Shown: piece after piece, positions 1-64,000 of the stretch
How positions within the stretch are numbered: the first letter of the stretch is position 1
Layout: each line of letters begins with the position of its first letter
Assembly (NCBI GenBank): GCA_900316955.1
Contig: ONEX01000002.1
Span: forward strand, 1 to 64,000
Reading direction: 5' to 3'
DNA: 64,000 nt
DNA from: an uncultured Bacteroidales bacterium
GTDB taxonomy: Bacteria > Bacteroidota > Bacteroidia > Bacteroidales > UBA932
Program-made: the position numbers and the translations under genes
The notes under the pieces: generated by a model
Databases searched by the model: none
Told to the model about the DNA's origin: nothing
Seen by the model: only the letters and a program-made list of their open reading frames with translations

Positions 1-1
1 A

Positions 2-70
2 GGTAAATATTGCTTTGACCAGAACTCTCTCGAAAAAGCGATACAGTCGGCGAGGAAAAAAGGAAGGTGA
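2..70 (+). CDS. Possible C-terminal end of a rightward gene cut by the window edge
   Basis: Frame 2 is open from the window edge and reads 22 residues (GKYCFDQNSLEKAIQSARKK, then GR) before a TGA at 68-70. The stop lies inside the left arm of the terminator hairpin at 63-96, which is where a convergent gene would end. Nothing in this short tail identifies a family. Whether it is a real gene end cannot be decided from 69 bases. Confidence 0.35.
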   Translation, partial: GKYCFDQNSLEKAIQSARKKGR

Positions 71-96
71 CCAATAATCACTTATTAGTCACCTTC
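63..96. terminator. Bidirectional hairpin terminator
   Basis: A 9-bp stem (63-71 with 88-96) is continued by a second 5-bp stem (73-77 with 82-86) around a 4-base loop. Read leftward, the hairpin is followed by a T-rich tract (complement of the A-run at 57-62). Read rightward, it is followed by TTCTTCTTG. It sits between the end of the leftward DoxX-like gene and a possible rightward gene, so it probably serves both. Confidence 0.75.
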
Positions 97-104
97 TTCT
101 TGTA

Positions 105-1271
105 TTACAATAGGAGCAGCAGGGCGATCAGATAGAGCGCGAAGCCCTGCGCCTTGATGCGGCGGCCGGTGATGAAGTCGGTGGAAAGGCCCACGGGCTC
201 GCGGTCGAGCAGGCCCTTCAGTTCCTCCGCTCCGGGCACGTCGCGGGGGCTCCATTTGGCGATCAGCTCCCCGTCGTTGAAGTAAGTCGCGCCGCCGTTG
301 GCGCGGTTCAGTGTGATCAGGGGCTTGTAGTCCGCCAGATAGACATCCTCCGGGGTATCCTCGCCGGGAACGGCGAGAATGAGGGGCGTGGCGCCGCAGA
401 CGCGGGCCTCGGCGGCCTGCGAGCGGAGGCAGTCCCAATCGGCATCCTCCGGGTCATACACGGAGAATACCATCACTTTCCCGAGCACGGCCAGCTCGTC
501 CTGGTACTCGCCCTCCGCGTCCCGGAAGGAGAGGACCGGCTTGGCGGCGTTCTTGTACATGCCGCTGCGGCTGAGGGTGTCCACCCCGACGAAGGTCCAG
601 GTGGAATCCGGCAGGGCGTCCAGGGTGAAGGACCCGCGCTGCCCGTTCCGTTCGTAGATGAAGGTCGGGACCTTGCCGTCCATCTCCTGGTAGTCGTTGT
701 CCAGCGAGGCGAAGAGCTCCGCGCCGGGGGCGAACTCCGTGAAGTCGATCATCGGCAGGTGCCGGGCGTTGTGCCAGAGCGCGAAGACGAGGGAAGGGAT
801 GGCCAGGAAGAAGGCCACGTACTTCCCCTTCCGGGGCACGCCGAAGTTCTGGAACGGGAGGAAGGCGGCCGCGGACAGGGCCAGCAGGACGACGTTCTTC
901 AGGAGCGTCTGCCCATGGGAAAGGTGGATGGCCTCGCCGAAGCAGCCGCAGTCCATGTCCGGTTTCGCGATCCAGAGGATCAGGGTGATGATCGTGAAGA
1001 ACACCACGAGGACGGAGGTGACGACCGCCGTCGGCTTGCGGAAGACGCCGCTGACGAGCGCCGCGCCGGTCGCGGCCTCCACGAGGGACAGGACCATGCC
1101 GAGGGCCTTCGCGGTCCCCTGCAGGAATCCGAGGTGGAAGAACTTGAAGTATTCGCTGACGATGAGGCCGGTGCCCACCGGGTCCAGCAGTTTCAGCAGG
1201 CCCGAAGCGAGGAACACCAGGCCGATGAGGACGGCGCAGAAACGCCGGATTCTATGATGTGCCTTTTTCAT
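105..1271 (-). CDS. DoxX/MauE-like integral membrane protein (BT_3928-type)
   Basis: A 388-residue membrane protein. The N-terminal half is a four-helix DoxX/MauE-like bundle (hydrophobic stretches near residues 11-27, 56-75, 83-102 and 122-140) with a CGCFGE motif at 108-113, as in MauE/DoxX proteins connected with thiol redox chemistry. The rest is a soluble region without recognised catalytic residues, and the extreme C-terminus is hydrophobic (ALYLIALLLLL). This layout matches a Bacteroidota family known only by its locus-style name. The start ATG overlaps the tmk stop in an ATGA, so the two genes are probably co-translated and share the tmk promoter. The exact role is unknown; a part in quinone or disulphide redox is inferred only from the domain. 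Confidence 0.75.
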   Translation of the reverse strand: MKKAHHRIRRFCAVLIGLVFLASGLLKLLDPVGTGLIVSEYFKFFHLGFLQGTAKALGMVLSLVEAATGAALVSGVFRKPTAVVTSVLVVFFTIITLILWIAKPDMDCGCFGEAIHLSHGQTLLKNVVLLALSAAAFLPFQNFGVPRKGKYVAFFLAIPSLVFALWHNARHLPMIDFTEFAPGAELFASLDNDYQEMDGKVPTFIYERNGQRGSFTLDALPDSTWTFVGVDTLSRSGMYKNAAKPVLSFRDAEGEYQDELAVLGKVMVFSVYDPEDADWDCLRSQAAEARVCGATPLILAVPGEDTPEDVYLADYKPLITLNRANGGATYFNDGELIAKWSPRDVPGAEELKGLLDREPVGLSTDFITGRRIKAQGFALYLIALLLLL

Positions 1272-1948
1272 GCGAGATACGGGTCGACGGCCGCGCGGAC
1301 CTTGGCGAAAATGGCGTCCGGGGGAAGCATCCGGCCCTCGGCGTCGCCGCAGTCGATGCGCAGGAAATGCGCGTCGCGGGCGGCCTCCGCGCGGTACATG
1401 TCCCGGACGGCCACCTGGAAGCGGATGTCCGCCTCGTGGATGTCCTGGCTGCCGTGCAGGTAATTCCGGTCATCGCCCTGGCGGTGCGCCGCGAGGCTCT
1501 TCTCCACGAAGCCGATGGGAACGTCCAGGAAGAGGTTCAGGTCCGGTTCCGGCAGGTCGAAATCGCCATACTCCGTGTCGAAGATCCAGTTGCGGAGGCG
1601 GGTCCGTTCGGGACCCTGGGGAAGCTTCGCGCACTGGTAGGCGATGTTGGAATACACGTAGCGGTCCAGGAGGACGACCTTGCCGGCGTCCAGGGCCTCG
1701 CGCATCATCGGCGCGGCCCGGTGCCGGTCTTCCGCAAAGAGCAGGGCCACGAGCTGCGGATGCACCGCGTCGATGCTGCCGAACTCGCCCTGGAGGAAGC
1801 GGCCGATGAGGTCGCCGTACACGGGGGCGTCGTACCGCGGGAAGTGGATGTATTCCAGCGACCCGCAGCGCTCGGTGAGGTATTCCTTCAGTTTCTTGAC
1901 CTGGGTGGACTTCCCCGCCCCGTCCAGGCCCTCCAGCACGATGAGCAT
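1268..1948 (-). CDS. tmk: Thymidylate kinase
   Basis: dTMP kinase, which phosphorylates dTMP to dTDP with ATP for dTTP synthesis in the cytosol. The P-loop GLDGAGKST is at residues 7-15 and the nucleobase-binding DRYVYSN motif at 95-101. At 226 residues it is close to the usual 205-230. It is the first gene of a leftward pair, ending in a 4-base ATGA overlap with the DoxX-like gene. A TATATTTG box on the minus strand at 1968-1975 lies just upstream of the start, sharing a short spacer with the folP promoter. Confidence 0.95.
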   Translation of the reverse strand: MLIVLEGLDGAGKSTQVKKLKEYLTERCGSLEYIHFPRYDAPVYGDLIGRFLQGEFGSIDAVHPQLVALLFAEDRHRAAPMMREALDAGKVVLLDRYVYSNIAYQCAKLPQGPERTRLRNWIFDTEYGDFDLPEPDLNLFLDVPIGFVEKSLAAHRQGDDRNYLHGSQDIHEADIRFQVAVRDMYRAEAARDAHFLRIDCGDAEGRMLPPDAIFAKVRAAVDPYLA

Positions 1949-1967
1949 GTCTTTGCGTTTTATTCCA

Positions 1968-1985
1968 CAAATATAACTATTTTTG
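1968..1985. promoter_or_regulatory. Divergent -7 boxes for tmk and folP
   Basis: Two Bacteroidota-type -7 elements (TAnnTTTG) lie back to back. TATATTTG reads leftward at 1968-1975 toward tmk, and TATTTTTG reads rightward at 1978-1985, a few bases before the folP ATG. No clear -33 elements were picked out. Confidence 0.6.
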
Positions 1986-1989
1986 CGTC

Positions 1990-2784
1990 ATGAAACCTAA
2001 AATCCAACTCCTCGGCATCGTAAACCTCACCGACGACTCGTACTACGCGGCGAGCCGGGCGCAGGACCCGGACGCCTTCCTTGCGCGCGTCGGGACGATG
2101 CTGGCGGAAGGGGCGGACTGGATCGACATCGGCGCCTGCTCCACCCGGCCCGGGGCGCAGCCCGTCGGGGCGGACGAGGAGTGGCGGCGGCTGGAACCGG
2201 CCCTGCAGGCCCTCCGGCTGGAGTTTCCGGACGCGCGCGTTTCCATCGACACATACTGGTCGTCCGTCGTGGAACGGGCGTACGACCTCATCGGCCCGTT
2301 CCTGGTCAATGACATCTCGGCCGGAGCGTTCGACGCGCAGATGCTGCCGCTCGTGGGCCGGCTGGGACTCCCCTACATCGCCATGCACCTGCGCGGTACG
2401 CCGGAGACGATGCAGTCGATGACCGACTATCCCCGGGGGGTGACGGCGGAGGTGCTGCGGTATTTCAAGGCATTCGCGAAGCGCGCCGCGAAGGCCGGCG
2501 TCACGGACTGGATCCTGGACCCGGGCTTCGGCTTCGCCAAGACGGTGGAACAGAACTGGACCCTGCTGGAGGAACTGGACCGGCTGCAGGTCCTGCAGAT
2601 GCCCATCCTGGTGGGCGTCTCCCGCAAGAGCATGATATACAAGCGGTTCGGCATCACGCCGGAAGAATCGCTCCCCGCGACGCAGGTCGCGCATTATATC
2701 GCACTCCAGCGCGGCGCCACATGGCTCCGCGTGCACGACGTCGCCGAAGCGCGCCGCACGGTAGAGATCTATTCAATGATGTAA
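1990..2784 (+). CDS. folP: Dihydropteroate synthase
   Basis: Condenses 6-hydroxymethyl-dihydropterin pyrophosphate with p-aminobenzoate to form dihydropteroate in folate synthesis. Both signatures of the TIM-barrel family are visible: LGIVNLTDDSYY near residues 8-19 and DIGACSTRPGA near 46-56. Further conserved sites are DPGFGF at 177-182, the phosphate-binding SRKS at 211-214 and the C-terminal RVHD at 247-250. Length (264 residues) is normal for the sulphonamide-target enzyme. It has its own promoter divergent from tmk. Its 3' end overlaps the end of the convergent FtsB-like gene by 16 bases. Confidence 0.96.
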   Translation: MKPKIQLLGIVNLTDDSYYAASRAQDPDAFLARVGTMLAEGADWIDIGACSTRPGAQPVGADEEWRRLEPALQALRLEFPDARVSIDTYWSSVVERAYDLIGPFLVNDISAGAFDAQMLPLVGRLGLPYIAMHLRGTPETMQSMTDYPRGVTAEVLRYFKAFAKRAAKAGVTDWILDPGFGFAKTVEQNWTLLEELDRLQVLQMPILVGVSRKSMIYKRFGITPEESLPATQVAHYIALQRGATWLRVHDVAEARRTVEIYSMM

Positions 2785-3083
2785 ACATCTTCGCCCGGAG
2801 CGGCGAAGTGATACGTTTCCCGGGCGAACTTCTCCAGGGAATCCCGGCTGTTCGTGAGCGCCTGGATCTCCTCGTTCATCGCGTCGATGTCGCTGCGGAG
2901 CTGGTCCATCTGGCGCTCCTGGCGCTGGATCTCCCAGTTCGCGCGGACCCAGTTCAGGACGCTGCTGTGCGACAGGAAAAGCAGCCACAGCGCCGCCAGC
3001 GCCGTGATGACGATCACGAACGGGAGGAAGTAATTGTGGTCGCTGCGCGTCAGCAGGTTGCCCTTCTGTTTCTTGTCTGCCAT
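2769..3083 (-). CDS. FtsB/DivIC-family septum formation initiator
   Basis: A 104-residue single-pass membrane protein: a short basic cytoplasmic N-terminus, a transmembrane helix around residues 20-40 (FLPFVIVITALAALWLLFL) and a coiled coil (WEIQRQERQMDQLRSDIDAM and onward, about 50-85). A conserved-looking FARETYHF patch follows. This is the FtsB/DivIC architecture, expected to pair with FtsL and FtsQ at the septum. The partners ftsL and ftsQ are in this window, but far away in the dcw cluster. Its last 16 bases overlap the convergent folP 3' end. Confidence 0.82.
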   Translation of the reverse strand: MADKKQKGNLLTRSDHNYFLPFVIVITALAALWLLFLSHSSVLNWVRANWEIQRQERQMDQLRSDIDAMNEEIQALTNSRDSLEKFARETYHFAAPGEDVYIIE

Positions 3084-3123
3084 AAAACCGGGAGATAGTT
3101 GTCTGACTTTTCCGCGAAATTAG

Positions 3124-3131
3124 TAAATTTG
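3124..3131 (+). promoter_or_regulatory. -7 box upstream of the nucleotidyltransferase gene
   Basis: TAAATTTG followed by C matches the Bacteroidota -7 element. A TTG at 3099-3101 could be the -33 element, with a spacer slightly longer than usual. It leaves a short 5' leader before the ATG at 3171. Confidence 0.55.
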
Positions 3132-3170
3132 CATGAATAACGCGAAAACAAATTTAAAAAAGTATAAGCT

Positions 3171-4103
3171 ATGAAACCTACCCTTCTCGTCCTGGCCGCC
3201 GGCATGGGCAGCCGCTACGGCGGACTCAAGCAGATGGACGGCCTCGGCCCCCACGGAGAAACCATCATCGACTATTCCATCCACGACGCCGTGGAAGCCG
3301 GCTTCGGCAAGGTCGTCTATATCGTCCGCGAGTCCTTCAAGGCCGATATGGAGAAGGCCGTCCAGGCCAAGTACGCCGGTGTCAAGACCGTCGACGGAGA
3401 ACCCCTCCAGTTCGTCTTCGTCACCCAGGAGCTGAACAAGATCCCCGCCCGTTTCCCGCTCAATCCCGAGCGCGTGAAGCCCTGGGGCACCGCCCACGCC
3501 GTCCTGATGGCGAAGGACGTCATCCACGAGCCGTTCGCCGTCATCAACGGCGACGACTTCTACGGCAAGGAGTCCTTCCGCATCCTCGGCGACTGGTGCC
3601 GCGCCCATGCGGACACCCGGGGCCAGTACTGCATTGTCGGCTTCGAACTGGACAACACCCTGTCCGAGAACGGCACCGTCTCCCGCGGCATCTGCTCCTA
3701 TGACAAGGCCGGCAACCTCACCGACATCGCCGAGCACCTGGAAATCGGCCAGGAAGCCGACGGCGTGGTGTACGGCAACAACTCCGTCACCGGCGAGAAG
3801 CATGTCGTCCTGGACGCCAAGGCGCTGTGCTCGATGAACATGTGGGGCTTCACCCCCGACTACTTCGCCAAGAGCGAGGCCATCTTCGAGCAGTTCCTGG
3901 AGATCAATGCCAACGAGCTCAAGAAGGAATACTACATCCCCTTCGCCGTGGACTGCATCGTCAAGTCCGGCCAGGGCACCTGCGAGGTGCTCTCCACCCC
4001 GTCCCACTGGTTCGGCGTGACCTTCAAGGAGGACCGTCCCGGTGTCGTCGCCAAGTTCGCCTCCCTCGTGGAAGAAGGTGTCTATCCCAGCCCCCTGTAT
4101 TGA
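3171..4103 (+). CDS. Nucleotidyltransferase family protein (sugar-phosphate NTP transferase fold)
   Basis: A 310-residue Rossmann-type nucleotidyltransferase. The nucleotide-binding signature is near the N-terminus (LAAGMGSRYGGLKQ, residues 8-21), and INGDDFYG (near residue 125) supplies the metal-binding aspartates. The family transfers NMP from an NTP to a sugar or choline phosphate; the substrate cannot be read from the sequence. It has its own promoter and is followed after one base by the CPBP protease gene, so the two are probably co-transcribed. Codon use is strongly GC-ending, as in the neighbouring housekeeping genes. It is distinct from the MurU-like enzyme at 5346-6158. Confidence 0.85.
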   Translation: MKPTLLVLAAGMGSRYGGLKQMDGLGPHGETIIDYSIHDAVEAGFGKVVYIVRESFKADMEKAVQAKYAGVKTVDGEPLQFVFVTQELNKIPARFPLNPERVKPWGTAHAVLMAKDVIHEPFAVINGDDFYGKESFRILGDWCRAHADTRGQYCIVGFELDNTLSENGTVSRGICSYDKAGNLTDIAEHLEIGQEADGVVYGNNSVTGEKHVVLDAKALCSMNMWGFTPDYFAKSEAIFEQFLEINANELKKEYYIPFAVDCIVKSGQGTCEVLSTPSHWFGVTFKEDRPGVVAKFASLVEEGVYPSPLY

Positions 4104-4104
4104 T

Positions 4105-5130
4105 ATGGCCGCTTTTTCCGCACGCAGGGTCAAGAATTACGACCTCTATTCCGGCCACGCCTGGTACGTGCCCGGCGTCAAGGGGATGTTCGGCTTCATC
4201 GGCTGGTTCATCCTGGGCGCCCTGCTGGGCGGCATCGTCCAGCTCGTCATGGGCCTGTTCATGTCCCAGCAAGCCATCCTGGACTACGGCCAGATCGTCA
4301 TCTATCCCATCCAGTTCCTCCCCGCCATGGTCTATGCGGCGAACCAGAGCCGCAGGAACATGATCTTCGATCCGGGCTATGTGCTGGACAACAAGCATTT
4401 CGAGCCTTACGGCCTGGTCATGCTGGTCCTCGTCACCGTGCTGATGACCATCGCCTCGATGTTCGTCTTCGACCTGCCCAACTACTGGAACTTCCAGCTG
4501 ACAAACAAGTCGTCCATCCTGGCCCAGTTCTATGAGATGTTCACCGAGCTGATGAAACAGATGACCGGCGGTCCGCTCTGGGCCTCCTTCCTCACAGTGG
4601 CCATCTTCGCCCCGATCTTCGAGGAATGGATGTGCCGGGGCATGGTGCTCCGCGGCCTGCTGACGAAGATGAAGCCCGCCTGGGCCATCGTCCTCTCCGC
4701 CCTCTTCTTCGCCGTCATCCACATGAACCCCTGGCAGGCACTGAACGCCTTCCTGATCGGCCTGGTGATGGGCTATGTCTATTACAAGACCGGCTCCCTG
4801 ATCCTCACGATGGTCATCCATTTCGTGAACAACGGCACCTCCGTCATCCTCTCCCACATCGAGAAGTTCAAGGACTATGAGGATCTCTACTGGGTCGAAA
4901 TCATGGACAAGTCCACCTATGCGATCCTCTTCGCGGTCTCCTGCATCGTCCTCGCCGCCTGCCTCTGGGCCTTCTCCCGCATCAAGGTCGAGAACCCCTG
5001 GGGCAACATCGACCGCATCCCGCCCGCCGACGAGACCGTGGCGCCGGTCACCCAGGAGATGCCCACGGACGAAGCTCCCGCCTCCGAGGAGCTCCCCGCC
5101 GACGAAGATCCCGCCGTCCCTGCGGAGTAG
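4105..5130 (+). CDS. CPBP-family intramembrane glutamic endopeptidase
   Basis: A 341-residue multipass membrane protein of the CPBP/ABI (Rce1-like) family. The catalytic signature EEWMCRG (EExxxR) is at about 173-179, FFAVIH (FxxxH) around 198-203, and a further conserved histidine lies in MVIHFVNNGTS. The C-terminal 40 residues form a soluble acidic, proline-rich tail. The start chosen is ATG 4105, one base after the upstream stop; the longer open frame overlaps the upstream gene and adds residues that do not look membrane-bound. Substrates of bacterial CPBP proteins are mostly unknown. A terminator hairpin and a hairpin array follow. Confidence 0.85.
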   Translation: MAAFSARRVKNYDLYSGHAWYVPGVKGMFGFIGWFILGALLGGIVQLVMGLFMSQQAILDYGQIVIYPIQFLPAMVYAANQSRRNMIFDPGYVLDNKHFEPYGLVMLVLVTVLMTIASMFVFDLPNYWNFQLTNKSSILAQFYEMFTELMKQMTGGPLWASFLTVAIFAPIFEEWMCRGMVLRGLLTKMKPAWAIVLSALFFAVIHMNPWQALNAFLIGLVMGYVYYKTGSLILTMVIHFVNNGTSVILSHIEKFKDYEDLYWVEIMDKSTYAILFAVSCIVLAACLWAFSRIKVENPWGNIDRIPPADETVAPVTQEMPTDEAPASEELPADEDPAVPAE

Positions 5131-5141
5131 CTTTCGTAATC

Positions 5142-5160
5142 CGCTGTTTTTCAGCGTTTT
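5142..5160 (+). terminator. Terminator after the CPBP gene
   Basis: A 5-bp stem, CGCTG (5142-5146) with CAGCG (5152-5156), has a T5 loop and is followed directly by TTTT. It lies 11 bases after the CPBP stop codon. Confidence 0.6.
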
Positions 5161-5323
5161 AACATCAAAGAGGTGCACTTGGTTGTGCACCTCTTTGATG
5201 TTAATTTATTGACAATCAATCAAATAACGCTATAGAGGTGCACGACAGGGTGCACCTCTTAAACGTTAATATAGTGATACTCAATCGAATGATGATACAG
5301 AGGTGCACGGCCAGGTGCACCTC
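5161..5323. repeat. Tandem array of three hairpins with a 65-bp period
   Basis: Three hairpins share the core GAGGTGCAC...GTGCACCTC and each has a 6-base loop. Hairpin 1 has a perfect 18-bp stem (5161-5178 with 5185-5202), hairpin 2 a 10-bp stem (5234-5243 with 5250-5259) and hairpin 3 a 9-bp stem (5300-5308 with 5315-5323). The core AGAGGTGCAC recurs exactly every 65 bp (5169, 5234, 5299). The AT-rich linkers are related to each other (both carry a TCAATC-AAT segment). The stems are conserved while the loops differ. The array fills the gap between two convergent genes, so part of it may also stop transcription from both sides. Confidence 0.85.
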
Positions 5324-5345
5324 AACATACCCTTAAGGCTGATTA

Positions 5346-6158
5346 TCAACCGTTTAGAATTGTAGCGCACGTGGCTTCCGCTTCGGAAAGCGTGTCAAAC
5401 TTGCCCACGTCTACGAGGGTGAAGTCCGGCGGGACGGCGGCGTAGATGGGATAATCTGCGCAGGCGCGAAGGTAAAAGTCCACGATGGAGAAGCGATCGC
5501 CGAAGCCATACTTGTCGAAGGCATCAAAAATGGCCGGCGAAATCAGATGGATGCCGGCGAAGGCGAGTTTGCGGCAACCATCCGGGTCGATGTCTCCGAA
5601 CGGACTCCGCACCTCTCCTGTTGCGATATTCGTCCATCCCTTCAGCCGGTTGTCCTCATCGAACAGGAAATACCGCTGTGTCTTCCGATCGCTAACCACC
5701 AGTGTCGCCAATGCCCCCTCCCGGTGCTGCTCCCGCAGCCAGTCGAGGTCCAGATTGCTGACAATGTCCACGTTGTGGACGAGGAAGGGTTCCATTGTCA
5801 TTCCGAGCGGAGCGAAGGAATCTCTTTCTGTCATTTCGAGCGGAGCCGCAGGCGGAGTCGAGAAATCTGTCAGCAGGCGCTTCGCATAGCGGATCCCCCC
5901 ACCCGTCTCCCGCAGGAAGTCCCGCTCGTCGGAAACGGCGATGCGGACACCGAAGTCGTGGGAATGGAGGTAGTGGATAATCTGATCCGGGAAATGATGA
6001 ACATTCACAACAAGGTCGTCATACCCCGCCGCCACGAGCTTGGTAATGACATGGTACAGCAGCGGCTGGCCGCACACGGGCACGAGCGCCTTCGGCATCG
6101 TGTCCGTGATGGGTTTCAGGCGGGTCCCCAGCCCCGCGGCAAAGATCATCGCTTTCAT
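5346..6158 (-). CDS. MurU-like N-acetylmuramate-1-phosphate uridylyltransferase
   Basis: A 270-residue nucleotidyltransferase with the N-terminal signature FAAGLGTRLKPIT (residues 6-18), a KALVPV segment, and NVDIVSNLD as the metal-binding region. The family includes MurU, which makes UDP-MurNAc from MurNAc-1-phosphate in peptidoglycan recycling. The next gene upstream (6262-7848) encodes an AmgK-like kinase, the step before MurU, which supports this reading. Residues 97-121 are not family sequence: they are the translation of a repeat element at 5796-5868 that stays in frame. A general mannose-1-phosphate guanylyltransferase-like role is the alternative. Confidence 0.8.
   Translation of the reverse strand: MKAMIFAAGLGTRLKPITDTMPKALVPVCGQPLLYHVITKLVAAGYDDLVVNVHHFPDQIIHYLHSHDFGVRIAVSDERDFLRETGGGIRYAKRLLTDFSTPPAAPLEMTERDSFAPLGMTMEPFLVHNVDIVSNLDLDWLREQHREGALATLVVSDRKTQRYFLFDEDNRLKGWTNIATGEVRSPFGDIDPDGCRKLAFAGIHLISPAIFDAFDKYGFGDRFSIVDFYLRACADYPIYAAVPPDFTLVDVGKFDTLSEAEATCATILNG
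5796..5868. repeat. Palindromic element lying in frame inside the murU-like gene
   Basis: Two adjacent stem-loop units read, on the coding strand, AGATTTCTCGA...TCGAAATGACA and AGATTCCTTCG...CGGAATGACA. Both are members of the AGATT-stem-loop-AATGAC family also seen at 14401, 49778 and 52337. Together they encode about 25 residues (DFSTPPAAPLEMTERDSFAP and onward) that interrupt the nucleotidyltransferase fold between the GGGIRYAKRLL and FLVHNVDI segments. The reading frame is kept. Confidence 0.8.
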
Positions 6159-6189
6159 CGTCTGACGGCCGTCGAATGGAACTTGTTTA

Positions 6190-6261
6190 TTATCAATACC
6201 TTACGCAATGATGAGTGCTCCGTTTTGCGCACTCGAGTATCGTTAAGTTAATCACTGTCAA
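6190..6261. other. Intergenic hairpin between the amgK-rapZ and murU-like genes
   Basis: The roughly 100-base gap between the two leftward genes is AT-rich compared with its neighbours. It holds a hairpin with GAGTGC at 6213-6218 pairing with GCACTC at 6229-6234, flanked by imperfectly complementary sequence. TATCAAT and GTCAATCA segments on its sides resemble those beside the hairpins at 5161-5323 and in the 106-bp elements, so it may be a diverged member of the same repeat group. No good promoter was seen for the murU-like gene here, so co-transcription with the upstream gene is plausible. Confidence 0.4.
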
Positions 6262-7848
6262 TCACTTACATTCGACGCACTCTTCGGGTAACCAGCATTC
6301 TATGCCCCGCTCGCGGTGGATGAGGTGCACTTTCACGGGATATTTCGCGGCGAGGTGCTCGGCGAGGTGCTGGGCGCTGTAGGCGGAGCGGTGCTGGCCG
6401 CCGGTGCAGCCGAAGCTGACCTGCAGGTGCGTGAAGCCGCGCTGGAGGAAGCGCTCCACGTGCGCATCGACCAGGGCATAGACATGGTCCAGGAAGCGGA
6501 GGATCTCGCCGTCCTCCTCCAGGAACCGGATGACGGGTTCATCCAGGCCGGTCAATTGCTTGAACCGCTCGTACTTCCCCGGATTATGCACGCTCCGGCA
6601 GTCGAACACATACCCTCCCCCATTCCCGGACGTATCCTCGGGAATTCCCTTTCGGAAGGAAAAACTGTATACGGTGACCGTCAAGGCGGAGCTTGAGTCG
6701 GAGGGTGTGTTATTTCCTGAACCTGTGGCCACCCTCGGCCGAACCACCCCAAAAATCGGCAGATTTTCGGGGGCCCCGGATGCCAACCCTTCGAGGGGCC
6801 CGCCGCTTGCGGTGGGAGGGACGGAGCAATCTTCGATTGCGGAGGGTTCAGGAAATAATACACCCTCCGACAGAGGCGGAGCCGACAACCCTGACAAAAC
6901 TTCACTGAGGTAGGGATAGTCGTTGAACGGCAGGAGGGAGTTGACGATGGCGAGGGCCGGGGGGATGCTGGAGGAGAAGGCTTTGTTGCCTTCCCAGAGG
7001 CCGCGGTAGCCGTAGCAGCCGAGGACCTGGAGCATCCGGAAGAGGATGAAGAGGCGGAGGCGCTGCCGGAAATGGGCCTCGTCCACGGGGCCATAGGCTC
7101 GAAGGGCGTCCAGATAGACCTGCAGCAGTTCTTCGCGCAGGGCTTCCGGGTATTTGGCGCGCGCCTGCCAGAGGAAAGAGGCCACGTCGTAATAGACGGG
7201 GCCGCGGCGGCCACCCTGGAAGTCGATGAAATAGGGTTCGCCGTCCACCAGCATCACGTTCCGGGCGTTGAAGTCCCGGTACAGGAAGGTGTCGGAAGGT
7301 TCGGCCAGGAGGTCCGCCTTCAGGCGGTCGAAGTCGTCCTGCAGGAGGACTTCGTTGAACTCCACGCCGACGAGCTTCAGGAAGTCGTACTTGAAATAGT
7401 TCAGGTCGAAGTCCACCATCCGGGCGTCGAAGGACGGCTGCGGATAGCAGACCGAGAAATCCAGCCCGCGGGCACCCTCGACCTGGATCTTCGGGAGGGC
7501 GGCGAGGGTCTTGCGCAGGAGCGCGACCTCGCCGGGGCTGTAGTTCCCCGAGGCGCGGCCGGCGGCGAGCGCGTCGTACAGGACGGTCGTGCCCAGGTCC
7601 TCCTGCAGGTAGCAGAGGCCATCGACAGCGACCACCTTCGGGACGTTGATTCCCTGGGCGGCGAAGTGACGGTCGAGGGCGAGGAAGGCGCGGTTCTCGT
7701 CGGCGTCGGTGCCTTCCACGCCGATGAGCGTCCGCCCGTCGGCCCCCGTCAGGCGGTAGTACCGCCGGTGCGAGGCCGACCCGGTGAGCGCCACGCTGGC
7801 GACGGGCGCCGCCCCGGTATACTGTTCGAACAAGGATTCAAGTGACAT
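6262..7848 (-). CDS. AmgK-like aminoglycoside-phosphotransferase-fold kinase fused to a RapZ C-terminal domain
   Basis: A two-domain protein of 528 residues. Residues 1 to about 325 are an APH-fold kinase with the catalytic-loop motif LYRDFNARNVML (about 187-199) and the metal-binding IDFQGG that follows. This matches AmgK, which phosphorylates the anomeric position of MurNAc or GlcNAc. Residues about 385-528 resemble the C-terminal domain of RapZ/YvcJ (VFDCRSVHNPG, FGCTGGQHRS, HRE), which in RapZ binds glucosamine-6-phosphate and RNA. The kinase-RapZ fusion followed by a MurU-like gene suggests an amino-sugar recycling unit that can sense its own metabolite; this is inference. Residues about 327-384 are encoded by a repeat element with 26-bp inverted ends. 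Without it the protein would be about 470 residues. A TAATTTTG box at 7853-7860 (minus) precedes the start. Confidence 0.85.
   Translation of the reverse strand: MSLESLFEQYTGAAPVASVALTGSASHRRYYRLTGADGRTLIGVEGTDADENRAFLALDRHFAAQGINVPKVVAVDGLCYLQEDLGTTVLYDALAAGRASGNYSPGEVALLRKTLAALPKIQVEGARGLDFSVCYPQPSFDARMVDFDLNYFKYDFLKLVGVEFNEVLLQDDFDRLKADLLAEPSDTFLYRDFNARNVMLVDGEPYFIDFQGGRRGPVYYDVASFLWQARAKYPEALREELLQVYLDALRAYGPVDEAHFRQRLRLFILFRMLQVLGCYGYRGLWEGNKAFSSSIPPALAIVNSLLPFNDYPYLSEVLSGLSAPPLSEGVLFPEPSAIEDCSVPPTASGGPLEGLASGAPENLPIFGVVRPRVATGSGNNTPSDSSSALTVTVYSFSFRKGIPEDTSGNGGGYVFDCRSVHNPGKYERFKQLTGLDEPVIRFLEEDGEILRFLDHVYALVDAHVERFLQRGFTHLQVSFGCTGGQHRSAYSAQHLAEHLAAKYPVKVHLIHRERGIECWLPEECVECK
6698..6870. 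repeat. 173-bp MITE-like element with 26-bp terminal inverted repeats inside the kinase-RapZ linker
   Basis: The left end (6698-6723) and right end (6845-6870) are reverse complements at 25 of 26 positions. Further small hairpins lie inside: GCAATC-TTC-GATTGC just before the right arm, and a CCCC-AAAATC / GATTTT-GGGG stem. The open frame passes through the whole element, which encodes about 58 residues rich in P, G and S with no similarity to kinase or RapZ. Length and inverted ends suggest a non-autonomous mobile element. No transposase with matching ends is seen in this window. Confidence 0.85.
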
Positions 7849-7852
7849 ATTG

Positions 7853-7876
7853 CAAAATTAATTATTCTTATCTTTG
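7853..7876. promoter_or_regulatory. Divergent -7 boxes for amgK-rapZ and the phytase-like gene
   Basis: TAATTTTG reads leftward at 7853-7860, just before the kinase start. TATCTTTG followed by C reads rightward at 7869-7876, 15 bases before the phytase-like ATG. Both match the Bacteroidota -7 element TAnnTTTG. Confidence 0.6.
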
Positions 7877-7891
7877 CAAGCAAATGACGGT

Positions 7892-9301
7892 ATGATGAAA
7901 AGGATTCTGCTCAGCCTCCTCCTAGCAAGCTTCACGGCGCTCAGCTGCGCGGCGCAGCCGAAGGGGAAAGTGGTGAACGAACCGGTCCGGTTCAAGGACG
8001 GGACGGCCGTGAGCGGGGATGCGGAGGCCGAAGCGCTGTTCGCGCAGGACCGCTTCGTGACCGACACGACGGTGACGGAGAAGGGCGATACGCTCTTCAC
8101 GGTCCGGCATGCCAGCGCCTATGTCCGGATGCAGGTCGACGGCTTCCCGGAGGGCATCGACCAGTTGCTGCTGGTGCCCACGCAGGGCGCCATACAGACC
8201 CTTCCGGTGACGGGAACGGGGCCGATGGTCCTGTGGATGGCGAAGGAGCCGGGCGGTCTCCCGGCGGCGGCAGCCGTCGCCGAGGCGCCGGACGGCCGCC
8301 TCTGGTCGGCCCGCCTCCCCGCCCTGGACCTGCAGCCCGGCACCGCGTACCGATGGACCGGAACCCTCCTTCCGCCGGAAGCGCCCGCTTCGGGCCTCCG
8401 GGCCACGCCCCTGCCCGCCACGCTCCTGGACATCGACCCCGGCGAGTACTCCGGCATCGCCTGGCTCGGTGGGAACCAGTTTGCGGTCGTGGACGACAAC
8501 CTCAAGGGCGGCGGCATCCTCCGGTTCGCCATTCCCATCGACGAGTACGGCAACGTCGGCACGGTCCTGCGGCAGGTCGCGCCCGGAACGGCGGCCGCCG
8601 ACGGCAAGAAGCGGGACACCGAGGGCATCGCCTTCGTCCCCTCCGAGAGCCGCCTGTATGTCACGTCCGAGAAACACCAGGAGATCCACGCTTACGACCT
8701 CAACGGAAACGACGCCGGCATCAGCCTGCAGGTCCCGCAAGACTTGAAGGCCATCGTGGACAACCAGGGCTTCGAGGCCCTCACCTACAACGAGACGACC
8801 GGCCTGTTCTGGACCACGACGGAATCGTCCCTCAAGGCCGATACCTTCCTCCCGAGAATCCTCCGCCTGCAAAGCTTCGACCGCGAAGGGAAGCCCGCCG
8901 GACGCTATTTCTACCAGACCGGAGAGCCCTCGCAAACCAGCAAGAACACCGTCGCCTACGTCTTCGGCGTCCCGGCGCTCGCGGCCCTGGACGACGGCCG
9001 CGTCCTTGTGCTGGAGCGGGAAGTCTATGTGCCCAAGGGAACCCTCTGGGAGAAGCTGCAGGGCGCTTTCACGGACATCCACATCTATGTGGTGGACCCG
9101 GTCAACGATACCGCCGGTCTTCTCCGGAAATCCCTCCTGTGCACCTTCACCACCGGCGCCCTCAACCTCGCCAATTTCGAAGGCATGTGCCTCGGCCCCG
9201 TCCTCCCGGACGGCCGGCGCACGCTCGTCCTCATCGCCGACTCCCAGAAGGGCTCCGGCGGCCTGACGAACGAGTACGTGAAAGTGATTCTTTTCCGGTA
9301 A
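7892..9301 (+). CDS. Secreted esterase-like phytase-family protein
   Basis: A 469-residue exported protein. The N-terminus MMKRILLSLLLASFTALSC is a signal peptide and may be a lipoprotein signal (cysteine after TALS). From about residue 170 the protein matches the esterase-like-activity-of-phytase domain: GEYSGIAWLGGNQFAVVDDN, TEGIAFVPSESRLYVTSE and FEALTYNETTGLFWTTTES are repeats of a beta-propeller-like fold. The N-terminal 150 residues are less typical. The start is the first ATG of ATGATGAAA; the frame is open a little further upstream without a better start. The natural substrate is unknown (a phosphate ester or phytate is inferred from the family name). It is followed by pncB, which has its own promoter. 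Confidence 0.75.
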   Translation: MMKRILLSLLLASFTALSCAAQPKGKVVNEPVRFKDGTAVSGDAEAEALFAQDRFVTDTTVTEKGDTLFTVRHASAYVRMQVDGFPEGIDQLLLVPTQGAIQTLPVTGTGPMVLWMAKEPGGLPAAAAVAEAPDGRLWSARLPALDLQPGTAYRWTGTLLPPEAPASGLRATPLPATLLDIDPGEYSGIAWLGGNQFAVVDDNLKGGGILRFAIPIDEYGNVGTVLRQVAPGTAAADGKKRDTEGIAFVPSESRLYVTSEKHQEIHAYDLNGNDAGISLQVPQDLKAIVDNQGFEALTYNETTGLFWTTTESSLKADTFLPRILRLQSFDREGKPAGRYFYQTGEPSQTSKNTVAYVFGVPALAALDDGRVLVLEREVYVPKGTLWEKLQGAFTDIHIYVVDPVNDTAGLLRKSLLCTFTTGALNLANFEGMCLGPVLPDGRRTLVLIADSQKGSGGLTNEYVKVILFR

Positions 9302-9321
9302 CACCCTATCGGTTTTTTTCA

Positions 9322-9359
9322 TATCTTTGTAGATAACGCCATCGGCGGCATCTACAAAG
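9322..9359 (+). promoter_or_regulatory. pncB promoter overlapped by a palindromic operator-like site
   Basis: The -7 box TATCTTTG is at 9322-9329. It overlaps the left arm of a perfect 10-bp inverted repeat, CTTTGTAGAT (9325-9334) with ATCTACAAAG (9350-9359), enclosing an inner CGCC-atc-GGCG palindrome (9337-9347). The left arm reaches into the promoter, so the site looks more like a repressor operator than an RNA hairpin. NAD-synthesis genes in other bacteria are controlled by repressors such as NrtR or NiaR; which regulator acts here is unknown. Confidence 0.6.
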
Positions 9360-9369
9360 AAAAAAAATC

Positions 9370-10878
9370 ATGGACAAACTGAACACTGCCTATTGCTCCG
9401 ACAAGTACCAGTACACGATGGGAAAGTCGTACCTGGAATGCGGAAAGGACAAGGAAATCGCCACTTTCAACCTGTTTTACCGGAAGGCTCCGGAGAACAA
9501 CAACTGGGCCGTCGTCAGCGGCACGGAGGAAGTCATCCAGATGGTCCAGAAGCTGGGCACGGAGCCGGAGGAATTCTATGAGAAGTTCCTCCCCGGGGAC
9601 GACTACAAGGAGTTCCGCAAGTATCTGAGCACCATGAAGTTCACCGGCGCGGTGTACTGCATGCGCGAGGGCGAGATCGCCTTCCCCACGCAGCCCATTG
9701 TCACCGTCGTCGCGCCCATGATCGAGGCCCAGGTCCTGGAGACCCCGATGCTGTGCATCCTGAACCACCAGATGGCCGTCGCGACCAAGGCCTCCCGCGT
9801 GTGCCGCGCCACGGACAAGCCGGTGTCGGAGTTCGGTTCCCGGCGGGCGCACGGCCCCTGGGCCGCCGTGTATGGCGGCAAGGCCGCGCAGATCGCCGGC
9901 TGCGCCTCCTCCTCCAACATCCTCACCGGCGCGATGAACAATGTCCCCTCCACGGGCACGATGGCCCACAGCTTCGTGACCGCCTACGGCAGCACCGTCG
10001 AGGGCGAGCACCAGGCCTTCTGCGACTACATCCGCACGCACCGGGGCGAGAACATCATCCTCCTCATCGACACGTACGACACCCTCAAGTGCGGTGTCAA
10101 GAACGCCATCCGCGCTTTCCGCGAGAACGGCATCGACGACAGCTATCCCGGTGGCTACGGCGTCCGGCTGGACAGCGGCGACCTCGCGTACCTGTCGCAG
10201 GAAGTCCGCACCATCCTGGACGAGCACGGCCTCCGCAAGTGCAAGATCTTCGCGACCAACAGCCTGGACGAATACCTGATCACGGACCTGGAGCGCCAGG
10301 GCGCCTGCATCGACAGTTACGGCGTGGGCGACGCCATCGCCACCTCCAAGGCCGCCCCGTGCTTCGGCAACGTGTACAAGCTCGTGCAGATCGGCGACCA
10401 GCCCGTCCTCAAGCGCTCCGAGGACAAGATCAAGCTCATCAATCCGGGCTTCCAGATCACCTGGCGCATCAGCGCCCTGGACTCCTCCAAGGGCAACAAG
10501 ATCGACGGCTACGTGTTCAAGGCCGATGTCACCTGCCTCCGCGGCGACAAGATGGACCTCGCCATCCAGAAGGGCGAGACCATCACCGTCCGGGACGAGT
10601 ACGACTCCTTCAAGTACAAGACCTTCGAGGCCGGCACCTACGAGGCCCGTCCGCTCCAGCACCAGGCCATCGCGAACGGCAAGCGCGTGTGCCCGCAGCA
10701 CACCCTGCTGCAGAAGAAGGTCTTCTTCAAGGACAACCTGCACCACTTCTCGCCCGCCGAGTCCCGCCTCATCAACCCGCACTACTACAAGGTGGACATC
10801 TCCGACGACCTCTACGACACCAAGATGCGCCTGATCGACGACCTCGTGAAGCAGATCCAGGCCTTTGAGATCGACTAG
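9370..10878 (+). CDS. pncB: Nicotinate phosphoribosyltransferase
   Basis: Converts nicotinate and PRPP to nicotinate mononucleotide in the Preiss-Handler NAD salvage route. The 502-residue sequence carries the family hallmarks: an N-terminal TAYCSDKYQYTMGKSYLE segment that begins the fold, the phosphoribosyl-binding EFGSRRAHGPWAA region around residue 153, and the LIDTYDTLKCGVKNAI and GVRLDSGDLAYLS motifs of the C-terminal barrel. The promoter carries a palindromic operator-like site. A strong terminator follows. The other salvage gene, pncA, lies 2.9 kb downstream, beyond the RAYT and its repeats. Confidence 0.93.
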   Translation: MDKLNTAYCSDKYQYTMGKSYLECGKDKEIATFNLFYRKAPENNNWAVVSGTEEVIQMVQKLGTEPEEFYEKFLPGDDYKEFRKYLSTMKFTGAVYCMREGEIAFPTQPIVTVVAPMIEAQVLETPMLCILNHQMAVATKASRVCRATDKPVSEFGSRRAHGPWAAVYGGKAAQIAGCASSSNILTGAMNNVPSTGTMAHSFVTAYGSTVEGEHQAFCDYIRTHRGENIILLIDTYDTLKCGVKNAIRAFRENGIDDSYPGGYGVRLDSGDLAYLSQEVRTILDEHGLRKCKIFATNSLDEYLITDLERQGACIDSYGVGDAIATSKAAPCFGNVYKLVQIGDQPVLKRSEDKIKLINPGFQITWRISALDSSKGNKIDGYVFKADVTCLRGDKMDLAIQKGETITVRDEYDSFKYKTFEAGTYEARPLQHQAIANGKRVCPQHTLLQKKVFFKDNLHHFSPAESRLINPHYYKVDISDDLYDTKMRLIDDLVKQIQAFEID

Positions 10879-10902
10879 CGTCTCTCACCTCGGCCCCCTT
10901 CG

Positions 10903-10938
10903 CGCCATCCGCCCCCCGGCCCGGATGGCGTTTTCTTT
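10903..10938 (+). terminator. Terminator after pncB
   Basis: A 9-bp GC-rich stem, CGCCATCCG (10903-10911) with CGGATGGCG (10922-10930), is followed by TTTTCTTT. The T-tract is at the same time the left end of the 106-bp repeat A, so the element abuts or was inserted at the terminator tail. Confidence 0.85.
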
Positions 10939-11035
10939 ATCCACCTGGTTATCAGCCGCTTCCATGATCCGCTTTATGTAAAAACGCACAAAGCAGTATT
11001 TGGAAAAAGCTGTATATCAGTCAGATAAGGAAAAC
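10930..11035. repeat. 106-bp symmetric palindromic element, copy A
   Basis: The element is built as 41 bases, an 8-bp stem, an 8-base loop, an 8-bp stem and 41 bases. The central hairpin at 10971-10994 is GCTTTATG, loop TAAAAACG, then CACAAAGC with one mismatch. The outermost bases are complementary (GTTTTCTTTATC at the left, GATAAGGAAAAC at the right). Copies B (12483-12588) and C (13645-13750) have the same length and the hairpin at the same offset. The loop sequence gives the orientation: A and C agree, B is inverted. Confidence 0.9.
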
Positions 11036-11048
11036 ACGAAACCGCACG

Positions 11049-11062
11049 ATTCTTGCAAGAAT
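11049..11062. promoter_or_regulatory. Perfect 14-bp palindrome upstream of the 459-residue gene
   Basis: ATTCTTGCAAGAAT is fully self-complementary and lies 23 bases before the ATG at 11086, between the end of repeat A and the gene. It could be a regulator site or a chance palindrome. No matching -7 box was found beside it. Confidence 0.3.
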
Positions 11063-11085
11063 GGCAAGTGTTTTACGTACGCGAT

Positions 11086-12465
11086 ATGAAGCACACCATC
11101 CTTCTCCTTTCCACCCTGCTCTGCGTCCTTCCGCTCCAGGCGCAGCGGGTGCGGAACAAGCCGTTCGATGTCACTTTGCATGATTACACCATCGATGAAG
11201 TCGTCCAGCTGTTCGGGAAACCGGTACAGATCGATTCCGGACTGATTGATGGTGGTCTGGCGGTCGAGTATCCGCATGCCCATTTTTACTATTTTGCCGT
11301 CTGGAACAACACTCCTCAGGAGGGCCCCTGGGGAGAGCCGGACTACTATGCCTCGGATGGTTTCAGTACCGATTCTCCCGATTTCTGCTTTTACTCGGAC
11401 TGCTTTCCGGGCGGCATCCGCGTCGGTGACCGGATCGAACGGATCCGGAAACTGGACATCGTCCATTCGAGGGTGGGCAAAGGAAGGCCGGAGAACGCGC
11501 TCCGGAAGATGGACTGGAAAACCGAGAACGACCATTTTGAGATCCTGGGGGTCGAATATGACCATTTCTATCTGGAAGTGAAGGACAGCGTGGTCTGTTC
11601 CATCGACTGGGACACGCCAATCGACTGGGACCGGCTGAGCGGCGGGTTCCTATGGAAGGTCGAGGCTGACGACCTTCCTTCGCCGTCCTATCTGCTGGGC
11701 ATATTCCCGGGTGCGCCGGCGAGCGCACTGCAACGGATTACCGGGCTGGACAAGGCCTGGGATGCCGTGAAGGCCGTATATTGGCAGGATCCGGAGTTGG
11801 GTCCCTGGGGCGGGACGATGACGGAGGAAATGTTCCTCCGGGATGGGAAGAAACTGGAAGACCTCTACCGGCGGGAGGACTACAGTGATATCCAGGATTA
11901 TGTCAAGCAATTGACCGGATTCCGTCCGGAAGAACTCTGGTGGTCGCCCGACGGGCTCACCCGTTTCCTGATGAACCGACTGGTAAAGCAGACGATGGCT
12001 GAATATGCCGATGGGAAACCCGACATGGGCGCCACCCTCTATAACAGGGCAGTAGCGGAAGGAAAGGAAGTCCATGTCCTGGGATCCGCTTTCCATATAG
12101 AATCCTCCCGCACTCCCGGGGTTATGGAGGAGGACGAGAAGGAACTGCTCCAATTGGTCCGGGATCCTGGTGGAAAGCCCGAAGCCATCCAAGCGGACAT
12201 CCGACACCTGTATGATGCCTATCTGACTGAGAATCAAGATGAGGTGGGGTATTTCCTGTACTATGCCAAGAAGTATTCACCCCTCCGGACGAACGCTGCC
12301 AACAACTGTAATTATCACTGGGATAAGGAACTCAAACAGGCGATGCGGAAGGGTCCGGCCCTTGTCATCGTCGATTTCACAGACATGGCGACCCTGCGCG
12401 AGTTGCTGGGGGATTTCGCTTTTTGGGAAGGATTCCGCATCGAGCCCCTGACAGTCCGCAAGTAA
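11086..12465 (+). CDS. Secreted protein of unknown function, C-terminal half faintly TraB/GumN-like
   Basis: A 459-residue protein with a clear signal peptide (MKHTILLLSTLLCVLPLQAQ). I do not recognise the N-terminal half. The C-terminal part has features reminiscent of TraB/GumN-type proteins: a TLYNRAVAEGKEVHVLGS segment and the closing pattern NYHWDKELKQAM, then a hydrophobic strand and GFRIEPL. The usual GxxH motif is not evident, so the match is weak. The ATG at 11086 is preferred over the upstream TTG at 11053 because it puts the signal peptide at the N-terminus. The gene sits exactly between two inverted 106-bp elements (A and B) and is less GC-biased than its flanks, which suggests it came with the repeat block. 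Confidence 0.55.
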   Translation: MKHTILLLSTLLCVLPLQAQRVRNKPFDVTLHDYTIDEVVQLFGKPVQIDSGLIDGGLAVEYPHAHFYYFAVWNNTPQEGPWGEPDYYASDGFSTDSPDFCFYSDCFPGGIRVGDRIERIRKLDIVHSRVGKGRPENALRKMDWKTENDHFEILGVEYDHFYLEVKDSVVCSIDWDTPIDWDRLSGGFLWKVEADDLPSPSYLLGIFPGAPASALQRITGLDKAWDAVKAVYWQDPELGPWGGTMTEEMFLRDGKKLEDLYRREDYSDIQDYVKQLTGFRPEELWWSPDGLTRFLMNRLVKQTMAEYADGKPDMGATLYNRAVAEGKEVHVLGSAFHIESSRTPGVMEEDEKELLQLVRDPGGKPEAIQADIRHLYDAYLTENQDEVGYFLYYAKKYSPLRTNAANNCNYHWDKELKQAMRKGPALVIVDFTDMATLRELLGDFAFWEGFRIEPLTVRK

Positions 12466-12482
12466 TCCTCATTGGCCTAGGT

Positions 12483-12588
12483 GTTTTCCTTATCTCATTG
12501 ACATTCAGCATATTCCGCAATCTGCTTTGCGCGTTTTTACGCAAAGCGGGTTATGGAAGGTACTGTGTATCAACCAAATAAAGAAAAC
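12483..12588. repeat. 106-bp symmetric palindromic element, copy B (inverted)
   Basis: The architecture is the same as copies A and C. The central hairpin at 12524-12547 is GCTTTGCG, loop CGTTTTTA, then CGCAAAGC, a perfect 8-bp stem. The loop is the reverse complement of the A and C loop. The reverse complement of B also aligns better with A along the flanks (for example CTTCCAT beside the core), so B is an inverted copy. It starts 17 bases after the stop of the 459-residue gene. Confidence 0.9.
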
Positions 12589-12691
12589 GCTCAAATGAGT
12601 TGACGCAACCTCTTATCGGCAAATTCATTTGCAAATCCCGCCGTCTTTAACGATCTTTAAGGCGGATTCCGCAGTGGAGTCCGTTCATCAT

Positions 12692-12698
12692 AAGGAGG
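12692..12698 (+). promoter_or_regulatory. Strong Shine-Dalgarno site of the RAYT gene
   Basis: AAGGAGG lies 7 bases before the ATG at 12706 and fixes the start. Such a strong site is unusual here; most genes in this window have none. The 117 bases between repeat B and the gene also hold a GCAAAT-tc-ATTTGC palindrome at 12619-12632, and no clear -7 box was found. Confidence 0.65.
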
Positions 12699-12705
12699 GT
12701 CCGGT

Positions 12706-13638
12706 ATGAAGAGTCGGAAAAGACGGTTCGCCTATGTAGGAACCGAGCACATTTACAAGAATACGAAAGACGGCGGGCTGCTGTTCTACACGCTCAGCGA
12801 CTACCTGGTCTATTTCACCATTACATGTGTGGCCGCAGAGAAGAAGGGTATCACGCTGGCGGCATTGACCCTGATGCGGGATCATGTCCATGAGGAGTTG
12901 GAGGTCCATCATCCACAGGTCATGGCCGAATATGAGCAGCTGGTCAACGCCTGGTACGCCCAGGAGTTCAACCGCTCCTGCGGCCGGGAAGGACAGTTGT
13001 TCAACCACCCATACGGAAACGCGCCCAAGCGCACGGAAAGCCGGATTCGGGATTCGTTCGCCTATCTGGGCAACAATCCCGTGGAACGGAAACTGTGCCG
13101 CAAGGCCATCGACTATCGATGGAACTTCCTGGCCTATGCCCATAATCCACATCCTTTTTCCCAGCCCCTCGTGATTCGGAAGGCATCCGCTCCGCTCAAG
13201 CGGGCCGTCAATCTGGTGAAGGCCTGCCATAAACAAAGAAACATCTTGAATTACAGAGTATTGGAACGAATGTTCCGGACGCTCGAAAAAGAGGAAGTCC
13301 AGCAATTGACCGATTTTATCATATCGACATACAACGTCATCGATTACGAAGCAGCCGCCTCCTGGTACGGTTCGTTCGACAAAATGATCGCCGCCTTCGA
13401 TGTCAATACCGGTTCAGAGTACGACATGCGGGAAACCTTCGTCGGCAAGGACGATTCCGTCTATGCGCAGATTGCCACCCGCATTCTCGATCATTGGAAT
13501 CCGAAATCCATCAAGGAAGTGATTGTCTGGCCGGATGAGCAGAAACTGGATGCGCTGGATACCCTCGCCAGAGAAACGGTCATCCCTTTCCCGCAAATCG
13601 CCAAATTCCTGCATATGAAAGTCAAGAAAGAGCGCTGA
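12706..13638 (+). CDS. REP-associated tyrosine transposase-like protein (RAYT, Y1/HUH family)
   Basis: A 310-residue protein whose first 150 residues carry the hallmarks of RAYT/IS200-like Y1 transposases. The HUH histidines are in LMRDHVHEELEV (H60, H62). The segment YLGNNPVERKLCRKAIDYRW contains the presumed catalytic tyrosine Y120 followed by the NPV and DYRW signatures. RAYTs are single-copy domesticated relatives of IS200 transposases that act on REP palindromes. This gene sits between 106-bp palindromes B and C (C begins 6 bases after its stop), the arrangement expected for a RAYT and its substrates. The C-terminal 150 residues are an extension absent from short enterobacterial RAYTs and may be a DNA-binding region (KSIKEVIVWPDEQKLDAL and onward). 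The first histidine motif differs from the usual NHVH, having DHVH. A strong Shine-Dalgarno site supports the start. Confidence 0.82.
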   Translation: MKSRKRRFAYVGTEHIYKNTKDGGLLFYTLSDYLVYFTITCVAAEKKGITLAALTLMRDHVHEELEVHHPQVMAEYEQLVNAWYAQEFNRSCGREGQLFNHPYGNAPKRTESRIRDSFAYLGNNPVERKLCRKAIDYRWNFLAYAHNPHPFSQPLVIRKASAPLKRAVNLVKACHKQRNILNYRVLERMFRTLEKEEVQQLTDFIISTYNVIDYEAAASWYGSFDKMIAAFDVNTGSEYDMRETFVGKDDSVYAQIATRILDHWNPKSIKEVIVWPDEQKLDALDTLARETVIPFPQIAKFLHMKVKKER

Positions 13639-13644
13639 CGATGC

Positions 13645-13750
13645 GTTTTTGCCAAATCGTTATCCCTCAATCAGATACAGAAGCCGCTTTATGTAAAAAC
13701 GCATAAAGCGCAGAATAGAACCGATTATCAATCAACAGGATAAAGAAAAC
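13645..13750. repeat. 106-bp symmetric palindromic element, copy C
   Basis: The central hairpin at 13686-13709 is GCTTTATG, loop TAAAAACG, then CATAAAGC, a perfect 8-bp stem at offset 41 as in A and B. The right end GATAAAGAAAAC is well conserved; the left end is degenerate (GTTTTTGCC). Orientation is the same as copy A. It lies between the RAYT stop and the pncA promoter. Confidence 0.88.
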
Positions 13751-13785
13751 GGCGGAGGAAGCGAAGGATTGTCGGAGAAATTGCG

Positions 13786-13793
13786 TATTTTTG
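13786..13793 (+). promoter_or_regulatory. -7 box of pncA
   Basis: TATTTTTG matches TAnnTTTG and lies 7 bases before the pncA ATG, so the leader is very short. No palindrome like the one at pncB is seen here. Confidence 0.55.
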
Positions 13794-13800
13794 TACAGCT

Positions 13801-14400
13801 ATGCAAAAGAAACTGAAAGACAGCGCACTGGTGGTCGTGGACATGCTCTACGACTTCATCGACGGGAGCATGGCGTGCCAGGGGGCCGAAGGGGCCATCG
13901 AGGGCACGCTGAAGGCCATCGACCGGCTCACCGCCGGGACGGACGCCGACGAGACGGGCGTCGTTTCCACCTACCCGATCCTCTTCATCCGGGACCATCA
14001 TCCCGCGGACCACTGCTCGTTCGCCGCGCAGGGCGGTCCCTGGCCGCCGCATTGTGTCCAGGGCACCCATGGGGCCGATGTCCATGAGTCCCTCCTCCCC
14101 TACGTGAAGGAGGACCTGACCTTCTTCAAGGGCGAGGATCCGACCAAGGAGCAGTATAGCGGCTTCGAGGGCGTGAATGCCGCCGGGCAGAGCCTCGCCG
14201 AGGTCCTGAAGCTCCTGGACATCAAGAACGTCCTCGTGTGCGGCATCGCCACGGAATACTGCGTCCGCAACACCGCGGAGGACCTCCTGAAGGACGGTTT
14301 TGCGGTCTATGTCCTGAAAGATGCCCTTGCCTGGGTCGATGCTGCCGGCCATGTGGAGGCGCTGAAGGCGATGGAGAACGAAGGGATTCATCTAATCTAG
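13801..14400 (+). CDS. pncA: Nicotinamidase (isochorismatase-like cysteine hydrolase)
   Basis: Deamidates nicotinamide to nicotinate, the substrate of PncB. The catalytic triad can be placed as D14 (VVVDMLYDF), K110 (TFFKGED) and C154 (GIATEYCVRNTA). Metal-binding residues fit D65, H67 and H71 in RDHHPADHCSF. The PHCVQGT motif near 83-89 is typical of nicotinamidases rather than other isochorismatases. Length (199 residues) is normal. It has its own promoter right after repeat C. With pncB at 9370-10878 it completes nicotinamide-to-NaMN salvage. A palindromic element lies in the gap to the helicase gene. Confidence 0.92.
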   Translation: MQKKLKDSALVVVDMLYDFIDGSMACQGAEGAIEGTLKAIDRLTAGTDADETGVVSTYPILFIRDHHPADHCSFAAQGGPWPPHCVQGTHGADVHESLLPYVKEDLTFFKGEDPTKEQYSGFEGVNAAGQSLAEVLKLLDIKNVLVCGIATEYCVRNTAEDLLKDGFAVYVLKDALAWVDAAGHVEALKAMENEGIHLI

Positions 14401-14449
14401 AGATTCCCGGTCAAGCCGGGAATGACGAAAAAGTAAGCCGGGAATGACG
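14401..14449. repeat. Palindromic AGATT...AATGAC element between pncA and the helicase gene
   Basis: It begins directly after the pncA stop with AGATTCCCGGTCAAGCCGGG and AATGACG, followed by a half copy (AAGCCGGGAATGACG). The stem is TCCCGG with CCGGGA. It belongs to the same family as the elements at 49778 and 52337 and the in-frame ones in the murU-like, aroK and murE genes. The helicase ATG at 14452 lies three bases after it. Confidence 0.75.
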
Positions 14450-14451
14450 AC

Positions 14452-16632
14452 ATGACCGACATTTTCGAGGGACTGAACAGCCGCCAAAAGGAGGCCGTGA
14501 CCACGACGGAGGGAAGGATCCGCGTCGTGGCGGGGGCCGGTACGGGCAAGACGAAGGCGCTCACCCACCGGTATGCGTACCTGGTCAACGTCCTCGGCAT
14601 CGACCCGGCGAACATCCTGTGCCTCACCTTCACGAACAAGGCGGCCGCGGAGATGCGCGCCCGCATCGCGGGGATGGTCCACAGCGGCGACTACAACGAC
14701 TTCGTGTGCACCATCCACGGCTTCTGCGTCAAGTTCCTCCGGAAAGAGATCTACCGCCTGGGCTTCCCCAAGGGCTTCACCGTCCTGGACGAGGAGGACT
14801 GCAAGTCCATCGCGAAGCAGGCGATGGACGAGATGGGCCTCAAGCGCACCGAGAAGACGGTCAAACAGTTTCTGGACATGGTTTCCGTCGACAAGGCCCT
14901 GCACGGCTACATCCCGGCCTTCATGCTCCCCGGGGCGAAGATCACCGACGAAATGCGGAAGAACAACCGCCTCGCGGGCTACGTGAGCCGGCAGATGAAG
15001 AACTACGCGCTTGACTTCGACGACCTCATCAACGTCACGAAATACATCCTGGACCGCTTCCCGGAGGCCTGCGAATGGTGGCAGAACACGCTGAACTACA
15101 TCATGGTGGACGAGGCGCAGGACTGCAACCTGGACGACTGGGACCTCGTGGAACGACTCGCGGCGAAGCACCGCAACCTCTTCATCGTGGGCGACCCGGA
15201 CCAGGCCATCTACGAATGGCGCGGCGCGCGGCCGGACCTCTTCGTCCAGTTCGCGGCCGACCACACCGTCATCCTGGACGAGAACTACCGCTCCACCCCG
15301 AAGATCCTGGACGTCGCCAACTCGGTCATCTCCCACAACAAGAACCGCATCCCGAAGGATCTCTTCACCCGTAAGGCCGAAGGCCGCGCGGTCATCCACT
15401 ACCACGGCAAGTCCGAAAAAGAGGAGATGGACTGGATCGTCGCGCAGATCAAGACGCTCCTCGCCCATGACGCCAAGGTCAATGACATCGCGATCCTGTA
15501 CCGCAGCACCTACCAGTCCCGGGCCCTGGAGCAGGCGCTCCTGAACGCCCGCCTGGAATACACCGTCTGGGGCGGCACCCGCTTCTTCGAGCGCCGCGAG
15601 ATCAAGGACGCGCTCTCCTACCTCCGCCTCGTCAGCAACCAGGACGACGACCTCGCCTTCGAGCGCATCGTCAACGTCCCATCCCGCAAGCTCGGGAAGA
15701 AGTTCATGGACACTTTAAGGGCCGATGCGGACCGCGACGGCGTCTCCCTCTTCAGCGCCCTCCAGCTCCGCGACGGCTACGGAAAACCGACCGCCCAGGC
15801 CTTTGTCGACGTGATCGAGGACGCGAAGGCCTATGCCCTGGAGCATCGCGTGAGCGACCTCCTGAACCGCCTGCTGGACCGCTCCGGACTCAAGCAGGAC
15901 ATCCGCGAGGACCAGGACGAGGACCGGCTGGAGAACCTGGACGAACTCCTCTCCTCCATCCGCTTCTACGAGTCCGTCCGCACCCCGGACGAATCCACCC
16001 TCGCCGACTACCTGCAGGACATCGCCCTGTACACGAACGACGACCACCGCAAGGACGTCCCCACCCTCAAGCTGATGACCATCCACCAGGCGAAGGGCCT
16101 CGAGTTCCCGTACGTCTTCATCATCGGCCTGTCCGAGGGCGTTTTTCCGAACCTCAGGACCATCCGGGAATACAAGAAGAACGGCGAGGAAGAGGAGCGC
16201 CGGCTCATGTATGTCGCCGTCACCCGCGCCGAGAAGGCGCTGTTCCTCACCGAGTCGGAAGGCTTCAACCTCTCCACGAAGATGAACAAGTACCCGTCCC
16301 GCTTCCTGGTGGAAATCAAGCGGGAAATGGTTGTCACCGAAGGATTTATCCCTGAGGAGCTCTGGCGCGGGACCCGGAACCTCATCCACGTCCTGGACGA
16401 GGAGTTCGACCCGCACCGCCCCATCGACCTGGACAGTGTCGATTTCACCGAGGAGCGGGCGGAGCTCAAGAGCCCCTTCCACATCGGCGACACCGTCACC
16501 CACACCGTCTTTGGCGAGGGCGTCATCCGCGCCGCGAACAAGGACTGGACCACCTTCGAGGTCGAATTCGCCGATGGAAAAGTGCGGTCGCTCCGCGCCG
16601 CGTTCCTGAAGCTCGCCGACCTGCCGGAATAA
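14452..16632 (+). CDS. UvrD/PcrA-type ATP-dependent DNA helicase
   Basis: A superfamily 1A 3'-5' helicase of 726 residues, as expected for PcrA/UvrD. Visible motifs: a Q-motif-like LNSRQKEAV, Walker A AGAGTGKT (27-34), LTFTNKAAAEM (motif Ia), VDEAQD (about 220-225, motif II), VGDPDQAIYEWRGA (motif III), LDENYRST (motif IV), LMTIHQAKGLEFPYVFI (motif V) and RRLMYVAVTRA (motif VI). The C-terminal 50 residues (HIGDTVTHTVFGEGVIRA) are the Tudor-like domain typical of PcrA/UvrD. The role is in DNA repair and clearing of replication blocks. Whether it is PcrA or a second UvrD paralogue cannot be decided here. The start directly follows a repeat element. Confidence 0.9.
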   Translation: MTDIFEGLNSRQKEAVTTTEGRIRVVAGAGTGKTKALTHRYAYLVNVLGIDPANILCLTFTNKAAAEMRARIAGMVHSGDYNDFVCTIHGFCVKFLRKEIYRLGFPKGFTVLDEEDCKSIAKQAMDEMGLKRTEKTVKQFLDMVSVDKALHGYIPAFMLPGAKITDEMRKNNRLAGYVSRQMKNYALDFDDLINVTKYILDRFPEACEWWQNTLNYIMVDEAQDCNLDDWDLVERLAAKHRNLFIVGDPDQAIYEWRGARPDLFVQFAADHTVILDENYRSTPKILDVANSVISHNKNRIPKDLFTRKAEGRAVIHYHGKSEKEEMDWIVAQIKTLLAHDAKVNDIAILYRSTYQSRALEQALLNARLEYTVWGGTRFFERREIKDALSYLRLVSNQDDDLAFERIVNVPSRKLGKKFMDTLRADADRDGVSLFSALQLRDGYGKPTAQAFVDVIEDAKAYALEHRVSDLLNRLLDRSGLKQDIREDQDEDRLENLDELLSSIRFYESVRTPDESTLADYLQDIALYTNDDHRKDVPTLKLMTIHQAKGLEFPYVFIIGLSEGVFPNLRTIREYKKNGEEEERRLMYVAVTRAEKALFLTESEGFNLSTKMNKYPSRFLVEIKREMVVTEGFIPEELWRGTRNLIHVLDEEFDPHRPIDLDSVDFTEERAELKSPFHIGDTVTHTVFGEGVIRAANKDWTTFEVEFADGKVRSLRAAFLKLADLPE

Positions 16633-16643
16633 AATCCAAGATT

Positions 16644-17159
16644 ATGAAAAGACTGATTGTTTCTCTTGCGCTCGCCGCGCTGTGCGCTTGCGCCCTCGCC
16701 CAGGGTCCTCTCCGTAGGCCGGAAGTCCCTCCCGGCTACCAGGAAGTGCTCACCATCCAGATCGACATCAAAGGCGCCCAGACCGTGAGGGCCGATTCCG
16801 TGTCCGTGACCATGATTCCCTTCGCCGGCAGCGTGGACTGCGCCAATTTCAAGGGCGAGGTGCTCCCGACCGGGGTCGACACCCAGGTGGGCAAGCCTTC
16901 CGGCCGGACGCTGTCCGCCCGCTACATGCTGGTGGGCAAGGACCTGACCGGCGCCGACTGCCACATCTTCATCGAGAACAACGGCGACATGCGCGAGCCC
17001 TTCACGCACCCGTTCATCGTCACGGACAGCGAGGCCCTTTCCTTCCTGAACACAGCCACCCTCCTCGGCCAGCTCGACTTCAGCGCCGGCGGCCTGACGA
17101 TCCGGATCTACTGCCCGCCGGTCGGCCTGGATCCCACAGCCAGCCAGCGGCAGCTGTAG
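16644..17159 (+). CDS. Secreted DUF3237-like protein
   Basis: A 171-residue protein with a signal peptide (MKRLIVSLALAALCACALAQ). The body resembles DUF3237 beta-barrel proteins: a GEVLPTGVDTQ segment corresponding to the family's G-x-x-LPGG-x-DW, the LSARYMLVGKD strand corresponding to its ARY motif, and IFIENNGDM. The match is by pattern only. Function is unknown. It follows the helicase after 11 bases and may share its transcript, although the two functions seem unrelated. Confidence 0.6.
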   Translation: MKRLIVSLALAALCACALAQGPLRRPEVPPGYQEVLTIQIDIKGAQTVRADSVSVTMIPFAGSVDCANFKGEVLPTGVDTQVGKPSGRTLSARYMLVGKDLTGADCHIFIENNGDMREPFTHPFIVTDSEALSFLNTATLLGQLDFSAGGLTIRIYCPPVGLDPTASQRQL

Positions 17160-17181
17160 GATCCAAGATGCCCATTCACTT

Positions 17182-20100
17182 TTACCGGTTCTTCGCGTCC
17201 CAGGAGACGAAGGTTTCGTAGTCGTATTCCCAGGAGGCTCCGTAGGCCAGCTTGTGGATACGGTAGTAGATGGCTTCGCGGGACGGGGCGTTGAACTTGC
17301 CCTTGTTCGTGAACATGATACTGTCCTCGGTCGGGCGATACAGGCCGGAGATGCACAGGGCCGCACCTTCGTACACACCGAGGTGTTCATCGGCGTAGCG
17401 CGGATCGGCGAGGAACTTCGCCCACTTGACGGCCGTCGGGGAGGATTCGCTGTCGATATTCTTGTACCAGCCGTATTTCTCCACCTGGTGCAGGTAATCC
17501 AGACCATTCTGGGACACCGGCTCATTGAAATCGTAGTAGTATTCGTCGGCCAGTTTGCCGAAGGCGTGGCCGCCACCCTCATGGTGGATGATCTCGGCCA
17601 TGGTATCATCGCCGAAACCGGTGAACGAGCCGGCTCCGAGGGCTACGAAGGCGATACCGGTACCGCCGCCGTAATCGTTCTCCGCTTCCGGATCGAGCAT
17701 ATAGGTATATCCGGCCGGCATCTCCTTGTTGAGGATGGCCAGGCAGGTCGCATTCTGGAGGCGAGTCTCGTCGACAGCCTTCCGCGCATATTCCTGGACG
17801 GCGGCAATCGAACCGGTACACACAGTCCCCGTCGCGTTGAAATAACCCTCCAAGGCCGTTTCGGTGCCGATGGAGAATTCCTCGTTCTTGGACACGGCTG
17901 TGACCATATAGACATTGAACAGGTTCCGGAACGAGGCGAACGGCTCTACCGAGAAGAAGCCCTCCATCGCATCGACCATGGTCTTTCGGTAGGTTCCGTC
18001 GGCGATCAGCCGGTCGGAAAAACCGTCACCCATCACGACCAGGTCGATTCCGTTCCCTTCCTTGGCAGTCTGGAGCATCTCCACCTTCCCATCCTGGGAG
18101 TAGTCCGTGGACTCGTAGAACTTCAGCGTCAGGTCGTACTCATCCGCGAGATACGTGAGACAGTCGTTGGGAATGCCCGTCGCAAGGGAAGTTCTGACCA
18201 CCTTGTCTCCCTTGAACAGAACCACCTCATTGATGCTTCCGTAGGGATAACAGGAGTCCCCATACTCATCTCCGAAAGGACGGTTGTACGAATAAACCTC
18301 GTCAAAGACCTGCTTCCAAGGAATGTCATATTGGGCGTAAATGCCCTTCGCCTGATTGTATGCTTCCTGGGCCTGGGCGCTTTCCAGCTGATTGGAACTC
18401 ATCAATCCGAAGACATACAATTCTCCGGAAGGCAACTGCTTGTAGTAATTGCGGAGAGTCTGCATGAAATCGAGACAATTCGGGAAATAGATGTCCCACG
18501 CGTGGAGCAACGTATATTTGTTCCCGGAGAGGACGGCATCCAGGTCGAGGGTGCTTCCGTCACTGGCCGTCAGTTTCTGCCCCTTCGGCGCAGGAAGGTT
18601 GGAATCGACGATGTCCTGCTGGGAGAATCTGTTTCCGTAAACAACACCGGGCCAGAGACGCCACCATTCCGGGAGATTGGACAACGACGCAGGGATCGGT
18701 CCGTGCAGGTTGCCGTTCTCGGACATCCGGAGGAATTTGAGGTTCCTCAGATTCCCGAAAGAAGCCGGAACGGTACTGTCCAGCGAGCAGTGTTTGATTT
18801 CCAGATGCTCCAGGTTGGTCAAATTTCCGAGGGATTCCGGCAACTGGCCGGTAAAATTGTGTCCGTAGATCTGGATGAACTTCAACTTCGTCAGATTCCC
18901 GATCCAGGACGGGATCGGACCCGGGGCCAGTTTTTCGCAGTACGTGATATACAGCCTTTCCAGATTCGACAGATTCCCGAGGGATTCCGGCAACCGGCCT
19001 TCGAACGGACAATTGTCCATCTGCAAACGTTTCAGGTTTGTCAGATTCCCGATCTCTTCCGGCAGGGAGCCAGTGAAATGACAATCGACATAAGGGCCAC
19101 CCATATTCAGGTCCGTCAGATAGGGCAGATTCCCGATCTCCGGAGGAAGGCTTCCTTTGATTCCGGGGTCGTTCAGATTCAGTGAAACGACATGGCCGTT
19201 CTCGTCACACATGACTTTCGGCCACCTAGTGACCGGCGCTTCAGTACCCCAGTACCCGTGGGATTCCCAATTCGGCCCGTCCAGGGCATTGAAGATGGCC
19301 ATGAGCGCCGCCCGTTCCGCCTCGAACTCCGGGGAAATGCCCTGCCTGACCTGCACTTCCTCCGTCGCGCCGGTCTTCGTATTCCGGAAGGTGATGACGC
19401 CGATGCGTTCGTCGCACTGGTCGTTCGGGGCGATCTTGAAGGTGTGCGTGTACTCCGTCAGGCCACGGGTGGTGGATTCGGTGATCCACTCCTTGCAGGA
19501 CTCGGAGATGACGTAATCGTACTCGGTGTTCGCTTTCACCGTCACGGTGATGGAGCCGCCTGTCTCGGCGACCTCGAAGGCCTTTTGCTCCACGATCATG
19601 CCCAGGAGCGCGTCCTGGGTGACGGTTACCTGGTCCGTCTCCCCCGTCTTCGTGTTCTTGAAGGTGATGGTGCCCTGGCGGGAGTCGTACTGGTCGTTCG
19701 CATCGACCTTGAAGGTGTGCACGTATTCCGTGAGAGCGCGGGTGGTGGTTTCCGCGATCCAGCCCTGGCCGGATGCGTCGATGGTATAGGTGTAGTCGGT
19801 GTTGGCCTTGACCTTCACCGTCACCGTGCCGCCGGCCGCAGGGACCTCGAACGCCTTCTGTTCCACGACCATACCCAGCGTCGCGGCCTGGGTGACATGG
19901 ACCGTTCCCGTCGATGTGGACCCGTCCTTGCCGGTGCCCGTGATCGTGAAGGTCGTCTCGCGGTCGTCATAGGTGGGGTTCGCCTTCGCCTTGACGGTGA
20001 CGGAGGTGGTTCCGGCGCTGCCGGAGGTGGGACTCACGGTCAGCCAGGACGACCCGCCGCTGGCGACGGCCGCCTTCCAGTCCGTCGCAGAGGTGAAGGT

Positions 20101-20289
20101 GACGACCTTGCTCCCCTCGCCCGTGAGGGACACGGACGTTTCATTCAGGGTGACTTTGGCCGGGACAACCTGCTCCGTAGGCGGATCCGGTTTCGGATCC
20201 GGGGTCGGAGTGGGCGTCAGGTTCTCCTTGGGTGTGCAGCCGAAAAGGCAGAGCGCCAAGGCCAGCAGAGGCAAAGAAAAGCGTTTCAT
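17182..20289 (-). CDS. Surface lipoprotein with BACON domains, LRRs and an M64-type peptidase domain
   Basis: A 1035-residue lipoprotein. The signal MKRFSLPLLALALCLFGC ends in a lipobox cysteine, followed by a proline-rich spacer. Residues about 45-330 contain three BACON-type beta domains (repeated SSWLTVSP and EQKAFEVPAAGGTVTVKV-like strands). Residues about 350-560 hold plant-type leucine-rich repeats (SLPPEIGNLPYLTDLNM and similar). The C-terminal 300 residues are an M64/IgA-peptidase-like metalloprotease with HHEGGGHAFGKLADEY near residue 900, giving HExxH and a downstream glutamate. Placement outside the outer membrane is inferred from the lipobox. The ATG at 20289 is chosen over 20310 because it gives a standard signal. 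BACON domains are thought to bind glycans or mucin. The combination with LRRs and M64 suggests a host-surface protease, which is inference. Confidence 0.83.
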   Translation of the reverse strand: MKRFSLPLLALALCLFGCTPKENLTPTPTPDPKPDPPTEQVVPAKVTLNETSVSLTGEGSKVVTFTSATDWKAAVASGGSSWLTVSPTSGSAGTTSVTVKAKANPTYDDRETTFTITGTGKDGSTSTGTVHVTQAATLGMVVEQKAFEVPAAGGTVTVKVKANTDYTYTIDASGQGWIAETTTRALTEYVHTFKVDANDQYDSRQGTITFKNTKTGETDQVTVTQDALLGMIVEQKAFEVAETGGSITVTVKANTEYDYVISESCKEWITESTTRGLTEYTHTFKIAPNDQCDERIGVITFRNTKTGATEEVQVRQGISPEFEAERAALMAIFNALDGPNWESHGYWGTEAPVTRWPKVMCDENGHVVSLNLNDPGIKGSLPPEIGNLPYLTDLNMGGPYVDCHFTGSLPEEIGNLTNLKRLQMDNCPFEGRLPESLGNLSNLERLYITYCEKLAPGPIPSWIGNLTKLKFIQIYGHNFTGQLPESLGNLTNLEHLEIKHCSLDSTVPASFGNLRNLKFLRMSENGNLHGPIPASLSNLPEWWRLWPGVVYGNRFSQQDIVDSNLPAPKGQKLTASDGSTLDLDAVLSGNKYTLLHAWDIYFPNCLDFMQTLRNYYKQLPSGELYVFGLMSSNQLESAQAQEAYNQAKGIYAQYDIPWKQVFDEVYSYNRPFGDEYGDSCYPYGSINEVVLFKGDKVVRTSLATGIPNDCLTYLADEYDLTLKFYESTDYSQDGKVEMLQTAKEGNGIDLVVMGDGFSDRLIADGTYRKTMVDAMEGFFSVEPFASFRNLFNVYMVTAVSKNEEFSIGTETALEGYFNATGTVCTGSIAAVQEYARKAVDETRLQNATCLAILNKEMPAGYTYMLDPEAENDYGGGTGIAFVALGAGSFTGFGDDTMAEIIHHEGGGHAFGKLADEYYYDFNEPVSQNGLDYLHQVEKYGWYKNIDSESSPTAVKWAKFLADPRYADEHLGVYEGAALCISGLYRPTEDSIMFTNKGKFNAPSREAIYYRIHKLAYGASWEYDYETFVSWDAKNR

Positions 20290-20316
20290 ATGCATCAAGG
20301 TTGATTTCACTTAATG

Positions 20317-20324
20317 CAAAGATA
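20317..20324 (-). promoter_or_regulatory. -7 box of the BACON-LRR-M64 gene
   Basis: TATCTTTG followed by C reads leftward and lies 27 bases upstream of the ATG at 20289. The region 20325-20444 between this promoter and the BspA terminator is AT-rich, with several short A- and T-runs and no ORF that I can support. Confidence 0.55.
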
Positions 20325-20444
20325 CGACGCCCCTAAACGAATCTTTTTAGCATTTCGTCAAAAACTTTTAGCATCTTTCATAAACCTTGCACAAAAGGCA
20401 TCGTATCCGGGGACAAAAAAGGACGCTTTTCCAAAAAACGCTTC

Positions 20445-20477
20445 AAAAAACAGTACCCGGGTCAGCGCCCGGGTACT
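20445..20477 (-). terminator. Terminator of the BspA-like gene
   Basis: A perfect 10-bp stem, AGTACCCGGG (20452-20461) with CCCGGGTACT (20468-20477), has a 6-base loop. Reading leftward it is followed by a T-run (complement of the A6 at 20445-20450). It lies 24 bases past the BspA stop codon. Confidence 0.85.
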
Positions 20478-20500
20478 GCCCATGTGTTTTGGGTCTTGGA

Positions 20501-23500
20501 TCAGAAGATCCATGCCTTCATATGATCCTTCATATTATTCCAAACGACAGCTTCCCTGTACCTATTGTACAAATTGGCAGGCACAAAAATCGAGTAATCT
20601 TGGGTGAAATTCTCCATGCCAAGCACACTATCGTAGTCAATACCCATACCATAACCTTCGCTATCTATGTTAAGGAGTTCATCTTTATAACGAATATAGA
20701 GATAACGAAGATTATCGCAACCAGTGACAATTTGGTAGTTGAGGGCAATAACTGTTGCTGGCAATCTGAGTATCTCCAGCTTGCGACAATCCTTGAAAGC
20801 AGCATGACTGATCATTTCCACCGAAGGGAGACTGATGGAAATCAATTCCTTACAACCTTGGAAAGAATAAGCCGGCAAAGAGAGCTTATATATGGAATTG
20901 ATCGGCGCTGTGCTTCTTACTACTATTCCATCCATCATGACCGTCTCGAAATCGGAGTAACTGAAGACACTTTCACCAAGTTTCAGCTCGTTGTCCGAAG
21001 ATCTCGGGCTGAAGAAGAGATCGCATAAGCCGGTACAAAAACTGAAAGCCCCGGCACCGATTGATTCGATAAGGGAAGAAATCGTCATCCTGCTCGGAAG
21101 CCTATCCCCTCTGAAAGCGTTTTCTCCAATGGAACGAATGTTGGTGAATGCCTCCGGAACCGTCAGGGACGGACAGTTGTAGAACGCTCCGTTCGGAATC
21201 TCTCTCAAATCGGCGCTTAGAGTACCGATATCGGCCAACTGTTCGCATCCGGAGAATGCTTCTGTGCCAAGCGTCATCACATTCGCGAGATTGATGCTGG
21301 TAATCCCGGAGTTGGAGAAAGCATTGGGACCTATCGTCTTGACAGAAGATGTCGGACCCACGATGGATGACAGGTTTTCACAGTTCATGAACGCCTCACT
21401 TTGGATATCCTTCACCCGGGAATATGTGCTGAACTCTATCGTCTGCAGGTTGCTGCAATTCTTGAAAGCACCGACAGGAATGACTTCCAAATACGAGCCA
21501 ATCTGTATAGATGCCAGATTAAAGCAATCCAAGAAAGCGTTCTTCTTCAAGTCTGTCAGGGTGCCAGGAAGTACCACGGAGGTAATGTTCGCCCCCTCGA
21601 ATGCCGACGCACGAATGGACTTCAACCCATCGGGGAGAGAAACCGTCGTCAAACTTGCATCTTTGAAGACTTCTTCCAGGATGCATTTGACGCCCGAAGG
21701 AACCGTATAGCTGGTCAACCCGCTGGGAGCGAAACCTGCGAGGTCATTGTTAAGCGTTACAATGCTCCGGTGATCACTTGTCGCATAGGTCGAGTAAATC
21801 GTTGACAGGTTCGTCATCCCCTGGAACGGCGCTTCGGTGAAAATGTAGATTTCATTCGGAAGGGTGAGACTGGAAACATCGGTTGAACCGCGGAAGAAAC
21901 CTGGCATTTTATCTATAGTGCTCTTGAACTTCACCGTTCCTGTCCTTGTACTCGGCGTATAGGTGATGTCTAGAACCGGGCCATCACCCTGGCTTTCGTT
22001 GACCAGCTTGGTACCAAGGGCACTTGCTTTGAATGCGTCGACATTCGCATACGACGTCACTGTCGTAAACTCGATCTGGTTGCCGCCATCAAAAATGTGT
22101 TCTGCATAGTTACTCCACCACCCATTCGTACTATTGCGGAATGTATCCCCCTTGCCGTACGGAACATAGATACTTACATTTGTTCCGCCACTCGGGATAT
22201 TATTGAAAGCACGATCACCGAGGATGAAGGGCGTTTCGCTCCGAATGGAGACATATGTCAATGACGAACAATTCTGGAAAGCGTAATTTCCGATTCTTCT
22301 CAACCCTGCTGGGAACGAAAGACTCTCCAGGGGCGCACCAAAAAATGCAGAACCGCCGATTTCAAGAAGGGTTTCCGGGAAAGAAATCTTCTTGAGGGAA
22401 GGACAGTTATAGAACGCGGAACCTATGTATACGACTCCTTCCGGGATGAAAAGGCTGGTCAGGTTGTTGGCGTTCATCTCCGGGGGGATCACATAATCGC
22501 GAATGGTTGTGACATTTGAAGGGAATGTATAGGTCGTCAAATCACCCGGCAGGAACATTCTCAGCGCGCCATTCATAACCAGGCACCGTCCATCCTCAGA
22601 GGCGTAAGGGCCGTCGATGCGGGCAAGGTTCGTACATTTGCGGAACGCGCGAGAGAGCACCCAGTTGCCTTCGTCTGCACTCAGCATAGAAGGGAACTCA
22701 ATGGACGTAAGCCCTGTGTTGTAGAAGGAATCTTCACCCAACCGCCGGACCGTAGAAGGAATCTCGACAGACACCAGAGTCGATTTGTCATAGAAGAAAT
22801 TCGGCATGATGTTATCGAACGAGCTGCTGACGACAAACAATCCATAATCCCTGTGCGGGTCATAGCCCGAGACAAGAAGAGTATAATTTTGATTGTTCAA
22901 ATCTTTCAACACTACATTCTGCGGGAGTTCGAGCTCCTGGTGGTCGGACGTCCTGTAATAGATGACGGCCGATTCGGGGCTGACCATGCTGCGGTATCTC
23001 GACGTAGCACGTCCAAATTCATCCTTGTATGCCTGCAAACTGCTATCCGGAACAACCATACGTGAGGATGATCCCAAACCCTCAAAGACATAATTCCCGG
23101 CTATCGGAGGCTCGGTTGAATGGAAATGAATCTCCATCAACCCGCTGCATCCCTGGAAGGCGCTCGTACGGAGGACTGCAACCCCGGAAGGGATATCCAG
23201 CGTCTTCAGATGAGTACAGCCATAGAACAACTCTACTTCGATTTTCTTCAAGGACGACGGAAGGACGACCGATTCAAGTTGAGTTCCTTTAAAAACGCCC
23301 GGCAGGATGGCGGTCACCTCTTCGGGAACGCGATAAAACGTCAAATCTTTAGGGGCAAAAGCAATCATTTCACCTTTATCATTGATCAAGGCATTATGAT
23401 CCGCCGTCGCAAATTTCCCATTGAATGCTTTCAGATTCGCATCCTGTTCGAAAGCCCTTTCGATAGATTGCACACTTTCGGGAATCGTGATTATACTCAA

Positions 23501-25438
23501 ATCCGGGCAGTTCGAGAAGGCACCTGCCGTTATGCTGGTAACTTCGTCGGCGAAAACCACGTTTCCATGGCCATTCTCGTAAGTATGAGCGACTATTTCG
23601 GCACCACCAAAGGCTGAAGGAACTGGCAGTTCAAGAATACTCATTGAAACCGTCTGGTAATCAATCGTCGTGGTTTTTGCCTTGATCCGTTCATCATACA
23701 ACTTCCAGTTGCGATTAAGAGCCGCATCCGTATAGTCGGCCAACGAATGATAAGGGACGTAAATCGAACACCCCCCATGTTCTCTTGGGTTAATATCAAA
23801 AGCAGTTGAACTCAACTCCGGTGGCGTTATCGCTTTTAGATAGATTTCGTTAAGCGCTGTACAGCCCAAGACGATCGTACCTTCTATTTTTTCCACGGTT
23901 GAAGGAAGCACAAGGCTCTTCAATGCCGACATCGAGCGAAATGCAGACGTACCGATTTCTTTTACTCCATCCGGAATAGTAAGGGCAGTCAGCGATGTAT
24001 TACCCAAAAATGCAGATTGCCCGATCTTTGTTATTTCATCCGGGAACGTATAATCCGTAAGCCCTGCGCATGCAGCGTAATATAATTCATTGTTAATAAC
24101 AATCGCATGTCCATCCAATGAAGTGTTGCCACCAGTGACATACCGAAGCGCAGTGCAGTTGGAAAAGATAGAGCTGCCACTCGCCGACCATTCTTGAGGG
24201 AGAGACAAAGTCTCAAGGGATGTACACCCATAAAACGTCCTCGAATTAATCGTCGAAACCGCGTCCGGAATAGATAGGGTGGTAATCGAAGCACAACCTT
24301 CGAAAGCAGAAGATCCAATCGATGTGATTCCAGGCGGAAGAAGGACCTCTGTCAGGGCTGTCTGGTCCTTGAACATATCTGCGGGAATGTCAGTAATATC
24401 GCAGCCGTCGGATTTCGACAGGATCAACCACCCGTCCGTTCCGTCCGTGATTGTGTACGACTCGAACTCAGGAATGCTCGCCCCCTCCGAAATCCGGAAC
24501 CATATTTGATTGTTCGGAACGGTAAATCTAACATTCAAATCCCTGTTATTCAAACGATTATATGCCTTTCTTTCAAATCTCGCATAACTCGTATTGACTT
24601 TATATGATCCCGGGAACCCGTCCTCATTATAGCAAGTAAACGTGAACCCGTCTTCCATTTCGGCGGGATAACAGTTGACGAAATACCATTGTCCCGGGAC
24701 AAAAGCGTTTCCGACAGCAGGGAAGGCCGTTATCGTCTCACTCTCGCTCCCGTCCGGGACTATCTCGGAGACTACCGGGGCTCCCTGTTGATCATACACA
24801 ATCTTGGCCTTTCCGGCCAGCGTCTCGTTGTGATGACCCTGGAGGACCACTTTCACGATATCTTCCCGGGAAACACAGAATCGCAGGCCTGAATTGACGA
24901 TCTTGAAATACAGGTCGAGGCCGCGGGAACGTGCCACCATCAGATAGGATGCCGGATCGAACGAAGACGCTACAGGCCTCTGCACAGCAGGGAGTGTCAC
25001 CGTAACGGATTCTCCGTCACAGACATTGGCCGAATTGTAAGGATAGGTCGCCCAGAAATGAACGGATTCAGGATCTCCGCCGATTGTCCCGGAGAAAACG
25101 TTGAGTGTACCGGAGAATTGTGTCGAGGTCCCCGTCGTATTCCCATCGGAGGTGAAGATGGATCCGCCGACACCGGAGTTCGCGCCGTAGAACACGTTGA
25201 TTTGGTCCGAAGGCGTCCACTCGAAGTGGAATGGAGGGGTCGTTTCATCACCGTCATCCTCTTCCTCCCAGGCGATGGTTGCTTTTGTAGGATAGACATC
25301 TTTCTCAAGATTTGCCGTAAACGTCAATTCCTGCCCGTCTTCGACCATACCTTCCCTTGAAGGAACATCCAGTTCCTTGACGGAGCACGCCGTTACGCAC
25401 GCTAAAAGAGCGACAGCATACAAAAATGTCTTATTCAT
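20501..25438 (-). CDS. Giant BspA-like leucine-rich-repeat surface lipoprotein
   Basis: A 1645-residue lipoprotein starting MNKTFLYAVALLACVTAC with a lipobox cysteine. Residues about 25-290 look like a fimbrillin/Mfa-like N-terminal domain (FEWTPSDQINVFYG, VHFWATYPYN, WYFVNCYPA). The rest is a long series of treponema/BspA-type LRRs of about 23 residues with the pattern sIgxxAFxxCxxLxxixiPxxv, for example FEGCASITTLSIPDAV and FYNCPSLKKISFPETL. At least four blocks are separated by linker domains. Such proteins mediate adhesion in Bacteroidota (BspA of Tannerella). The start at 25438 is preferred over an ORF start at 25477, because the upstream stretch is occupied by a separate small gene in another frame. 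GC content is visibly lower than in the neighbouring housekeeping genes, which hints at transfer. Two small ORFs lie upstream in the same direction. Confidence 0.87.
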   Translation of the reverse strand: MNKTFLYAVALLACVTACSVKELDVPSREGMVEDGQELTFTANLEKDVYPTKATIAWEEEDDGDETTPPFHFEWTPSDQINVFYGANSGVGGSIFTSDGNTTGTSTQFSGTLNVFSGTIGGDPESVHFWATYPYNSANVCDGESVTVTLPAVQRPVASSFDPASYLMVARSRGLDLYFKIVNSGLRFCVSREDIVKVVLQGHHNETLAGKAKIVYDQQGAPVVSEIVPDGSESETITAFPAVGNAFVPGQWYFVNCYPAEMEDGFTFTCYNEDGFPGSYKVNTSYARFERKAYNRLNNRDLNVRFTVPNNQIWFRISEGASIPEFESYTITDGTDGWLILSKSDGCDITDIPADMFKDQTALTEVLLPPGITSIGSSAFEGCASITTLSIPDAVSTINSRTFYGCTSLETLSLPQEWSASGSSIFSNCTALRYVTGGNTSLDGHAIVINNELYYAACAGLTDYTFPDEITKIGQSAFLGNTSLTALTIPDGVKEIGTSAFRSMSALKSLVLPSTVEKIEGTIVLGCTALNEIYLKAITPPELSSTAFDINPREHGGCSIYVPYHSLADYTDAALNRNWKLYDERIKAKTTTIDYQTVSMSILELPVPSAFGGAEIVAHTYENGHGNVVFADEVTSITAGAFSNCPDLSIITIPESVQSIERAFEQDANLKAFNGKFATADHNALINDKGEMIAFAPKDLTFYRVPEEVTAILPGVFKGTQLESVVLPSSLKKIEVELFYGCTHLKTLDIPSGVAVLRTSAFQGCSGLMEIHFHSTEPPIAGNYVFEGLGSSSRMVVPDSSLQAYKDEFGRATSRYRSMVSPESAVIYYRTSDHQELELPQNVVLKDLNNQNYTLLVSGYDPHRDYGLFVVSSSFDNIMPNFFYDKSTLVSVEIPSTVRRLGEDSFYNTGLTSIEFPSMLSADEGNWVLSRAFRKCTNLARIDGPYASEDGRCLVMNGALRMFLPGDLTTYTFPSNVTTIRDYVIPPEMNANNLTSLFIPEGVVYIGSAFYNCPSLKKISFPETLLEIGGSAFFGAPLESLSFPAGLRRIGNYAFQNCSSLTYVSIRSETPFILGDRAFNNIPSGGTNVSIYVPYGKGDTFRNSTNGWWSNYAEHIFDGGNQIEFTTVTSYANVDAFKASALGTKLVNESQGDGPVLDITYTPSTRTGTVKFKSTIDKMPGFFRGSTDVSSLTLPNEIYIFTEAPFQGMTNLSTIYSTYATSDHRSIVTLNNDLAGFAPSGLTSYTVPSGVKCILEEVFKDASLTTVSLPDGLKSIRASAFEGANITSVVLPGTLTDLKKNAFLDCFNLASIQIGSYLEVIPVGAFKNCSNLQTIEFSTYSRVKDIQSEAFMNCENLSSIVGPTSSVKTIGPNAFSNSGITSINLANVMTLGTEAFSGCEQLADIGTLSADLREIPNGAFYNCPSLTVPEAFTNIRSIGENAFRGDRLPSRMTISSLIESIGAGAFSFCTGLCDLFFSPRSSDNELKLGESVFSYSDFETVMMDGIVVRSTAPINSIYKLSLPAYSFQGCKELISISLPSVEMISHAAFKDCRKLEILRLPATVIALNYQIVTGCDNLRYLYIRYKDELLNIDSEGYGMGIDYDSVLGMENFTQDYSIFVPANLYNRYREAVVWNNMKDHMKAWIF

Positions 25439-25457
25439 ACTGCAAATTGCTTTCAGA

Positions 25458-25571
25458 TTAATAGCTGGGTCCGTCAATAGGCTGCTCTTCCTGAGACATG
25501 ATGTTCATCTCCATTCTGAGGTAGACTGCCTCACTTACGGGCGCGACATAAGTTTGCTTTTCCATAGCCAT
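25458..25571 (-). CDS. Small 37-residue peptide upstream of the BspA-like gene
   Basis: An ORF of 37 codons beginning MAMEKQTYVAPVSEAVYLRM and ending EEQPIDGPSY. The pattern of a short K/T/Y-x-x-P start followed by a hydrophobic VxLxM strand is common in small Bacteroidota peptides encoded beside fimbrillin- and BspA-type genes. It begins one base after the stop of the preceding 50-residue ORF and ends 19 bases before the BspA ATG, which supports a three-gene operon. A second ATG two codons in could be the real start. Function unknown. Confidence 0.6.
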   Translation of the reverse strand: MAMEKQTYVAPVSEAVYLRMEMNIMSQEEQPIDGPSY

Positions 25572-25572
25572 C

Positions 25573-25725
25573 CTATTTTTTCGTTTGATTTTTCTTCTTG
25601 GAATCGTCCTTGCCGGTGGAGGGGGCGGGGGTGGATTCAGAGGCCTCGAGCTCCTTTTCGATGAGGTGCTCGAGGTACTTCAACGCGAAGTTGGTCGCCT
25701 TTTCCTGCTCGTCGGTTTTCTCCAT
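25573..25725 (-). CDS. Small 50-residue hydrophilic protein, first gene of the BspA operon
   Basis: Begins MEKTDEQEKATNFALKYLEH and is predicted as a short amphipathic helix (to about residue 30) followed by a Ser/Pro then Lys-rich tail ending KKKNQTKK. No signal peptide or membrane segment. Charged, with codon use acceptable for the genome. The adjacent small ORF and BspA follow closely in the same direction, and a TAACTTTG box lies upstream. I do not recognise a family. It could be a small regulator or simply a leader ORF. Confidence 0.5.
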   Translation of the reverse strand: MEKTDEQEKATNFALKYLEHLIEKELEASESTPAPSTGKDDSKKKNQTKK

Positions 25726-25750
25726 GGGTAAGGGTACATTTAACCAAAAG

Positions 25751-25758
25751 CAAAGTTA
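25751..25758 (-). promoter_or_regulatory. -7 box for the small-ORF/BspA operon
   Basis: TAACTTTG followed by C reads leftward, 25 bases upstream of the 50-residue ORF. It follows directly after the terminator of the upstream TPR-AraC gene, as expected for a new transcription unit. Confidence 0.55.
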
Positions 25759-25764
25759 ACGACC

Positions 25765-25792
25765 AAAAACGGGGCGCTTGTTAGCACCCCGT
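25765..25792 (-). terminator. Terminator of the TPR-AraC gene
   Basis: ACGGGG (25769-25774) pairs with CCCCGT (25787-25792), and GC pairs extend the stem inward. Leftward it runs into a T5 tract (complement of 25765-25769). It lies about 32 bases past the stop at 25825. Confidence 0.75.
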
Positions 25793-25824
25793 CAAATTAT
25801 TTTAGCATTTCGTAAAAAATGAGC

Positions 25825-27489
25825 CTATCTGCCCAGATATTTGCTCGGTGTCATTCCGAAGGCATTCTTGAAAGCGCGCGTAAAGCTGGGGACGTCTCCG
25901 TAGGCACAGAGTCGCGAAACTTCACTGATATTGAGCTCCGGATGGTTGTCCAGCAGGTAGCGGGCGCGGCGCATGCGGACGGTCTGGATGAAGGACTGCG
26001 GCGTCTCGCCGGTGATGCTCTGCAGCCGCTGACGGAACTGGTAGGGGCTCATGTTCATCCGCTGGGAAATCGTCTCCACGCTGACGGATTCCTTGGAGAA
26101 AAGTTCGTTGATGATATCCACCGTCTGCTCCAGGAATTCCCGGTGCGCCTGGGGCATGTCCACGGCCTCGTCCTGCGGGACCTTGTTCGTGAGCATGGCG
26201 TTGTCGTAGTGGATGTGGAGCTGGCTGTACTTCTCGCGGAGGTCGCGGATGTTCTCGTTGAGCTCGTCGTTGATCTTCGCCTGGCGGCGGTTGCGGCGAT
26301 GCATCAGCCACCACACAAGGACGGCGAGAAGGGTGACCGCGAGGGCGATGAGGGTGATCCGGATCCGGGCCTGCCGCTCGGCATGGTTCTCCAGGCGCAG
26401 CCAGTCGTTGCCGAACTCGGCGTCGTACTTGGCGAGGGATTCGGCCGATGCTACCTTATATAATGAATCGCGGAGGTCGTTGTAGCGGTAGAATTCGTCG
26501 TTGGCCTCCTTTTTCCGGTCCGTCCGCCAGAGGCACTCGTACAGGCCCCGGCGCGCCTGGATCTCGTTGTAGGGGTCCTGGATGGCGGCGAAAATGTCGG
26601 CCGCTTCCCGGTAGTACGGGATTGCATCGTCATAGCGCTTGAGGGCCATGATGGTCATGCCCATCTTGTTGTCGGCGATGCCCTGAGAGTGGACGTCGCC
26701 CACGGCCTTGAAGTAAGGGATCACCTTCTCGAGCAGGGCTTCCGCCTCCTCCCAGCGGTTCAGGCCGATGAGGGCGGACGCCTTCTGCGTGAGCCGCACG
26801 GCAGCCTGGTACTCCCGCCCGAGCGCCTTCTCTTCCTCGAAGGCCATATCGGCGTATTTCAGCGCTTCCTCGTCCTTGCCTTCGGCGTGGAAGATTTCGG
26901 AGGCCATCCCGTGCAGGACGGCCATGCGAGGCGGATTGTCGGCCTTGGCGGCGTACTCAAGCGCCCGGAGGATATATTTCTCCCCTTCCTCCGGCTGGTC
27001 ACCGGCCATGTAGATGCCGGCGATCGTGTTCAGGGACGAACTGATGCGGTCCGCATCGCCGGACTTCTCGTCCAGCACGTAGCACTGCCGGGCGTAATCC
27101 GCGGCCTTGGCGAAATCCGACAGCCGGACATAGCCCATGGCGAGGAGGTTCAGGCAGTCCGCCTTGAGCAGCTCGGCGTCGTCCCCTTCGGGGATGACCG
27201 GCAGCGACTTTTCCGCGTATTTCACGGCATTGGGATAGTCCTGCAGGTTGTAATACCAGTCGCCGGCCCAGTACCAGACATTGGCGGAAATCTCCTCCAT
27301 CGGGGTTCCCGGCGCGAAGACGACGGGCTCGTCCGTGTACTCCTCCTGCTGGAGCAGGGCGAAGAATGCGGCGGCATGGGCCTCGGTCGGGTTCTTGTCG
27401 AAGGCGGCGATGGCGTCCTCCACCGGACCGGCCCAAGCGGTAACGGAAAGAAGAATCCAGAAAAGGAATGCGGGCAACAGTTTTTTCAT
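25825..27489 (-). CDS. Membrane-anchored TPR sensor with AraC-type DNA-binding domain
   Basis: A 554-residue regulator with the Bacteroidota-typical TPR-TM-AraC layout. A signal peptide (MKKLLPAFLFWILLSVTAWA) is followed by about 330 periplasmic residues of tetratricopeptide repeats (for example WYWAGDWYYNLQDYPNAVKY, DNKMGMTIMALKRYDDAIPY). Next come one transmembrane helix (IRITLIALAVTLLAVLVWWL), a coiled coil (INDELNENIRDLREKYSQL) and a C-terminal double-HTH AraC domain (SVETISQRMNMSPYQFRQRL to GMTPSKYLGR). It probably binds DNA at the membrane in response to a periplasmic signal. Its promoter is back to back with that of exbB, so this operon and its own gene are candidate targets; this is inference. 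Confidence 0.85.
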   Translation of the reverse strand: MKKLLPAFLFWILLSVTAWAGPVEDAIAAFDKNPTEAHAAAFFALLQQEEYTDEPVVFAPGTPMEEISANVWYWAGDWYYNLQDYPNAVKYAEKSLPVIPEGDDAELLKADCLNLLAMGYVRLSDFAKAADYARQCYVLDEKSGDADRISSSLNTIAGIYMAGDQPEEGEKYILRALEYAAKADNPPRMAVLHGMASEIFHAEGKDEEALKYADMAFEEEKALGREYQAAVRLTQKASALIGLNRWEEAEALLEKVIPYFKAVGDVHSQGIADNKMGMTIMALKRYDDAIPYYREAADIFAAIQDPYNEIQARRGLYECLWRTDRKKEANDEFYRYNDLRDSLYKVASAESLAKYDAEFGNDWLRLENHAERQARIRITLIALAVTLLAVLVWWLMHRRNRRQAKINDELNENIRDLREKYSQLHIHYDNAMLTNKVPQDEAVDMPQAHREFLEQTVDIINELFSKESVSVETISQRMNMSPYQFRQRLQSITGETPQSFIQTVRMRRARYLLDNHPELNISEVSRLCAYGDVPSFTRAFKNAFGMTPSKYLGR

Positions 27490-27510
27490 CGCGGCATGGT
27501 TTTCTCAACG

Positions 27511-27540
27511 CAAAGATACGAAAAATTATTTGTACCTTTG
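27511..27540. promoter_or_regulatory. Divergent promoters of the TPR-AraC gene and the exbB operon
   Basis: TATCTTTG reads leftward (27511-27518, followed by C) toward the regulator. TACCTTTG reads rightward (27533-27540, followed by T) toward exbB. The two -7 boxes are 14 bases apart in AT-rich DNA, so binding of one regulator could affect both. Confidence 0.6.
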
Positions 27541-27576
27541 TAGATTGAAAGAATTGAAACAAAACAGTTAAACGAT

Positions 27577-28299
27577 ATGCTTTTCCTTTTGCAAACTGAC
27601 ACGCTGGTCCAGGCCGCCGGAGAGGCCCTGGAGCAGGTCGCCGCGACCCCGGCCGCGCAGCCTACCCAGATGAGCGAGAGCCTCTTCTCGATGTTCACGA
27701 TGGGCGGTCCCCTGATGTGGGTCCTCCTCGCCCTCTCGATCGTCGCCATCTACATCATCGGATGGAAGTGGTGGACCCTGAACAAGGCCTCCAAGATCGA
27801 CGGCAACTTCATGAACGACATCCGCGACTACATGAACGCGGGCAAGACCAAGTCGGCCGTCACCCTCTGCCGCAAGTATGACAATCCGGTCGCCCGGATG
27901 ATCGAGACCGGCATCCACCGCCTGGGCCGACCGATGGCCGACATCCAGTCCGCCATCGAGAACACCGGCAACGTGGAGGTCTCCCGCCTGGAGAAGGGTC
28001 TCCCGATCCTCGCCTCCATCGCCGGCGGCGCCCCGATGATCGGTTTCCTCGGCACCGTGCTCGGTATGGTCAAGGCCTTCTTCAACATGTCCAAGGCCGG
28101 CAACAACATCGACATCACCCTCCTCAGCGACGGCATCTACACCGCGATGCTCACCACCGTGGGCGGTCTCGTCGTGGGCATCATCGCCTACTTCGGCTAC
28201 AACTGGCTCACCTCCAAGGTCTCCAACCTGGTGTACAAGATGGAGAGCTCCACGATGCAGTTCATCGACATCGTCCTTCACGAACCCGGAGAAGAATAG
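27577..28299 (+). CDS. exbB: ExbB/TolQ/MotA-family proton channel protein
   Basis: A 240-residue inner-membrane protein. The first hydrophobic helix (PLMWVLLALSIVAIYIIGW) follows an N-terminal periplasmic stretch. A long cytoplasmic loop and two further helices follow, with the family signature EKGLPILASIAGGAPMIGFL and LGTVLGMVKAF, then LLSDGIYTAMLTTVGGLVVG. With ExbD and TonB it converts proton-motive force into energy for outer-membrane TonB-dependent receptors. It is first in a three-gene operon (gap of 3 bases to exbD). Confidence 0.92.
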   Translation: MLFLLQTDTLVQAAGEALEQVAATPAAQPTQMSESLFSMFTMGGPLMWVLLALSIVAIYIIGWKWWTLNKASKIDGNFMNDIRDYMNAGKTKSAVTLCRKYDNPVARMIETGIHRLGRPMADIQSAIENTGNVEVSRLEKGLPILASIAGGAPMIGFLGTVLGMVKAFFNMSKAGNNIDITLLSDGIYTAMLTTVGGLVVGIIAYFGYNWLTSKVSNLVYKMESSTMQFIDIVLHEPGEE

Positions 28300-28302
28300 T
28301 CT

Positions 28303-28713
28303 ATGGCACTCAAGAGAAACACGAAGGTGGACGCGTCGTTCTCGGTATCCTCGATGACGGATATCGTGTTCCTGCTGCTGATCTTCTTCCTCGTGACCTC
28401 GACCCTCATCAACCCGAACGCCCTCAAGCTCCTCCTCCCGAAGAGCACGGGCCAGATCGGGGCGAAGGCCACGGTGAGCGTCAGCATCAAGGACTGGGGC
28501 GACGACACCTACACCTACCACATCAACGGAGACCAGAATCCGGCCTCCTACGAGGAAGTGGAGGACGAGCTCATCGAGCTCCTGTCGGGCGAAGAAGACC
28601 CGACCTTCTCCATCTTCTCCGACCAGAGCGTCCCTGTGGGCGAAATCGTCGGTATCATGAACATCGCCAAGCGGAACCACTACAAGGTAATCCTGGCGAC
28701 CCAACCCGAATAA
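28303..28713 (+). CDS. exbD: ExbD/TolR-family biopolymer transport protein
   Basis: A 136-residue protein with a single N-terminal transmembrane helix. The essential aspartate is in the SSMTDIVFLLLIFFLVTS segment (D22 region), and a periplasmic domain ends IAKRNHYKVILAT. It forms the stator with ExbB. It is separated by 3 bases from both exbB and the TonB gene, indicating one operon. Confidence 0.92.
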   Translation: MALKRNTKVDASFSVSSMTDIVFLLLIFFLVTSTLINPNALKLLLPKSTGQIGAKATVSVSIKDWGDDTYTYHINGDQNPASYEEVEDELIELLSGEEDPTFSIFSDQSVPVGEIVGIMNIAKRNHYKVILATQPE

Positions 28714-28716
28714 GCG

Positions 28717-29508
28717 ATGCAGCCTTATCTCCGCTCCAGACAGACTGAGGACAAGCGGGCCCGCCTGACAGGCCTCGCGGCCACCGTGCTCATCCACGTC
28801 GTGGCCCTCGTCTTCTGCCTGACCGCGGGGCTCAGGTACCTGGATCCCCCGCCGCCGGAGACCAGCTTCCTCATCGACTTCGAAGAGGAGGTCCTGGAGG
28901 ACGAGAAGCCGGTCGACACCAAGGTCGGACGGCAGCCGCAGGCGGAGGAGACGGATCCCACCCAGCCCGTCGAACTGGTGCAGAAGGCGGAATCGCCCCA
29001 CGTGAACGACCGGCCCAACCGGACGCCGGCGACGAAGGAGAACGGCCACGGCGACGTGGAAGTCCCCGCGCCCCCGAAGAAGGAAGAGCCCAAACTGGAC
29101 CCCCGCGCCTCGTTCCCGGGCATGAGCCAGCAGGACGACAAGGCCACGGCGCCGCACAGCGCGTCCGAGGCCGCCGAAGGCTTCAAGGCCGGCCAGCCGG
29201 ACGGCAACACGAAGGAAGGCCGTACCCAGGGAGCCGCGAACGCGCACCTGAGCGGACGCAACGTCGTGGGCACCCTGCCCCGCCCCACCTACAACGCCCA
29301 GCTCGAAGGCACCGTCGTCGTGCGGGTCAAGGTGGACCAGTACGGCAACGTGACGGAAGCCGTCCCGGGCGTGGAAGGGACCACGGTCACCGACTCCGGC
29401 CTCTGGAACGCCGCCCGCAACGCCGCGATGAAGGCCCACTTCAACACCAAAGCCGATGCGCCCGTCGTCCAGACCGGCACGATCACCTACATCTTCAAAC
29501 TGCAGTAA
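28717..29508 (+). CDS. tonB: TonB-family energy transducer
   Basis: A 263-residue protein: a transmembrane anchor near residues 20-42 (LAATVLIHVVALVFCLTAGL), a long acidic, proline/lysine-rich periplasm-spanning linker, and a C-terminal TonB-like domain (YNAQLEGTVVVRVKVDQYGN through TYIFKLQ). The linker has no (EP)n-(KP)n runs but is clearly disordered. It is last in the exbB-exbD-tonB operon and is followed by a terminator. It could equally be called a TolA-like protein; the domain and operon favour TonB. Confidence 0.85.
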   Translation: MQPYLRSRQTEDKRARLTGLAATVLIHVVALVFCLTAGLRYLDPPPPETSFLIDFEEEVLEDEKPVDTKVGRQPQAEETDPTQPVELVQKAESPHVNDRPNRTPATKENGHGDVEVPAPPKKEEPKLDPRASFPGMSQQDDKATAPHSASEAAEGFKAGQPDGNTKEGRTQGAANAHLSGRNVVGTLPRPTYNAQLEGTVVVRVKVDQYGNVTEAVPGVEGTTVTDSGLWNAARNAAMKAHFNTKADAPVVQTGTITYIFKLQ

Positions 29509-29530
29509 AGAAAAGCAACCTTATCCCAAC

Positions 29531-29553
29531 AATGACGTGAGTCATTGATTTTT
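29531..29553 (+). terminator. Terminator of the exbB-exbD-tonB operon
   Basis: A 6-bp stem, AATGAC (29531-29536) with GTCATT (29541-29546), has a 4-base loop and is followed by GATTTTT. A second small GC hairpin, CCCC-gtgaa-GGGG, lies at 29567-29579 just before the next gene. Confidence 0.6.
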
Positions 29554-29587
29554 ATCACTTTAGAACCCCCGTGAAGGGGCAAGAACA

Positions 29588-30865
29588 ATGGAAAACAACA
29601 AGAAGGGTACACGTACCCATTTCACCAGGAGGCCTGCCGAAGGCCGCGCAGAGAAAGTGGAATACGGCCGCCGCGAAGGCGGATACCGCCCACATCGGGA
29701 AGATTACAGCACCAGCCGTTCCTTTGATTCGGACCAGCAGCCGCAGCGCGCCTATGGCGCCCGTCCGGCCCGTCCGCAGGGCGAACGCCGGAGCTATGGA
29801 GAACACAAGGCGTACGGCGAAGGCCGCCCGCAGGGCGAGCACCGCGCCTACGGCGACCGCCCGCAGGGCGAGCGTCCGTACGGCGAGCGCAAGCCGTACG
29901 GCAGCAAGCCGCATGGCGACCGCCCGTACGGTGAAAAGCCCTACGGAGACAAGCCGTATGGCGACAAGCCCCGCAAGTCCGGTTACGGCAAGCCGTCCTT
30001 CGGCGCGAAGCCGGGCGCGCCCCGCGGCCGCAAGCCCGTGGGCAAGCGTTCCGAGGCCGACGCCGGCATGAGCGCGATGCTCAGCCGCAAGCCGCAGGTG
30101 AGCGGCAGCGCCTGGTCCGACGACGATACCGCGAAGACCCCGATCAAGGAGGTCGTCCGCCTGAACAAGTACATCGCCAATTCCGGCGTCTGCTCCCGCA
30201 GGGAAGCCGACACGCTCATCCAGAGCGGCGTCGTCACCGTGAACGGCGAGGTCGTCACCGAACTCGGCACCAAGGTCAACGTCCTCACCGACGACATCCG
30301 CTTCAACGGCGAGCGTCTCAAGGGCGAGGAGAAGGTGTACATCGTGATGAACAAGCCCAAGGGCTACGTCACCACCGCCAGCGACCCGCACGCGGAGAAG
30401 ACCGTCATGGACATCCTCAAGGGCTGCCCGACGCGCGTGTTCCCGGTCGGCCGCCTGGACAAGAACACCACCGGCGTGCTGATGTTCACCAACGACGGCG
30501 AGATGGCCGAGCGCCTCACCCACCCGTCCTACAACAAGAAGAAGATCTACCAGGTCGTCCTGGACCACCCCCTCACCGAGGAGGACAAGGAGAAGGTGCT
30601 CGCCGGCATCGAGCTGACGGACGGCGTCGTCGCCGCCGATGAGCTCGAGTACATCGACGCCCGCGACCACCGCCAGCTGGGCATCGAGATCCACTCCGGC
30701 AAGAACCGGATCGTCCGCCGCATCTTCGAGTCCATGGGCTACGAAGTGAAGGCCCTGGACCGCGTCTATTTCGCTGGCCTCACCAAGAAGGGCCTCAAGA
30801 AGGGCGACTGGCGCTACCTGACCGAGGGCGAGGTGAACATCCTGAAGATGGGGGCGTACGTATAA
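29588..30865 (+). CDS. RluB/RsuA-family pseudouridine synthase with low-complexity N-terminus
   Basis: A 425-residue enzyme. Residues 1 to about 180 are a disordered, basic, repetitive tail built on PYGEKPYGDK and QGEHRAYGD-like units, probably RNA-binding. An S4 domain follows (VRLNKYIANSGVCSRREADT, about 188 onward), then the pseudouridine synthase core with GYVTTASD and the catalytic aspartate in VGRLDKNTTGVL (about residue 291). The family isomerises uridines in 23S or 16S rRNA; RluB- versus RsuA-like specificity is not resolved. A long repetitive N-tail is known from other Bacteroidota members. The stop overlaps the era start by one base (TAATG), so the genes are translationally coupled. 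Confidence 0.88.
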   Translation: MENNKKGTRTHFTRRPAEGRAEKVEYGRREGGYRPHREDYSTSRSFDSDQQPQRAYGARPARPQGERRSYGEHKAYGEGRPQGEHRAYGDRPQGERPYGERKPYGSKPHGDRPYGEKPYGDKPYGDKPRKSGYGKPSFGAKPGAPRGRKPVGKRSEADAGMSAMLSRKPQVSGSAWSDDDTAKTPIKEVVRLNKYIANSGVCSRREADTLIQSGVVTVNGEVVTELGTKVNVLTDDIRFNGERLKGEEKVYIVMNKPKGYVTTASDPHAEKTVMDILKGCPTRVFPVGRLDKNTTGVLMFTNDGEMAERLTHPSYNKKKIYQVVLDHPLTEEDKEKVLAGIELTDGVVAADELEYIDARDHRQLGIEIHSGKNRIVRRIFESMGYEVKALDRVYFAGLTKKGLKKGDWRYLTEGEVNILKMGAYV

Positions 30866-31746
30866 TGGCACACAAGGCTGGATTCGTCAACATCATCGGC
30901 AACCCGAACGTCGGGAAGTCCACCCTGATGAACGCGCTCGTGGGAGAGAAGCTCTCCATCGTGACCGCGAAGGCGCAGACCACGCGCCACCGCATCATGG
31001 GCATCGTCAACGGGGAGGACTACCAGATCGTCTATTCCGACACGCCCGGCATCCTGAAGCCCAACTACCGGCTCCAGCAGTCGATGCTGGACTTCGTGGA
31101 CACCGCCATCGGCGACGCGGACATCATCCTGTACGTCACCGACACGGTGGAGAAGGGCGACAAGAACGAGGCTTACATCGAGAAGCTCGCGAAGGTGGAG
31201 TGCCCCGTGGTGCTCGTCATCAACAAGATCGACATCTCCACGCAGGAGAAGGTCGTCGAGCTGATGCAGTGGTGGCACGAGAAGCTCCCCAAGGCGGAGA
31301 TCATCCCGGCCTCGGCCCAGGAGAAATTCAACCTGGAAAGCATCCTGGAGGCGGTTTCCAGCCGCCTTCCGGAAGCCCCGGCCTGGTTCGACAAGGACCA
31401 GTTCACCGACAAGAACCTCCGCTTCTTCGCCTCGGAGATCCTGCGGGAGAAGATCTTCCTCAACTACGGCGAGGAGATCCCCTACAGCTGCCAGGTGGAG
31501 ATCGAGGCCTTCCACGAGGGCGAGGAACGCTATGAGATCAGCGCCGTCATCTACGTGATGCGCGAGTCCCAGAAGGGCATCATCATCGGCAAGAAGGGCG
31601 CGGCCCTGAAGAAGGTGGGCACCGAGGCCCGCCTGGAGATGGAGGACTTCTTCCAGAAGAAGGTCTTCCTCTCCACGTTTGTGAAAGTGGATCCGGACTG
31701 GCGCGAGTCCCGCAAGGAGCTCCGCCGCTTCGGGTATGAGTACTAA
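30865..31746 (+). CDS. era: GTPase Era
   Basis: Essential Ras-like GTPase in 30S ribosome assembly that binds the 3' end of 16S rRNA. A 293-residue protein with G1 GNPNVGKST (12-20), the G2 region with TTRHR, G3 DTPG (58-61 region), G4 NKID (about 119) and a C-terminal KH domain containing IIIGKKGAALKKVG. Length is normal. It is coupled to the upstream pseudouridine synthase by a TAATG overlap, both being rRNA-directed functions. Confidence 0.96.
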   Translation: MAHKAGFVNIIGNPNVGKSTLMNALVGEKLSIVTAKAQTTRHRIMGIVNGEDYQIVYSDTPGILKPNYRLQQSMLDFVDTAIGDADIILYVTDTVEKGDKNEAYIEKLAKVECPVVLVINKIDISTQEKVVELMQWWHEKLPKAEIIPASAQEKFNLESILEAVSSRLPEAPAWFDKDQFTDKNLRFFASEILREKIFLNYGEEIPYSCQVEIEAFHEGEERYEISAVIYVMRESQKGIIIGKKGAALKKVGTEARLEMEDFFQKKVFLSTFVKVDPDWRESRKELRRFGYEY

Positions 31747-31761
31747 AACCATAAACCGACT

Positions 31762-34689
31762 ATGAGCGAAGAATTCGACGACATCCAGGAAGAGCCCCTC
31801 GACGAGGAACAGAATCCCGACGAAGAGCAGGCCCTTGACGAAAACGCGCAGCCGACGGGCAAGTTCACCCGCCTGCTGGGCAGCGACAGCCGGAAGTTCA
31901 AGCTGTCCGGCATGTTCAAGGACTGGTTCCTGGACTATTCGTCCTACGTGATCCTCCAGCGCGCCGTCCCGCACATCGTGGACGGCCTGAAGCCCGTCCA
32001 GCGCCGCGTCCTGCACGCGATGTACAAGATGGACGACGGCCGGTACACCAAGGTGGCGAACATCGTCGGCCAGGCGATGCAGTACCACCCGCACGGCGAT
32101 GCGTCCATCCTGGGCGCCCTCGTGCAGCTGGGCCAGAAGGGCTTCGCGGTGGATTGCCAGGGAAACTGGGGCAACATCCTCACCGGCGACTCCAACGCCG
32201 CGGCCCGATATATCGAGGCGCGGCTCTCCAAGTTCGCCAAGGAAGTGATCTTCGACCCGAAGGTCACGAACTGGATGACCTCCTACGACGGCCGCAACCA
32301 GGAGCCGACCGAGCTCCCGGTGCGCTTCCCGCTCCTGCTCGCGCAGGGCACGGAAGGCATCGCCGTGGGCATGCAGTCCCGCATCCTTCCCCATAATTTC
32401 AACGAACTCATCGACGCCTCCGTCGCCATCCTGAAGGAGGAGCCCTACGAGCTGTATCCTGACTTCCCCACCGGGGGCCTCGCGGACTGCTCGAAGTACA
32501 ACCACGGCCGCCGCGGCGGCCAGGTGAAGATCCGCGCCCGCATCGAGAAGGTGGACAAGAGCACGGTCACCATCAGCGAGATTCCCTACGGGAAGACCTC
32601 GCACATGATCATCGACAGCATCCTGAAGGCGAAGGACAAGGGCAAGATCAAGATCAAGAAGATCGAGGACATGACCACGGACAAGGTGGAGATCATCATC
32701 CACCTCCCGGCCGACGTGTCCCCGGATAAGACCATCGACGCCCTGTACGCCTTCACGGACTGCGAGACCACCATCAACCCGAACGCCTGCGTCATCAAGG
32801 AGGACAAGCCGCAGTTCCTGTCCGTCAATGACATCCTCGAGTACGACACCTACCACACCCGCGAGCTGCTGGGCCGCGAGCTGGAGATCAAGCTCGGAGA
32901 GCTGGAAGACCAGTGGCACTACGACTCCCTGGAGCGCATCTTCTTCGAGAACCGCATCTACAAGGTGCTGGAGCAGAACCAGCGCGACTGGGAGGAGCAG
33001 CTGGACGACATCTTCACGCAGATGAAGCAGTATCAGGACCTCCTCCACCGCGAGATCGTGATGGACGACATCCTGAAGCTCGTGGAGAAGCCGGTCCGCA
33101 AGATTTCCAAGTTCGACACCAAGGCCCTGGACGAGAAGATCTACGCCCTGGAGGACGAGATGAAGGACGTGCGGGACAAGCTCGAGCATCTGACGCAGTA
33201 CACCATCGACTGGTTCCGTTCCCTCAAGAAGAAGTACGGCATGGACCATCCGCGCCTGACGGAGATCACCTCCTTCGAGACCATCGCCGCGACCAAGGTC
33301 GTGAACAACAACGCGAAGCTGTACGCGAACCTCGCGGAAGGCTTCGTGGGCATCGGCCTCAAGAACTCAGAGGGGGCCGAGTTCATCGCCGACTGCTCCG
33401 ACCTCTCGGAGATCATCGTCATCGGCAAGGACGGCAAGTACCGGGTCACGAAGGTGGCCGACAAGGCCTTCTTCGGGAAGGACCTCCTGTGGGCCGGCGT
33501 GTTCAACCGGAACGACGCCCGCACCATCTACAACGTCATCTACCGCGACGGCAAGGGCTCGGTCCATTACGCCAAGCGCTTCGCCATCACCTCCATCACC
33601 CGCGACAAGGAGTATGACATCACCACCGGCGCCGAAGGGTCCAAGATCCTGTGGTTCAGCGTGAACCACAACGGCGAGGCGGAGACGGTCAAGATCAATC
33701 TGCGGCCGAAGAAGGGCATCAAGAAGTCCCAGCTCGAGTACGACTTCTCCACCCTCGCGATCAAGGGACGCACCTCCCGGGGCAACCTCGTCACGAAGTA
33801 CCCCGTGCAGAAGATCCAGCTCAAGTCCAAGGGCGTGACCACCCTCGAGGGGAAGGACATCTGGTACGACCCGGACATCCAGCGCCTGAACGAGGACGGC
33901 CGCGGCGAGCACATCGGCCAGTACAGCGGCAACGACCGCGTCCTGGCGATCTTCTCCAACGGCTCCTACTACACCACCAACTACGAGCTGGTGAACAAGT
34001 ACCAGGGCGACGTGATCCGCATCGGCAAGCTGGACCCGAACCGCACCTACACGGTCCTCTACTGGGACAATGCCGCGAAGGCCTACTACATCAAGCGCTT
34101 CAGCTTCGTCGAAAGCAACAACACGCCCGTCTCCTTCATTTCCGATTCCAAGGGCTCCAAGCTCATCGACCTGTCCGACGACCTCCACCCGCAGGTGAAA
34201 CTCACCTTCGGTGGCCGCCAGGAAGGCCGCGAAGCGGAAGTGATTGACGCCGAAGAGTTCATCGCCAAGAAGGGCCTCGCCGCCAAGGGCAAGAAGTGCA
34301 GCAGCCTGGACCTCAAGTCTGTCGAGTTCATCGAACCCCTCCACAAGCCCGAGGACGACCTCGTCCCGGAAGACGAGGAACCCGTCGATATCGCTACCGA
34401 GGACGAAGAAATTGAGGTTGCTGAGCCGTCGGTTGCTGAGCCTGTCGAAGTGACCGAACAGGAGGTCGCTGAGCCTGTCGAAGCGACCGAGCCTGTCGAC
34501 ATAACCGAGCCCGACGAACCTGTCGCCTCGGAAGAGACCCCCATCGAGATCGAACTGGACATCGACATCCCCGAAATCCCGGTGGAGCAGAAGCCCGCGA
34601 AGGCCCCGAAGTCCCGCAAGAAGAAAGAAGAAAAGAAAGACGAGCCCGACGAGCCCGCCTCCGACTTCACCGACTGGACGTTGTTCTAG
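31762..34689 (+). CDS. parC: Topoisomerase IV/gyrase subunit A (ParC-like)
   Basis: A 975-residue type IIA topoisomerase subunit. The N-terminal winged-helix region (AVPHIVDGLKPVQRRVLHAM, YHPHGDASI) leads to the catalytic tyrosine Y150 in AARYIEARLS. A tower and long coiled-coil segment follow, then a C-terminal beta-pinwheel with repeated IGKDGKYRVTK-like blades. No GyrA-box of the QRRGGKG type is visible, which favours ParC over GyrA. The last about 130 residues are an acidic, low-complexity tail (many E, D, V, P and repeated VAEPVE units) ending in a Lys-rich stretch. Part of this tail is encoded by a degenerate repeat at 34420-34530. It follows era after 15 bases and is the last gene before the small-RNA locus. 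Confidence 0.9.
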   Translation: MSEEFDDIQEEPLDEEQNPDEEQALDENAQPTGKFTRLLGSDSRKFKLSGMFKDWFLDYSSYVILQRAVPHIVDGLKPVQRRVLHAMYKMDDGRYTKVANIVGQAMQYHPHGDASILGALVQLGQKGFAVDCQGNWGNILTGDSNAAARYIEARLSKFAKEVIFDPKVTNWMTSYDGRNQEPTELPVRFPLLLAQGTEGIAVGMQSRILPHNFNELIDASVAILKEEPYELYPDFPTGGLADCSKYNHGRRGGQVKIRARIEKVDKSTVTISEIPYGKTSHMIIDSILKAKDKGKIKIKKIEDMTTDKVEIIIHLPADVSPDKTIDALYAFTDCETTINPNACVIKEDKPQFLSVNDILEYDTYHTRELLGRELEIKLGELEDQWHYDSLERIFFENRIYKVLEQNQRDWEEQLDDIFTQMKQYQDLLHREIVMDDILKLVEKPVRKISKFDTKALDEKIYALEDEMKDVRDKLEHLTQYTIDWFRSLKKKYGMDHPRLTEITSFETIAATKVVNNNAKLYANLAEGFVGIGLKNSEGAEFIADCSDLSEIIVIGKDGKYRVTKVADKAFFGKDLLWAGVFNRNDARTIYNVIYRDGKGSVHYAKRFAITSITRDKEYDITTGAEGSKILWFSVNHNGEAETVKINLRPKKGIKKSQLEYDFSTLAIKGRTSRGNLVTKYPVQKIQLKSKGVTTLEGKDIWYDPDIQRLNEDGRGEHIGQYSGNDRVLAIFSNGSYYTTNYELVNKYQGDVIRIGKLDPNRTYTVLYWDNAAKAYYIKRFSFVESNNTPVSFISDSKGSKLIDLSDDLHPQVKLTFGGRQEGREAEVIDAEEFIAKKGLAAKGKKCSSLDLKSVEFIEPLHKPEDDLVPEDEEPVDIATEDEEIEVAEPSVAEPVEVTEQEVAEPVEATEPVDITEPDEPVASEETPIEIELDIDIPEIPVEQKPAKAPKSRKKKEEKKDEPDEPASDFTDWTLF
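34420..34530. repeat. Degenerate tandem repeat inside the parC tail
   Basis: The units GCTGAGCCTGTCGAAG (twice exact at the core, plus partial copies around) encode VAEPVEVTEQEVAEPVEATE and neighbours. The core resembles a widespread intergenic palindromic repeat type with the half-site TTCGACAGGCTCAGC (here on the minus strand). It may therefore be an in-frame repeat insertion that was later amplified, but a simple low-complexity acidic tail is the competing explanation. Confidence 0.5.
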
Positions 34690-34697
34690 GAAACCAC

Positions 34698-34729
34698 TTG
34701 TTTTTTGCTGTTAATATTCATACCTTTGC
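34698..34729 (+). promoter_or_regulatory. Promoter of the candidate small RNA
   Basis: A TTG at 34698-34700 is followed by a 20-base spacer and TACCTTTGC at 34721-34729, an almost ideal Bacteroidota -33/-7 pair. The first G-rich bases of the hairpin begin about 4 bases after the -7 box, as expected for the transcription start. Confidence 0.65.
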
Positions 34730-34732
34730 ATC

Positions 34733-34820
34733 GGAAGGGGAGATAGTGTATGAGTTCGCCCCATTCTATCTCCTCAAACCTTCCCAAATTGACCACCCCT
34801 CGATCGGGGTGGCTTTTTTT
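34733..34820 (+). ncRNA. Candidate structured small RNA of about 88 nt
   Basis: An intergenic locus with its own promoter and terminator but no ORF. The predicted RNA opens with GGAAGG (34733-34738) pairing with CCTTCC (34779-34784). It continues with GGAGATAG (34739-34746) pairing with CTATCTCC (34766-34773) and a 5-base bulge (TCAAA). The apical loop region may fold further around a TTCG tetraloop (ATGAG-TTCG-CCCCAT). The terminator hairpin follows after an unpaired linker. Together this is a 14-bp long-stem RNA. It does not match SRP RNA, 6S or tmRNA motifs that I would expect to see. Function unknown; a trans-acting sRNA is one possibility. Confidence 0.6.
34793..34820 (+). terminator. 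Intrinsic terminator of the small RNA
   Basis: CCACCCC (34793-34799) pairs with GGGGTGG (34806-34812) around a 6-base loop, followed by C and seven Ts (34814-34820). It is the strongest canonical terminator in the window. Confidence 0.9.
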
Positions 34821-34836
34821 GTGCCGCTGCCAAACA

Positions 34837-34887
34837 GGCGCACCAGAAAGTGCCATGTAGGCCATTATAGGGGTGCTTTGGTGCGCC
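34837..34887. repeat. Intergenic inverted repeat between the small RNA and aroK
   Basis: GGCGCACCA (34837-34845) is the perfect complement of TGGTGCGCC (34879-34887), with partial pairing continuing inward. A second small hairpin, CGGGG-ttcgcg-CCCCG, sits at 34901-34916. No ORF, promoter or T-tract goes with them. The remaining bases to 35002 (end of aroK) are AT-rich and hold nothing else I can support. Confidence 0.45.
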
Positions 34888-35002
34888 ACAGGCCGATTAC
34901 CGGGGTTCGCGCCCCGTGACCATCATTATAGCGCGTACAATGGGCACTAAGGTGCGGCTATTTGGCGAAAAAAGTAAAAAACTGGCCAGAAAGCCAAAGA
35001 TT

Positions 35003-35608
35003 CTACAAAGCCGAAATGATAATCTCGTCCGCGACCTCGTCCGGAGACAGACCGTCCGTGTCAATGATGACATGGGCGGTTTTTTCGTAGATGACTTCGC
35101 GGGAAGCGAGGCGCGCAGAGACAGATGCCCGGTCGGGGCCGGGCATGACGGAAGAGTCGGGGCCGGGCATGACGGAAGAGCCGGGGCCGGGCATGACGAC
35201 CGAACCACCGTCATCCCCGACCTGATCGGGGATCTCCTGCAAAAGCGGGCGGCCGGCGGTTTCGCCGGCGAGGCGCGCGAGGAGGGTGTCCAGGGTGGCG
35301 CGGAGGTAGATGCAGACGGTCTTTTCGTGCAGGAGGGCGGCCGAGGCGGGCGCGAGGACGGCACCGCCGCCGAGGGCCAGCACGGCCGTGCTTTCCGCGT
35401 ATTTCTCCACGGTCTTTCGCAGCACCTGGGCCTCCAGCAGGCGGAAGGCCGGCTCCCCGTCCTGCGCGAAGATGTCGGGGATGCTCTTCCCCGCCTTCTT
35501 CACGACGAGGTCGTCCAGGTCCATAAAAGGACAGCCGAGAAAGTCCGCGAGGACCTTCCCGACTGTCGTCTTTCCGCTTCCCATGAAGCCTGTGAGGGTA
35601 ATCATCAT
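35003..35608 (-). CDS. aroK: Shikimate kinase with an in-frame repeat insertion
   Basis: Phosphorylates shikimate to shikimate-3-phosphate in chorismate synthesis. The 201-residue sequence has P-loop GFMGSGKTT (7-15), shikimate-binding DLDD (30-33), LGGGAV (79-84) and GRPLL (119-123) leading into the lid. Typical shikimate kinases are about 170 residues. The excess comes from residues about 125-160, made of PDQVGDD and three copies of a VMPGP unit, which are encoded by a palindromic repeat at 35129-35236. The family sequence resumes with LASREVIYEKTAHVII, so the fold is probably intact with a longer lid-side loop. The start overlaps the protease stop in an ATGA, so it is translationally coupled. 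Confidence 0.9.
   Translation of the reverse strand: MMITLTGFMGSGKTTVGKVLADFLGCPFMDLDDLVVKKAGKSIPDIFAQDGEPAFRLLEAQVLRKTVEKYAESTAVLALGGGAVLAPASAALLHEKTVCIYLRATLDTLLARLAGETAGRPLLQEIPDQVGDDGGSVVMPGPGSSVMPGPDSSVMPGPDRASVSARLASREVIYEKTAHVIIDTDGLSPDEVADEIIISAL
35129..35236. repeat. Palindromic plus tandem repeat element inside aroK
   Basis: On the plus strand the insert holds three tandem units with the core CGGGGCCGGGCATGACGGAA, then a palindrome, ATCCCCGA-cctga-TCGGGGAT. The ATGAC motif of the AGATT...AATGAC family is present in each unit. The frame stays open through all of it. Confidence 0.75.
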
Positions 35609-37200
35609 TCTTCTTTCCGGATGGCCTTGAGCGCCGCCTCCACCGTCGCATCCACCGGCAGGTAGTACTTGTAGAACGCGTTCTCGTTCAACTTCGAATA
35701 GCGGGCGACGAGGGCGTTCAGCTGCGGCTGCAGGTACTCGAGCGTTTCCGCATATTCCGCATCGGAAACCGTGATGCCGTCGCGCCGGAGGGCGAACTTC
35801 CGGAACTCGCCGGGGATGTCGATCCGTTTCAGGAAGGCGTCCATGTCCGGATAGTTGTCAATGGCGAGGAGCTGCGCCGAATACTTGTCGAACATCGCGG
35901 CGGCGAAGCGCATCTGCGTGGTCTTCCGGTTGCAGGCGATGTAGAAGGTGGACGCGCGGGTCGTGTCCATGGGCACGAACACATCCGGCATGATGCCGCC
36001 ACCGCCATAGACGACGCGGCCGTTCCGGGTGTGGTGGACGTCGTCCGTATTCAGTTTCACGCTGTCGGCGGAGAAAACCTCGCCGTCGGCGTAGCGGTTG
36101 TAGATGTCGTATTCGTAGTCATCATACGGCTTCTGGATGCAGCGGCCGGAAGGCGTGTAGAACCGCGCCACGGTGAGCCGCAGGCCGGAATCGTCCGTGA
36201 AGGCGAACTGCTCCTGGACGAGGCCCTTGCCGAAGGAACGGCGGCCGACGATGGTGCCGCGGTCGTTGTCCTGGATGGCCCCCGCGAAGATTTCGCTGGA
36301 GGAGGCGGAGTTCTCGCTGATGAGGACGGTCAGGCCGATGTCCTTGAGCTTGCCCTTGCCGTCGGCCCGGAACACCTCGCGCGGTCGGTGCAGGCCTTCC
36401 ATGTACACGATGGTATCGCCCCGGGACAGGAACTCGTTGGACAGCAGCAGCGCCTGGTCCAGGAAGCCGCCGGAATTGTCCCGCAGGTCCATCATCAGGT
36501 GCTTCATTCCCTGCTCCAGCAATTTGGTATAGGCCTCCACGAAGTCCTTCCGCGTGGCGGACGAGAACTTCGCGAGCCGCACATAGCCGGTGGTGTCGTC
36601 CACCATGAAGGCGGCGTCGATGCTGTGCAGCGGAATCTTGCCGCGGACGATCTCGAAGGGGATGACGTCCGCGCCGCGGCCCACGGTCACGACGACCTTG
36701 GTCCCGGACGGGCCCTTCATCCGCCGGACCATGCTGTCCTGCGGGAACTTCACGCCGGCGATGACCTTGTCGTCCACCTTCAGGAGCCGGTCGCCGGGCA
36801 GCATGCCCGCCTTCTCGGCCGGGCCGCCGGCGATCACCTCCAGCACGATGGCCGTGTCGTTCGGCACGTTGAACTGGATGCCGATGCCCTCGAAATTGCT
36901 GGCCAGCTCCTCGTCGGCCTGCTGCCGTTTCACGGGCGGCAGGTACATCGAGTGCGGGTCCAGCTTCGCCAGGGCCCCGGCGATGGCGGCGTCCGTCACT
37001 CCGGCCTGGTCGATGGTATCGACATAGTTCTTCTCGATTTCGTCGAGGATGAGGTTCAGTTTCCGCCACTCGACGTACTTGGCGTTCAGGATGCGGTTCT
37101 TTTCCCGATACCGGACGACCGTGAGCGTGAGGACCACGCCGAGCAGCACGCCCAGGAGGACCTCCGCGAGGCGGATCCAGCGTTGTTGTTGATTGTCCAT
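35605..37200 (-). CDS. S41-family C-terminal processing protease
   Basis: A 531-residue periplasmic protease anchored by an N-terminal helix (LAEVLLGVLLGVVLTLTVV). A PDZ domain occupies about 90-170 (EGIGIQFNVPNDTAIVLEVI, GDRLLKVDDK). The catalytic serine and lysine are in SENSASSSEIFAGA (serine near residue 302) and SFGKGLVQ. This is the CtpA/Prc-type tail-specific protease family, which trims periplasmic or envelope proteins. It follows the dCMP deaminase gene in the leftward run and overlaps aroK by an ATGA. Confidence 0.9.
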   Translation of the reverse strand: MDNQQQRWIRLAEVLLGVLLGVVLTLTVVRYREKNRILNAKYVEWRKLNLILDEIEKNYVDTIDQAGVTDAAIAGALAKLDPHSMYLPPVKRQQADEELASNFEGIGIQFNVPNDTAIVLEVIAGGPAEKAGMLPGDRLLKVDDKVIAGVKFPQDSMVRRMKGPSGTKVVVTVGRGADVIPFEIVRGKIPLHSIDAAFMVDDTTGYVRLAKFSSATRKDFVEAYTKLLEQGMKHLMMDLRDNSGGFLDQALLLSNEFLSRGDTIVYMEGLHRPREVFRADGKGKLKDIGLTVLISENSASSSEIFAGAIQDNDRGTIVGRRSFGKGLVQEQFAFTDDSGLRLTVARFYTPSGRCIQKPYDDYEYDIYNRYADGEVFSADSVKLNTDDVHHTRNGRVVYGGGGIMPDVFVPMDTTRASTFYIACNRKTTQMRFAAAMFDKYSAQLLAIDNYPDMDAFLKRIDIPGEFRKFALRRDGITVSDAEYAETLEYLQPQLNALVARYSKLNENAFYKYYLPVDATVEAALKAIRKEE

Positions 37201-37207
37201 ATCGGCC

Positions 37208-37609
37208 TCAGTCCACTCTTTCCACCTCGATGCCGGCGCGGCGGAGCAGGTCGATGCCGTCCGTCAGCCGGTACTCGTCCCGGTACACCACGCGCTTGAT
37301 GCCGGACTGGATGATCAGCTTGGAGCACTCCAGGCACGGCGACGCCGTCACGTACAGCGTGGCGCCCTCGCTGCTGTTGCCGGACTTCGCCACCTTGGTG
37401 ATGGCATTGGCCTCCGCGTGCAGGACATAGGGCTTCGTGACGCCGTCCTCTTCGCAGATGTTCTCGAAGCCGGACGGGGTGCCGTTGTAGCCGTCGGAAA
37501 TGATCATCCGGTCCTTCACGAGCAGGGCGCCCACCTTGCGGCGCTTGCAATAGGAGTTCTGCGCCCAGATCTGCGCCATCTCCAGGTAGCTGTGGTCGAA
37601 TTTTTCCAT
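37208..37609 (-). CDS. dCMP deaminase (ComEB-type cytidine/deoxycytidylate deaminase)
   Basis: A 133-residue zinc deaminase with HAEAN (64-68) and PCLEC (91-95) supplying the zinc ligands and catalytic glutamate. Upstream, GYNGTPSGFENI is the nucleotide-binding loop typical of dCMP deaminases. It converts dCMP to dUMP, feeding dTMP synthesis. It lies between the acyl-CoA ligase (one-base overlap) and the S41 protease in a leftward operon with no functional theme apparent. Confidence 0.88.
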   Translation of the reverse strand: MEKFDHSYLEMAQIWAQNSYCKRRKVGALLVKDRMIISDGYNGTPSGFENICEEDGVTKPYVLHAEANAITKVAKSGNSSEGATLYVTASPCLECSKLIIQSGIKRVVYRDEYRLTDGIDLLRRAGIEVERVD

Positions 37610-39270
37610 TAGTTGCGCTGATAGAGATAACGCTTGATGCTCTTCTTCGGGGTGCGCTCGAAGTCCTCGGGCATGAACTCGATCTTGCGGATCTGCGCGT
37701 ACTTGGGGAGCTCGGAGTTGATGTCCGGGAGGACGCTGGTGAGGCGCTCCTTGAGGGCGTCGCGCGTCATGCCGTCCAGCTCGCCCTGGTGCCAGTCCGG
37801 ATAGATGAGGGCGGTGAGACCGCCGTCATCCTCCACGACGAGGGAATCCACGACGTAGGTGTAGTTGTTGATCACGGCCTCGAGTTCCTCCGGGTAGATG
37901 TTCTGGCCGGAAGGGCCCAGGATCATGCACTTGGAGCGGCCGCGCAGGAACAGGTAGCCGTCCTCGTCGATGATGCCCATGTCGCCGGTGCGGAACCAGC
38001 CGTCCTCGGTGAAAGTGTCGCGGGTGGCCTGCTCGTTCTTGTAATAGCCCAGGCACACGTTCGGGCCGCTGACCTGCACCTCGCCCGGGATGTTGCGGGG
38101 ATCCGGGGAGTCGATGCGGATCTGCATGTTCTTGGCCGCGCGGCCGGCGGAGCCCACCTTGACCTTGTTCCAATGCGCGTAGCCGATGATCGGGGCGCAC
38201 TCGGTCATGCCGTAGCCCACCGTATAATGGAAGCCGATCCGGTGCAGGAACTGCTCCACCTCCGGGTTGAAGGCGGCGCCGCCCAGGATCACCTCCTCGA
38301 ACTGGCCGCCGAAGGCGGTCGTGAGTTCGGTGCAGAAGCGCTTGGCGATCACCTTGTCCAGCACGGGAATGCTCATCAGGAGCTTGATCTTCCGGCGGTC
38401 GATGAGCGGCTTGAGCTTGGTCTTGTACACCTTTTCCATCACCAGCGGAACGGCGATGATGATGTCGGGATGGATCTCGGAGAAGGCCTTCATGATGATC
38501 TTCGGGCTGGGGACGCGGCTCAGGAAATGCACGTGCATGCCGCAGGTCATCTCGTAGAGGAACTCGAACATCATGCCGTACATGTGGGCCGACGGGAGCA
38601 TGGACACGCACTGCATGCCGGGCTTCAGCATCGGGCAGGCGTCGTTCTTCGCGAAGTCGATGTTGGAGTACAGGGCCCGGTACGGGATCATGACGCCCTT
38701 GGAGAAGCCGGAGGTGCCGGAGGTGTAGTTGATGACCGCCAGTTCCTCGGGGCTGTCCTCGTAGTAGTCGAGGTGCTCGGGGCCGAAGTAATCGGGATAT
38801 TTCTTGCCGAAGGACTCGTTCAGGTGCTCACGCACGTTCTGGCGCTCCTCGGTGTCGGCATACAGGAACTTGAAGGTATTGATCTGGACGACGACGGAGA
38901 GGCCGGGCATCTCCTCCTGGGTGAGGCCCTCCCAGATGACCTCGTCCACGAAGAGGACGCGGGCCTCGGAATGGTTCACCAGGTAGTGGATGTTGCCGGG
39001 CTTGAACTCGTGCAGGATGGGCACGGCCACGGCGCCGTAGGTGAGGGCGGCGAGGAAACTCACGCCCCAGTTCGCCTGGTTGCGGGAGCAGATGGCGACT
39101 TTGTCGCCCCGCTGGAGCCCGCACTGCTCGAAAGCGATGTGCAGTTTGGCGATCCGGCGCGCCACGTCCCGGTAGTTGAGCGTCACGCCCTGGTAGTTGG
39201 AGAGGGCGGGACGGTCCCAGTTTTCCCGGAAGCTGTTCTCGATGATCTTGTTGACGGATTTGAATTCCAT
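37609..39270 (-). CDS. AMP-dependent long-chain fatty acid-CoA ligase
   Basis: A 553-residue ANL-superfamily adenylating enzyme. Motif A3 is YTSGTSGFSKGVM (about 183-195), A5 is GYGMTECAP, A7 is FRTGDMG and A8 is FLRGRSKCMILGPSGQNIYP, with the C-terminal catalytic lysine expected near the end (PKKSIKRYLY). It activates fatty acids to acyl-CoA; chain length is not readable. It is the Bacteroidota-type ligase often annotated FadD-like. The last base overlaps the dCMP deaminase start. Confidence 0.9.
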   Translation of the reverse strand: MEFKSVNKIIENSFRENWDRPALSNYQGVTLNYRDVARRIAKLHIAFEQCGLQRGDKVAICSRNQANWGVSFLAALTYGAVAVPILHEFKPGNIHYLVNHSEARVLFVDEVIWEGLTQEEMPGLSVVVQINTFKFLYADTEERQNVREHLNESFGKKYPDYFGPEHLDYYEDSPEELAVINYTSGTSGFSKGVMIPYRALYSNIDFAKNDACPMLKPGMQCVSMLPSAHMYGMMFEFLYEMTCGMHVHFLSRVPSPKIIMKAFSEIHPDIIIAVPLVMEKVYKTKLKPLIDRRKIKLLMSIPVLDKVIAKRFCTELTTAFGGQFEEVILGGAAFNPEVEQFLHRIGFHYTVGYGMTECAPIIGYAHWNKVKVGSAGRAAKNMQIRIDSPDPRNIPGEVQVSGPNVCLGYYKNEQATRDTFTEDGWFRTGDMGIIDEDGYLFLRGRSKCMILGPSGQNIYPEELEAVINNYTYVVDSLVVEDDGGLTALIYPDWHQGELDGMTRDALKERLTSVLPDINSELPKYAQIRKIEFMPEDFERTPKKSIKRYLYQRN

Positions 39271-39298
39271 TTTCAGGTTGTTAAGGTCGGTTCAGTAC

Positions 39299-41407
39299 TT
39301 ACAGTTTGATGTCCCGGGTCTTGCCGTCGTAGCAGTCGACGGAGATGCCGCGGGAGACAGGAGTGATCTGGGAGTCGGGACGGATCATCTTCCCTCCCTC
39401 GTCCTTGGTGAGCGGGTCGCCGCCGTCGAATCCGTACACGAGGGTGCGGATGGACGTGCGGACCACCCAGTATTTCTTGTCCTTGACCTCCAGCAGTTCC
39501 GGAAGCGCCTTGACCGTCTCGGGGGCGTAGATGCCCTTCCAGGCGGCCGGCTTCTGGCCGTGGAGGTTGTACATTTCCAACGAATTGTCCTTGTGGAGGA
39601 CCATGACCGTGTACCCGTGCGCGCCCGTGAAGTCATAGGCCTTCGGGCCCAGCAGGACCGGCTTGCCGAGGTCCGCCGGGAAGTCCTTCACGAACCGGCC
39701 CAGCCGGTCCAGCAGGTACAGGCCCTGGCCGGCGGCGAACAGGAACTGGATCTTCCCGTTCCCGTAATAGTCGATGCTCTCGACGTAGCCGCAGAGGGGC
39801 TGCTTGAACGGGACGCCCCAGACGCCCTTGCCGTTCTCGTCGTTCAGGCACAGGTAGAGGTTCGCGTTCTGGTAGAAGGAGTTGGTCTTGCCGGTTTCCC
39901 CGTTCAGGACCGGGAAGGGACCCGTGGGGATGAAGACGGTGGTGTCCCGCTCGAGGACCTGGACCTTGTTGCCCTTGAGGGCGCGCTTGTCCAGCGAGAC
40001 CCGGATGTCCGGATCGCCGGAGGAGAAGTCCACGCCCGCGAGCGCCGGGGCGTAGGCCGATCCGGTCACATAGGCGCCGAGGGCCTGGGCGGGCGCCGGC
40101 GAGAAGAAGTCCGTGAGCACGGCCGGGAAGTCCGTAGCCGATGCGTACGCGACGATGCCGGCGGGCACGGAGAGTCCCGCATCGGACAGCCGTTCGCGGA
40201 GCGGATAGTCCAGGAACTTCTTGTCCTGGAAGGGGCCGGCGGCCGAGGCGCTGCCCATCACCGTCCAGTGGCCGGGCAGGGACACGCACACCGTGTCCAC
40301 GACATCGAACAGCCGGCCGAACAGGGTGGCCAGGTTGCCCGGATAGGGATTGCTGCCCGAGGGGATGTCCCGGGAGGAGCGCACCAGGACGACGTCCTGC
40401 TGGATGCCGTCCAGCTGGTAGGCGGCGCGGACGACTTCCTTGATCCCGAAGTGGAGCGCCCACTGTTCGGGGCCCATGTCGCGTCCGGCCTTGTCCTTCA
40501 GCGCTTTGTCATAGGGATTGAGCTTCCCCTTCGCATCCTGGAAGGAACGGTAGCGCTCCAGGTAGGAGGACAAGTCCCCGACAGGGATGGAGAGGGCGTA
40601 ATCGGCAAAATAAGGGAGGGCTTCCCCGAAGGAAGCGGCCGGCATCTTGAACCCGTGGAAGGCCCGCAGGAAACTCGTGCCCTTCTCGGGGCAGGCGGAC
40701 GTCCCTTTCAGGAAGAGGTGCTTGTCATCGGCCGCGGCCAGCTCGAAGGCCGTCCAGTCTGCCAGGGTGCGGACGAAGTCCGTGTGCTGGCGGATCCGGG
40801 CCGTGGACCAGGTCTGCAGGAGCTTCGGGGTCTGGCGGGCCGACAGGAAGGCCACGGCGGCCCCGCCGATGCGGCCGGTCAGGTCCTCCAGGCCCGGGGC
40901 CTCGAGGATGCATAAACCCTCGTCCAGATGGCGGCGGGCGGAGCCCAGGAGCGTCTCGGAACGGGAGGCCAGCAGGAGCCCGTCCTGGTACGCCGTCTTG
41001 AGGCCGGCTTTCGCGGCCAGGGCCTCGTACGGCGCGAGGAGGATGGAATCGGCCGAGGCGACTTCCGCCGCGACGAGCGGGACCAGCGAGCCGCTGTTGT
41101 GCAGGGAAACCAGCATGCGGCTCTCCCCTGCCTTGGCCAGGTAGGCCATCAGCGCGGGATCGTCCGGTGCGAGGAAGGCCTTGAGCACGCCGACGGAGTC
41201 CGCCAGGACGCTCCGCGCCTTCGCGCTGCCGTCGAAACAGAACACCGCGGCCGCGTCGGCCGGGACGGCCCGCAGGAGCGGATATTCGGTATTGACCGCC
41301 GCCTGCCGGGGCTTGTCCTCCCGGTACAGGCGGGTCACCGCCCACGCGATGCCCGCGAGCATCAGCGCGATTGCGACGATCGCTATGATTGTGCCTTTCC
41401 TGTTCAT
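39299..41407 (-). CDS. Membrane-anchored protein of unknown function
   Basis: A 702-residue protein with one N-terminal membrane anchor (TIIAIVAIALMLAGIAWAV) and a large extracytoplasmic region. It contains repeated alternating hydrophobic strands, suggesting a beta-rich fold. In the first half, patterns such as LLRAVPADAAAVFCFDG recall DUF3352-type proteins; the second half looks propeller-like (KIQFLFAAGQGLYLLDRLGR). I do not recognise the family with certainty. It has a TAACTTTG -7 box on the minus strand at 41442-41449 and heads the leftward run toward the acyl-CoA ligase, 28 bases away. Confidence 0.6.
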   Translation of the reverse strand: MNRKGTIIAIVAIALMLAGIAWAVTRLYREDKPRQAAVNTEYPLLRAVPADAAAVFCFDGSAKARSVLADSVGVLKAFLAPDDPALMAYLAKAGESRMLVSLHNSGSLVPLVAAEVASADSILLAPYEALAAKAGLKTAYQDGLLLASRSETLLGSARRHLDEGLCILEAPGLEDLTGRIGGAAVAFLSARQTPKLLQTWSTARIRQHTDFVRTLADWTAFELAAADDKHLFLKGTSACPEKGTSFLRAFHGFKMPAASFGEALPYFADYALSIPVGDLSSYLERYRSFQDAKGKLNPYDKALKDKAGRDMGPEQWALHFGIKEVVRAAYQLDGIQQDVVLVRSSRDIPSGSNPYPGNLATLFGRLFDVVDTVCVSLPGHWTVMGSASAAGPFQDKKFLDYPLRERLSDAGLSVPAGIVAYASATDFPAVLTDFFSPAPAQALGAYVTGSAYAPALAGVDFSSGDPDIRVSLDKRALKGNKVQVLERDTTVFIPTGPFPVLNGETGKTNSFYQNANLYLCLNDENGKGVWGVPFKQPLCGYVESIDYYGNGKIQFLFAAGQGLYLLDRLGRFVKDFPADLGKPVLLGPKAYDFTGAHGYTVMVLHKDNSLEMYNLHGQKPAAWKGIYAPETVKALPELLEVKDKKYWVVRTSIRTLVYGFDGGDPLTKDEGGKMIRPDSQITPVSRGISVDCYDGKTRDIKL

Positions 41408-41497
41408 TTTCAGCCTCCGGCGCGCACTGCGCCAGAATATGCAAAGTTAATCAATATTTCCGAATATCTCGTGAATATTCCCAAAAACGCCCTGGAG

Positions 41498-41535
41498 ATA
41501 TCCACAGAGCCTGTTGATAACTTTTTGTGGAAAAA
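41498..41535. other. Two DnaA-box-like sequences upstream of mraZ
   Basis: ATATCCACA (41498-41506) differs from TTATCCACA at one position. TGTGGAAAA (41527-41535) differs from the reverse-complement box TGTGGATAA at one position. They sit in AT-rich DNA between divergent genes. Two near-matches are too few to call an origin, and the second overlaps the MraZ repeats. Confidence 0.3.
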
Positions 41536-41561
41536 TTTGGAAAATTATGGGTGAAAATGGG
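41528..41561 (+). promoter_or_regulatory. MraZ operator: four direct TGG(G/A) repeats with 10-bp period
   Basis: TGG occurs at 41528, 41538, 41548 and 41558, exactly 10 bp apart; the last two are TGGG. In other bacteria MraZ binds direct TGGGN repeats spaced by 5 bases upstream of its own operon. The copies here overlap the expected -33 region of the mraZ promoter, which fits autorepression of the dcw cluster. Confidence 0.8.
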
Positions 41562-41571
41562 AGGAATTTCT

Positions 41572-41579
41572 TAACTTTG
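41572..41579 (+). promoter_or_regulatory. -7 box of the dcw cluster promoter
   Basis: TAACTTTG followed by C matches the Bacteroidota -7 element and lies just downstream of the MraZ repeats. It is the only strong promoter seen before the 15.7-kb dcw run. Confidence 0.65.
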
Positions 41580-41620
41580 CACTCAGCGTGAAAGAAAGAT
41601 TAGTTCAACCTCAAAAAGCC

Positions 41621-42082
41621 ATGGTCAGATTCCGCGGAAATGCACTCGGTAAGGTGGACGACAAGGGACGCATCGTGTTCCCTGCCGTCTTCCGGGACGA
41701 GTTCGCCCGCACGGGCGAGGAAGACATGACCCTGGTGGTCAAGAAGAGCGTCCAGGGCAACTGCCTGAACCTGTTCACCCGCGCAGAGTGGGACCGCAGG
41801 TGCGACCAGGTCCTGGAAGGGCTCGACCCCGAACTCAATCCCGAACACGCCGCGTTCTGGAGCAAATTCAACGACGGCGTCTATTATGTCGTCCCTGACG
41901 GGAAACTCGGCCGCCTGAACATTCCTTCGGAACTGCTTGAACAGACAGGTATCACCAAGGAAGTCGTGTTCGCGGGGGTCGGTTACAAGATCGAAATCTG
42001 GCCCAAGGAACGCCGAGAGTCCACCCTCATGGGAGACGCCACGTTCCAGGCAACCGCAGCGAAACTGTCCGCAAAGAAATAG
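41621..42082 (+). CDS. mraZ: Transcriptional regulator MraZ
   Basis: A 153-residue AbrB-like double SpoVT/MraZ-domain protein. MVRFRGNALGKVDDKGRIVF carries the DxKGR signature, and a second domain copy has GKLGRLNIP near residue 90. MraZ represses its own dcw operon in other bacteria and sets rsmH levels. The ATG at 41621 is preferred to an upstream GTG at 41588, because the family starts directly before the FxGxxxxxxDxKGR motif. Direct repeats matching the MraZ operator precede it. The rsmH AGGAGG site overlaps its stop codon. Confidence 0.93.
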   Translation: MVRFRGNALGKVDDKGRIVFPAVFRDEFARTGEEDMTLVVKKSVQGNCLNLFTRAEWDRRCDQVLEGLDPELNPEHAAFWSKFNDGVYYVVPDGKLGRLNIPSELLEQTGITKEVVFAGVGYKIEIWPKERRESTLMGDATFQATAAKLSAKK

Positions 42083-42095
42083 GAGGTTTCGCGCC

Positions 42096-43007
42096 ATGTC
42101 CGAATACCATACCCCTGTAATGCTTGACGAGAGCGTTTCGGCCCTCGTTATCAATCCCGACGGCGTTTACGCCGATGCCACCTTCGGAGGCGGTGGCCAC
42201 ACCGCCGAACTTCTTTCACGCTTACACGATGGCGCGCGCGTCATCGCCTTCGATCGTGACAGGGACGCCGTGCGCAATGCGCCGGACGACAGACGTCTGA
42301 CGATGGTGCACAACAACTTCCGTTTCATCGAGAACTACGCCCGCCACTACGGCGTCCGTTTCGACGGCATCCTGGCGGACCTGGGCGTGTCCTCGCACCA
42401 GTTCGACACCGCGGACCGCGGCTTCTCGTTCCGCTACGAGGACGCCCCGCTGGACATGCGGATGAACGCGGACGGGAAGATGACCGCCGCCGACCTCGTG
42501 AACGGCGCCGCCGTCGAGGACCTGGAGCGCATCCTCCGCCTGTACGGCGAGGTGGACCAGCCGCGCCGGGTCGCCCAGCTCATCGCCGCCGCGCGGGACG
42601 AGCGGGAAATCTGCACCACCGGCGACCTGGACCGCGCCGTCGCCCGCATCCTTCCCAAGGGCGCGGAGCACAAGGTCCTCGCCAAGATCTACCAGGCCCT
42701 CCGCATCGAGGTGAACCAGGAAATGCGTTCCCTGGAGAAGTTCCTCGCCGGCGCGACGGCCTCCCTCAAGGAAGGCGGCCGGCTCGTGGTCATCACCTAC
42801 CACAGCCTGGAGGACCGGATGGTCAAGAACTGGATCAAGACCGGCAACGTGGAAGGCCGGGAAGAGAAGGACCTGTACGGACGCACCGTCACGCCGCTCG
42901 TCGCCGTGAACCGGAAGCCCGTCCTGCCGCAGGAGGAAGAAATCGCCGGAAACACCCGCGCCCGCAGCGCGAAGCTCCGGATAGCCGAAAGGAGGGCCGC
43001 GGAATGA
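42096..43007 (+). CDS. rsmH: 16S rRNA (cytosine(1402)-N(4))-methyltransferase
   Basis: Methylates N4 of C1402 in 16S rRNA using SAM. The 303-residue sequence starts EYHTPVMLDESV, as most RsmH proteins do. The SAM-binding DATFGGGGHT is near residues 27-36, LADLGVSSHQ and RGFSFR follow, and the C-terminal VVITYHSLEDRMVK is diagnostic. An AGGAGG sits 9 bases before the ATG. It overlaps the ftsL gene by an ATGA. Confidence 0.96.
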   Translation: MSEYHTPVMLDESVSALVINPDGVYADATFGGGGHTAELLSRLHDGARVIAFDRDRDAVRNAPDDRRLTMVHNNFRFIENYARHYGVRFDGILADLGVSSHQFDTADRGFSFRYEDAPLDMRMNADGKMTAADLVNGAAVEDLERILRLYGEVDQPRRVAQLIAAARDEREICTTGDLDRAVARILPKGAEHKVLAKIYQALRIEVNQEMRSLEKFLAGATASLKEGGRLVVITYHSLEDRMVKNWIKTGNVEGREEKDLYGRTVTPLVAVNRKPVLPQEEEIAGNTRARSAKLRIAERRAAE

Positions 43008-43345
43008 GTCTGCAGGGAATCGGCCGGAGCATCAAGAATTTCTGGCGCGCGCTGGGCAAGGGAGAACTCCTCCTTTCGATCGGCGCCCATAAGTACTATA
43101 TGCACATCCTCTACCTGTTCGTGCTCGCCTGGATCTCCATCCTGCTGAGCCTGAAGGTGGACGGAACCCTCACCCGGGTGGAGGAGAACAAGGCGGCCCT
43201 CAAGGACCTGGAAATCTACCATGCCGAGAAGGAGGCCGAGCTCGTGCGCCTGCACAGCGCCTCCACCACGGCGAAACGCCTGAAACAGCTGGGCTCCGAC
43301 GTGACGCTGCCGGGGCAGCCGGCCATCAAGATCGACAAACGATGA
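43004..43345 (+). CDS. ftsL: FtsL-like cell division protein
   Basis: A 113-residue bitopic protein with a transmembrane segment around residues 33-50 (ILYLFVLAWISILLSL) followed by a short coiled coil (NKAALKDLEIYHAEKEAELV). In the Bacteroidota dcw cluster this position belongs to the FtsL-like protein that joins FtsB/DivIC and FtsQ in the divisome. It overlaps rsmH at its start and ftsI at its end by ATGA. Sequence similarity within the family is low, so the call rests on topology and position. Confidence 0.85.
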   Translation: MSLQGIGRSIKNFWRALGKGELLLSIGAHKYYMHILYLFVLAWISILLSLKVDGTLTRVEENKAALKDLEIYHAEKEAELVRLHSASTTAKRLKQLGSDVTLPGQPAIKIDKR

Positions 43346-45507
43346 GCGCGAAGAAGAAACAGAAGACCGAGATCCGGGACACCTACGAGAACCGGGACCG
43401 CATCCACTTGGTGATGGTCGGCCTTACCACGCTGTTCATCGCCCTGTCGCTGGGGATCCTGGTCTGCATCGGCCATATCCAGGCCACCTACTCCGTGGAC
43501 AAGCGGGTCATCAACCTGTTCCGTCCCCGTCCGGACCGCTACGTAGAGGAGCCCAAGCGCGGACGCATCCTCGCCCAGGACGGCCGCCCGCTCGCCATCA
43601 CGGCCCCGCTCTATGACATCTATATGGACTGCACCGTCCGGAAGTCCGAGTTCGAGGAGATGGACCGGAAGGAAGCCCGCCGGATCAAACGGCTGCAGGA
43701 AGACGGCAAGGAAGCCCCGGCTCCCCAGTACAAGGGCGCCGCGGCCGAGAAGGCCTGGAAGGCCAAGGCCGATACGCTCGCCCGCGAACTCGCCCGCCTC
43801 TTCCCCGCCAAGTCCGCCGACCAGTATTACAACGACATCATATCCGGACGCGAGAACGGCAAGAAGCACGTCCTCATCCGCCGGAACGTGAACCATGCCA
43901 CCCTGCAGACCCTGAAGACGCTGCCCCTCTACCGGGAAGGCGCCTACAAGGGCGGCCTCATCGCCGAAGAGCACGACGAGCGCATCTACCCGTACGACAC
44001 CCTCGCCCGCCGCGTCATCGGCTACGTCCGCGAGCAGAACCGCATCGGCATCGAAGGCACCTACGACTACGAACTCCACGGCACGGAAGGCGTCGAATGG
44101 CGCCGCGTCACCGACGACCGCAAGTATATCCGCGACTTCGACAGCACCACGGTGAAGGCCGTGGACGGCAACGATGTCCGCACCACCCTGAACATCGACT
44201 TCCAGGACATCGCCGACCGGGCCCTCCGCGGCCAGATCGCCGACGACCCCCAGATCCGGGCCGGCATCGCCGTCCTGATGGAGGTGGAGACGGGCGCCAT
44301 CCGCGCGATGGTGAACCTCTCCCGCGACACCATCCCGGGCTCCAAGCTCTGGGAACGGGACAACCTTGTCCTCAAGGAAGTGGGCGAGCAGGGATCCGTC
44401 ATGAAAACCGTCACACTCCTGTCCCTGGTCGAGGACGGGCACGTACACAGCCTTGAAGAAACTATTCCGACCAACCACGGCGCCGTTCCCGGCTACAACC
44501 AGGATGTCCACATCCTGGACTACGAACGGCAGACCGGCCGCAGCGAGATCACGGTGAAACACGGGTTCGAGATCTCCTCGAACTACGTGTTCACCTATCT
44601 CCCGGAGAAGTACTATGGCGCCAACCCGCAGGAATTCTTCGACCACATCTACGCCTACCGCCTGGGCGAGAAGTTCGACTTCGACCTGGACGGCCTGGGC
44701 ACCCCGGTCGTGAACCGGCCCGGCACGAAGGGCTGGAGCCGCACCACCCTGGGCACCACCGCCTACGGCTACGGCATGTCCGTCACGCCCCTCCACGTGG
44801 TGACCTTCTACAATGCCATCGCCAACAAGGGCCGCATGATGAAGCCCTATGTGGTGGAAAGCGTGGAGAAGGACGGCAAGGTGCTCAAGCAGTACGGTCC
44901 CTCGGTGCTGAACAACGTCTGCACCCGGGCCACGGCCGACACGGTCACCCGCGCGCTCCAGGCCGTCGTGAACGACGGTACGGCGAAGCGTCTGAAGGGC
45001 GCGAAGCTGTCCGTGGCGGGCAAGACCGGCACCGCGCAGGTGGTCCTGACCGCGAAAGAGCGCAAAGGCAGCGCCGACCCGTACCACGACCCTTGGGGCC
45101 GCAAGAAGAACCAGGGCACCTTCGTGGGCTTCTTCCCGGCCGAGAACCCGAAATACACCATCCTCGTGACGGTCTATTCGTACCTGTCCGGGGCCAGCTT
45201 CTACGGCGGCACCAAGCCCGCCCAGGCCGTCCGGGAGATCGTGGACGAGATCTACGCCATCGACGACACCTGGTCCGGCCGGATCGCCTCCACCGGCGCC
45301 CTGCCCGCGATGGCGGCCCGCAGCGCCCAGGTGGAAAGCGGCAAGGCGCCCGACCTGAAGGGCTTTGCCCTGATGGACGCGCTGTACGCCGTGGAGAACG
45401 CAGGCTACAAATGCGTCTATGAAGGGACCGGCCACGTGACGGCCCAGAAACCGGCGCCCGGCGCCGACCTCAAGAAGGGGGAAACCATTCGACTGACCTT
45501 GAAATGA
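43342..45507 (+). CDS. ftsI: Division-specific penicillin-binding protein (FtsI/PBP3) with PASTA domain
   Basis: A 721-residue septal transpeptidase. An N-terminal membrane anchor (VMVGLTTLFIALSLGILVC) leads to the PBP dimerisation domain (RGRILAQDGRPLA) and the transpeptidase domain, with SVMK (S352, K355), SSN (412-414) and KTG (561-563). A C-terminal PASTA domain (DLKGFALMDALYAVENAGYK) completes it. It cross-links septal peptidoglycan together with FtsW. It overlaps ftsL and murE by ATGA. A PASTA domain on FtsI is usual in Bacteroidota. Confidence 0.95.
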   Translation: MSAKKKQKTEIRDTYENRDRIHLVMVGLTTLFIALSLGILVCIGHIQATYSVDKRVINLFRPRPDRYVEEPKRGRILAQDGRPLAITAPLYDIYMDCTVRKSEFEEMDRKEARRIKRLQEDGKEAPAPQYKGAAAEKAWKAKADTLARELARLFPAKSADQYYNDIISGRENGKKHVLIRRNVNHATLQTLKTLPLYREGAYKGGLIAEEHDERIYPYDTLARRVIGYVREQNRIGIEGTYDYELHGTEGVEWRRVTDDRKYIRDFDSTTVKAVDGNDVRTTLNIDFQDIADRALRGQIADDPQIRAGIAVLMEVETGAIRAMVNLSRDTIPGSKLWERDNLVLKEVGEQGSVMKTVTLLSLVEDGHVHSLEETIPTNHGAVPGYNQDVHILDYERQTGRSEITVKHGFEISSNYVFTYLPEKYYGANPQEFFDHIYAYRLGEKFDFDLDGLGTPVVNRPGTKGWSRTTLGTTAYGYGMSVTPLHVVTFYNAIANKGRMMKPYVVESVEKDGKVLKQYGPSVLNNVCTRATADTVTRALQAVVNDGTAKRLKGAKLSVAGKTGTAQVVLTAKERKGSADPYHDPWGRKKNQGTFVGFFPAENPKYTILVTVYSYLSGASFYGGTKPAQAVREIVDEIYAIDDTWSGRIASTGALPAMAARSAQVESGKAPDLKGFALMDALYAVENAGYKCVYEGTGHVTAQKPAPGADLKKGETIRLTLK

Positions 45508-47030
45508 AACTGAAAGAACTCATACAGGATATCGAAGCCGTGGAGATCCGCGGCTCGCTGGACATCGACGTCACCGCGATTACCGGGGATTCCCGGGAGG
45601 TGACGCCCGGCGCCCTGTTCATCGCCGTCCGCGGCTTCGCCTCCGACGGACACAAGTATATCGGCCAGGCGATCGAGAAAGGGGCCGTGGCGGTCGTGTG
45701 CGAGGAGATCCCGGGTCAAGCCCGGGATGAGGAGACGCAAGCCCGGGATGAGGAGACGCAAGCCCGGGATGAGGAGACGCAAGCCCGGGATGAGGAGAGC
45801 GCCGTCACGTTCGTGAAGGTGGCGAACAGCCGCCATGCGGTGGCGATGGCGGCGGACGCTTTCTACGGGCATCCGAGCCGGAAGCTGACGCTCGTGGGCA
45901 TCACCGGCACGAACGGGAAGACTACGACCGTCACCCTGCTGTACCGCCTGTTCAAGGCCCTGGGCCATCCCTGCGGCCTGCTTTCCACCATCGCCAACTA
46001 CGTGGACGACCGCCGGCTGGAGACCGCCAACACGACGGCCGACCCGATCACCATCAACCGGCTCCTCGCCGAGATGGTCGATGCGGGCTGCGGGTACTGC
46101 TTCATGGAGGTGAGCTCCATCGGCGTGGAGCAGGAGCGCGTGGCCGGACTCCAGTTCGCCGCGGGCATCTTCTCCAACCTCACCCACGACCACCTGGACT
46201 ACCACAAGACCTTCGCGGAATACCTCCGCTGCAAGAAGCTTTTCTTCGACAACCTGCCGAAGTCCGCATACGCGATCACCAATGTCGATGACAAGAACGG
46301 CCCCGTGATGGTCCAGAACACCGCCGCGAAGGTGGTCACCTACGCCTGCAAGCGTCCGGCCGACCACACCGCCCGCATCCTGGAGCAGAGCTTCGAGGGC
46401 ATGCTCCTCCGCATCGACGGGAAGGAGACCTGGAGCCGCCTCATCGGCGCGCACAACGCCTACAACCTGCTCGCCATCTACACGACCGCCGTGTGCCTGG
46501 GCACGGACCCGGACGAGGTCCTCGTGGCCCTCTCCAACCTCCAGTCCGCCCCCGGCCGCCTGGAGAACCTCCGCGGCCCGCGCGACCTGGCCGTCGTGAT
46601 TGACTACGCCCACACCCCGGACGCCCTGGAGAACGTCCTTGGCACCCTGCGCGACGTCGCCCCCGAGCGCCAGCTCATCTGCCTGTTCGGCTGCGGCGGC
46701 GACCGCGACAAGACCAAGCGCCCCGAGATGGCGCAGGTCGCTGCCCGGCTCGCCGACCGCCTCGTCGTCACCTCCGACAACTGCCGGACCGAGGACCCGG
46801 AAGCCATCCTGAACGACATCCGGGCCGGCCTGGACTGGGAAGGCCTCGCCAAGTCCGTGTTCATCACGGACCGCCGTGAAGCCATCCGGACCGCCATCCT
46901 CACGGCGCCCGAAGGTGCCACGATCCTGCTGGCGGGCAAGGGCCACGAGGATTACCAGATCATCGGGCACGAGAAACTGCATTTCGACGAAAAAGAGATA
47001 GTTACTGAAACCTTCAAACTGATCCTGTAA
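45504..47030 (+). CDS. murE: UDP-MurNAc-tripeptide synthetase with an in-frame tandem-repeat insertion
   Basis: Adds the third residue (meso-DAP in most Bacteroidales) to UDP-MurNAc-L-Ala-D-Glu. The 508-residue Mur ligase has GTNGKTTT (near 136-143), SSIGVEQERV and HDHLDYHKTF, and the C-terminal segment KTKRPEMAQVA and GKGHEDYQ. Residues about 68-99 consist of GQARDEE and repeated TQARDEE units, encoded by a 21-bp tandem repeat at 45705-45798. They sit in the N-terminal substrate-binding domain between AVAVVCEEIP and SAVTFVKVANSRHA, where other MurE proteins have only a short loop. The frame is kept. It overlaps its neighbours by 4 bases (ftsI) and 1 base (mraY). Confidence 0.94.
   Translation: MKLKELIQDIEAVEIRGSLDIDVTAITGDSREVTPGALFIAVRGFASDGHKYIGQAIEKGAVAVVCEEIPGQARDEETQARDEETQARDEETQARDEESAVTFVKVANSRHAVAMAADAFYGHPSRKLTLVGITGTNGKTTTVTLLYRLFKALGHPCGLLSTIANYVDDRRLETANTTADPITINRLLAEMVDAGCGYCFMEVSSIGVEQERVAGLQFAAGIFSNLTHDHLDYHKTFAEYLRCKKLFFDNLPKSAYAITNVDDKNGPVMVQNTAAKVVTYACKRPADHTARILEQSFEGMLLRIDGKETWSRLIGAHNAYNLLAIYTTAVCLGTDPDEVLVALSNLQSAPGRLENLRGPRDLAVVIDYAHTPDALENVLGTLRDVAPERQLICLFGCGGDRDKTKRPEMAQVAARLADRLVVTSDNCRTEDPEAILNDIRAGLDWEGLAKSVFITDRREAIRTAILTAPEGATILLAGKGHEDYQIIGHEKLHFDEKEIVTETFKLIL
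45705..45798. repeat. Palindrome plus 21-bp tandem repeat inside murE
   Basis: The insert opens with GAGATCCCGGGTCAAGCCCGGG-ATGA, a stem-loop of the AGAT...ATGA family. It continues with four copies of CCCGGGATGAGGAG in a 21-bp period (GATGAGGAGACGCAAGCCCGG). Exact 21-bp periodicity keeps the reading frame and suggests later slippage amplification of one inserted palindrome. Confidence 0.85.
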
Positions 47031-48424
47031 TGATTTACCATCTGTTCCAATATCTCGAGCGGGCCGGGGTGGACATCCCCGGCATGGGACTGATGCATTA
47101 CCTGTCCTTCCGGGCCATGATGGCCACGGTCGCGGCGGTCCTGTTCACCATGCTCGTGGGCAAGCGGATCATCCGCATCCTGCAGCGCCACCAGATCGGC
47201 GACGTTCCCCGAGACCTGGGCCTCGACGGAGCCGAGCTCAAGAAGGGTGTCCCCACCATGGGCGGCATCATCATCATCCTGGGCCTCCTCACCGGCGTCC
47301 TGCTATTCTGCGACCTGACGAGCATCTATGTGATCCTGCTGCTGGTGAGCACCCTCTGGTGCGGCGCCCTGGGCTTTGCCGACGACTACCTCAAGCTGCG
47401 GGACAAGAAGAGCGTGAAGGCGGGCGGCGTCCGGGATGCGAAGAAGCATGACGGACTTCCCGAAAAGGCCAAGCTCCTGGGCCAGGTCGCGCTGGGCTTC
47501 ATCGTGGGCCTGACCGTGTGGATGAGCCCGGACATCGTCGTCCGCGAGAAGGTGGCCGATCCGGCCATCGAAGTCGTGACCGGACGCTCCGACCTGGACG
47601 TGAACACGGAGACGCAGGTCACGACCGGCCGCTACCAGGAGGAGGATGCGGTGAAGTCCACCAAGACCACCATCCCCTTCGTCAAGCGCCATGAATTCGA
47701 CTACCGCCTGCTGTCCCCGTTCAAGGGGGCCTGGGGCTGGTATGCGAAGTGGGCCATCTACGTGCTCATGATCGTCATCGTGATCACCGCCTGCTCCAAC
47801 GGCACCAACCTCACCGACGGCCTGGACGGCCTCGCGGCCGGCACCTCGGCCATCGTCGGCGTGGTGATCGGCATCCTGGCCTGGCTGAGCGGCAACCTCA
47901 TCGACTCGAACTACCTCAACATCATGTATATCCCCGGTACCGGAGAGGTCGCCATCTTCATGTCCGCCTTCGTGGGCGCGCTGGTCGGTTTCCTCTGGTA
48001 CAATTCCTACCCGGCCCAGGTGTTCATGGGGGACACCGGCAGCCTCACCATCGGCGGAATCATCGGCGTGAGCGCCGTCCTCATCCGCAAGGAGCTGCTC
48101 CTCCCCCTGCTGTGCGGCATCTTCTTCGTGGAGAGCCTCTCGGTGCTCCTGCAGCGGGGCTGGTTCAAGTTCACCCGGATCAAGCGCGGCCAGGGCCAGC
48201 GCATCTGGTCGATCACCCCTCTCCACCATCACTACCAGTCCTGGAAGAAGGTGCGGGGCACGGAGCCCTGGAGCTATGTGGAGTCGATTCCCGAGGGGCT
48301 CAACAACCGGATCGGCAAGCCGAACGCAGGGCACGGATATCATGAGGTGAAAGTCACCCTGCGGTTCTGGATCGTCCAGATCCTCCTGGCCGTCTCCACG
48401 CTGGCCCTGTTGAAAATCAGATAA
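47030..48424 (+). CDS. mraY: Phospho-N-acetylmuramoyl-pentapeptide transferase
   Basis: Transfers phospho-MurNAc-pentapeptide from UDP to undecaprenyl phosphate, giving lipid I. A 464-residue multipass membrane enzyme with the signature motifs KKGVPTMGG, DDYLKLR, NGTNLTDGLDGLAAGTS, GFLWYNSYPAQVFMGDTGSL and a C-terminal TPLHHHYQ. A long extra loop of about 60 residues (about 170-235) with no membrane helix is normal for Bacteroidota MraY. It starts one base inside the murE stop (TAATG). Confidence 0.96.
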   Translation: MIYHLFQYLERAGVDIPGMGLMHYLSFRAMMATVAAVLFTMLVGKRIIRILQRHQIGDVPRDLGLDGAELKKGVPTMGGIIIILGLLTGVLLFCDLTSIYVILLLVSTLWCGALGFADDYLKLRDKKSVKAGGVRDAKKHDGLPEKAKLLGQVALGFIVGLTVWMSPDIVVREKVADPAIEVVTGRSDLDVNTETQVTTGRYQEEDAVKSTKTTIPFVKRHEFDYRLLSPFKGAWGWYAKWAIYVLMIVIVITACSNGTNLTDGLDGLAAGTSAIVGVVIGILAWLSGNLIDSNYLNIMYIPGTGEVAIFMSAFVGALVGFLWYNSYPAQVFMGDTGSLTIGGIIGVSAVLIRKELLLPLLCGIFFVESLSVLLQRGWFKFTRIKRGQGQRIWSITPLHHHYQSWKKVRGTEPWSYVESIPEGLNNRIGKPNAGHGYHEVKVTLRFWIVQILLAVSTLALLKIR

Positions 48425-48444
48425 GAAAAAAAGAAGAAGCAGAT

Positions 48445-49779
48445 ATGTCTAGAATCGTCGTTCTTGGCGGCGCCGAAAGCGGAGTGGGCGCAGCCGTCCT
48501 TGCAAAAGTGAAAGGTCATGAGGTCTTCCTGTCCGACAAGGGGAAGATCAAGGACGAATATGTCGAAACGTTGAAGAAGTGGGACATTCCCTATGAGGAA
48601 GGCCACCACACGGAGGAACTGATCCTCAACGCCGACGAGGTTGTCAAGTCCCCGGGCATCCCGGGTACCGTGCCGATGGTGCAGAAGCTCCGGGCGCAGG
48701 GGACGCACATCGTCTCCGAGATCGAGTTCGCGAGCCGCTACGACAGCGCCAAGAAGATCTGCATCACGGGGTCCAACGGCAAAACCACGACCACCTCGCT
48801 GATCTACTACCTGCTGCAGAACGCCGGCCTGAACGTGGGCCTCGGCGGCAACATCGGCAAGTCCTACGCTTACCAGGTCGCGACCGAGCACTTCGACTAC
48901 TACGTGCTGGAGATCAGCAGCTTCCAGCTGGACGACGTGTACGACTTCAAGCCGGACATCGCCATCATCACGAACATCACCCCGGACCACCTGGACCGCT
49001 ACGACCACAAGATGGAGAACTACGTGGCCGCGAAGTTCAACATCACCAAGAACCTCACCCGGGACGACTGCTTCATCTTCGACAGCGACGACGACATCAC
49101 CATCGGCCACCTGGACAACATCATCCTGCGCTGCAAGATGCTGCCCTTCTCCCAGGAGAAGGAAGTGAAGCAGGGCGCCTTCCTCCGCGACGACAAGATC
49201 GTCCTCCGCTACGAGGAGGAGGAGACCGACCTGTACCTGCAGGAGCTCGCCCTCGGCGGCAAGCACAACATCTACAACTCGATGGCCGCCGCCCTGGCCG
49301 CCAAGGCCTCCGGCATCGACAACGAGGTGATCCGGAACTCCCTGGCCACCTTCCAGCCCATCGAGCACCGCCTGGAGCCCGTCCTCTCGATCAAGGACGT
49401 CCTGTACATCAATGACTCCAAGGCCACCAACATCGACTCCGCCTGGTACGCCCTCGAGTGCCAGAAGCGCCCCGTCGTCTGGATCGTGGGCGGCACCGAC
49501 AAGGGCAACGACTACTCCATCCTGAACGATCTCGTGCGCGAGAAGGTGAAGGCCATCGTGTGCCTCGGGGTGGACAACGCGAAGATCCATGCGGCGTTCG
49601 GGTCCATGGGCAAGCCCATGACCGACGCGCTTTCCGCCGAGGAGGCGGTGCGCAAGTCGGCGGAATTCGCCGAGCCGGGAGACGTGGTCCTCCTCTCCCC
49701 CTGCTGCGCGAGCTTCGACCTTTTCAAGAACTATGAGGACCGTGGACAGCAGTTCAAGGAAGCGGTAAGGAAACTCTAG
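48445..49779 (+). CDS. murD: UDP-N-acetylmuramoylalanine-D-glutamate ligase
   Basis: Adds D-glutamate to UDP-MurNAc-L-Ala. The 444-residue protein has ITGSNGKTTTTSLIYYLL (Walker A near 110-117), LEISSFQLD, NITPDHLDRY, EHRLEPV and INDSKATN, all typical of MurD. The N-terminal Rossmann domain starts MSRIVVLGGAESG. Its stop codon is followed directly by a palindromic element that runs into the ftsW start. Confidence 0.95.
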   Translation: MSRIVVLGGAESGVGAAVLAKVKGHEVFLSDKGKIKDEYVETLKKWDIPYEEGHHTEELILNADEVVKSPGIPGTVPMVQKLRAQGTHIVSEIEFASRYDSAKKICITGSNGKTTTTSLIYYLLQNAGLNVGLGGNIGKSYAYQVATEHFDYYVLEISSFQLDDVYDFKPDIAIITNITPDHLDRYDHKMENYVAAKFNITKNLTRDDCFIFDSDDDITIGHLDNIILRCKMLPFSQEKEVKQGAFLRDDKIVLRYEEEETDLYLQELALGGKHNIYNSMAAALAAKASGIDNEVIRNSLATFQPIEHRLEPVLSIKDVLYINDSKATNIDSAWYALECQKRPVVWIVGGTDKGNDYSILNDLVREKVKAIVCLGVDNAKIHAAFGSMGKPMTDALSAEEAVRKSAEFAEPGDVVLLSPCCASFDLFKNYEDRGQQFKEAVRKL

Positions 49780-49805
49780 ATTTCTCGACTTCGCTCGAAA
49801 TGACA
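49778..49805. repeat. Palindromic AGATT...AATGACA element between murD and ftsW
   Basis: AGATTTCTCGACTTCGCTCG and AAATGACA overlap the last two bases of the murD stop codon (TAG) and run over the ftsW start. The stem is TTTC(T)CGA with TCGAAA. The ATG of the terminal AATGACA is the ftsW start codon at 49800, so the element itself provides the start. Confidence 0.75.
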
Positions 49806-51221
49806 AAGGAGAAGAAAAAAGGTAAAAGAAGGAACATCTGGAACTGGATGGACGGGTTCCGGGGAGACAAGGTGGTGCTGATCATCGCCTTGCTCCTCAT
49901 GCTCATTTCCGTCATCTCCGTGTTCTCCTCCACCCCGCTGCTGGCCATCGAGACCGGTGTGGACCGCATCGGCATCATGACCACCCAGCTCAAGGTGGTC
50001 GGTCTCGGCGTCCTGGTGATCCTCCTGCTGTACATCTTCGGCCGGAGCGGGCTCTACCGCTGGGTGGGCAAGTGGTGCTATCCCCTGTCCCTGGTGATGC
50101 TCGTCATCCTGGTCTTCAACCTGAACCTCGGCATCATCCAGGCCGGCGAGATCAACGGCGCCCGCCGCATCATCAAGGTGTTCGGAAAGCAGCTCCACGT
50201 GTACGAGTTCGTGAAGGTGTTCATGGTCCTGTATCTCGCCTGGGCGCTGGACGCGTACAAGAAGGGCGAATTCAAGCTCAACAAGTTCCTGGCGGCGCTC
50301 TCCCCGAAACTGTTCACCTGGACCACCCGGCCGCTCGGCGAGAAACTCGTCTATATCTACCTCCCCGCCCTCTTGACCATCGGTTTCGTGGCGGCGGGCT
50401 CCAACTCGTCGGCCCTGTTCCTGGCCGCCGTCCTGATCCTCATCATCCTGATCGGCGGCGTGAACTTCAAGGAGATCGCCCTGTTCTTCGCCGGCTGCGT
50501 GGCCCTGGCGGGCCTGCTGTTCATCGGCTACGAGACGGGCCTGCTGAAGAGCAACCGCATCGACACGGCCATCAGCCGCATCACGAACGACGACGACGCC
50601 ACGATGGAGATCCTCCTGACCTCGAAGGTCGGCTCGCCGGAATACGAGGCGGCCCGTGACGAGCTGCGGCAGCCCGTGGGCGCCCTCCTCGCCATCAAGG
50701 AAGGCGGCATCTTCGGCAAGGGCATCGGCAACAGCACCCAGAAGTATTCGGTCCCGGTGATCTTCGGGGACTACATGTTCAGCTTCATCATCGAGGAGAC
50801 CGGCTTCCTCGGAGCCATCCTCATCATCCTGCTGTACTTCAGCCTCCTCGCCCGCGGCTCGACCATCGCGCGGGACTGCGACAACTACTTCGACAAGATC
50901 GTGGTGGCGGGCCTCGCCATCCTCGTCACCGGACAGGCCTTCATGCACATGATGGTCAACGTCCATTTCCCCCTGGTTCCCCAGACCGGCCAGACCCTGC
51001 CCCTGGTGAGCCACGGAACCACCTCGTTCCTGGTGTTCAGCGCCGTGTTCGGCATCCTGCTGTCCATCAGCCGCGAGACGTACCTGAAAATGCGCAAGCG
51101 CGAGGAGGAGGCGGTCCCCATCATCCAGCGGGAACCCGCCGACGAAGTCCAGGCCAGCCTGGACGACCTCGAGAACATGGAATCCGACAACCTGCAAAAT
51201 GACCCGGATTATGGAGTATAA
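49800..51221 (+). CDS. ftsW: Septal peptidoglycan glycosyltransferase FtsW
   Basis: A 473-residue SEDS-family membrane protein that polymerises lipid II at the septum with FtsI. Ten or so hydrophobic segments are visible from residue 20 on (VVLIIALLLMLISVISVFSS). The family motifs ARRIIKVFGK and QTGQTLPLVSHGTTSFLVFS are present. A C-terminal acidic tail ends LENMESDNLQNDPDYGV. The N-terminal 15 residues are Lys/Arg-rich and begin within the repeat element; an internal Met at about residue 17 could serve instead. The end overlaps murG by 11 bases. Confidence 0.94.
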   Translation: MTKEKKKGKRRNIWNWMDGFRGDKVVLIIALLLMLISVISVFSSTPLLAIETGVDRIGIMTTQLKVVGLGVLVILLLYIFGRSGLYRWVGKWCYPLSLVMLVILVFNLNLGIIQAGEINGARRIIKVFGKQLHVYEFVKVFMVLYLAWALDAYKKGEFKLNKFLAALSPKLFTWTTRPLGEKLVYIYLPALLTIGFVAAGSNSSALFLAAVLILIILIGGVNFKEIALFFAGCVALAGLLFIGYETGLLKSNRIDTAISRITNDDDATMEILLTSKVGSPEYEAARDELRQPVGALLAIKEGGIFGKGIGNSTQKYSVPVIFGDYMFSFIIEETGFLGAILIILLYFSLLARGSTIARDCDNYFDKIVVAGLAILVTGQAFMHMMVNVHFPLVPQTGQTLPLVSHGTTSFLVFSAVFGILLSISRETYLKMRKREEEAVPIIQREPADEVQASLDDLENMESDNLQNDPDYGV

Positions 51222-52338
51222 ACCGATAAGAGCCATCATCAGCGGCGGCGGCACGGGAGGACACATCTTCCCGGCCGTCTCGATCGCGAACAAGCTGAAG
51301 GAACTGAACCCGGACACGGAAATCCTCTTCGTCGGCGCCACCGGCAAGATGGAGATGGAGAAGGTGCCGGCCGCCGGCTACCAGATCGTCGGCCTCCCGA
51401 TCGTCGGGATGCAGCGCCAGCTGAACCTGAAGAACATCATCAACGACATCCAGGTGCCTTTCCGCATCCTCAAGAGCGTGTCGATGGCGAAGAAGATCCT
51501 CCGCGAGTTCAAGCCGGACATCGCCATCGGCGTGGGCGGCTACGCCAGCGCTCCCCTGCTGTATGCGGCTTCCGGGATGAAGATCCCCTGCCTCATCCAG
51601 GAGCAGAACGGCTTCGCCGGCCTGACGAACAAGCTCCTCGCGAAGCGGGTGCAGAAGATCTGCGTCGCCTACGAGGGCATGGAACGCTTCTTCCCGGCCG
51701 ACCGCATCGTGATGAGCGGCAACCCCATCCGCAAGGAGGTCTCCACCCCGCCGACGGCCGAGATGAAGAAGGAGGCGATGGAATACTACCACCTGGACCC
51801 GGAAAAGAAGCACCTCTTCATCGTGGGCGGCAGCCTCGGAAGCGGCACGCTGAACCGGTCCATGAAGCGCTGGATCGAAGCCGGCTGCCCCGGCGGCGAA
51901 GACATGGAGGTCATCTGGCAGTGCGGCAAGTACTACAAGAAAGGCGTGGACGAGTTCATGGCCCAGCACCCCTGCCCGGGCGTGCAGCACCATGACTTCA
52001 TCGCCCGGATGGACCTCGCCTACGCGGCGGCGGACGCTGTGGTGACGCGCAGCGGCGCCAGCACGGTGTCGGAGCTGTGCGCGATGCACAAGGCGGCCAT
52101 CTTCGTGCCCTCCCCCAACGTGGCGGAGGACCACCAGACGCACAACGCGATGGCGCTCGTGCGCCGCGACGCGGCCCTCATCGTGAAGGACGCCGACGCG
52201 CCCGAGAAACTGATGGCGACGGCCGTGGAGCTCCTCTCGGACCCGGGCCGCATCGCCACGCTGGAGGAGAACGCGGGGAAGATGGCATTGACGGAAGCGG
52301 CGCAGGTGATCTGCGACGAAGCATATAAACTTGTTTAG
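51211..52338 (+). CDS. murG: UDP-N-acetylglucosamine-lipid I GlcNAc transferase
   Basis: Converts lipid I to lipid II at the inner face of the membrane. A 375-residue GT-B (GT28) enzyme with the N-terminal GGGTGGHIFPA, GVGGYASAPLL, QEQNGFAGLTNKLLAKR and the C-terminal RSGASTVSELCAM motif. The ATG at 51211 places the GGGTGGH loop at the usual position; an in-frame ATG 12 bases upstream is also possible. It overlaps the ftsW end by 11 bases. Confidence 0.95.
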   Translation: MEYKPIRAIISGGGTGGHIFPAVSIANKLKELNPDTEILFVGATGKMEMEKVPAAGYQIVGLPIVGMQRQLNLKNIINDIQVPFRILKSVSMAKKILREFKPDIAIGVGGYASAPLLYAASGMKIPCLIQEQNGFAGLTNKLLAKRVQKICVAYEGMERFFPADRIVMSGNPIRKEVSTPPTAEMKKEAMEYYHLDPEKKHLFIVGGSLGSGTLNRSMKRWIEAGCPGGEDMEVIWQCGKYYKKGVDEFMAQHPCPGVQHHDFIARMDLAYAAADAVVTRSGASTVSELCAMHKAAIFVPSPNVAEDHQTHNAMALVRRDAALIVKDADAPEKLMATAVELLSDPGRIATLEENAGKMALTEAAQVICDEAYKLV

Positions 52339-52363
52339 ATTCCGGGTCAAGCCCGGAATGACG
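52337..52363. repeat. Palindromic AGATT...AATGACG element between murG and murC
   Basis: AGATTCCGGG-tcaa-GCCCGGAATGACG begins on the last two bases of the murG stop (TAG), and the murC ATG follows 5 bases after its end. The perfect 7-bp stem is TTCCGGG (52341-52347) with CCCGGAA (52352-52358). It is the same family and the same position relative to the stop codon as the element after murD. Confidence 0.8.
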
Positions 52364-52368
52364 GAAAA

Positions 52369-53712
52369 ATGAAGAACGTATATTTCATAGGCATCGGAGG
52401 TATCGGGATGAGCGCCCTGGCCCGGTATTTCAAGTTCAAGGGCTACGCGGTGTCGGGGTATGACAAGACGCCGTCGGACCTGACGGCGCAGCTGGAGAAG
52501 GAAGGAATCGGCGTCCATTACGACGACCGTCCGGACCTTGTGCCGGCCGATGTGGCGGAGACCCTCGTCATCTGGACGCCGGCCATCCACGAGCTCCAGG
52601 AGCTGGATTTCGTGCGGGAGAAGGGCTACCGCGTGGTCAAGCGCTCCCTCGCCCTCGGCGAGGTCGCGAAGGGCCAGCGCTGCCTCGCCGTCTCCGGCAC
52701 GCACGGCAAGACGACCACCTCGACGATGGTCGCCCACATCTTTACCGAGAGCGGCGAGGGCTGCTCTGCCTTCCTCGGCGGCATCTCCCGCAACTACGGA
52801 ACGAACCTCCTCGTGAGCGACAACGACGTGGTGGTGGCCGAGGCCGACGAGTTCGACCGCTCCTTCCACCAGCTCTTCCCGGAAATCGCCGTCATCACGG
52901 CCATCGACGCGGACCACCTGGACATCTACGGCGACTATGCCCATGTCCTGGAGGCGTTCCAGGTCTTCGCCTCGCAGGTGAGCGGGACCGTCATCGCCAA
53001 GAAGGGCGTCCCCATCACTCCGGCGGACACGAAAGCGCAGCTTCTAACCTACCACTATACCGATCCGGAGGCCGATTTCCACGCAGTGGACCCGCATCCG
53101 GACGTCTGCGGCAACTTCATCTACGACCTCCGCTGGCCGGGCGGCGTCCTGAAAGGGATCCGCGTCGGCGCGCCCGGGCGGGTGAACGCCGAGAACAGCA
53201 TCGCCGCGGCCGCCGTCGCCCTCACCTACGGGCTGGACCCGGAGGCCGTGAAGCATGCCATCGGCACCTTCGAGGGCGTCAAGCGCCGCCTGGAGGTCCA
53301 TGTGAACAAGCCGGGCGCCGCCTACGTGGACGACTACGCCCACCATCCGGCGGAACTCGCGGCGGCCATCGCCTCCCTCCGGGACATCTTCCCGGGCCGG
53401 AAGCTCACCGCCATCTTCCAGCCGCACCTGTACACCCGGACGCGGGACTTCGCGTCCGACTTCGCCGCCTCCCTGAGCGCGGTGGACAAGCTCATCCTCC
53501 TTCCCATCTACCCGGCCCGCGAGGAGCCCATCCCGGGCGTCACTTCCGACATCATCTTCCGGGACGTGACCGCGCCGGAGAAAGTGCTGGTGGAGAAGGA
53601 GAAACTGATGGAATACCTGGAGCATGAGCCGATCGACGTGCTGGTCACCTTCGGGGCCGGCAACATCGACCGCTTCATCGGACCGATCACCGAACTCGTG
53701 AAGAACCGCTGA
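52369..53712 (+). CDS. murC: UDP-N-acetylmuramate-L-alanine ligase
   Basis: Adds the first amino acid, L-alanine, to UDP-MurNAc. The 447-residue protein opens with YFIGIGGIGMSALARYF, has Walker A VSGTHGKTTT (near 106-115), EADEFDRSFHQL and DADHLDIYGDY. It ends with the C-terminal domain signature YVDDYAHHPAELAAA. It overlaps ftsQ by one base. Confidence 0.96.
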   Translation: MKNVYFIGIGGIGMSALARYFKFKGYAVSGYDKTPSDLTAQLEKEGIGVHYDDRPDLVPADVAETLVIWTPAIHELQELDFVREKGYRVVKRSLALGEVAKGQRCLAVSGTHGKTTTSTMVAHIFTESGEGCSAFLGGISRNYGTNLLVSDNDVVVAEADEFDRSFHQLFPEIAVITAIDADHLDIYGDYAHVLEAFQVFASQVSGTVIAKKGVPITPADTKAQLLTYHYTDPEADFHAVDPHPDVCGNFIYDLRWPGGVLKGIRVGAPGRVNAENSIAAAAVALTYGLDPEAVKHAIGTFEGVKRRLEVHVNKPGAAYVDDYAHHPAELAAAIASLRDIFPGRKLTAIFQPHLYTRTRDFASDFAASLSAVDKLILLPIYPAREEPIPGVTSDIIFRDVTAPEKVLVEKEKLMEYLEHEPIDVLVTFGAGNIDRFIGPITELVKNR

Positions 53713-54485
53713 TGAAACCCGTCGTCCGCTACATCATCGCCGCATCGGCCGTCACCGCCTGCCTTTTCCTCTGGCTGGTGGGTGACCGCGTGGGCGCCGA
53801 AAACCGCCGGGAAGTGACCTGCAACAGCGTCGACGCCATCATCGCCGACAGCCTCGCGTTCATCTCCCCGGACGACATCAAGGACTGGATGGCGGACTAC
53901 GGCACCTATCTCGGACTCCGGCTGGACAGCGTCGACCTCCGCAAGGTCGAGGCTGTCATCGACGGGAAGAGCGCCGTCCGCAAGAGCCAGGCCTGGCTCA
54001 CGGACGACGGCGTCCTCCACGTCAGCGTCACCCAGCGCGCGCCGGTGGTCCGCTTCCAGGGCGACGCCGGCGGCTTCTACGCCGACGCGGAAGGCTTCCT
54101 GTTCCCGCTCCAGCTGCGCCACACCGCCCGCGTCCCGGTCGTGGACGGCGCCCTCCCCCTGAAGATCGACAAGAACTTCAAGGGCGAGCCCGCGACGGAG
54201 AAGGAGCGGCAGTGGGTCCATTCCATGATCAACCTCGTCCGCTGGCTGGGCGCCCGCAAGGAATGGAACGACCTGGTGGGACAGATCTCCGTCCGGAAGG
54301 ACGGGAACCTGGTCCTGGTGCCGCGCGAGGGTGCCGAGCGCTTCCTCTTCGGCACGCCCACCGACATCGACGCCAAGTTCGGCCGCATCCGCAAGTACTA
54401 CGAAAGCGTCGCCCCGTCCCGGGAGACGCCGTACAAGACGGTGGACGTGCGTTTTGAAGGCCAGATCATCTGCAGAAACAAATAA
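53712..54485 (+). CDS. ftsQ: Cell division protein FtsQ/DivIB-like
   Basis: A 257-residue bitopic protein: a short cytoplasmic N-terminus, a transmembrane helix (YIIAASAVTACLFLWLVG, about 6-23) and a periplasmic POTRA-like and beta domain (VEAVIDGKSAVRKSQAWLT). Sequence conservation of FtsQ is low in Bacteroidota, so the call rests on topology and its position between murC and ftsA. It links FtsB/FtsL to the rest of the divisome. Confidence 0.87.
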   Translation: MKPVVRYIIAASAVTACLFLWLVGDRVGAENRREVTCNSVDAIIADSLAFISPDDIKDWMADYGTYLGLRLDSVDLRKVEAVIDGKSAVRKSQAWLTDDGVLHVSVTQRAPVVRFQGDAGGFYADAEGFLFPLQLRHTARVPVVDGALPLKIDKNFKGEPATEKERQWVHSMINLVRWLGARKEWNDLVGQISVRKDGNLVLVPREGAERFLFGTPTDIDAKFGRIRKYYESVAPSRETPYKTVDVRFEGQIICRNK

Positions 54486-54494
54486 TAATACGAT

Positions 54495-56054
54495 ATGGAA
54501 GAAAGGTATATTGCATCAATCGACCTCGGAACGTCGAAACTCGGGCTCTGCGTAGCCCGTGTCAAGGGGGATGACGTCCAGGTCGTCTATTACAAGGAGA
54601 CGCCGTCCGCCGGCATCCGGGGCAGCGTGGTCGCCAACCCGATGAAGGCGTCCCTCCCCCTGAAGAAAGCCATCCAGGAGGCCGAGGACGAGCTGATGAT
54701 CAAGATCCTGCAGGTGGTCGTGGGCATGCCCCGCAGCGACGTGCGGCAGGAGACCGCGACGGGCGGCATCGTCCGCTCCAATCCGGACGAGTACATCACC
54801 GAGGAGGAGGTCGAGAACCTGAAGGCGATGGCCCTCGAGTCCTATCCGCTGGACGACGAGACGAACCAGATCATGTACGGCGCCGTGGCCCAGTCCTTCT
54901 CCATCGACGACCAGATCCAGCTCGTGGAAAGCGACGTGGTGGGCACGCTCTCCAAGGAACTGGAGGGCAATTTCAAGGTGTTCATCGGCAGCCGCCGCGC
55001 CACCGCCGCCGTGGACAAGATCTTCAATTCGATGGGCATCGCCATCGCGAAGAAATATTTCCTCCCGGACGTGGTCGCGAAGACCGTCCTCACGGAGGAA
55101 GACCGCCAGAGTGGCGTCGCGCTCGTGGACATCGGCGCGGGCGTCACGTCCGTCGCCATCTACCAGGGCGGCATCATGCGGTCCTACGTGGCCATTCCCT
55201 TCGGCGGAAAGGCCATCACCGGCGACATCCGCACCGAGTGCTCCATCTCGGAGGACCTCGCGGAGAAGATCAAGCTCAAGTTCGGTGCCTGCATGCCCGG
55301 CAAGCTCGCTTCCCTGAGCGAGAAGGTCCTGCAGATCCGCCTCACCGAGCCGTACAAGGAAGTGACGGTCAAGTACATTTCCGAAGTCATCGACGCGCGC
55401 GCCCGGGAAATCATCAACGCGGTCCTGTACTACATCCAGGAGAGCGGGCTGGAGAACAACCTGCGCGGCGGCATCGTCCTCACCGGCGGCGGCGCCTCGC
55501 TCGTGAACTTCGCCAACCTGTTCAAGGAGCTGTCCGGCTACGAGGTGCGCATCGGCTTCCCGAGGCACCTGTTCTCCGCGTCCGTGGGCGCGGGCGTATA
55601 CGACCCGTCGGCGGCCGCGGCCATCGGCATGGTCCTCGCGGCCAAGGACGACCGCATGCCCGACTGCGTCACCCGCCCGGAACCGGTCTGGGCCGACGCG
55701 CCCGAGGCGGAGGAAACCGCCGGGGAAGAGGAGACCGAGGAAGTGGAAGAGCCGTTCTTCGTCCCCGACGCCACCTTCCAGCAGGGCGAGCAGGGCACGC
55801 TCATCCCCGAGGAGGAGTACGGCCCGGCCGAGCAGCCGGCCGAGCAGCCCGAGAAACCGGCAAAGCCCGGGAAGGTCAAGAAGGAGAAAGTCAAGAAGGA
55901 GAAGGATCCGAACAAGCCCACAATGCGCTGGTTCAAGGATTTCGGCTCGAAGGTGAAGATCGGCGTGCTGAACTTCTACGACGAGATGACCCGCGAAGAA
56001 GACGAGGAAGAGCCCGTGAAGGGCGCCGAAAACAAGAAAAACGAGGAGGAATAG
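54495..56054 (+). CDS. ftsA: Cell division protein FtsA
   Basis: An actin-like membrane tether of the Z ring. The 519-residue sequence has the phosphate-1 motif ASIDLGTSKLGLCV (residues 4-17), the SHS2 domain, GVALVDIGAGVTSVAIYQGG (phosphate-2) and GGIVLTGGGASLVNFANL (adenosine). After about residue 385 it has a Bacteroidota-type acidic, proline/lysine-rich tail. A short C-terminal amphipathic stretch (MRWFKDFGSKVKIGVLNFY) may be the membrane-targeting sequence, followed by a charged end. It is 3 bases from ftsZ. Confidence 0.95.
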   Translation: MEERYIASIDLGTSKLGLCVARVKGDDVQVVYYKETPSAGIRGSVVANPMKASLPLKKAIQEAEDELMIKILQVVVGMPRSDVRQETATGGIVRSNPDEYITEEEVENLKAMALESYPLDDETNQIMYGAVAQSFSIDDQIQLVESDVVGTLSKELEGNFKVFIGSRRATAAVDKIFNSMGIAIAKKYFLPDVVAKTVLTEEDRQSGVALVDIGAGVTSVAIYQGGIMRSYVAIPFGGKAITGDIRTECSISEDLAEKIKLKFGACMPGKLASLSEKVLQIRLTEPYKEVTVKYISEVIDARAREIINAVLYYIQESGLENNLRGGIVLTGGGASLVNFANLFKELSGYEVRIGFPRHLFSASVGAGVYDPSAAAAIGMVLAAKDDRMPDCVTRPEPVWADAPEAEETAGEEETEEVEEPFFVPDATFQQGEQGTLIPEEEYGPAEQPAEQPEKPAKPGKVKKEKVKKEKDPNKPTMRWFKDFGSKVKIGVLNFYDEMTREEDEEEPVKGAENKKNEEE

Positions 56055-56057
56055 GCT

Positions 56058-57311
56058 ATGGATTACACGATGGACCAAGACATCATGCCCCGCGACTGGA
56101 GTGAGGAGAACTCCATCATCAAGGTCATCGGCGTTGGCGGCGGAGGCTGCAATGCCGTGAACTACATGTACAAGCAGAAGATCAAGGGCTGCAACTTCGT
56201 CGTCTGCAACACCGACTCCCAGGCCCTCTTCAAGAGCGAAGTGCCCACGAAGATCCAGATGGGCGCCAAGGGCCTCGGCGCGGGCACGGACCCGGTCGAA
56301 GGCCGCAACGCGGCCCTGGAATCCCAGGACGAGATTGCCGCCAAGGTGCTGGACAACGGCACTGAGATGCTCTTCATCACCGCCGGCATGGGCGGCGGTA
56401 CGGGCACGGGCGCCTCGCCGGTCATCGCCAAGATGGCGAAGGACCGCGGCATCCTCACCGTCGCCGTCGTCACCATCCCGTTCAAGAACGAGGGCAACGA
56501 ATCCCAGTCCAAGGCCGTGGACGGCATCCACGAGCTGGAGAAGAACGTGGACAGCCTCCTGATCATCAACAACGAGAAGCTGTACGAGTTCTTCGGCGAC
56601 ACCCTCGCCCACGAGGCCTTCCCGATGGCCGACGAGGTCCTGGCGACCGCCGTCCGGGGCATCATCGAGGTCATCACCCAGCCCGGCTACATCAACGTGG
56701 ACTTCAAGGACGTGTCCAAGATGATGCGGAACTCCGGCATGGCCCTGATGGGCACGGGCCTGGGCACCGGCAACAACCGCCTGGAGGACGCCGTCAAGGG
56801 CGCCTTCGAGTCCCCGCTCCTGAACGACTTCGACCTCAAGACCGCGAAGAACGTCCTGATCAACATCACCTCCGGCAACAACGAGCGCGGCATCAAGATG
56901 AAGGAACTGGAGACCATCGACGAGATGATCACCCAGTACACCGGCAGCGCCAACCGCTTCAAGAAGGGCCTCATCTGGGACGACGATCCCGAGATCGGCG
57001 ACAAGGTGCGGATTACCGCCATCGTCACCGGCTTCGACATGGGCCAGCTGGGCCACATCACCGACGTGAACCTCGGGAACATCGTGATCATCGACCGGGA
57101 CTTCCAGTGGGAGACCGTCTACAAGGGCGCGGAAGTGCCCCTCCCCGATACGCCCCCGGCCATCAAGGTCGGCTTCAACACGGCCGAACCCACCCGCCGT
57201 TTCCATTTCACGGAGGACACGAAGCCCTGCCTGTGCGTGGAGCCGGGTGAAAGCATCAGCGAACTGGAGGCCGTTCCGGCCATCCGCCGCGCGCACGAAG
57301 GGAAAAAATAG
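56058..57311 (+). CDS. ftsZ: Cell division GTPase FtsZ
   Basis: The tubulin-like GTPase that forms the Z ring. The 417-residue sequence has IKVIGVGGGGCNAVNYM near the N-terminus, the tubulin signature GMGGGTGTGASPV (about 111-123), and FALMG-like and NITSGNN segments. The C-terminal linker is short. The last residues (ELEAVPAIRRAHEGKK) resemble the conserved FtsA-binding tail peptide. It is the last gene of the dcw cluster, ending 3 bases before the convergent gltX stop, with no separate terminator visible between them. Confidence 0.97.
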   Translation: MDYTMDQDIMPRDWSEENSIIKVIGVGGGGCNAVNYMYKQKIKGCNFVVCNTDSQALFKSEVPTKIQMGAKGLGAGTDPVEGRNAALESQDEIAAKVLDNGTEMLFITAGMGGGTGTGASPVIAKMAKDRGILTVAVVTIPFKNEGNESQSKAVDGIHELEKNVDSLLIINNEKLYEFFGDTLAHEAFPMADEVLATAVRGIIEVITQPGYINVDFKDVSKMMRNSGMALMGTGLGTGNNRLEDAVKGAFESPLLNDFDLKTAKNVLINITSGNNERGIKMKELETIDEMITQYTGSANRFKKGLIWDDDPEIGDKVRITAIVTGFDMGQLGHITDVNLGNIVIIDRDFQWETVYKGAEVPLPDTPPAIKVGFNTAEPTRRFHFTEDTKPCLCVEPGESISELEAVPAIRRAHEGKK

Positions 57312-57314
57312 CGC

Positions 57315-59081
57315 TTAGATCCGGCCCAGCCGGTTGGCGATGTAGGTCATCCGGCGGGCGAATTCCTTGCGTCCGATGAGGGAAATGATGGCGGCGATGC
57401 CCAGGCCGCTCGCGCTGCCCGTGAGGGCGATGCGCAGGCTGTTCATCACCTTGCCCATCGGATATTCGCGCATCTTGATATAGTCCTCGAGCTCCTTCTC
57501 CAGGGCCGGGACTTCCAGGGTGCCGCGATAGACTTCCAGGTCGTCGAAGCCGAACTCGCGGCCGGTGATGTGCTGGCACACCTCGAAGCAGTACTCGTAC
57601 CATTCCGGTTTCCAGAACTTGTCCACGTCCTTCGCCAGGAAGGGAGCCGTGGCCAGCTCGTCGTACACCTTGGCGCGGGGGTCGACCCGCTCCGGCGCGA
57701 CGACGGGGCCGCCGGCCTTGATGCCGAAACCGGCGTAGTCCTCCGGCGCGACGAACAGGTAGGGAGCGGCGTCCCAGAAGTCGGCCACGAAGGTGGCGCG
57801 GTCCCGCAGGGTCTCGACCACGCGGGCGACATAGTCTTTCGTGAAGATATGGTTCTTGAAATCAAAGCCTTCCGGAGAAAGCTCCGCGCCGGCCACGAGG
57901 GCGCAGGCGGGGCAGTCCACGACCTTGATGCCGTGCTTCTCCAGGATGGGGGCGTACAGGTCGGCCAGTTCCCCGGCCGGTTTCATCCGGAGATATTCCT
58001 TGTTGTACCACTTGGCCTTGTCGGCGTTGAAACGGGCGCCGGACTTGATGACACGCTCCAGCGAGAACACCGGGACGAGCTCGTCCAGGGTGTAGAGTTC
58101 GGTGTCGTCGCCCGGGTTCCAGCCCAGGAAGGCGAGCATGTTCACGAACGCCTCGGGGAAGTAGCCGTCCTCGCGGTAGCCGCGGGAGACTTCGCCCTCA
58201 GCATTGACCCAGCGCAGGGGGAACACCGGGAAGCCCAGGCGGTCGCCGTCACGCTTGGAGAGCTTGCCCTTGCCGTCCGGCTTGAGCAGCAGCGACAGAT
58301 GCGCGAAACGCGGCATGGTATCGGCCCATCCAAACGCCTCGTACAGCAGGTAGTGCAGCGGCAGGGACGGGAGCCACTCCTCGCCGCGGATGACCTCGGA
58401 GATCTCCATCAGATGGTCGTCCACGATGTTGGCGAGGTGATAGGTCGGGAGCTCGTCGGCCCGCTTCCAGAGCACCTTGTCGTCCAGGGTGTCGGTATTG
58501 ACGGAGATGTGGCCGCGGATGAGGTCGTCCATCTCTACCACCCGGTTCTGCGGCATCTTGAAACGGACGGTCCAGTTCGTGGTTTCCGCCAGCAGGTGCT
58601 CCACCTCGCCCGGGGAAAGGGTGAGGGAGTTGCGGAGGGACATGCGCGTCACCGCATTGTACGTGAACGTCCGGCCTTCGGCCTCGGCGGCCTTGCGGCA
58701 GGCGTCCAGCTCCTCGGGCGTGTCGAACGCGTAGTAGGCCCATCCGGCTTCCACGAGCTGGTCGGCGAAGTCCCGGTAGATGGGACGCCGCTGGCTCTGG
58801 CGGTACGGCGCATGGGGATGCTGCGGGGTCGAGGATTCCACGACCTTGCCGTCGGCATCGACACCCTCGTCGGGGATGATGCCGCACCAGCGCAGCGCTT
58901 CGATGATGTACTCCTCCGCGCCCGGCACGAACCGGTTGGAGTCGGTATCCTCGATCCGGAGGATGAAATCTCCTCCGTGCTGCTTGGCATACAGGTAGTT
59001 ATACAAGGCCGTCCGGACGCCGCCCATGTGGAGCGGACCGGTCGGAGACGGGGCGAAACGGACGCGTGTTCTTCTTTCCAT
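57315..59081 (-). CDS. gltX: Glutamyl-tRNA synthetase
   Basis: Class I aminoacyl-tRNA synthetase charging tRNA-Glu. The protein has 588 residues. The HIGH-type signature is PSPTGPLHMGGVRTALYNYL at the N-terminus (from about residue 9), and the KMSKS-type loop is KLSKRDGDRLGFPVFPLRW (about 270-285). It starts at ATG 59081; the frame is open further upstream, but that part is antisense to truB and is not family sequence. It is longer than the common 470-510, as is usual in Bacteroidota. Two promoter-like boxes and a short repeat relic (CTCGAAAGCTCG and AAATGACA) precede it. Confidence 0.95.
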   Translation of the reverse strand: MERRTRVRFAPSPTGPLHMGGVRTALYNYLYAKQHGGDFILRIEDTDSNRFVPGAEEYIIEALRWCGIIPDEGVDADGKVVESSTPQHPHAPYRQSQRRPIYRDFADQLVEAGWAYYAFDTPEELDACRKAAEAEGRTFTYNAVTRMSLRNSLTLSPGEVEHLLAETTNWTVRFKMPQNRVVEMDDLIRGHISVNTDTLDDKVLWKRADELPTYHLANIVDDHLMEISEVIRGEEWLPSLPLHYLLYEAFGWADTMPRFAHLSLLLKPDGKGKLSKRDGDRLGFPVFPLRWVNAEGEVSRGYREDGYFPEAFVNMLAFLGWNPGDDTELYTLDELVPVFSLERVIKSGARFNADKAKWYNKEYLRMKPAGELADLYAPILEKHGIKVVDCPACALVAGAELSPEGFDFKNHIFTKDYVARVVETLRDRATFVADFWDAAPYLFVAPEDYAGFGIKAGGPVVAPERVDPRAKVYDELATAPFLAKDVDKFWKPEWYEYCFEVCQHITGREFGFDDLEVYRGTLEVPALEKELEDYIKMREYPMGKVMNSLRIALTGSASGLGIAAIISLIGRKEFARRMTYIANRLGRI

Positions 59082-59105
59082 AGGTTTCTCGAAAGCTCGA
59101 AATGA

Positions 59106-59145
59106 CAAATGTATCTGATTCGACGAGCGAATTCTTGCAAATGTA
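59106..59145 (-). promoter_or_regulatory. Two -7 boxes upstream of gltX
   Basis: TACATTTG occurs twice reading leftward, at 59106-59113 (followed by T) and 59138-59145 (followed by C). Both match TAnnTTTG. They allow gltX to be transcribed separately from the upstream truB operon. The truB stop is 30 bases further; a TTCGGC/GCCGAA hairpin (59152-59169) without a T-run lies between. Confidence 0.5.
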
Positions 59146-59175
59146 AGCATTTTCGGCGGGAATGCCGAAAAAAGA

Positions 59176-60108
59176 TTACTCGGCGAGCAGGGCCAGGGCT
59201 TCTTCAAGAGACAGGGCGTCTTCCAGGCGGAAGGCGCCTGTTTTTGTGCGGACGAGGCCCGACAGGTGGGCGCCGGTGCCGAGGGCTTCGCCGAGGTCGC
59301 GGGCGAAGGCGCGGATGTACGTACCCTTCGAGCACGCGATGCGGATTTTCGCTTCGGGGAGGCCCAAGGAAGAGGTGTCCGCCACATTGATGCGGGAAGA
59401 GGCAGATTTGACGTTGGTCTGGGAGCACGCGGCATCCGCATCCGGAGTCGGACAACTTTTTTTCGACCTTTTGTCGGGAGAAAAAAAGCTAGTCCGCGGA
59501 GTTTCAGCGGATGCCTCCCAAAAACCTAAAAGTTCCAGGTCGGAGATGGTGATGCGGCTGCGGTGGAGGGTTTCGAGGGCCGCGGCGTCGAAGTCGGGGT
59601 CCAGGATGCCTTTCTGCGCGTTGCGGTACAGCTTGCGGGCCATTTCGTAGGCGCGGACGCCATCGACGGACTTGGCGCTGAACAGCGGCGCGACCTGTTC
59701 CTGCGGGCCCAGGAAGGACGGGAGGACGGCGCGGACGGCCTCCTCCGTCACCTGGTCGTACGGGAACGTCCGGTCCACTTCCTTTTCCAGGTCGTAGGAA
59801 GGTGTCGTGGCGCCGAAACGGATGTTGGCCACGTATTCCTTGTCATGGTCCTGGAACTCCTGCGCGCGCTTGCAGGCCGGGCCGAGGCACACGAGGAGCA
59901 CGCCCGTCGCCAGCGGGTCCAGCGTACCCGCATGACCCACCTTCAGGTTCTTCTTGCGGAAGTGCCGGAAGGCGGCGAACTTGACCTTCCGGATGACATC
60001 GGCCGAGGTCCATCGGTACGGTTTGTCGATGGGCAGGACGACGCCGTCCGGGTAGTCGGCGATGTCGTGGGTAAGGACGGTCCCGGGAGCAGGCTGGAAA
60101 AAGCTCAT
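59176..60108 (-). CDS. truB: tRNA pseudouridine(55) synthase with an in-frame palindromic insertion
   Basis: Makes pseudouridine 55 in the T loop of tRNAs. The 310-residue protein has the N-terminal segment PIDKPYRWTSADVIRKV, the catalytic aspartate in GHAGTLDPLATGVLL, and the KEYVANIRFGATTPSYDLEK block. After DLELLGFW the family sequence is interrupted by about 50 foreign residues (from ASAETPRTSFF to about SSRINVADTSSLG). It then resumes with IRIACSKGTYIRAFARDLGE. Most of this insert is encoded by a strong palindrome at 59431-59515. The start at 60108 overlaps the rpiB stop by 4 bases; upstream extensions are antisense sequence. Confidence 0.93.
   Translation of the reverse strand: MSFFQPAPGTVLTHDIADYPDGVVLPIDKPYRWTSADVIRKVKFAAFRHFRKKNLKVGHAGTLDPLATGVLLVCLGPACKRAQEFQDHDKEYVANIRFGATTPSYDLEKEVDRTFPYDQVTEEAVRAVLPSFLGPQEQVAPLFSAKSVDGVRAYEMARKLYRNAQKGILDPDFDAAALETLHRSRITISDLELLGFWEASAETPRTSFFSPDKRSKKSCPTPDADAACSQTNVKSASSRINVADTSSLGLPEAKIRIACSKGTYIRAFARDLGEALGTGAHLSGLVRTKTGAFRLEDALSLEEALALLAE
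59431..59515. repeat. 85-bp palindromic element inside truB
   Basis: The left arm (59431-59464) and right arm (59480-59515) form a long imperfect hairpin. GGCATCCGC pairs with GCGGATGCC at the ends, GGAC with GTCC in the middle, and CTTTTTTTC with GAAAAAAAG next to a 15-base loop. It is unlike the other elements in sequence. The reading frame stays open across it. Confidence 0.8.
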
Positions 60109-60536
60109 CGGCAGGGCATCTTGTCGATGCGGCGCTGGTGGCGGCCGCCTTCGAAGGCGGTGTCCAGCCAGGTGCGGACGATGTTGGAGGCGATGCGGTA
60201 CGGGATGAACCGGGCCGGGAGGACCAGCACGTTCGCGTTGTTGTGGGCCTTCACGAGGCGGCCCACCTCGGAACACCAGGCGAGGCCGGCCCGGATGCCC
60301 TGGTGCTTGTTCAGGGTGATGGCCATGCCGTTGCCGGTGCCGCAGAGGGCGATGCCCAGCTCCACTTCCCCGCTCTCGACCGCCTGCGCCAGGCGGTGGG
60401 CGAAGTCGGGATAGTCGCAGCTCACCTCGGTATCGGTTCCGTAGTTGACGACCTCGATGCCGCGCTCGCGCAGCATCTTCATGAGTTTCTTCTTATACTC
60501 CACGCCAGCGTGGTCGTTGCAGATTCCTATTTTCAT
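60105..60536 (-). CDS. rpiB: Ribose-5-phosphate isomerase B
   Basis: Interconverts ribulose-5-phosphate and ribose-5-phosphate (or allose-6-phosphate). The 143-residue LacA/RpiB-family protein has ICNDHAGVEYK (D8, H9), the catalytic-base cysteine C65 in ALCGTGNGM and the downstream NKHQGIRAGLAW. The motif is CGTGNG instead of the usual CGSGIG, still with the catalytic Cys. It is middle gene of a leftward operon, overlapping HprK-like (ATGA) and truB (4 bases). Confidence 0.92.
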   Translation of the reverse strand: MKIGICNDHAGVEYKKKLMKMLRERGIEVVNYGTDTEVSCDYPDFAHRLAQAVESGEVELGIALCGTGNGMAITLNKHQGIRAGLAWCSEVGRLVKAHNNANVLVLPARFIPYRIASNIVRTWLDTAFEGGRHQRRIDKMPCR

Positions 60537-61615
60537 GGCAGAATGGCTTGTTTACATACCTGGACCGCCTCTTCGTCCGGGCGGCAGCGGAGCTGGAAGC
60601 AGGGAACGGTCATGGCGACGCGCTCGATCGTGGGGATGAGGAGCGACATGATGTCGTGGTTCCAGCGGATGGTGGAAACGGCGGCGATGACGCTCGCATA
60701 GGCCTGGAGGGGCTCCAGACGGGCGATCCGGTTCTCCGGGAACTGCTCCAGGCGCACGAGGGCGTTCACCGGGGCGACGACGTTGCGGTAGCAGAGCGTC
60801 TTTCCGCTCCAGGGCGAGCCGTACACGAGGAAACGTCCGTCCTCATAGCGGATGACGGGATTGTCGTCGTTCATCAGGTCCGATCCGGGGACGAATTCGT
60901 GCCACAGGCGGCTGTGCGTGCTCTTTCCGGTGCCGCTCACGCCGAAGAAAAGGTTGCCCCGGCCTTCGTAGCGGGTGACCGACGCGTGCAGCAGCAGCGT
61001 CCCGAGCCCCGCAGTAGCGAAGGTATATTGGATCATCAAGGAAGTATTGACCTGGAACAGGGTGGTCTTGCCGCCCATGCGCGGGCAGGGATAATAGTCC
61101 CCTTCCGTATAGTTCTTGTCCATCACGAAGTAGCCCGCCCGGACCTCCCGGGTCATCAGGTATTCGTAGATGGTCTTTCCCTCGAAGGTATAGCCGTAGT
61201 AGTAGGGCGGGACTTCGTCCACGGCCGTGGCCATTTTCCACTGCGGGCGCGTCTGTTCCAGCCAGTCGGGCACCCCGGCATGGACGGTCAGGGTGAAGAC
61301 GGGCTCGCCTTCCGCCACCTCGAACGGCGCGTACTGGAGGAAATCCAGGGCGTGGCGGTATTCCGAGCGTTCCGCCTCGTCCAGGGTGTCCCAGATCTCG
61401 CGCGTCATCGCTTCCTTGCCCATCAGGGCCTCGTTGACGGAAAGCTGCTCCTGCCGGTCCGCCGGAACGGACTCAATGCCGATGTCCTCGCCGCGGCGGA
61501 GACGGTCCACGAGCGCCAGCTGCTGCTCCGTCAGGGCCTTGAAGGTCCACGGCTGCTCCAGCCGCACCCGCACCGTGTGCCCGCCGATCCGATATAATCT
61601 CGATTCCACATTCAT
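60533..61615 (-). CDS. HPr kinase/phosphorylase-like P-loop protein
   Basis: A 360-residue protein. In the C-terminal half a P-loop GVSGTGKSTHSRLW (about 223-236) is followed by NDDNPVIRYEDGRFLVYGSPWSGK, the layout of HprK-like and PEP-carboxykinase-like small-domain kinases of Bacteroidota. The N-terminal 200 residues are unlike classical HprK. Bacteroidota lack the classical HPr-serine system, so the substrate is unknown. The start at 61615 is the first ATG; an extension would be antisense to the fucosidase gene. It is first gene of the operon with rpiB and truB. The gene pair with GH29 is divergent. Confidence 0.7.
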   Translation of the reverse strand: MNVESRLYRIGGHTVRVRLEQPWTFKALTEQQLALVDRLRRGEDIGIESVPADRQEQLSVNEALMGKEAMTREIWDTLDEAERSEYRHALDFLQYAPFEVAEGEPVFTLTVHAGVPDWLEQTRPQWKMATAVDEVPPYYYGYTFEGKTIYEYLMTREVRAGYFVMDKNYTEGDYYPCPRMGGKTTLFQVNTSLMIQYTFATAGLGTLLLHASVTRYEGRGNLFFGVSGTGKSTHSRLWHEFVPGSDLMNDDNPVIRYEDGRFLVYGSPWSGKTLCYRNVVAPVNALVRLEQFPENRIARLEPLQAYASVIAAVSTIRWNHDIMSLLIPTIERVAMTVPCFQLRCRPDEEAVQVCKQAILP

Positions 61616-61650
61616 AGCATACAAAGATGGGCAAAATCTTTGGAAAATGC

Positions 61651-61658
61651 TATCTTTG
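61651..61658 (+). promoter_or_regulatory. -7 box of the fucosidase gene
   Basis: TATCTTTG followed by C lies 5 bases before the ATG at 61664, giving a very short leader. On the minus strand, CATCTTTG at about 61622-61629 may serve the HprK-like gene but is one base off the consensus. Confidence 0.5.
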
Positions 61659-61663
61659 CAGGT

Positions 61664-63007
61664 ATGAAAAGACGCACTCTCCTTTGTATCGCGCTGATGG
61701 CGGCGGTGCTCCCGCTGCGGGCGCAGCGGGCCGGCGAGACGCCGGAGCAGAAGGCCGCCCGGATGGCCTGGTTCGACAGCGCGAAGCTGGGCATTTTCAT
61801 CCACTGGGGCATCTACGCCGTGGACGGCGTGTCCGAGAGCTGGTCCTTCTACAACAAGTACCTCCCCTACGAGCAGTATATGGCGCAGAAGGCCGGTTTC
61901 ACGGCCTCTGACTACAATCCGTCCTACTGGGCGGACCTCATCCAGGAGAGCGGCGCGAAATACACGGTCATCACCTCCAAGCACCACGACGGCGTCGCCC
62001 TCTGGGACACCAGGGCCTCCGACCTGAGCGTCCCGAAGCAGACGCCGGCGGGCCGCGACGTTCTCACGCCCTTCGTCAAGGAGGCGCGCAAGCGGGGGCT
62101 GAAACTGGGCCTCTACTATTCCCTGCTGGACTGGTCGCACCCGGACTATCCAAATTTCACCAAGGATGAAACCCGCTACGCCATCGCGGACGATCCGGCC
62201 CGATGGCAGCGTTTCGTGGACTTCGACAAGGCGCAGCTCACCGAGCTCTCCAAGGCCTACAAGCCGGACCTCTTCTGGTTCGACGGCGACTGGGAGCAGA
62301 GCGCCGAGACCTGGCACGCGCCCGAGATCATCGACCTCCTCGCCTCCTACAACAAGAACGTCATCGTGAACTCCCGCATCCAGGGATACGGCGACTACGG
62401 CACCCCGGAACAGGGCGTCCCGACCGTCCGGCCCGAGGACCGCTACTGGGAGCTGTGCTACACCATCAACGACTCCTGGGGCTTCCAGCACACGGACCTC
62501 AACTTCAAGACCCCGCAGATGGTCCTGAAAACCTTCGTGGACTGCCTGTCCATGGGCGGGAACCTCCTGCTGGACATCGGCCCCCGCGCGGACGGGACCA
62601 TCCCGGAGGAGCAGGTCGCCGTCCTGAAGGAGCTGGGCCGATGGACCCGGAAGCATAAAGAGGCCATCTACGGCACCCGGGCGGGCATTCCCGCCGGCTT
62701 CGCGCCCGGCTACACCACCCTGAACCAGGCAGGCGACATCCTGTACGTGTACCTCCCCTACCGCCCCAACGGCGCCGTGGAGGTCAAGGGCATCATGAAC
62801 CAGGTCCAGCGCGTCTGGGTGGTCGGGAGCGGGAACATGCTCAACTACAAGGTCTATAACAAGGTCTATTGGAACGACATCCCCGGCCTGCTGGAGATCG
62901 ACGTTCCCGAGCAGGCGCTGGACCCGGGCATCACGGTCCTCGCCATCCTGCTGGACGGCCCCGTAAAGCTGTACAAGGGCGCCGGCCAGGTCATCACCGC
63001 CAATTAA
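61664..63007 (+). CDS. GH29 alpha-L-fucosidase
   Basis: A 447-residue exported glycoside hydrolase. The signal peptide is [21 protein letters not shown]. The GH29 barrel is marked by [36 protein letters not shown] and the nucleophile aspartate D207 in LFWFDGDW. It removes alpha-L-fucose from host glycans. The start at 61664 gives a proper signal peptide; the frame is open upstream without one. It is followed after 7 bases by a PNGase F-like lipoprotein gene, so the two probably act on the same N-glycans, which is inference. Confidence 0.9.
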
Positions 63008-63014
63008 TGACACT

Positions 63015-64000
63015 ATGCGCAAATACCTGATCCTCAGCCTTGCCGCCGTCCTGGTCGCCGCCTCCTGCACCCGGACCTACCGCGCCATCGGCGACACGCA
63101 TCTCACCGTGTTCGACCACGCCCACGTCCAGTTCCTGCCGGACAGCCTGGGCGCCTTCACCGACGCCGATGCGGACGGCATCGTCCATCTCACCAACGGC
63201 CGGATCATCCTCAAGAAGATCCAGCTGCCCGACTACAAGCGGAAGGTGAACGTCCGCCTCACCGTCCGCGTGGAATCCGACGGCGACCGCTGGGACAAGT
63301 CCGGCTCGGTGTTCGTCATTCCTGCGAACGGACCGAAGGTGAACATCCTGTCCGTCGCCAAGGGCGAAGCCGCCTGGCCGGAGGTCGATTCCACCCGCTA
63401 CGAGAAGCTCGTCGGCACAGTCCCCGGGCCCGACTTCGTGCCCACGGTGGAACTGATGCGCTTCATGACGCCTTTCGGCGTGGGCTACTACAGCCGCCGC
63501 GACACCTCCACCTACGCTTCCCGGAAGCCCGTCTATATCGACGAATGGGCACCCGAGGCACGCTGGGAGGCCGATATCACCGACCTCTACCCGCTCCTGC
63601 AGGGCGAGGCCTGGGTGGGCGTCTTCATCGACACCTGGACCGCCGAAGGCTATCTGGCCAGTGTCGATATCGACGTGAAAGAAGACGAATGCCCGTACGA
63701 GCCCATCCCCCGCGGGCACGTCACCCCGCTCGTGAACACGGTCTATTACGTCGGCCAGGAATATCCCGACATCTTCGCCCGGAAGGACCTGACGGTGGAT
63801 TTCGAACTCCCCCGCTTCGCTTCCAAGGCCTCCCTGCGGTACATCGTGACGGGCCACGGCGGCCATAGCGAGGGCGACGAGTTCACGAAACAGCGGAATC
63901 TCGTCTCCGTGGACGGAACGCCGGTCCTCGATTTCATCCCCTGGCGCACGGACTGCTCGTCCTTCCGCCTCTACAACCCGACCTCCGGCATCTGGTACCT
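63015..64000 (+). CDS. PNGase F-like peptide-N-glycosidase lipoprotein (C-terminus beyond the window)
   Basis: At least 328 residues, running off the window edge. [18 protein letters not shown] is a lipoprotein signal. The last visible part, [20 protein letters not shown] and [29 protein letters not shown], matches the conserved region of peptide-N4-(N-acetyl-beta-glucosaminyl)asparagine amidase F (GDEF, PWRTDC, NP-SG). The N-terminal 250 residues would be the first of the paired jelly-roll domains ([18 protein letters not shown]). It cleaves intact N-glycans from glycoproteins. Start by the first ATG after the GH29 stop, in frame with no stop to the window end. Confidence 0.82.

What the first reader, a model, noticed from the sequence alone, without database searches (positions are those of the whole stretch)
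10930..13750. RAYT transposase flanked by three exact-length 106-bp palindromes (one inverted)
Seen: three copies of a palindrome at 10930-11035, 12483-12588 and 13645-13750. All are 106 bp, with an 8-8-8 central hairpin at offset 41 and complementary outer ends (GTTTTCTTTATC / GATAAAGAAAAC). Copy B is inverted: its loop is the reverse complement of the A and C loop. A gene with RAYT hallmarks (HVH at 60-62; YLGNNPV with Y120) lies between B and C. Known: RAYT proteins process REP/BIME palindromes, mostly described in Enterobacteria and Pseudomonas. Inference: this is a self-consistent REP-RAYT system of a Bacteroidales, with an unusually long, strictly symmetric element and a long C-terminal extension on the RAYT. 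It is the best candidate for an under-described system in the window.
Basis: partly seen in the sequence, partly recalled or inferred. Interest (0 to 1): 0.78.

Follow-up and report, generated by a model that had tools for sequence, protein, structure and literature searches.

The report
Transposase-like enzyme with matched palindromic DNA elements
A gut bacterium carries a gene for a likely DNA-nicking enzyme flanked by 108-base mirror-image DNA elements that match it; related bacteria carry many such gene-element pairs, each with its own code, so this looks like an undescribed branch of a known family of small domesticated mobile DNA systems.

Summary
Three ~106-bp palindromes (A, B, C) surround a gene with conserved HUH and Tyr residues. 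The repeating unit is 108 bp. A and B are good palindromes; C is eroded on its left side.

It is not a one-off. Of 94 homologous loci, 79 have at least one such element beside the gene and 50 one on each side; shuffled flanks gave none. The elements share one layout: variable terminal inverted repeats, a fixed motif TAA-CTGATnATCAG-TTA, and a variable central hairpin. Ends and hairpin differ between genes but match across each gene (own partner first in 48 of 50). In 121 genus genomes, 66 of 67 with the gene have elements, against 21 of 54 without. Elements are dispersed and differ in presence between close relatives, with no clear target-site duplication.

Best reading: a REP/RAYT-type system. 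The long (~310 aa) proteins split from 14 short Bacteroidota RAYTs on a well-supported branch and match none of the published subclasses I read. Most ends lack the REP tag GT[AG]G. Mobilisation by the enzyme is inferred, not shown. The idea that elements drive gene inversions failed its control. Verdict: new variant of a known kind.

The parts
10929..11036 (+). element A, family 1, 108-bp palindrome (terminal inverted repeat CGTTTTC, hairpin GCTTTATG)
   Evidence: 66.0 bits, E 1.6e-9; A was one of the 31 rows of the model
12482..12589 (-). element B, family 1, in inverted orientation relative to A and C
   Evidence: 85.1 bits, E 2.5e-13; B was one of the 31 rows of the model
13644..13751 (+). 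element C, family 1, left arm degraded
   Evidence: 54.7 bits on the minus strand, E 2.9e-7; not in the model
12706..13638 (+). long RAYT / TnpAREP-like HUH-Y1 protein, 310 aa
12883..12891 (+). HUH motif H60-V61-H62 (both His the same in 96 of 96 rows)
13063..13065 (+). catalytic Tyr candidate Y120 (same in 96 of 96 rows), in YLGNNP
13162..13635 (+). C-terminal extension, residues 153-310, conserved in the subfamily (L193, E197, Q200, D203, Y209, D213, G236, E238, E243), no consistent Pfam domain
11089..12465 (+). TraB/PrgY/gumN-family gene lying between A and B; found in 1 of 121 sampled genus genomes (this one): possible passenger
6170..6277 (+). solo element of family 2 (ends CGTCGAATG), whose RAYT lies on contig C20 of the same genome
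5128..5235 (+). solo element of family 4 (hairpin AGAGGTGCAC); none of the three RAYTs of this genome has elements of this kind beside it
5258..5365 (+). second solo element of family 4

Best explanation
The gene encodes a RAYT-type (TnpAREP-like) HUH-Y1 single-strand DNA nuclease/strand transferase of a long subfamily, so far seen only in one Bacteroidales family. The 108-bp palindromes are its cognate non-autonomous elements. SHOWN by sequence: a fixed element layout, gene-specific ends and central hairpin that vary together with the gene, several separate specificities per genome, dispersal to other loci, presence/absence differences between close relatives, and no clear target-site duplication. 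INFERRED: when an element is single-stranded (lagging strand or excised strand) its terminal repeats pair and the centre forms a hairpin; the enzyme reads the end and the hairpin, nicks at the ends with Y120, and transfers the strand to another, mostly intergenic, site. INFERRED more weakly: the HUH core reads the ends and the C-terminal extension helps to read the hairpin. Because the element is a palindrome with a foot at both ends, either DNA strand could serve as substrate, unlike a canonical REP. Genes may be lost while their elements persist, leaving orphan elements.
For: H60, H62, K108, Y120, N124 and W139 the same in 96 of 96 rows, 94 distinct loci. NCBIfam REP_Tyr_transpos hit by 66 of 68 and Pfam Y1_Tnp by 58 of 68 members at E<=0.01. 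Profile hits in the PDB are IS200-type transposases (best E 0.0012) and E. coli TnpAREP 4er8, weak at E 0.095. Elements upstream in 70 of 92 and downstream in 59 of 93 loci; shuffles 0 of 92 and 0 of 93; flanks 950-1400 bases away 4 of 83 and 1 of 87. Own downstream element ranks first in 48 of 50. All 24 pairs of the named structure show changes on both sides; covariation score 0.809 against 0.207 shuffled and at most 0.200 slid (rows hand-picked from palindromes, so inflated). Elements in 66 of 67 genomes with the gene and 21 of 54 without (Fisher p 2.7e-14). The own genome has two more long RAYTs, 42% and 36% identical to the query, each with its own elements. 28 elements in 1.16 Mb of the own genome, 22 of them not directly beside a RAYT. 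Presence/absence at the tested sites. Element ends track the core better than the extension (partial rank correlation 0.30 against 0.10, 79 loci).
Against: No transposition, cleavage or binding was observed. No clean empty site showing exactly 108 bp gained was found. 21 of 54 genomes without a detected gene have elements (incomplete genomes, decayed or diverged genes, or another mobiliser are possible). 15 of 94 loci had no called element (some of these, such as L017, L044, L112, L119 and L125, show one by eye). Pairing statistics rest on elements preselected for palindromy. The canonical GT[AG]G guide is at only 20 of 86 ends. 2-bp matches of the two flanks are slightly in excess (19 of 147 against 12.4 shuffled), so a 2-bp duplication is not excluded. 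The fold could not be predicted.
Confidence: 0.72

Rival explanations
1. The elements act as the ends of larger cassettes: the enzyme moves element-gene-element units (A-TraB-B, B-RAYT-C), so neighbouring genes are cargo.
For: The TraB-like gene between A and B is found in 1 of 121 genus genomes. The whole A-TraB-B-RAYT-C stretch is absent in three relatives. In UBA3289 and G291 pncB sits between elements in other orders and orientations, with breakpoints in or at elements.
Against: 22 of 28 elements in the sampled part of the own genome are not directly beside a RAYT. 64 of 74 locus pairs with homologous flanks and RAYTs at least 55% identical are collinear. No second copy of a cassette was seen, though none was searched for beyond the RAYT and TraB-like proteins.
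Confidence: 0.12
2. The elements are regulatory DNA, for example bidirectional transcription terminators or binding sites through which the protein regulates its own gene, and are not mobile.
For: The centre is a strong hairpin flanked by conserved A and T tracts; T runs of 4 or more follow the stem on 19% of strands against 4% shuffled. Three of the 11 terminator-like sites in 5000-14000 overlap elements (5159-5204, 13685-13710, 12516-12531). The flanking position is fairly constant.
Against: 11 terminator-like sites is no more than the shuffles give (9.5, sd 3.3). Only 15 of 119 elements have T runs on both strands. Dispersed solo copies, presence/absence turnover and matched terminal repeats need another reason. 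In the alignment 255 of 742 cells change on both sides and 26 on one side only, as expected of DNA rather than RNA pairing, though preselection adds to this.
Confidence: 0.1
3. The elements are sites of gene inversion run by the enzyme.
For: 10 of 74 RAYT locus pairs (RAYTs at least 55% identical) show an inverted flank or block, and pncB is inverted between elements in this locus.
Against: 29 control loci around pncB, none with a RAYT hit, rearrange more often: 65 of 107 pairs are not simply collinear. Only one clear element (score 60.0) lies in those loci, with three more weak hits of 12.7-16.8 at threshold 12.
Confidence: 0.04
4. A structured RNA made from the elements (small RNA or guide) is the functional product.
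For: Stable hairpin, covariation.
Against: No credible Rfam match in window 5000-14000: the single hit up to E 0.1 is the microRNA model MIR530 at 31.1 bits against a gathering score of 85. Few one-sided changes. Palindromy covers both strands alike.
Confidence: 0.03

Closest known systems
REP/RAYT (TnpAREP) REPtrons, e.g. E. coli and Stenotrophomonas (PMC6006769, sections 11, 12, 15 part 1 and passages; PMC8266576, abstract and passages)
   Same: HUH-Y1 enzyme with Y---NP motif, low copy, diverged paralogues, each flanked by its own palindromic family with dispersed copies.
   Different: Canonical REPs are 20-40 bp with a 5' GT[AG]G tag; here 108 bp, two feet, fixed inner motif, mostly no GT[AG]G. 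The enzyme is ~310 aa with a conserved C-terminal extension.
RAYT subclass 2.6 (Bertels group 5), Bacteroidetes (PMC6006769)
   Same: Bacteroidetes; flanked by 'atypical secondary structures' with copies elsewhere in the genome.
   Different: Median 179 aa, NH[LIV]H, WQ, YIH[QN]NP; here 310 aa, mostly DH-H, W-N, Y--NNP. Its structures are not described in the text I read (they are in figures and supplements), so kinship of the elements cannot be excluded.
RAYT subclass 2.4 with 'double foot' REPs (PMC6006769)
   Same: REPs with a foot at both ends; occurs in Bacteroidetes; Y--NNP motif.
   Different: Feet are GT[AG]G / C[TC]AC; protein about 194 aa with a variable insertion; no large C-terminal domain is listed.
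RAYT subclass 2.3 (PMC6006769)
   Same: Similar length (median 325 aa) with a long C-terminal tail.
   Different: NHYH, WE, YVDLNP, two insertions in the core, Chromatiales and Alteromonadales, no flanking REP-like structures found.
TIRYT / TIRtrons (mostly subclass 2.1; PMC3733652 and PMC6006769, passages)
   Same: RAYT-like genes with a C-terminal extension flanked by inverted repeats that can form small dispersed families.
   Different: Extensions there are HTH/DnaA-like (1 of 68 members here has an HTH_23 hit); most of the inverted repeats carry GGGGWSAS.
REPINs / BIMEs (definition in a passage of PMC6006769; length of about 100 bp recalled)
   Same: Symmetrical non-autonomous units thought to be moved by a RAYT.
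   Different: A REPIN is two REP hairpins; here there is one central hairpin and paired ends, and the halves hold a conserved motif.

Membership tests
RAYT / TnpAREP (HUH-Y1) | HUH motif | tested here: met
   H60 and H62 in 96 of 96 rows
RAYT / TnpAREP (HUH-Y1) | Y---NP tyrosine motif of class 2 | tested here: met
   Y120 and N124 in 96 of 96 rows, P125 in 89%
RAYT / TnpAREP (HUH-Y1) | Curated family model reached | tested here: inconclusive
   NF047646 27.8 bits against cut-off 80 for the window protein; 66 of 68 members match at E<=0.01, best 8.6e-18; Pfam Y1_Tnp 16.6 bits against 23
RAYT / TnpAREP (HUH-Y1) | Low copy, diverged copies (not an IS) | tested here: met
   Three copies in the genome, the other two 42% and 36% identical to the query
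RAYT / TnpAREP (HUH-Y1) | Flanked by its own dispersed palindromic family | tested here: met
RAYT / TnpAREP (HUH-Y1) | Single-strand cleavage and transfer of cognate palindrome | not testable with these tools
   needs purified protein
Canonical REP sequence | GT[AG]G tag at the foot | tested here: not met
   20 of 86 ends of 43 elements
Canonical REP sequence | 20-40 nt length | tested here: not met
   unit is 108 bp
RAYT subclass 2.6 | NH[LIV]H, WQ, YIH[QN]NP, about 179 aa | tested here: not met
   DHVH, WN, YLGNNP, 310 aa; consensus of 68 agrees; single members differ, e.g. NHLH in L048
RAYT subclass 2.4 | GT[AG]G double-foot REPs, about 194 aa, variable insertion between HUH and Tyr | tested here: not met
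   GT[AG]G at 20 of 86 ends, 310 aa; the insertion itself was not compared
TIRYT | HTH/DnaA-like C-terminal domain | tested here: not met
   at E<=0.01 HTH_23 in 1 of 68 and no DnaA hit
IS200/IS605 | Near-identical multiple copies | tested here: not met
   own genome, 98.46% complete
IS200/IS605 | tnpB partner | not tested
   not searched
HUH fold | Three-dimensional HUH fold | not testable with these tools

The most novel reading that the evidence does not exclude
This is a two-point, modular address system: the HUH core reads the terminal foot and a new C-terminal domain reads the central hairpin, so each genome runs several mutually exclusive populations of symmetric elements that can be processed on either DNA strand. 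Specificities are gained, diverge quickly and leave orphan populations, giving a natural library of dozens of enzyme-address pairs.
Probability: 0.35. Interest if true: 0.75.

Novelty: new variant of a known kind. Interest (0 to 1): 0.62.

Why it matters
RAYTs are among the best-known domesticated bacterial transposases, yet how they choose and spread their palindromes is unresolved. Here dozens of naturally diverged enzyme-element pairs share one fixed element layout, so which residues read which bases becomes directly testable by swapping ends, hairpins and domains. It also accounts for a class of intergenic palindromes in these mostly uncultured Bacteroidales genomes: 87 of 121 genomes of the genus have a match to the element model.

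Tried and rejected
Inversion hypothesis: the three-species comparison of this locus and 10 of 74 RAYT locus pairs with RAYTs at least 55% identical (seven more distant pairs were also not collinear and are not in the 74) suggested element-driven inversion. The control with 29 pncB loci, none with a RAYT hit, gave 65 of 107 non-collinear pairs, so I dropped it. The divergence of the two sets was not matched and pairs are not independent, so this shows only that inversion is common without elements.

Precise excision: G350, G301 and G353 lack A-TraB-B-RAYT-C, but their pncB-pncA junction also lacks about 50 bp of spacer on each side, so it is not a clean empty site. Related copies in G291 and UBA3289 make loss in those relatives as likely as gain here.

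Terminator reading: weak support. RNA reading: no credible Rfam family in window 5000-14000. Phage or plasmid origin: one viral scan found no relative, one plasmid scan a single weak hit at 24.3% identity. Target-site duplication: none of 3-5 bp beyond chance; 2-bp matches 19 of 147 against 12.4. Shared target motif outside the element: none clear except in the small TTGGC group (15 arms), whose ends may be longer. Same elements beside short RAYTs: the caller gives 11 hits of 12 or more in 5 of 14 such loci, but five shuffles of these loci give 7-11 hits in 3-5 of 14, and none reaches 27, so they are chance.

Rows dropped: of the matches listed, 60 were fetched, partial and most low-scoring ones left out. 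L046 and L047 duplicate L016 and L020 and were left out of the 94 loci. One search left out 47 odd-length elements and members beyond two per cluster (43 kept of 119). For the model, 28 of these 43 were picked by hand as the better framed ones, with three window elements (31 rows); this raises the pairing scores. In the genus scan 32 candidates per genome were scored, both strands counted, so copy numbers there are lower bounds. Genes are crude ORFs; 17 of 28 elements overlap them by 30 bp or less, so 'mostly intergenic' is approximate.

Not held: Bertels et al. 2017, known to me only through PMC6006769. Also looked at in passages, without use: PMC12306157 and PMC11194056.
Full report
OBSERVATION. 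Self-complementary positions are 64, 70 and 50 of 106. In most groups of elements similarity stops at 54 bases from the centre, so the unit is 108 bp. A and B are sound imperfect palindromes; C has lost the symmetry of its left arm. The B loop is the reverse complement of the A and C loop. A plain palindrome scan puts A (21.2) and B (24.6) above ten shuffled pieces (at most 16.0) and above the other pieces of the window (at most 19.6), save one that proved to be another element.

THE PROTEIN. The gene 12706-13638 encodes 310 aa. It falls below the curated cut-offs of Pfam Y1_Tnp and NCBIfam REP_Tyr_transpos, but of 68 diverse homologues 58 and 66 respectively match these models at E<=0.01. In 96 aligned rows (94 distinct loci) H60, H62, K108, Y120, N124 and W139 are the same throughout (subset A2). 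Against the PDB a profile finds IS200-type transposases (E 0.0012) and weakly E. coli TnpAREP 4er8 (E 0.095). The last ~155 residues are conserved in the subfamily but match no domain consistently. On a core-only tree 42 long proteins are split from 14 short Bacteroidota RAYTs by one branch with 100/100 support, although the bootstrap as a whole had not quite settled. In 395 genomes of the phylum only the own genome has full-length matches at E<=1e-20; 11 others match the core alone; few of the 395 listed come from the own order, so the limits of the group are rough. In 299 genomes of the family 88 have a homologue at E<=1e-10, some of them core-only. A pattern-based scan of named genomes gave four loci, all titled Bacteroidales or Bacteroidia. 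Many of the 14 short-RAYT loci show shorter palindromes of another type; caller hits there are at the level of shuffles.

EACH GENE HAS ITS OWN ELEMENTS. The own genome has three long RAYTs; the other two are 42% and 36% identical to the window protein. Each is flanked by palindromes with its own hairpin and, for two of them, its own terminal repeats; the third family has weak ends. Over 94 loci from 50 clusters, a caller trained on other clusters finds an element upstream in 70 of 92 and downstream in 59 of 93; 50 loci have both and 79 at least one. Shuffled flanks gave 0 of 92 and 0 of 93. Flanks 950-1400 bases away gave 4 of 83 and 1 of 87; some hits in a similar control are true elements by eye. 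At the 50 loci with both, the terminal repeats of the two elements agree at 0.74 of positions and the hairpins at 0.86, against 0.39 and 0.30 for other clusters; the own partner ranks first in 48 of 50; in the other two, 3 and 22 foreign elements score at least as high.

THE ELEMENT. Pooling 216 arms gives a fixed ruler: variable terminal repeat at -54 to -46, TAA near -44, CTGATTATCAG at -38 to -28, TTA at -23 to -21, AAA at -17 to -15, then a variable hairpin. Left-right covariation is strong in the terminal block and the hairpin and weak between. On 31 aligned elements all 24 pairs have changes on both sides; the covariation score is 0.809 against 0.207 in shuffles and at most 0.200 when slid. 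These elements had been chosen for palindromy, and the 31 by hand among those, so the size of the effect is inflated; the two-block pattern was not imposed. GT[AG]G stands at 20 of 86 ends. There is no clear target-site duplication.

DISTRIBUTION. A covariance model finds elements in 87 of 121 genomes of the genus; 67 of the same 121 have the gene. Of the 67, 66 have elements (the exception, G330, has a match with one stop inside), and so do 21 of the 54 without the gene (list comparison; Fisher p 2.7e-14). In 1,159,416 bases (37%) of the own genome the caller gives 28 elements at score 27 or more, and 46 against 2 in shuffles at 12 or more. By eye they fall into about six specificities, of which three have a RAYT here. 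Family 4 (AGAGGTGCAC) resembles the elements of a G291 RAYT and family 5 (ACTCCCTGG) those of a G263 RAYT, so some look like orphans.

TURNOVER. Against G350, G301 and G353, close relatives: the A-to-C block is absent in all three. The family 2 element at 6170-6277 is in G350 and absent in G301 and G353. Of the two family 4 elements G301 has one, and none was called in the G350 or G353 stretches. A family 1 solo element on C20 is absent in these three, with what reads as a short remnant in G291. No long RAYT was found in G350 (95% complete), which still has elements. In G291 and UBA3289 the related RAYT (78-79% identical) sits in the same neighbourhood with pncB moved or inverted and breakpoints in or at elements. 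While its neighbours are 92-95% identical between those two, the RAYT is 75% identical at DNA level, so gene and elements diverge fast.

CO-EVOLUTION. Over 79 loci element similarity falls with RAYT identity. Ends track the core (partial rank correlation 0.30) better than the extension (0.10); the hairpin tracks both about equally (0.14 and 0.16). This is a hint for who reads what, no more.

MECHANISM. Known from papers: E. coli TnpAREP cleaves single-stranded REP, not its complement, at CT dinucleotides, and GTAG is crucial for this; in a Marinomonas enzyme GTAG acts as a guide for the cleavage site (PMC8266576, passages read). Inferred here: the long enzymes act likewise on 108-bp units whose two feet replace GTAG by a gene-specific end. 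As both strands carry a foot and the hairpin, either strand could be a substrate. No step of this chemistry was tested.

KNOWN OR NEW. PMC6006769 (outline, sections 11, 12 and 15 part 1, and passages) tabulates the subclasses; none in that table combines about 310 aa, DH-H, W-N and Y--NNP. Its subclass 2.6, also of Bacteroidetes, is flanked by 'atypical secondary structures' not described in the text I read, which is the nearest published hint. TIRYTs (PMC3733652, passages) are near in having a C-terminal extension. Nine searches of the library showed, in the listed rows, no paper on this subfamily or its elements; several listings were cut to the best rows, Bertels 2017 was not held, and most subscription papers are not in the library. 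I file it as a new variant of the RAYT kind.

Noticed in passing
window 5128-5235 and 5258-5365: Two neighbouring elements of a specificity (hairpin AGAGGTGCAC) that none of the three RAYTs of the own genome has beside it; a G291 RAYT (L090) has matching elements.
   Followed up: partly
window 6170-6277: Solo family 2 element between a MurU-like gene (5346-6158) and a gene joining an AmgK/APH-like kinase to a RapZ C-terminal domain (6262-7848); it overlaps the 3' end of the latter.
   Followed up: yes
window 11089-12465: TraB/PrgY/gumN-family gene between elements A and B, with no relative at E<=1e-20 in 120 other sampled genomes of the genus.
   Followed up: partly
window 10900-10945: The left end of A continues a GC-rich hairpin downstream of pncB into a T-rich stretch, so the element end looks fused to a possible terminator (read, not tested).
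   Followed up: no
L007 728-785 and 1729-1810: Two other short repeats (about 58 and 80 bp); the first has many dispersed copies in all four relatives searched, the second several partial ones, most in G301; nature unknown.
   Followed up: no
G324, G287, G350: Genomes with many element matches but no long RAYT detected; lost genes or a different mobiliser.
   Followed up: no
pncB loci L130-L158: Gene order around pncB is very unstable within the genus (65 of 107 pairs not simply collinear), with no RAYT and one clear element in the 29 loci.
   Followed up: partly
window 6262-7848: Fusion of a kinase domain (APH, AmgK-like) with the RapZ C-terminal domain.
   Followed up: no
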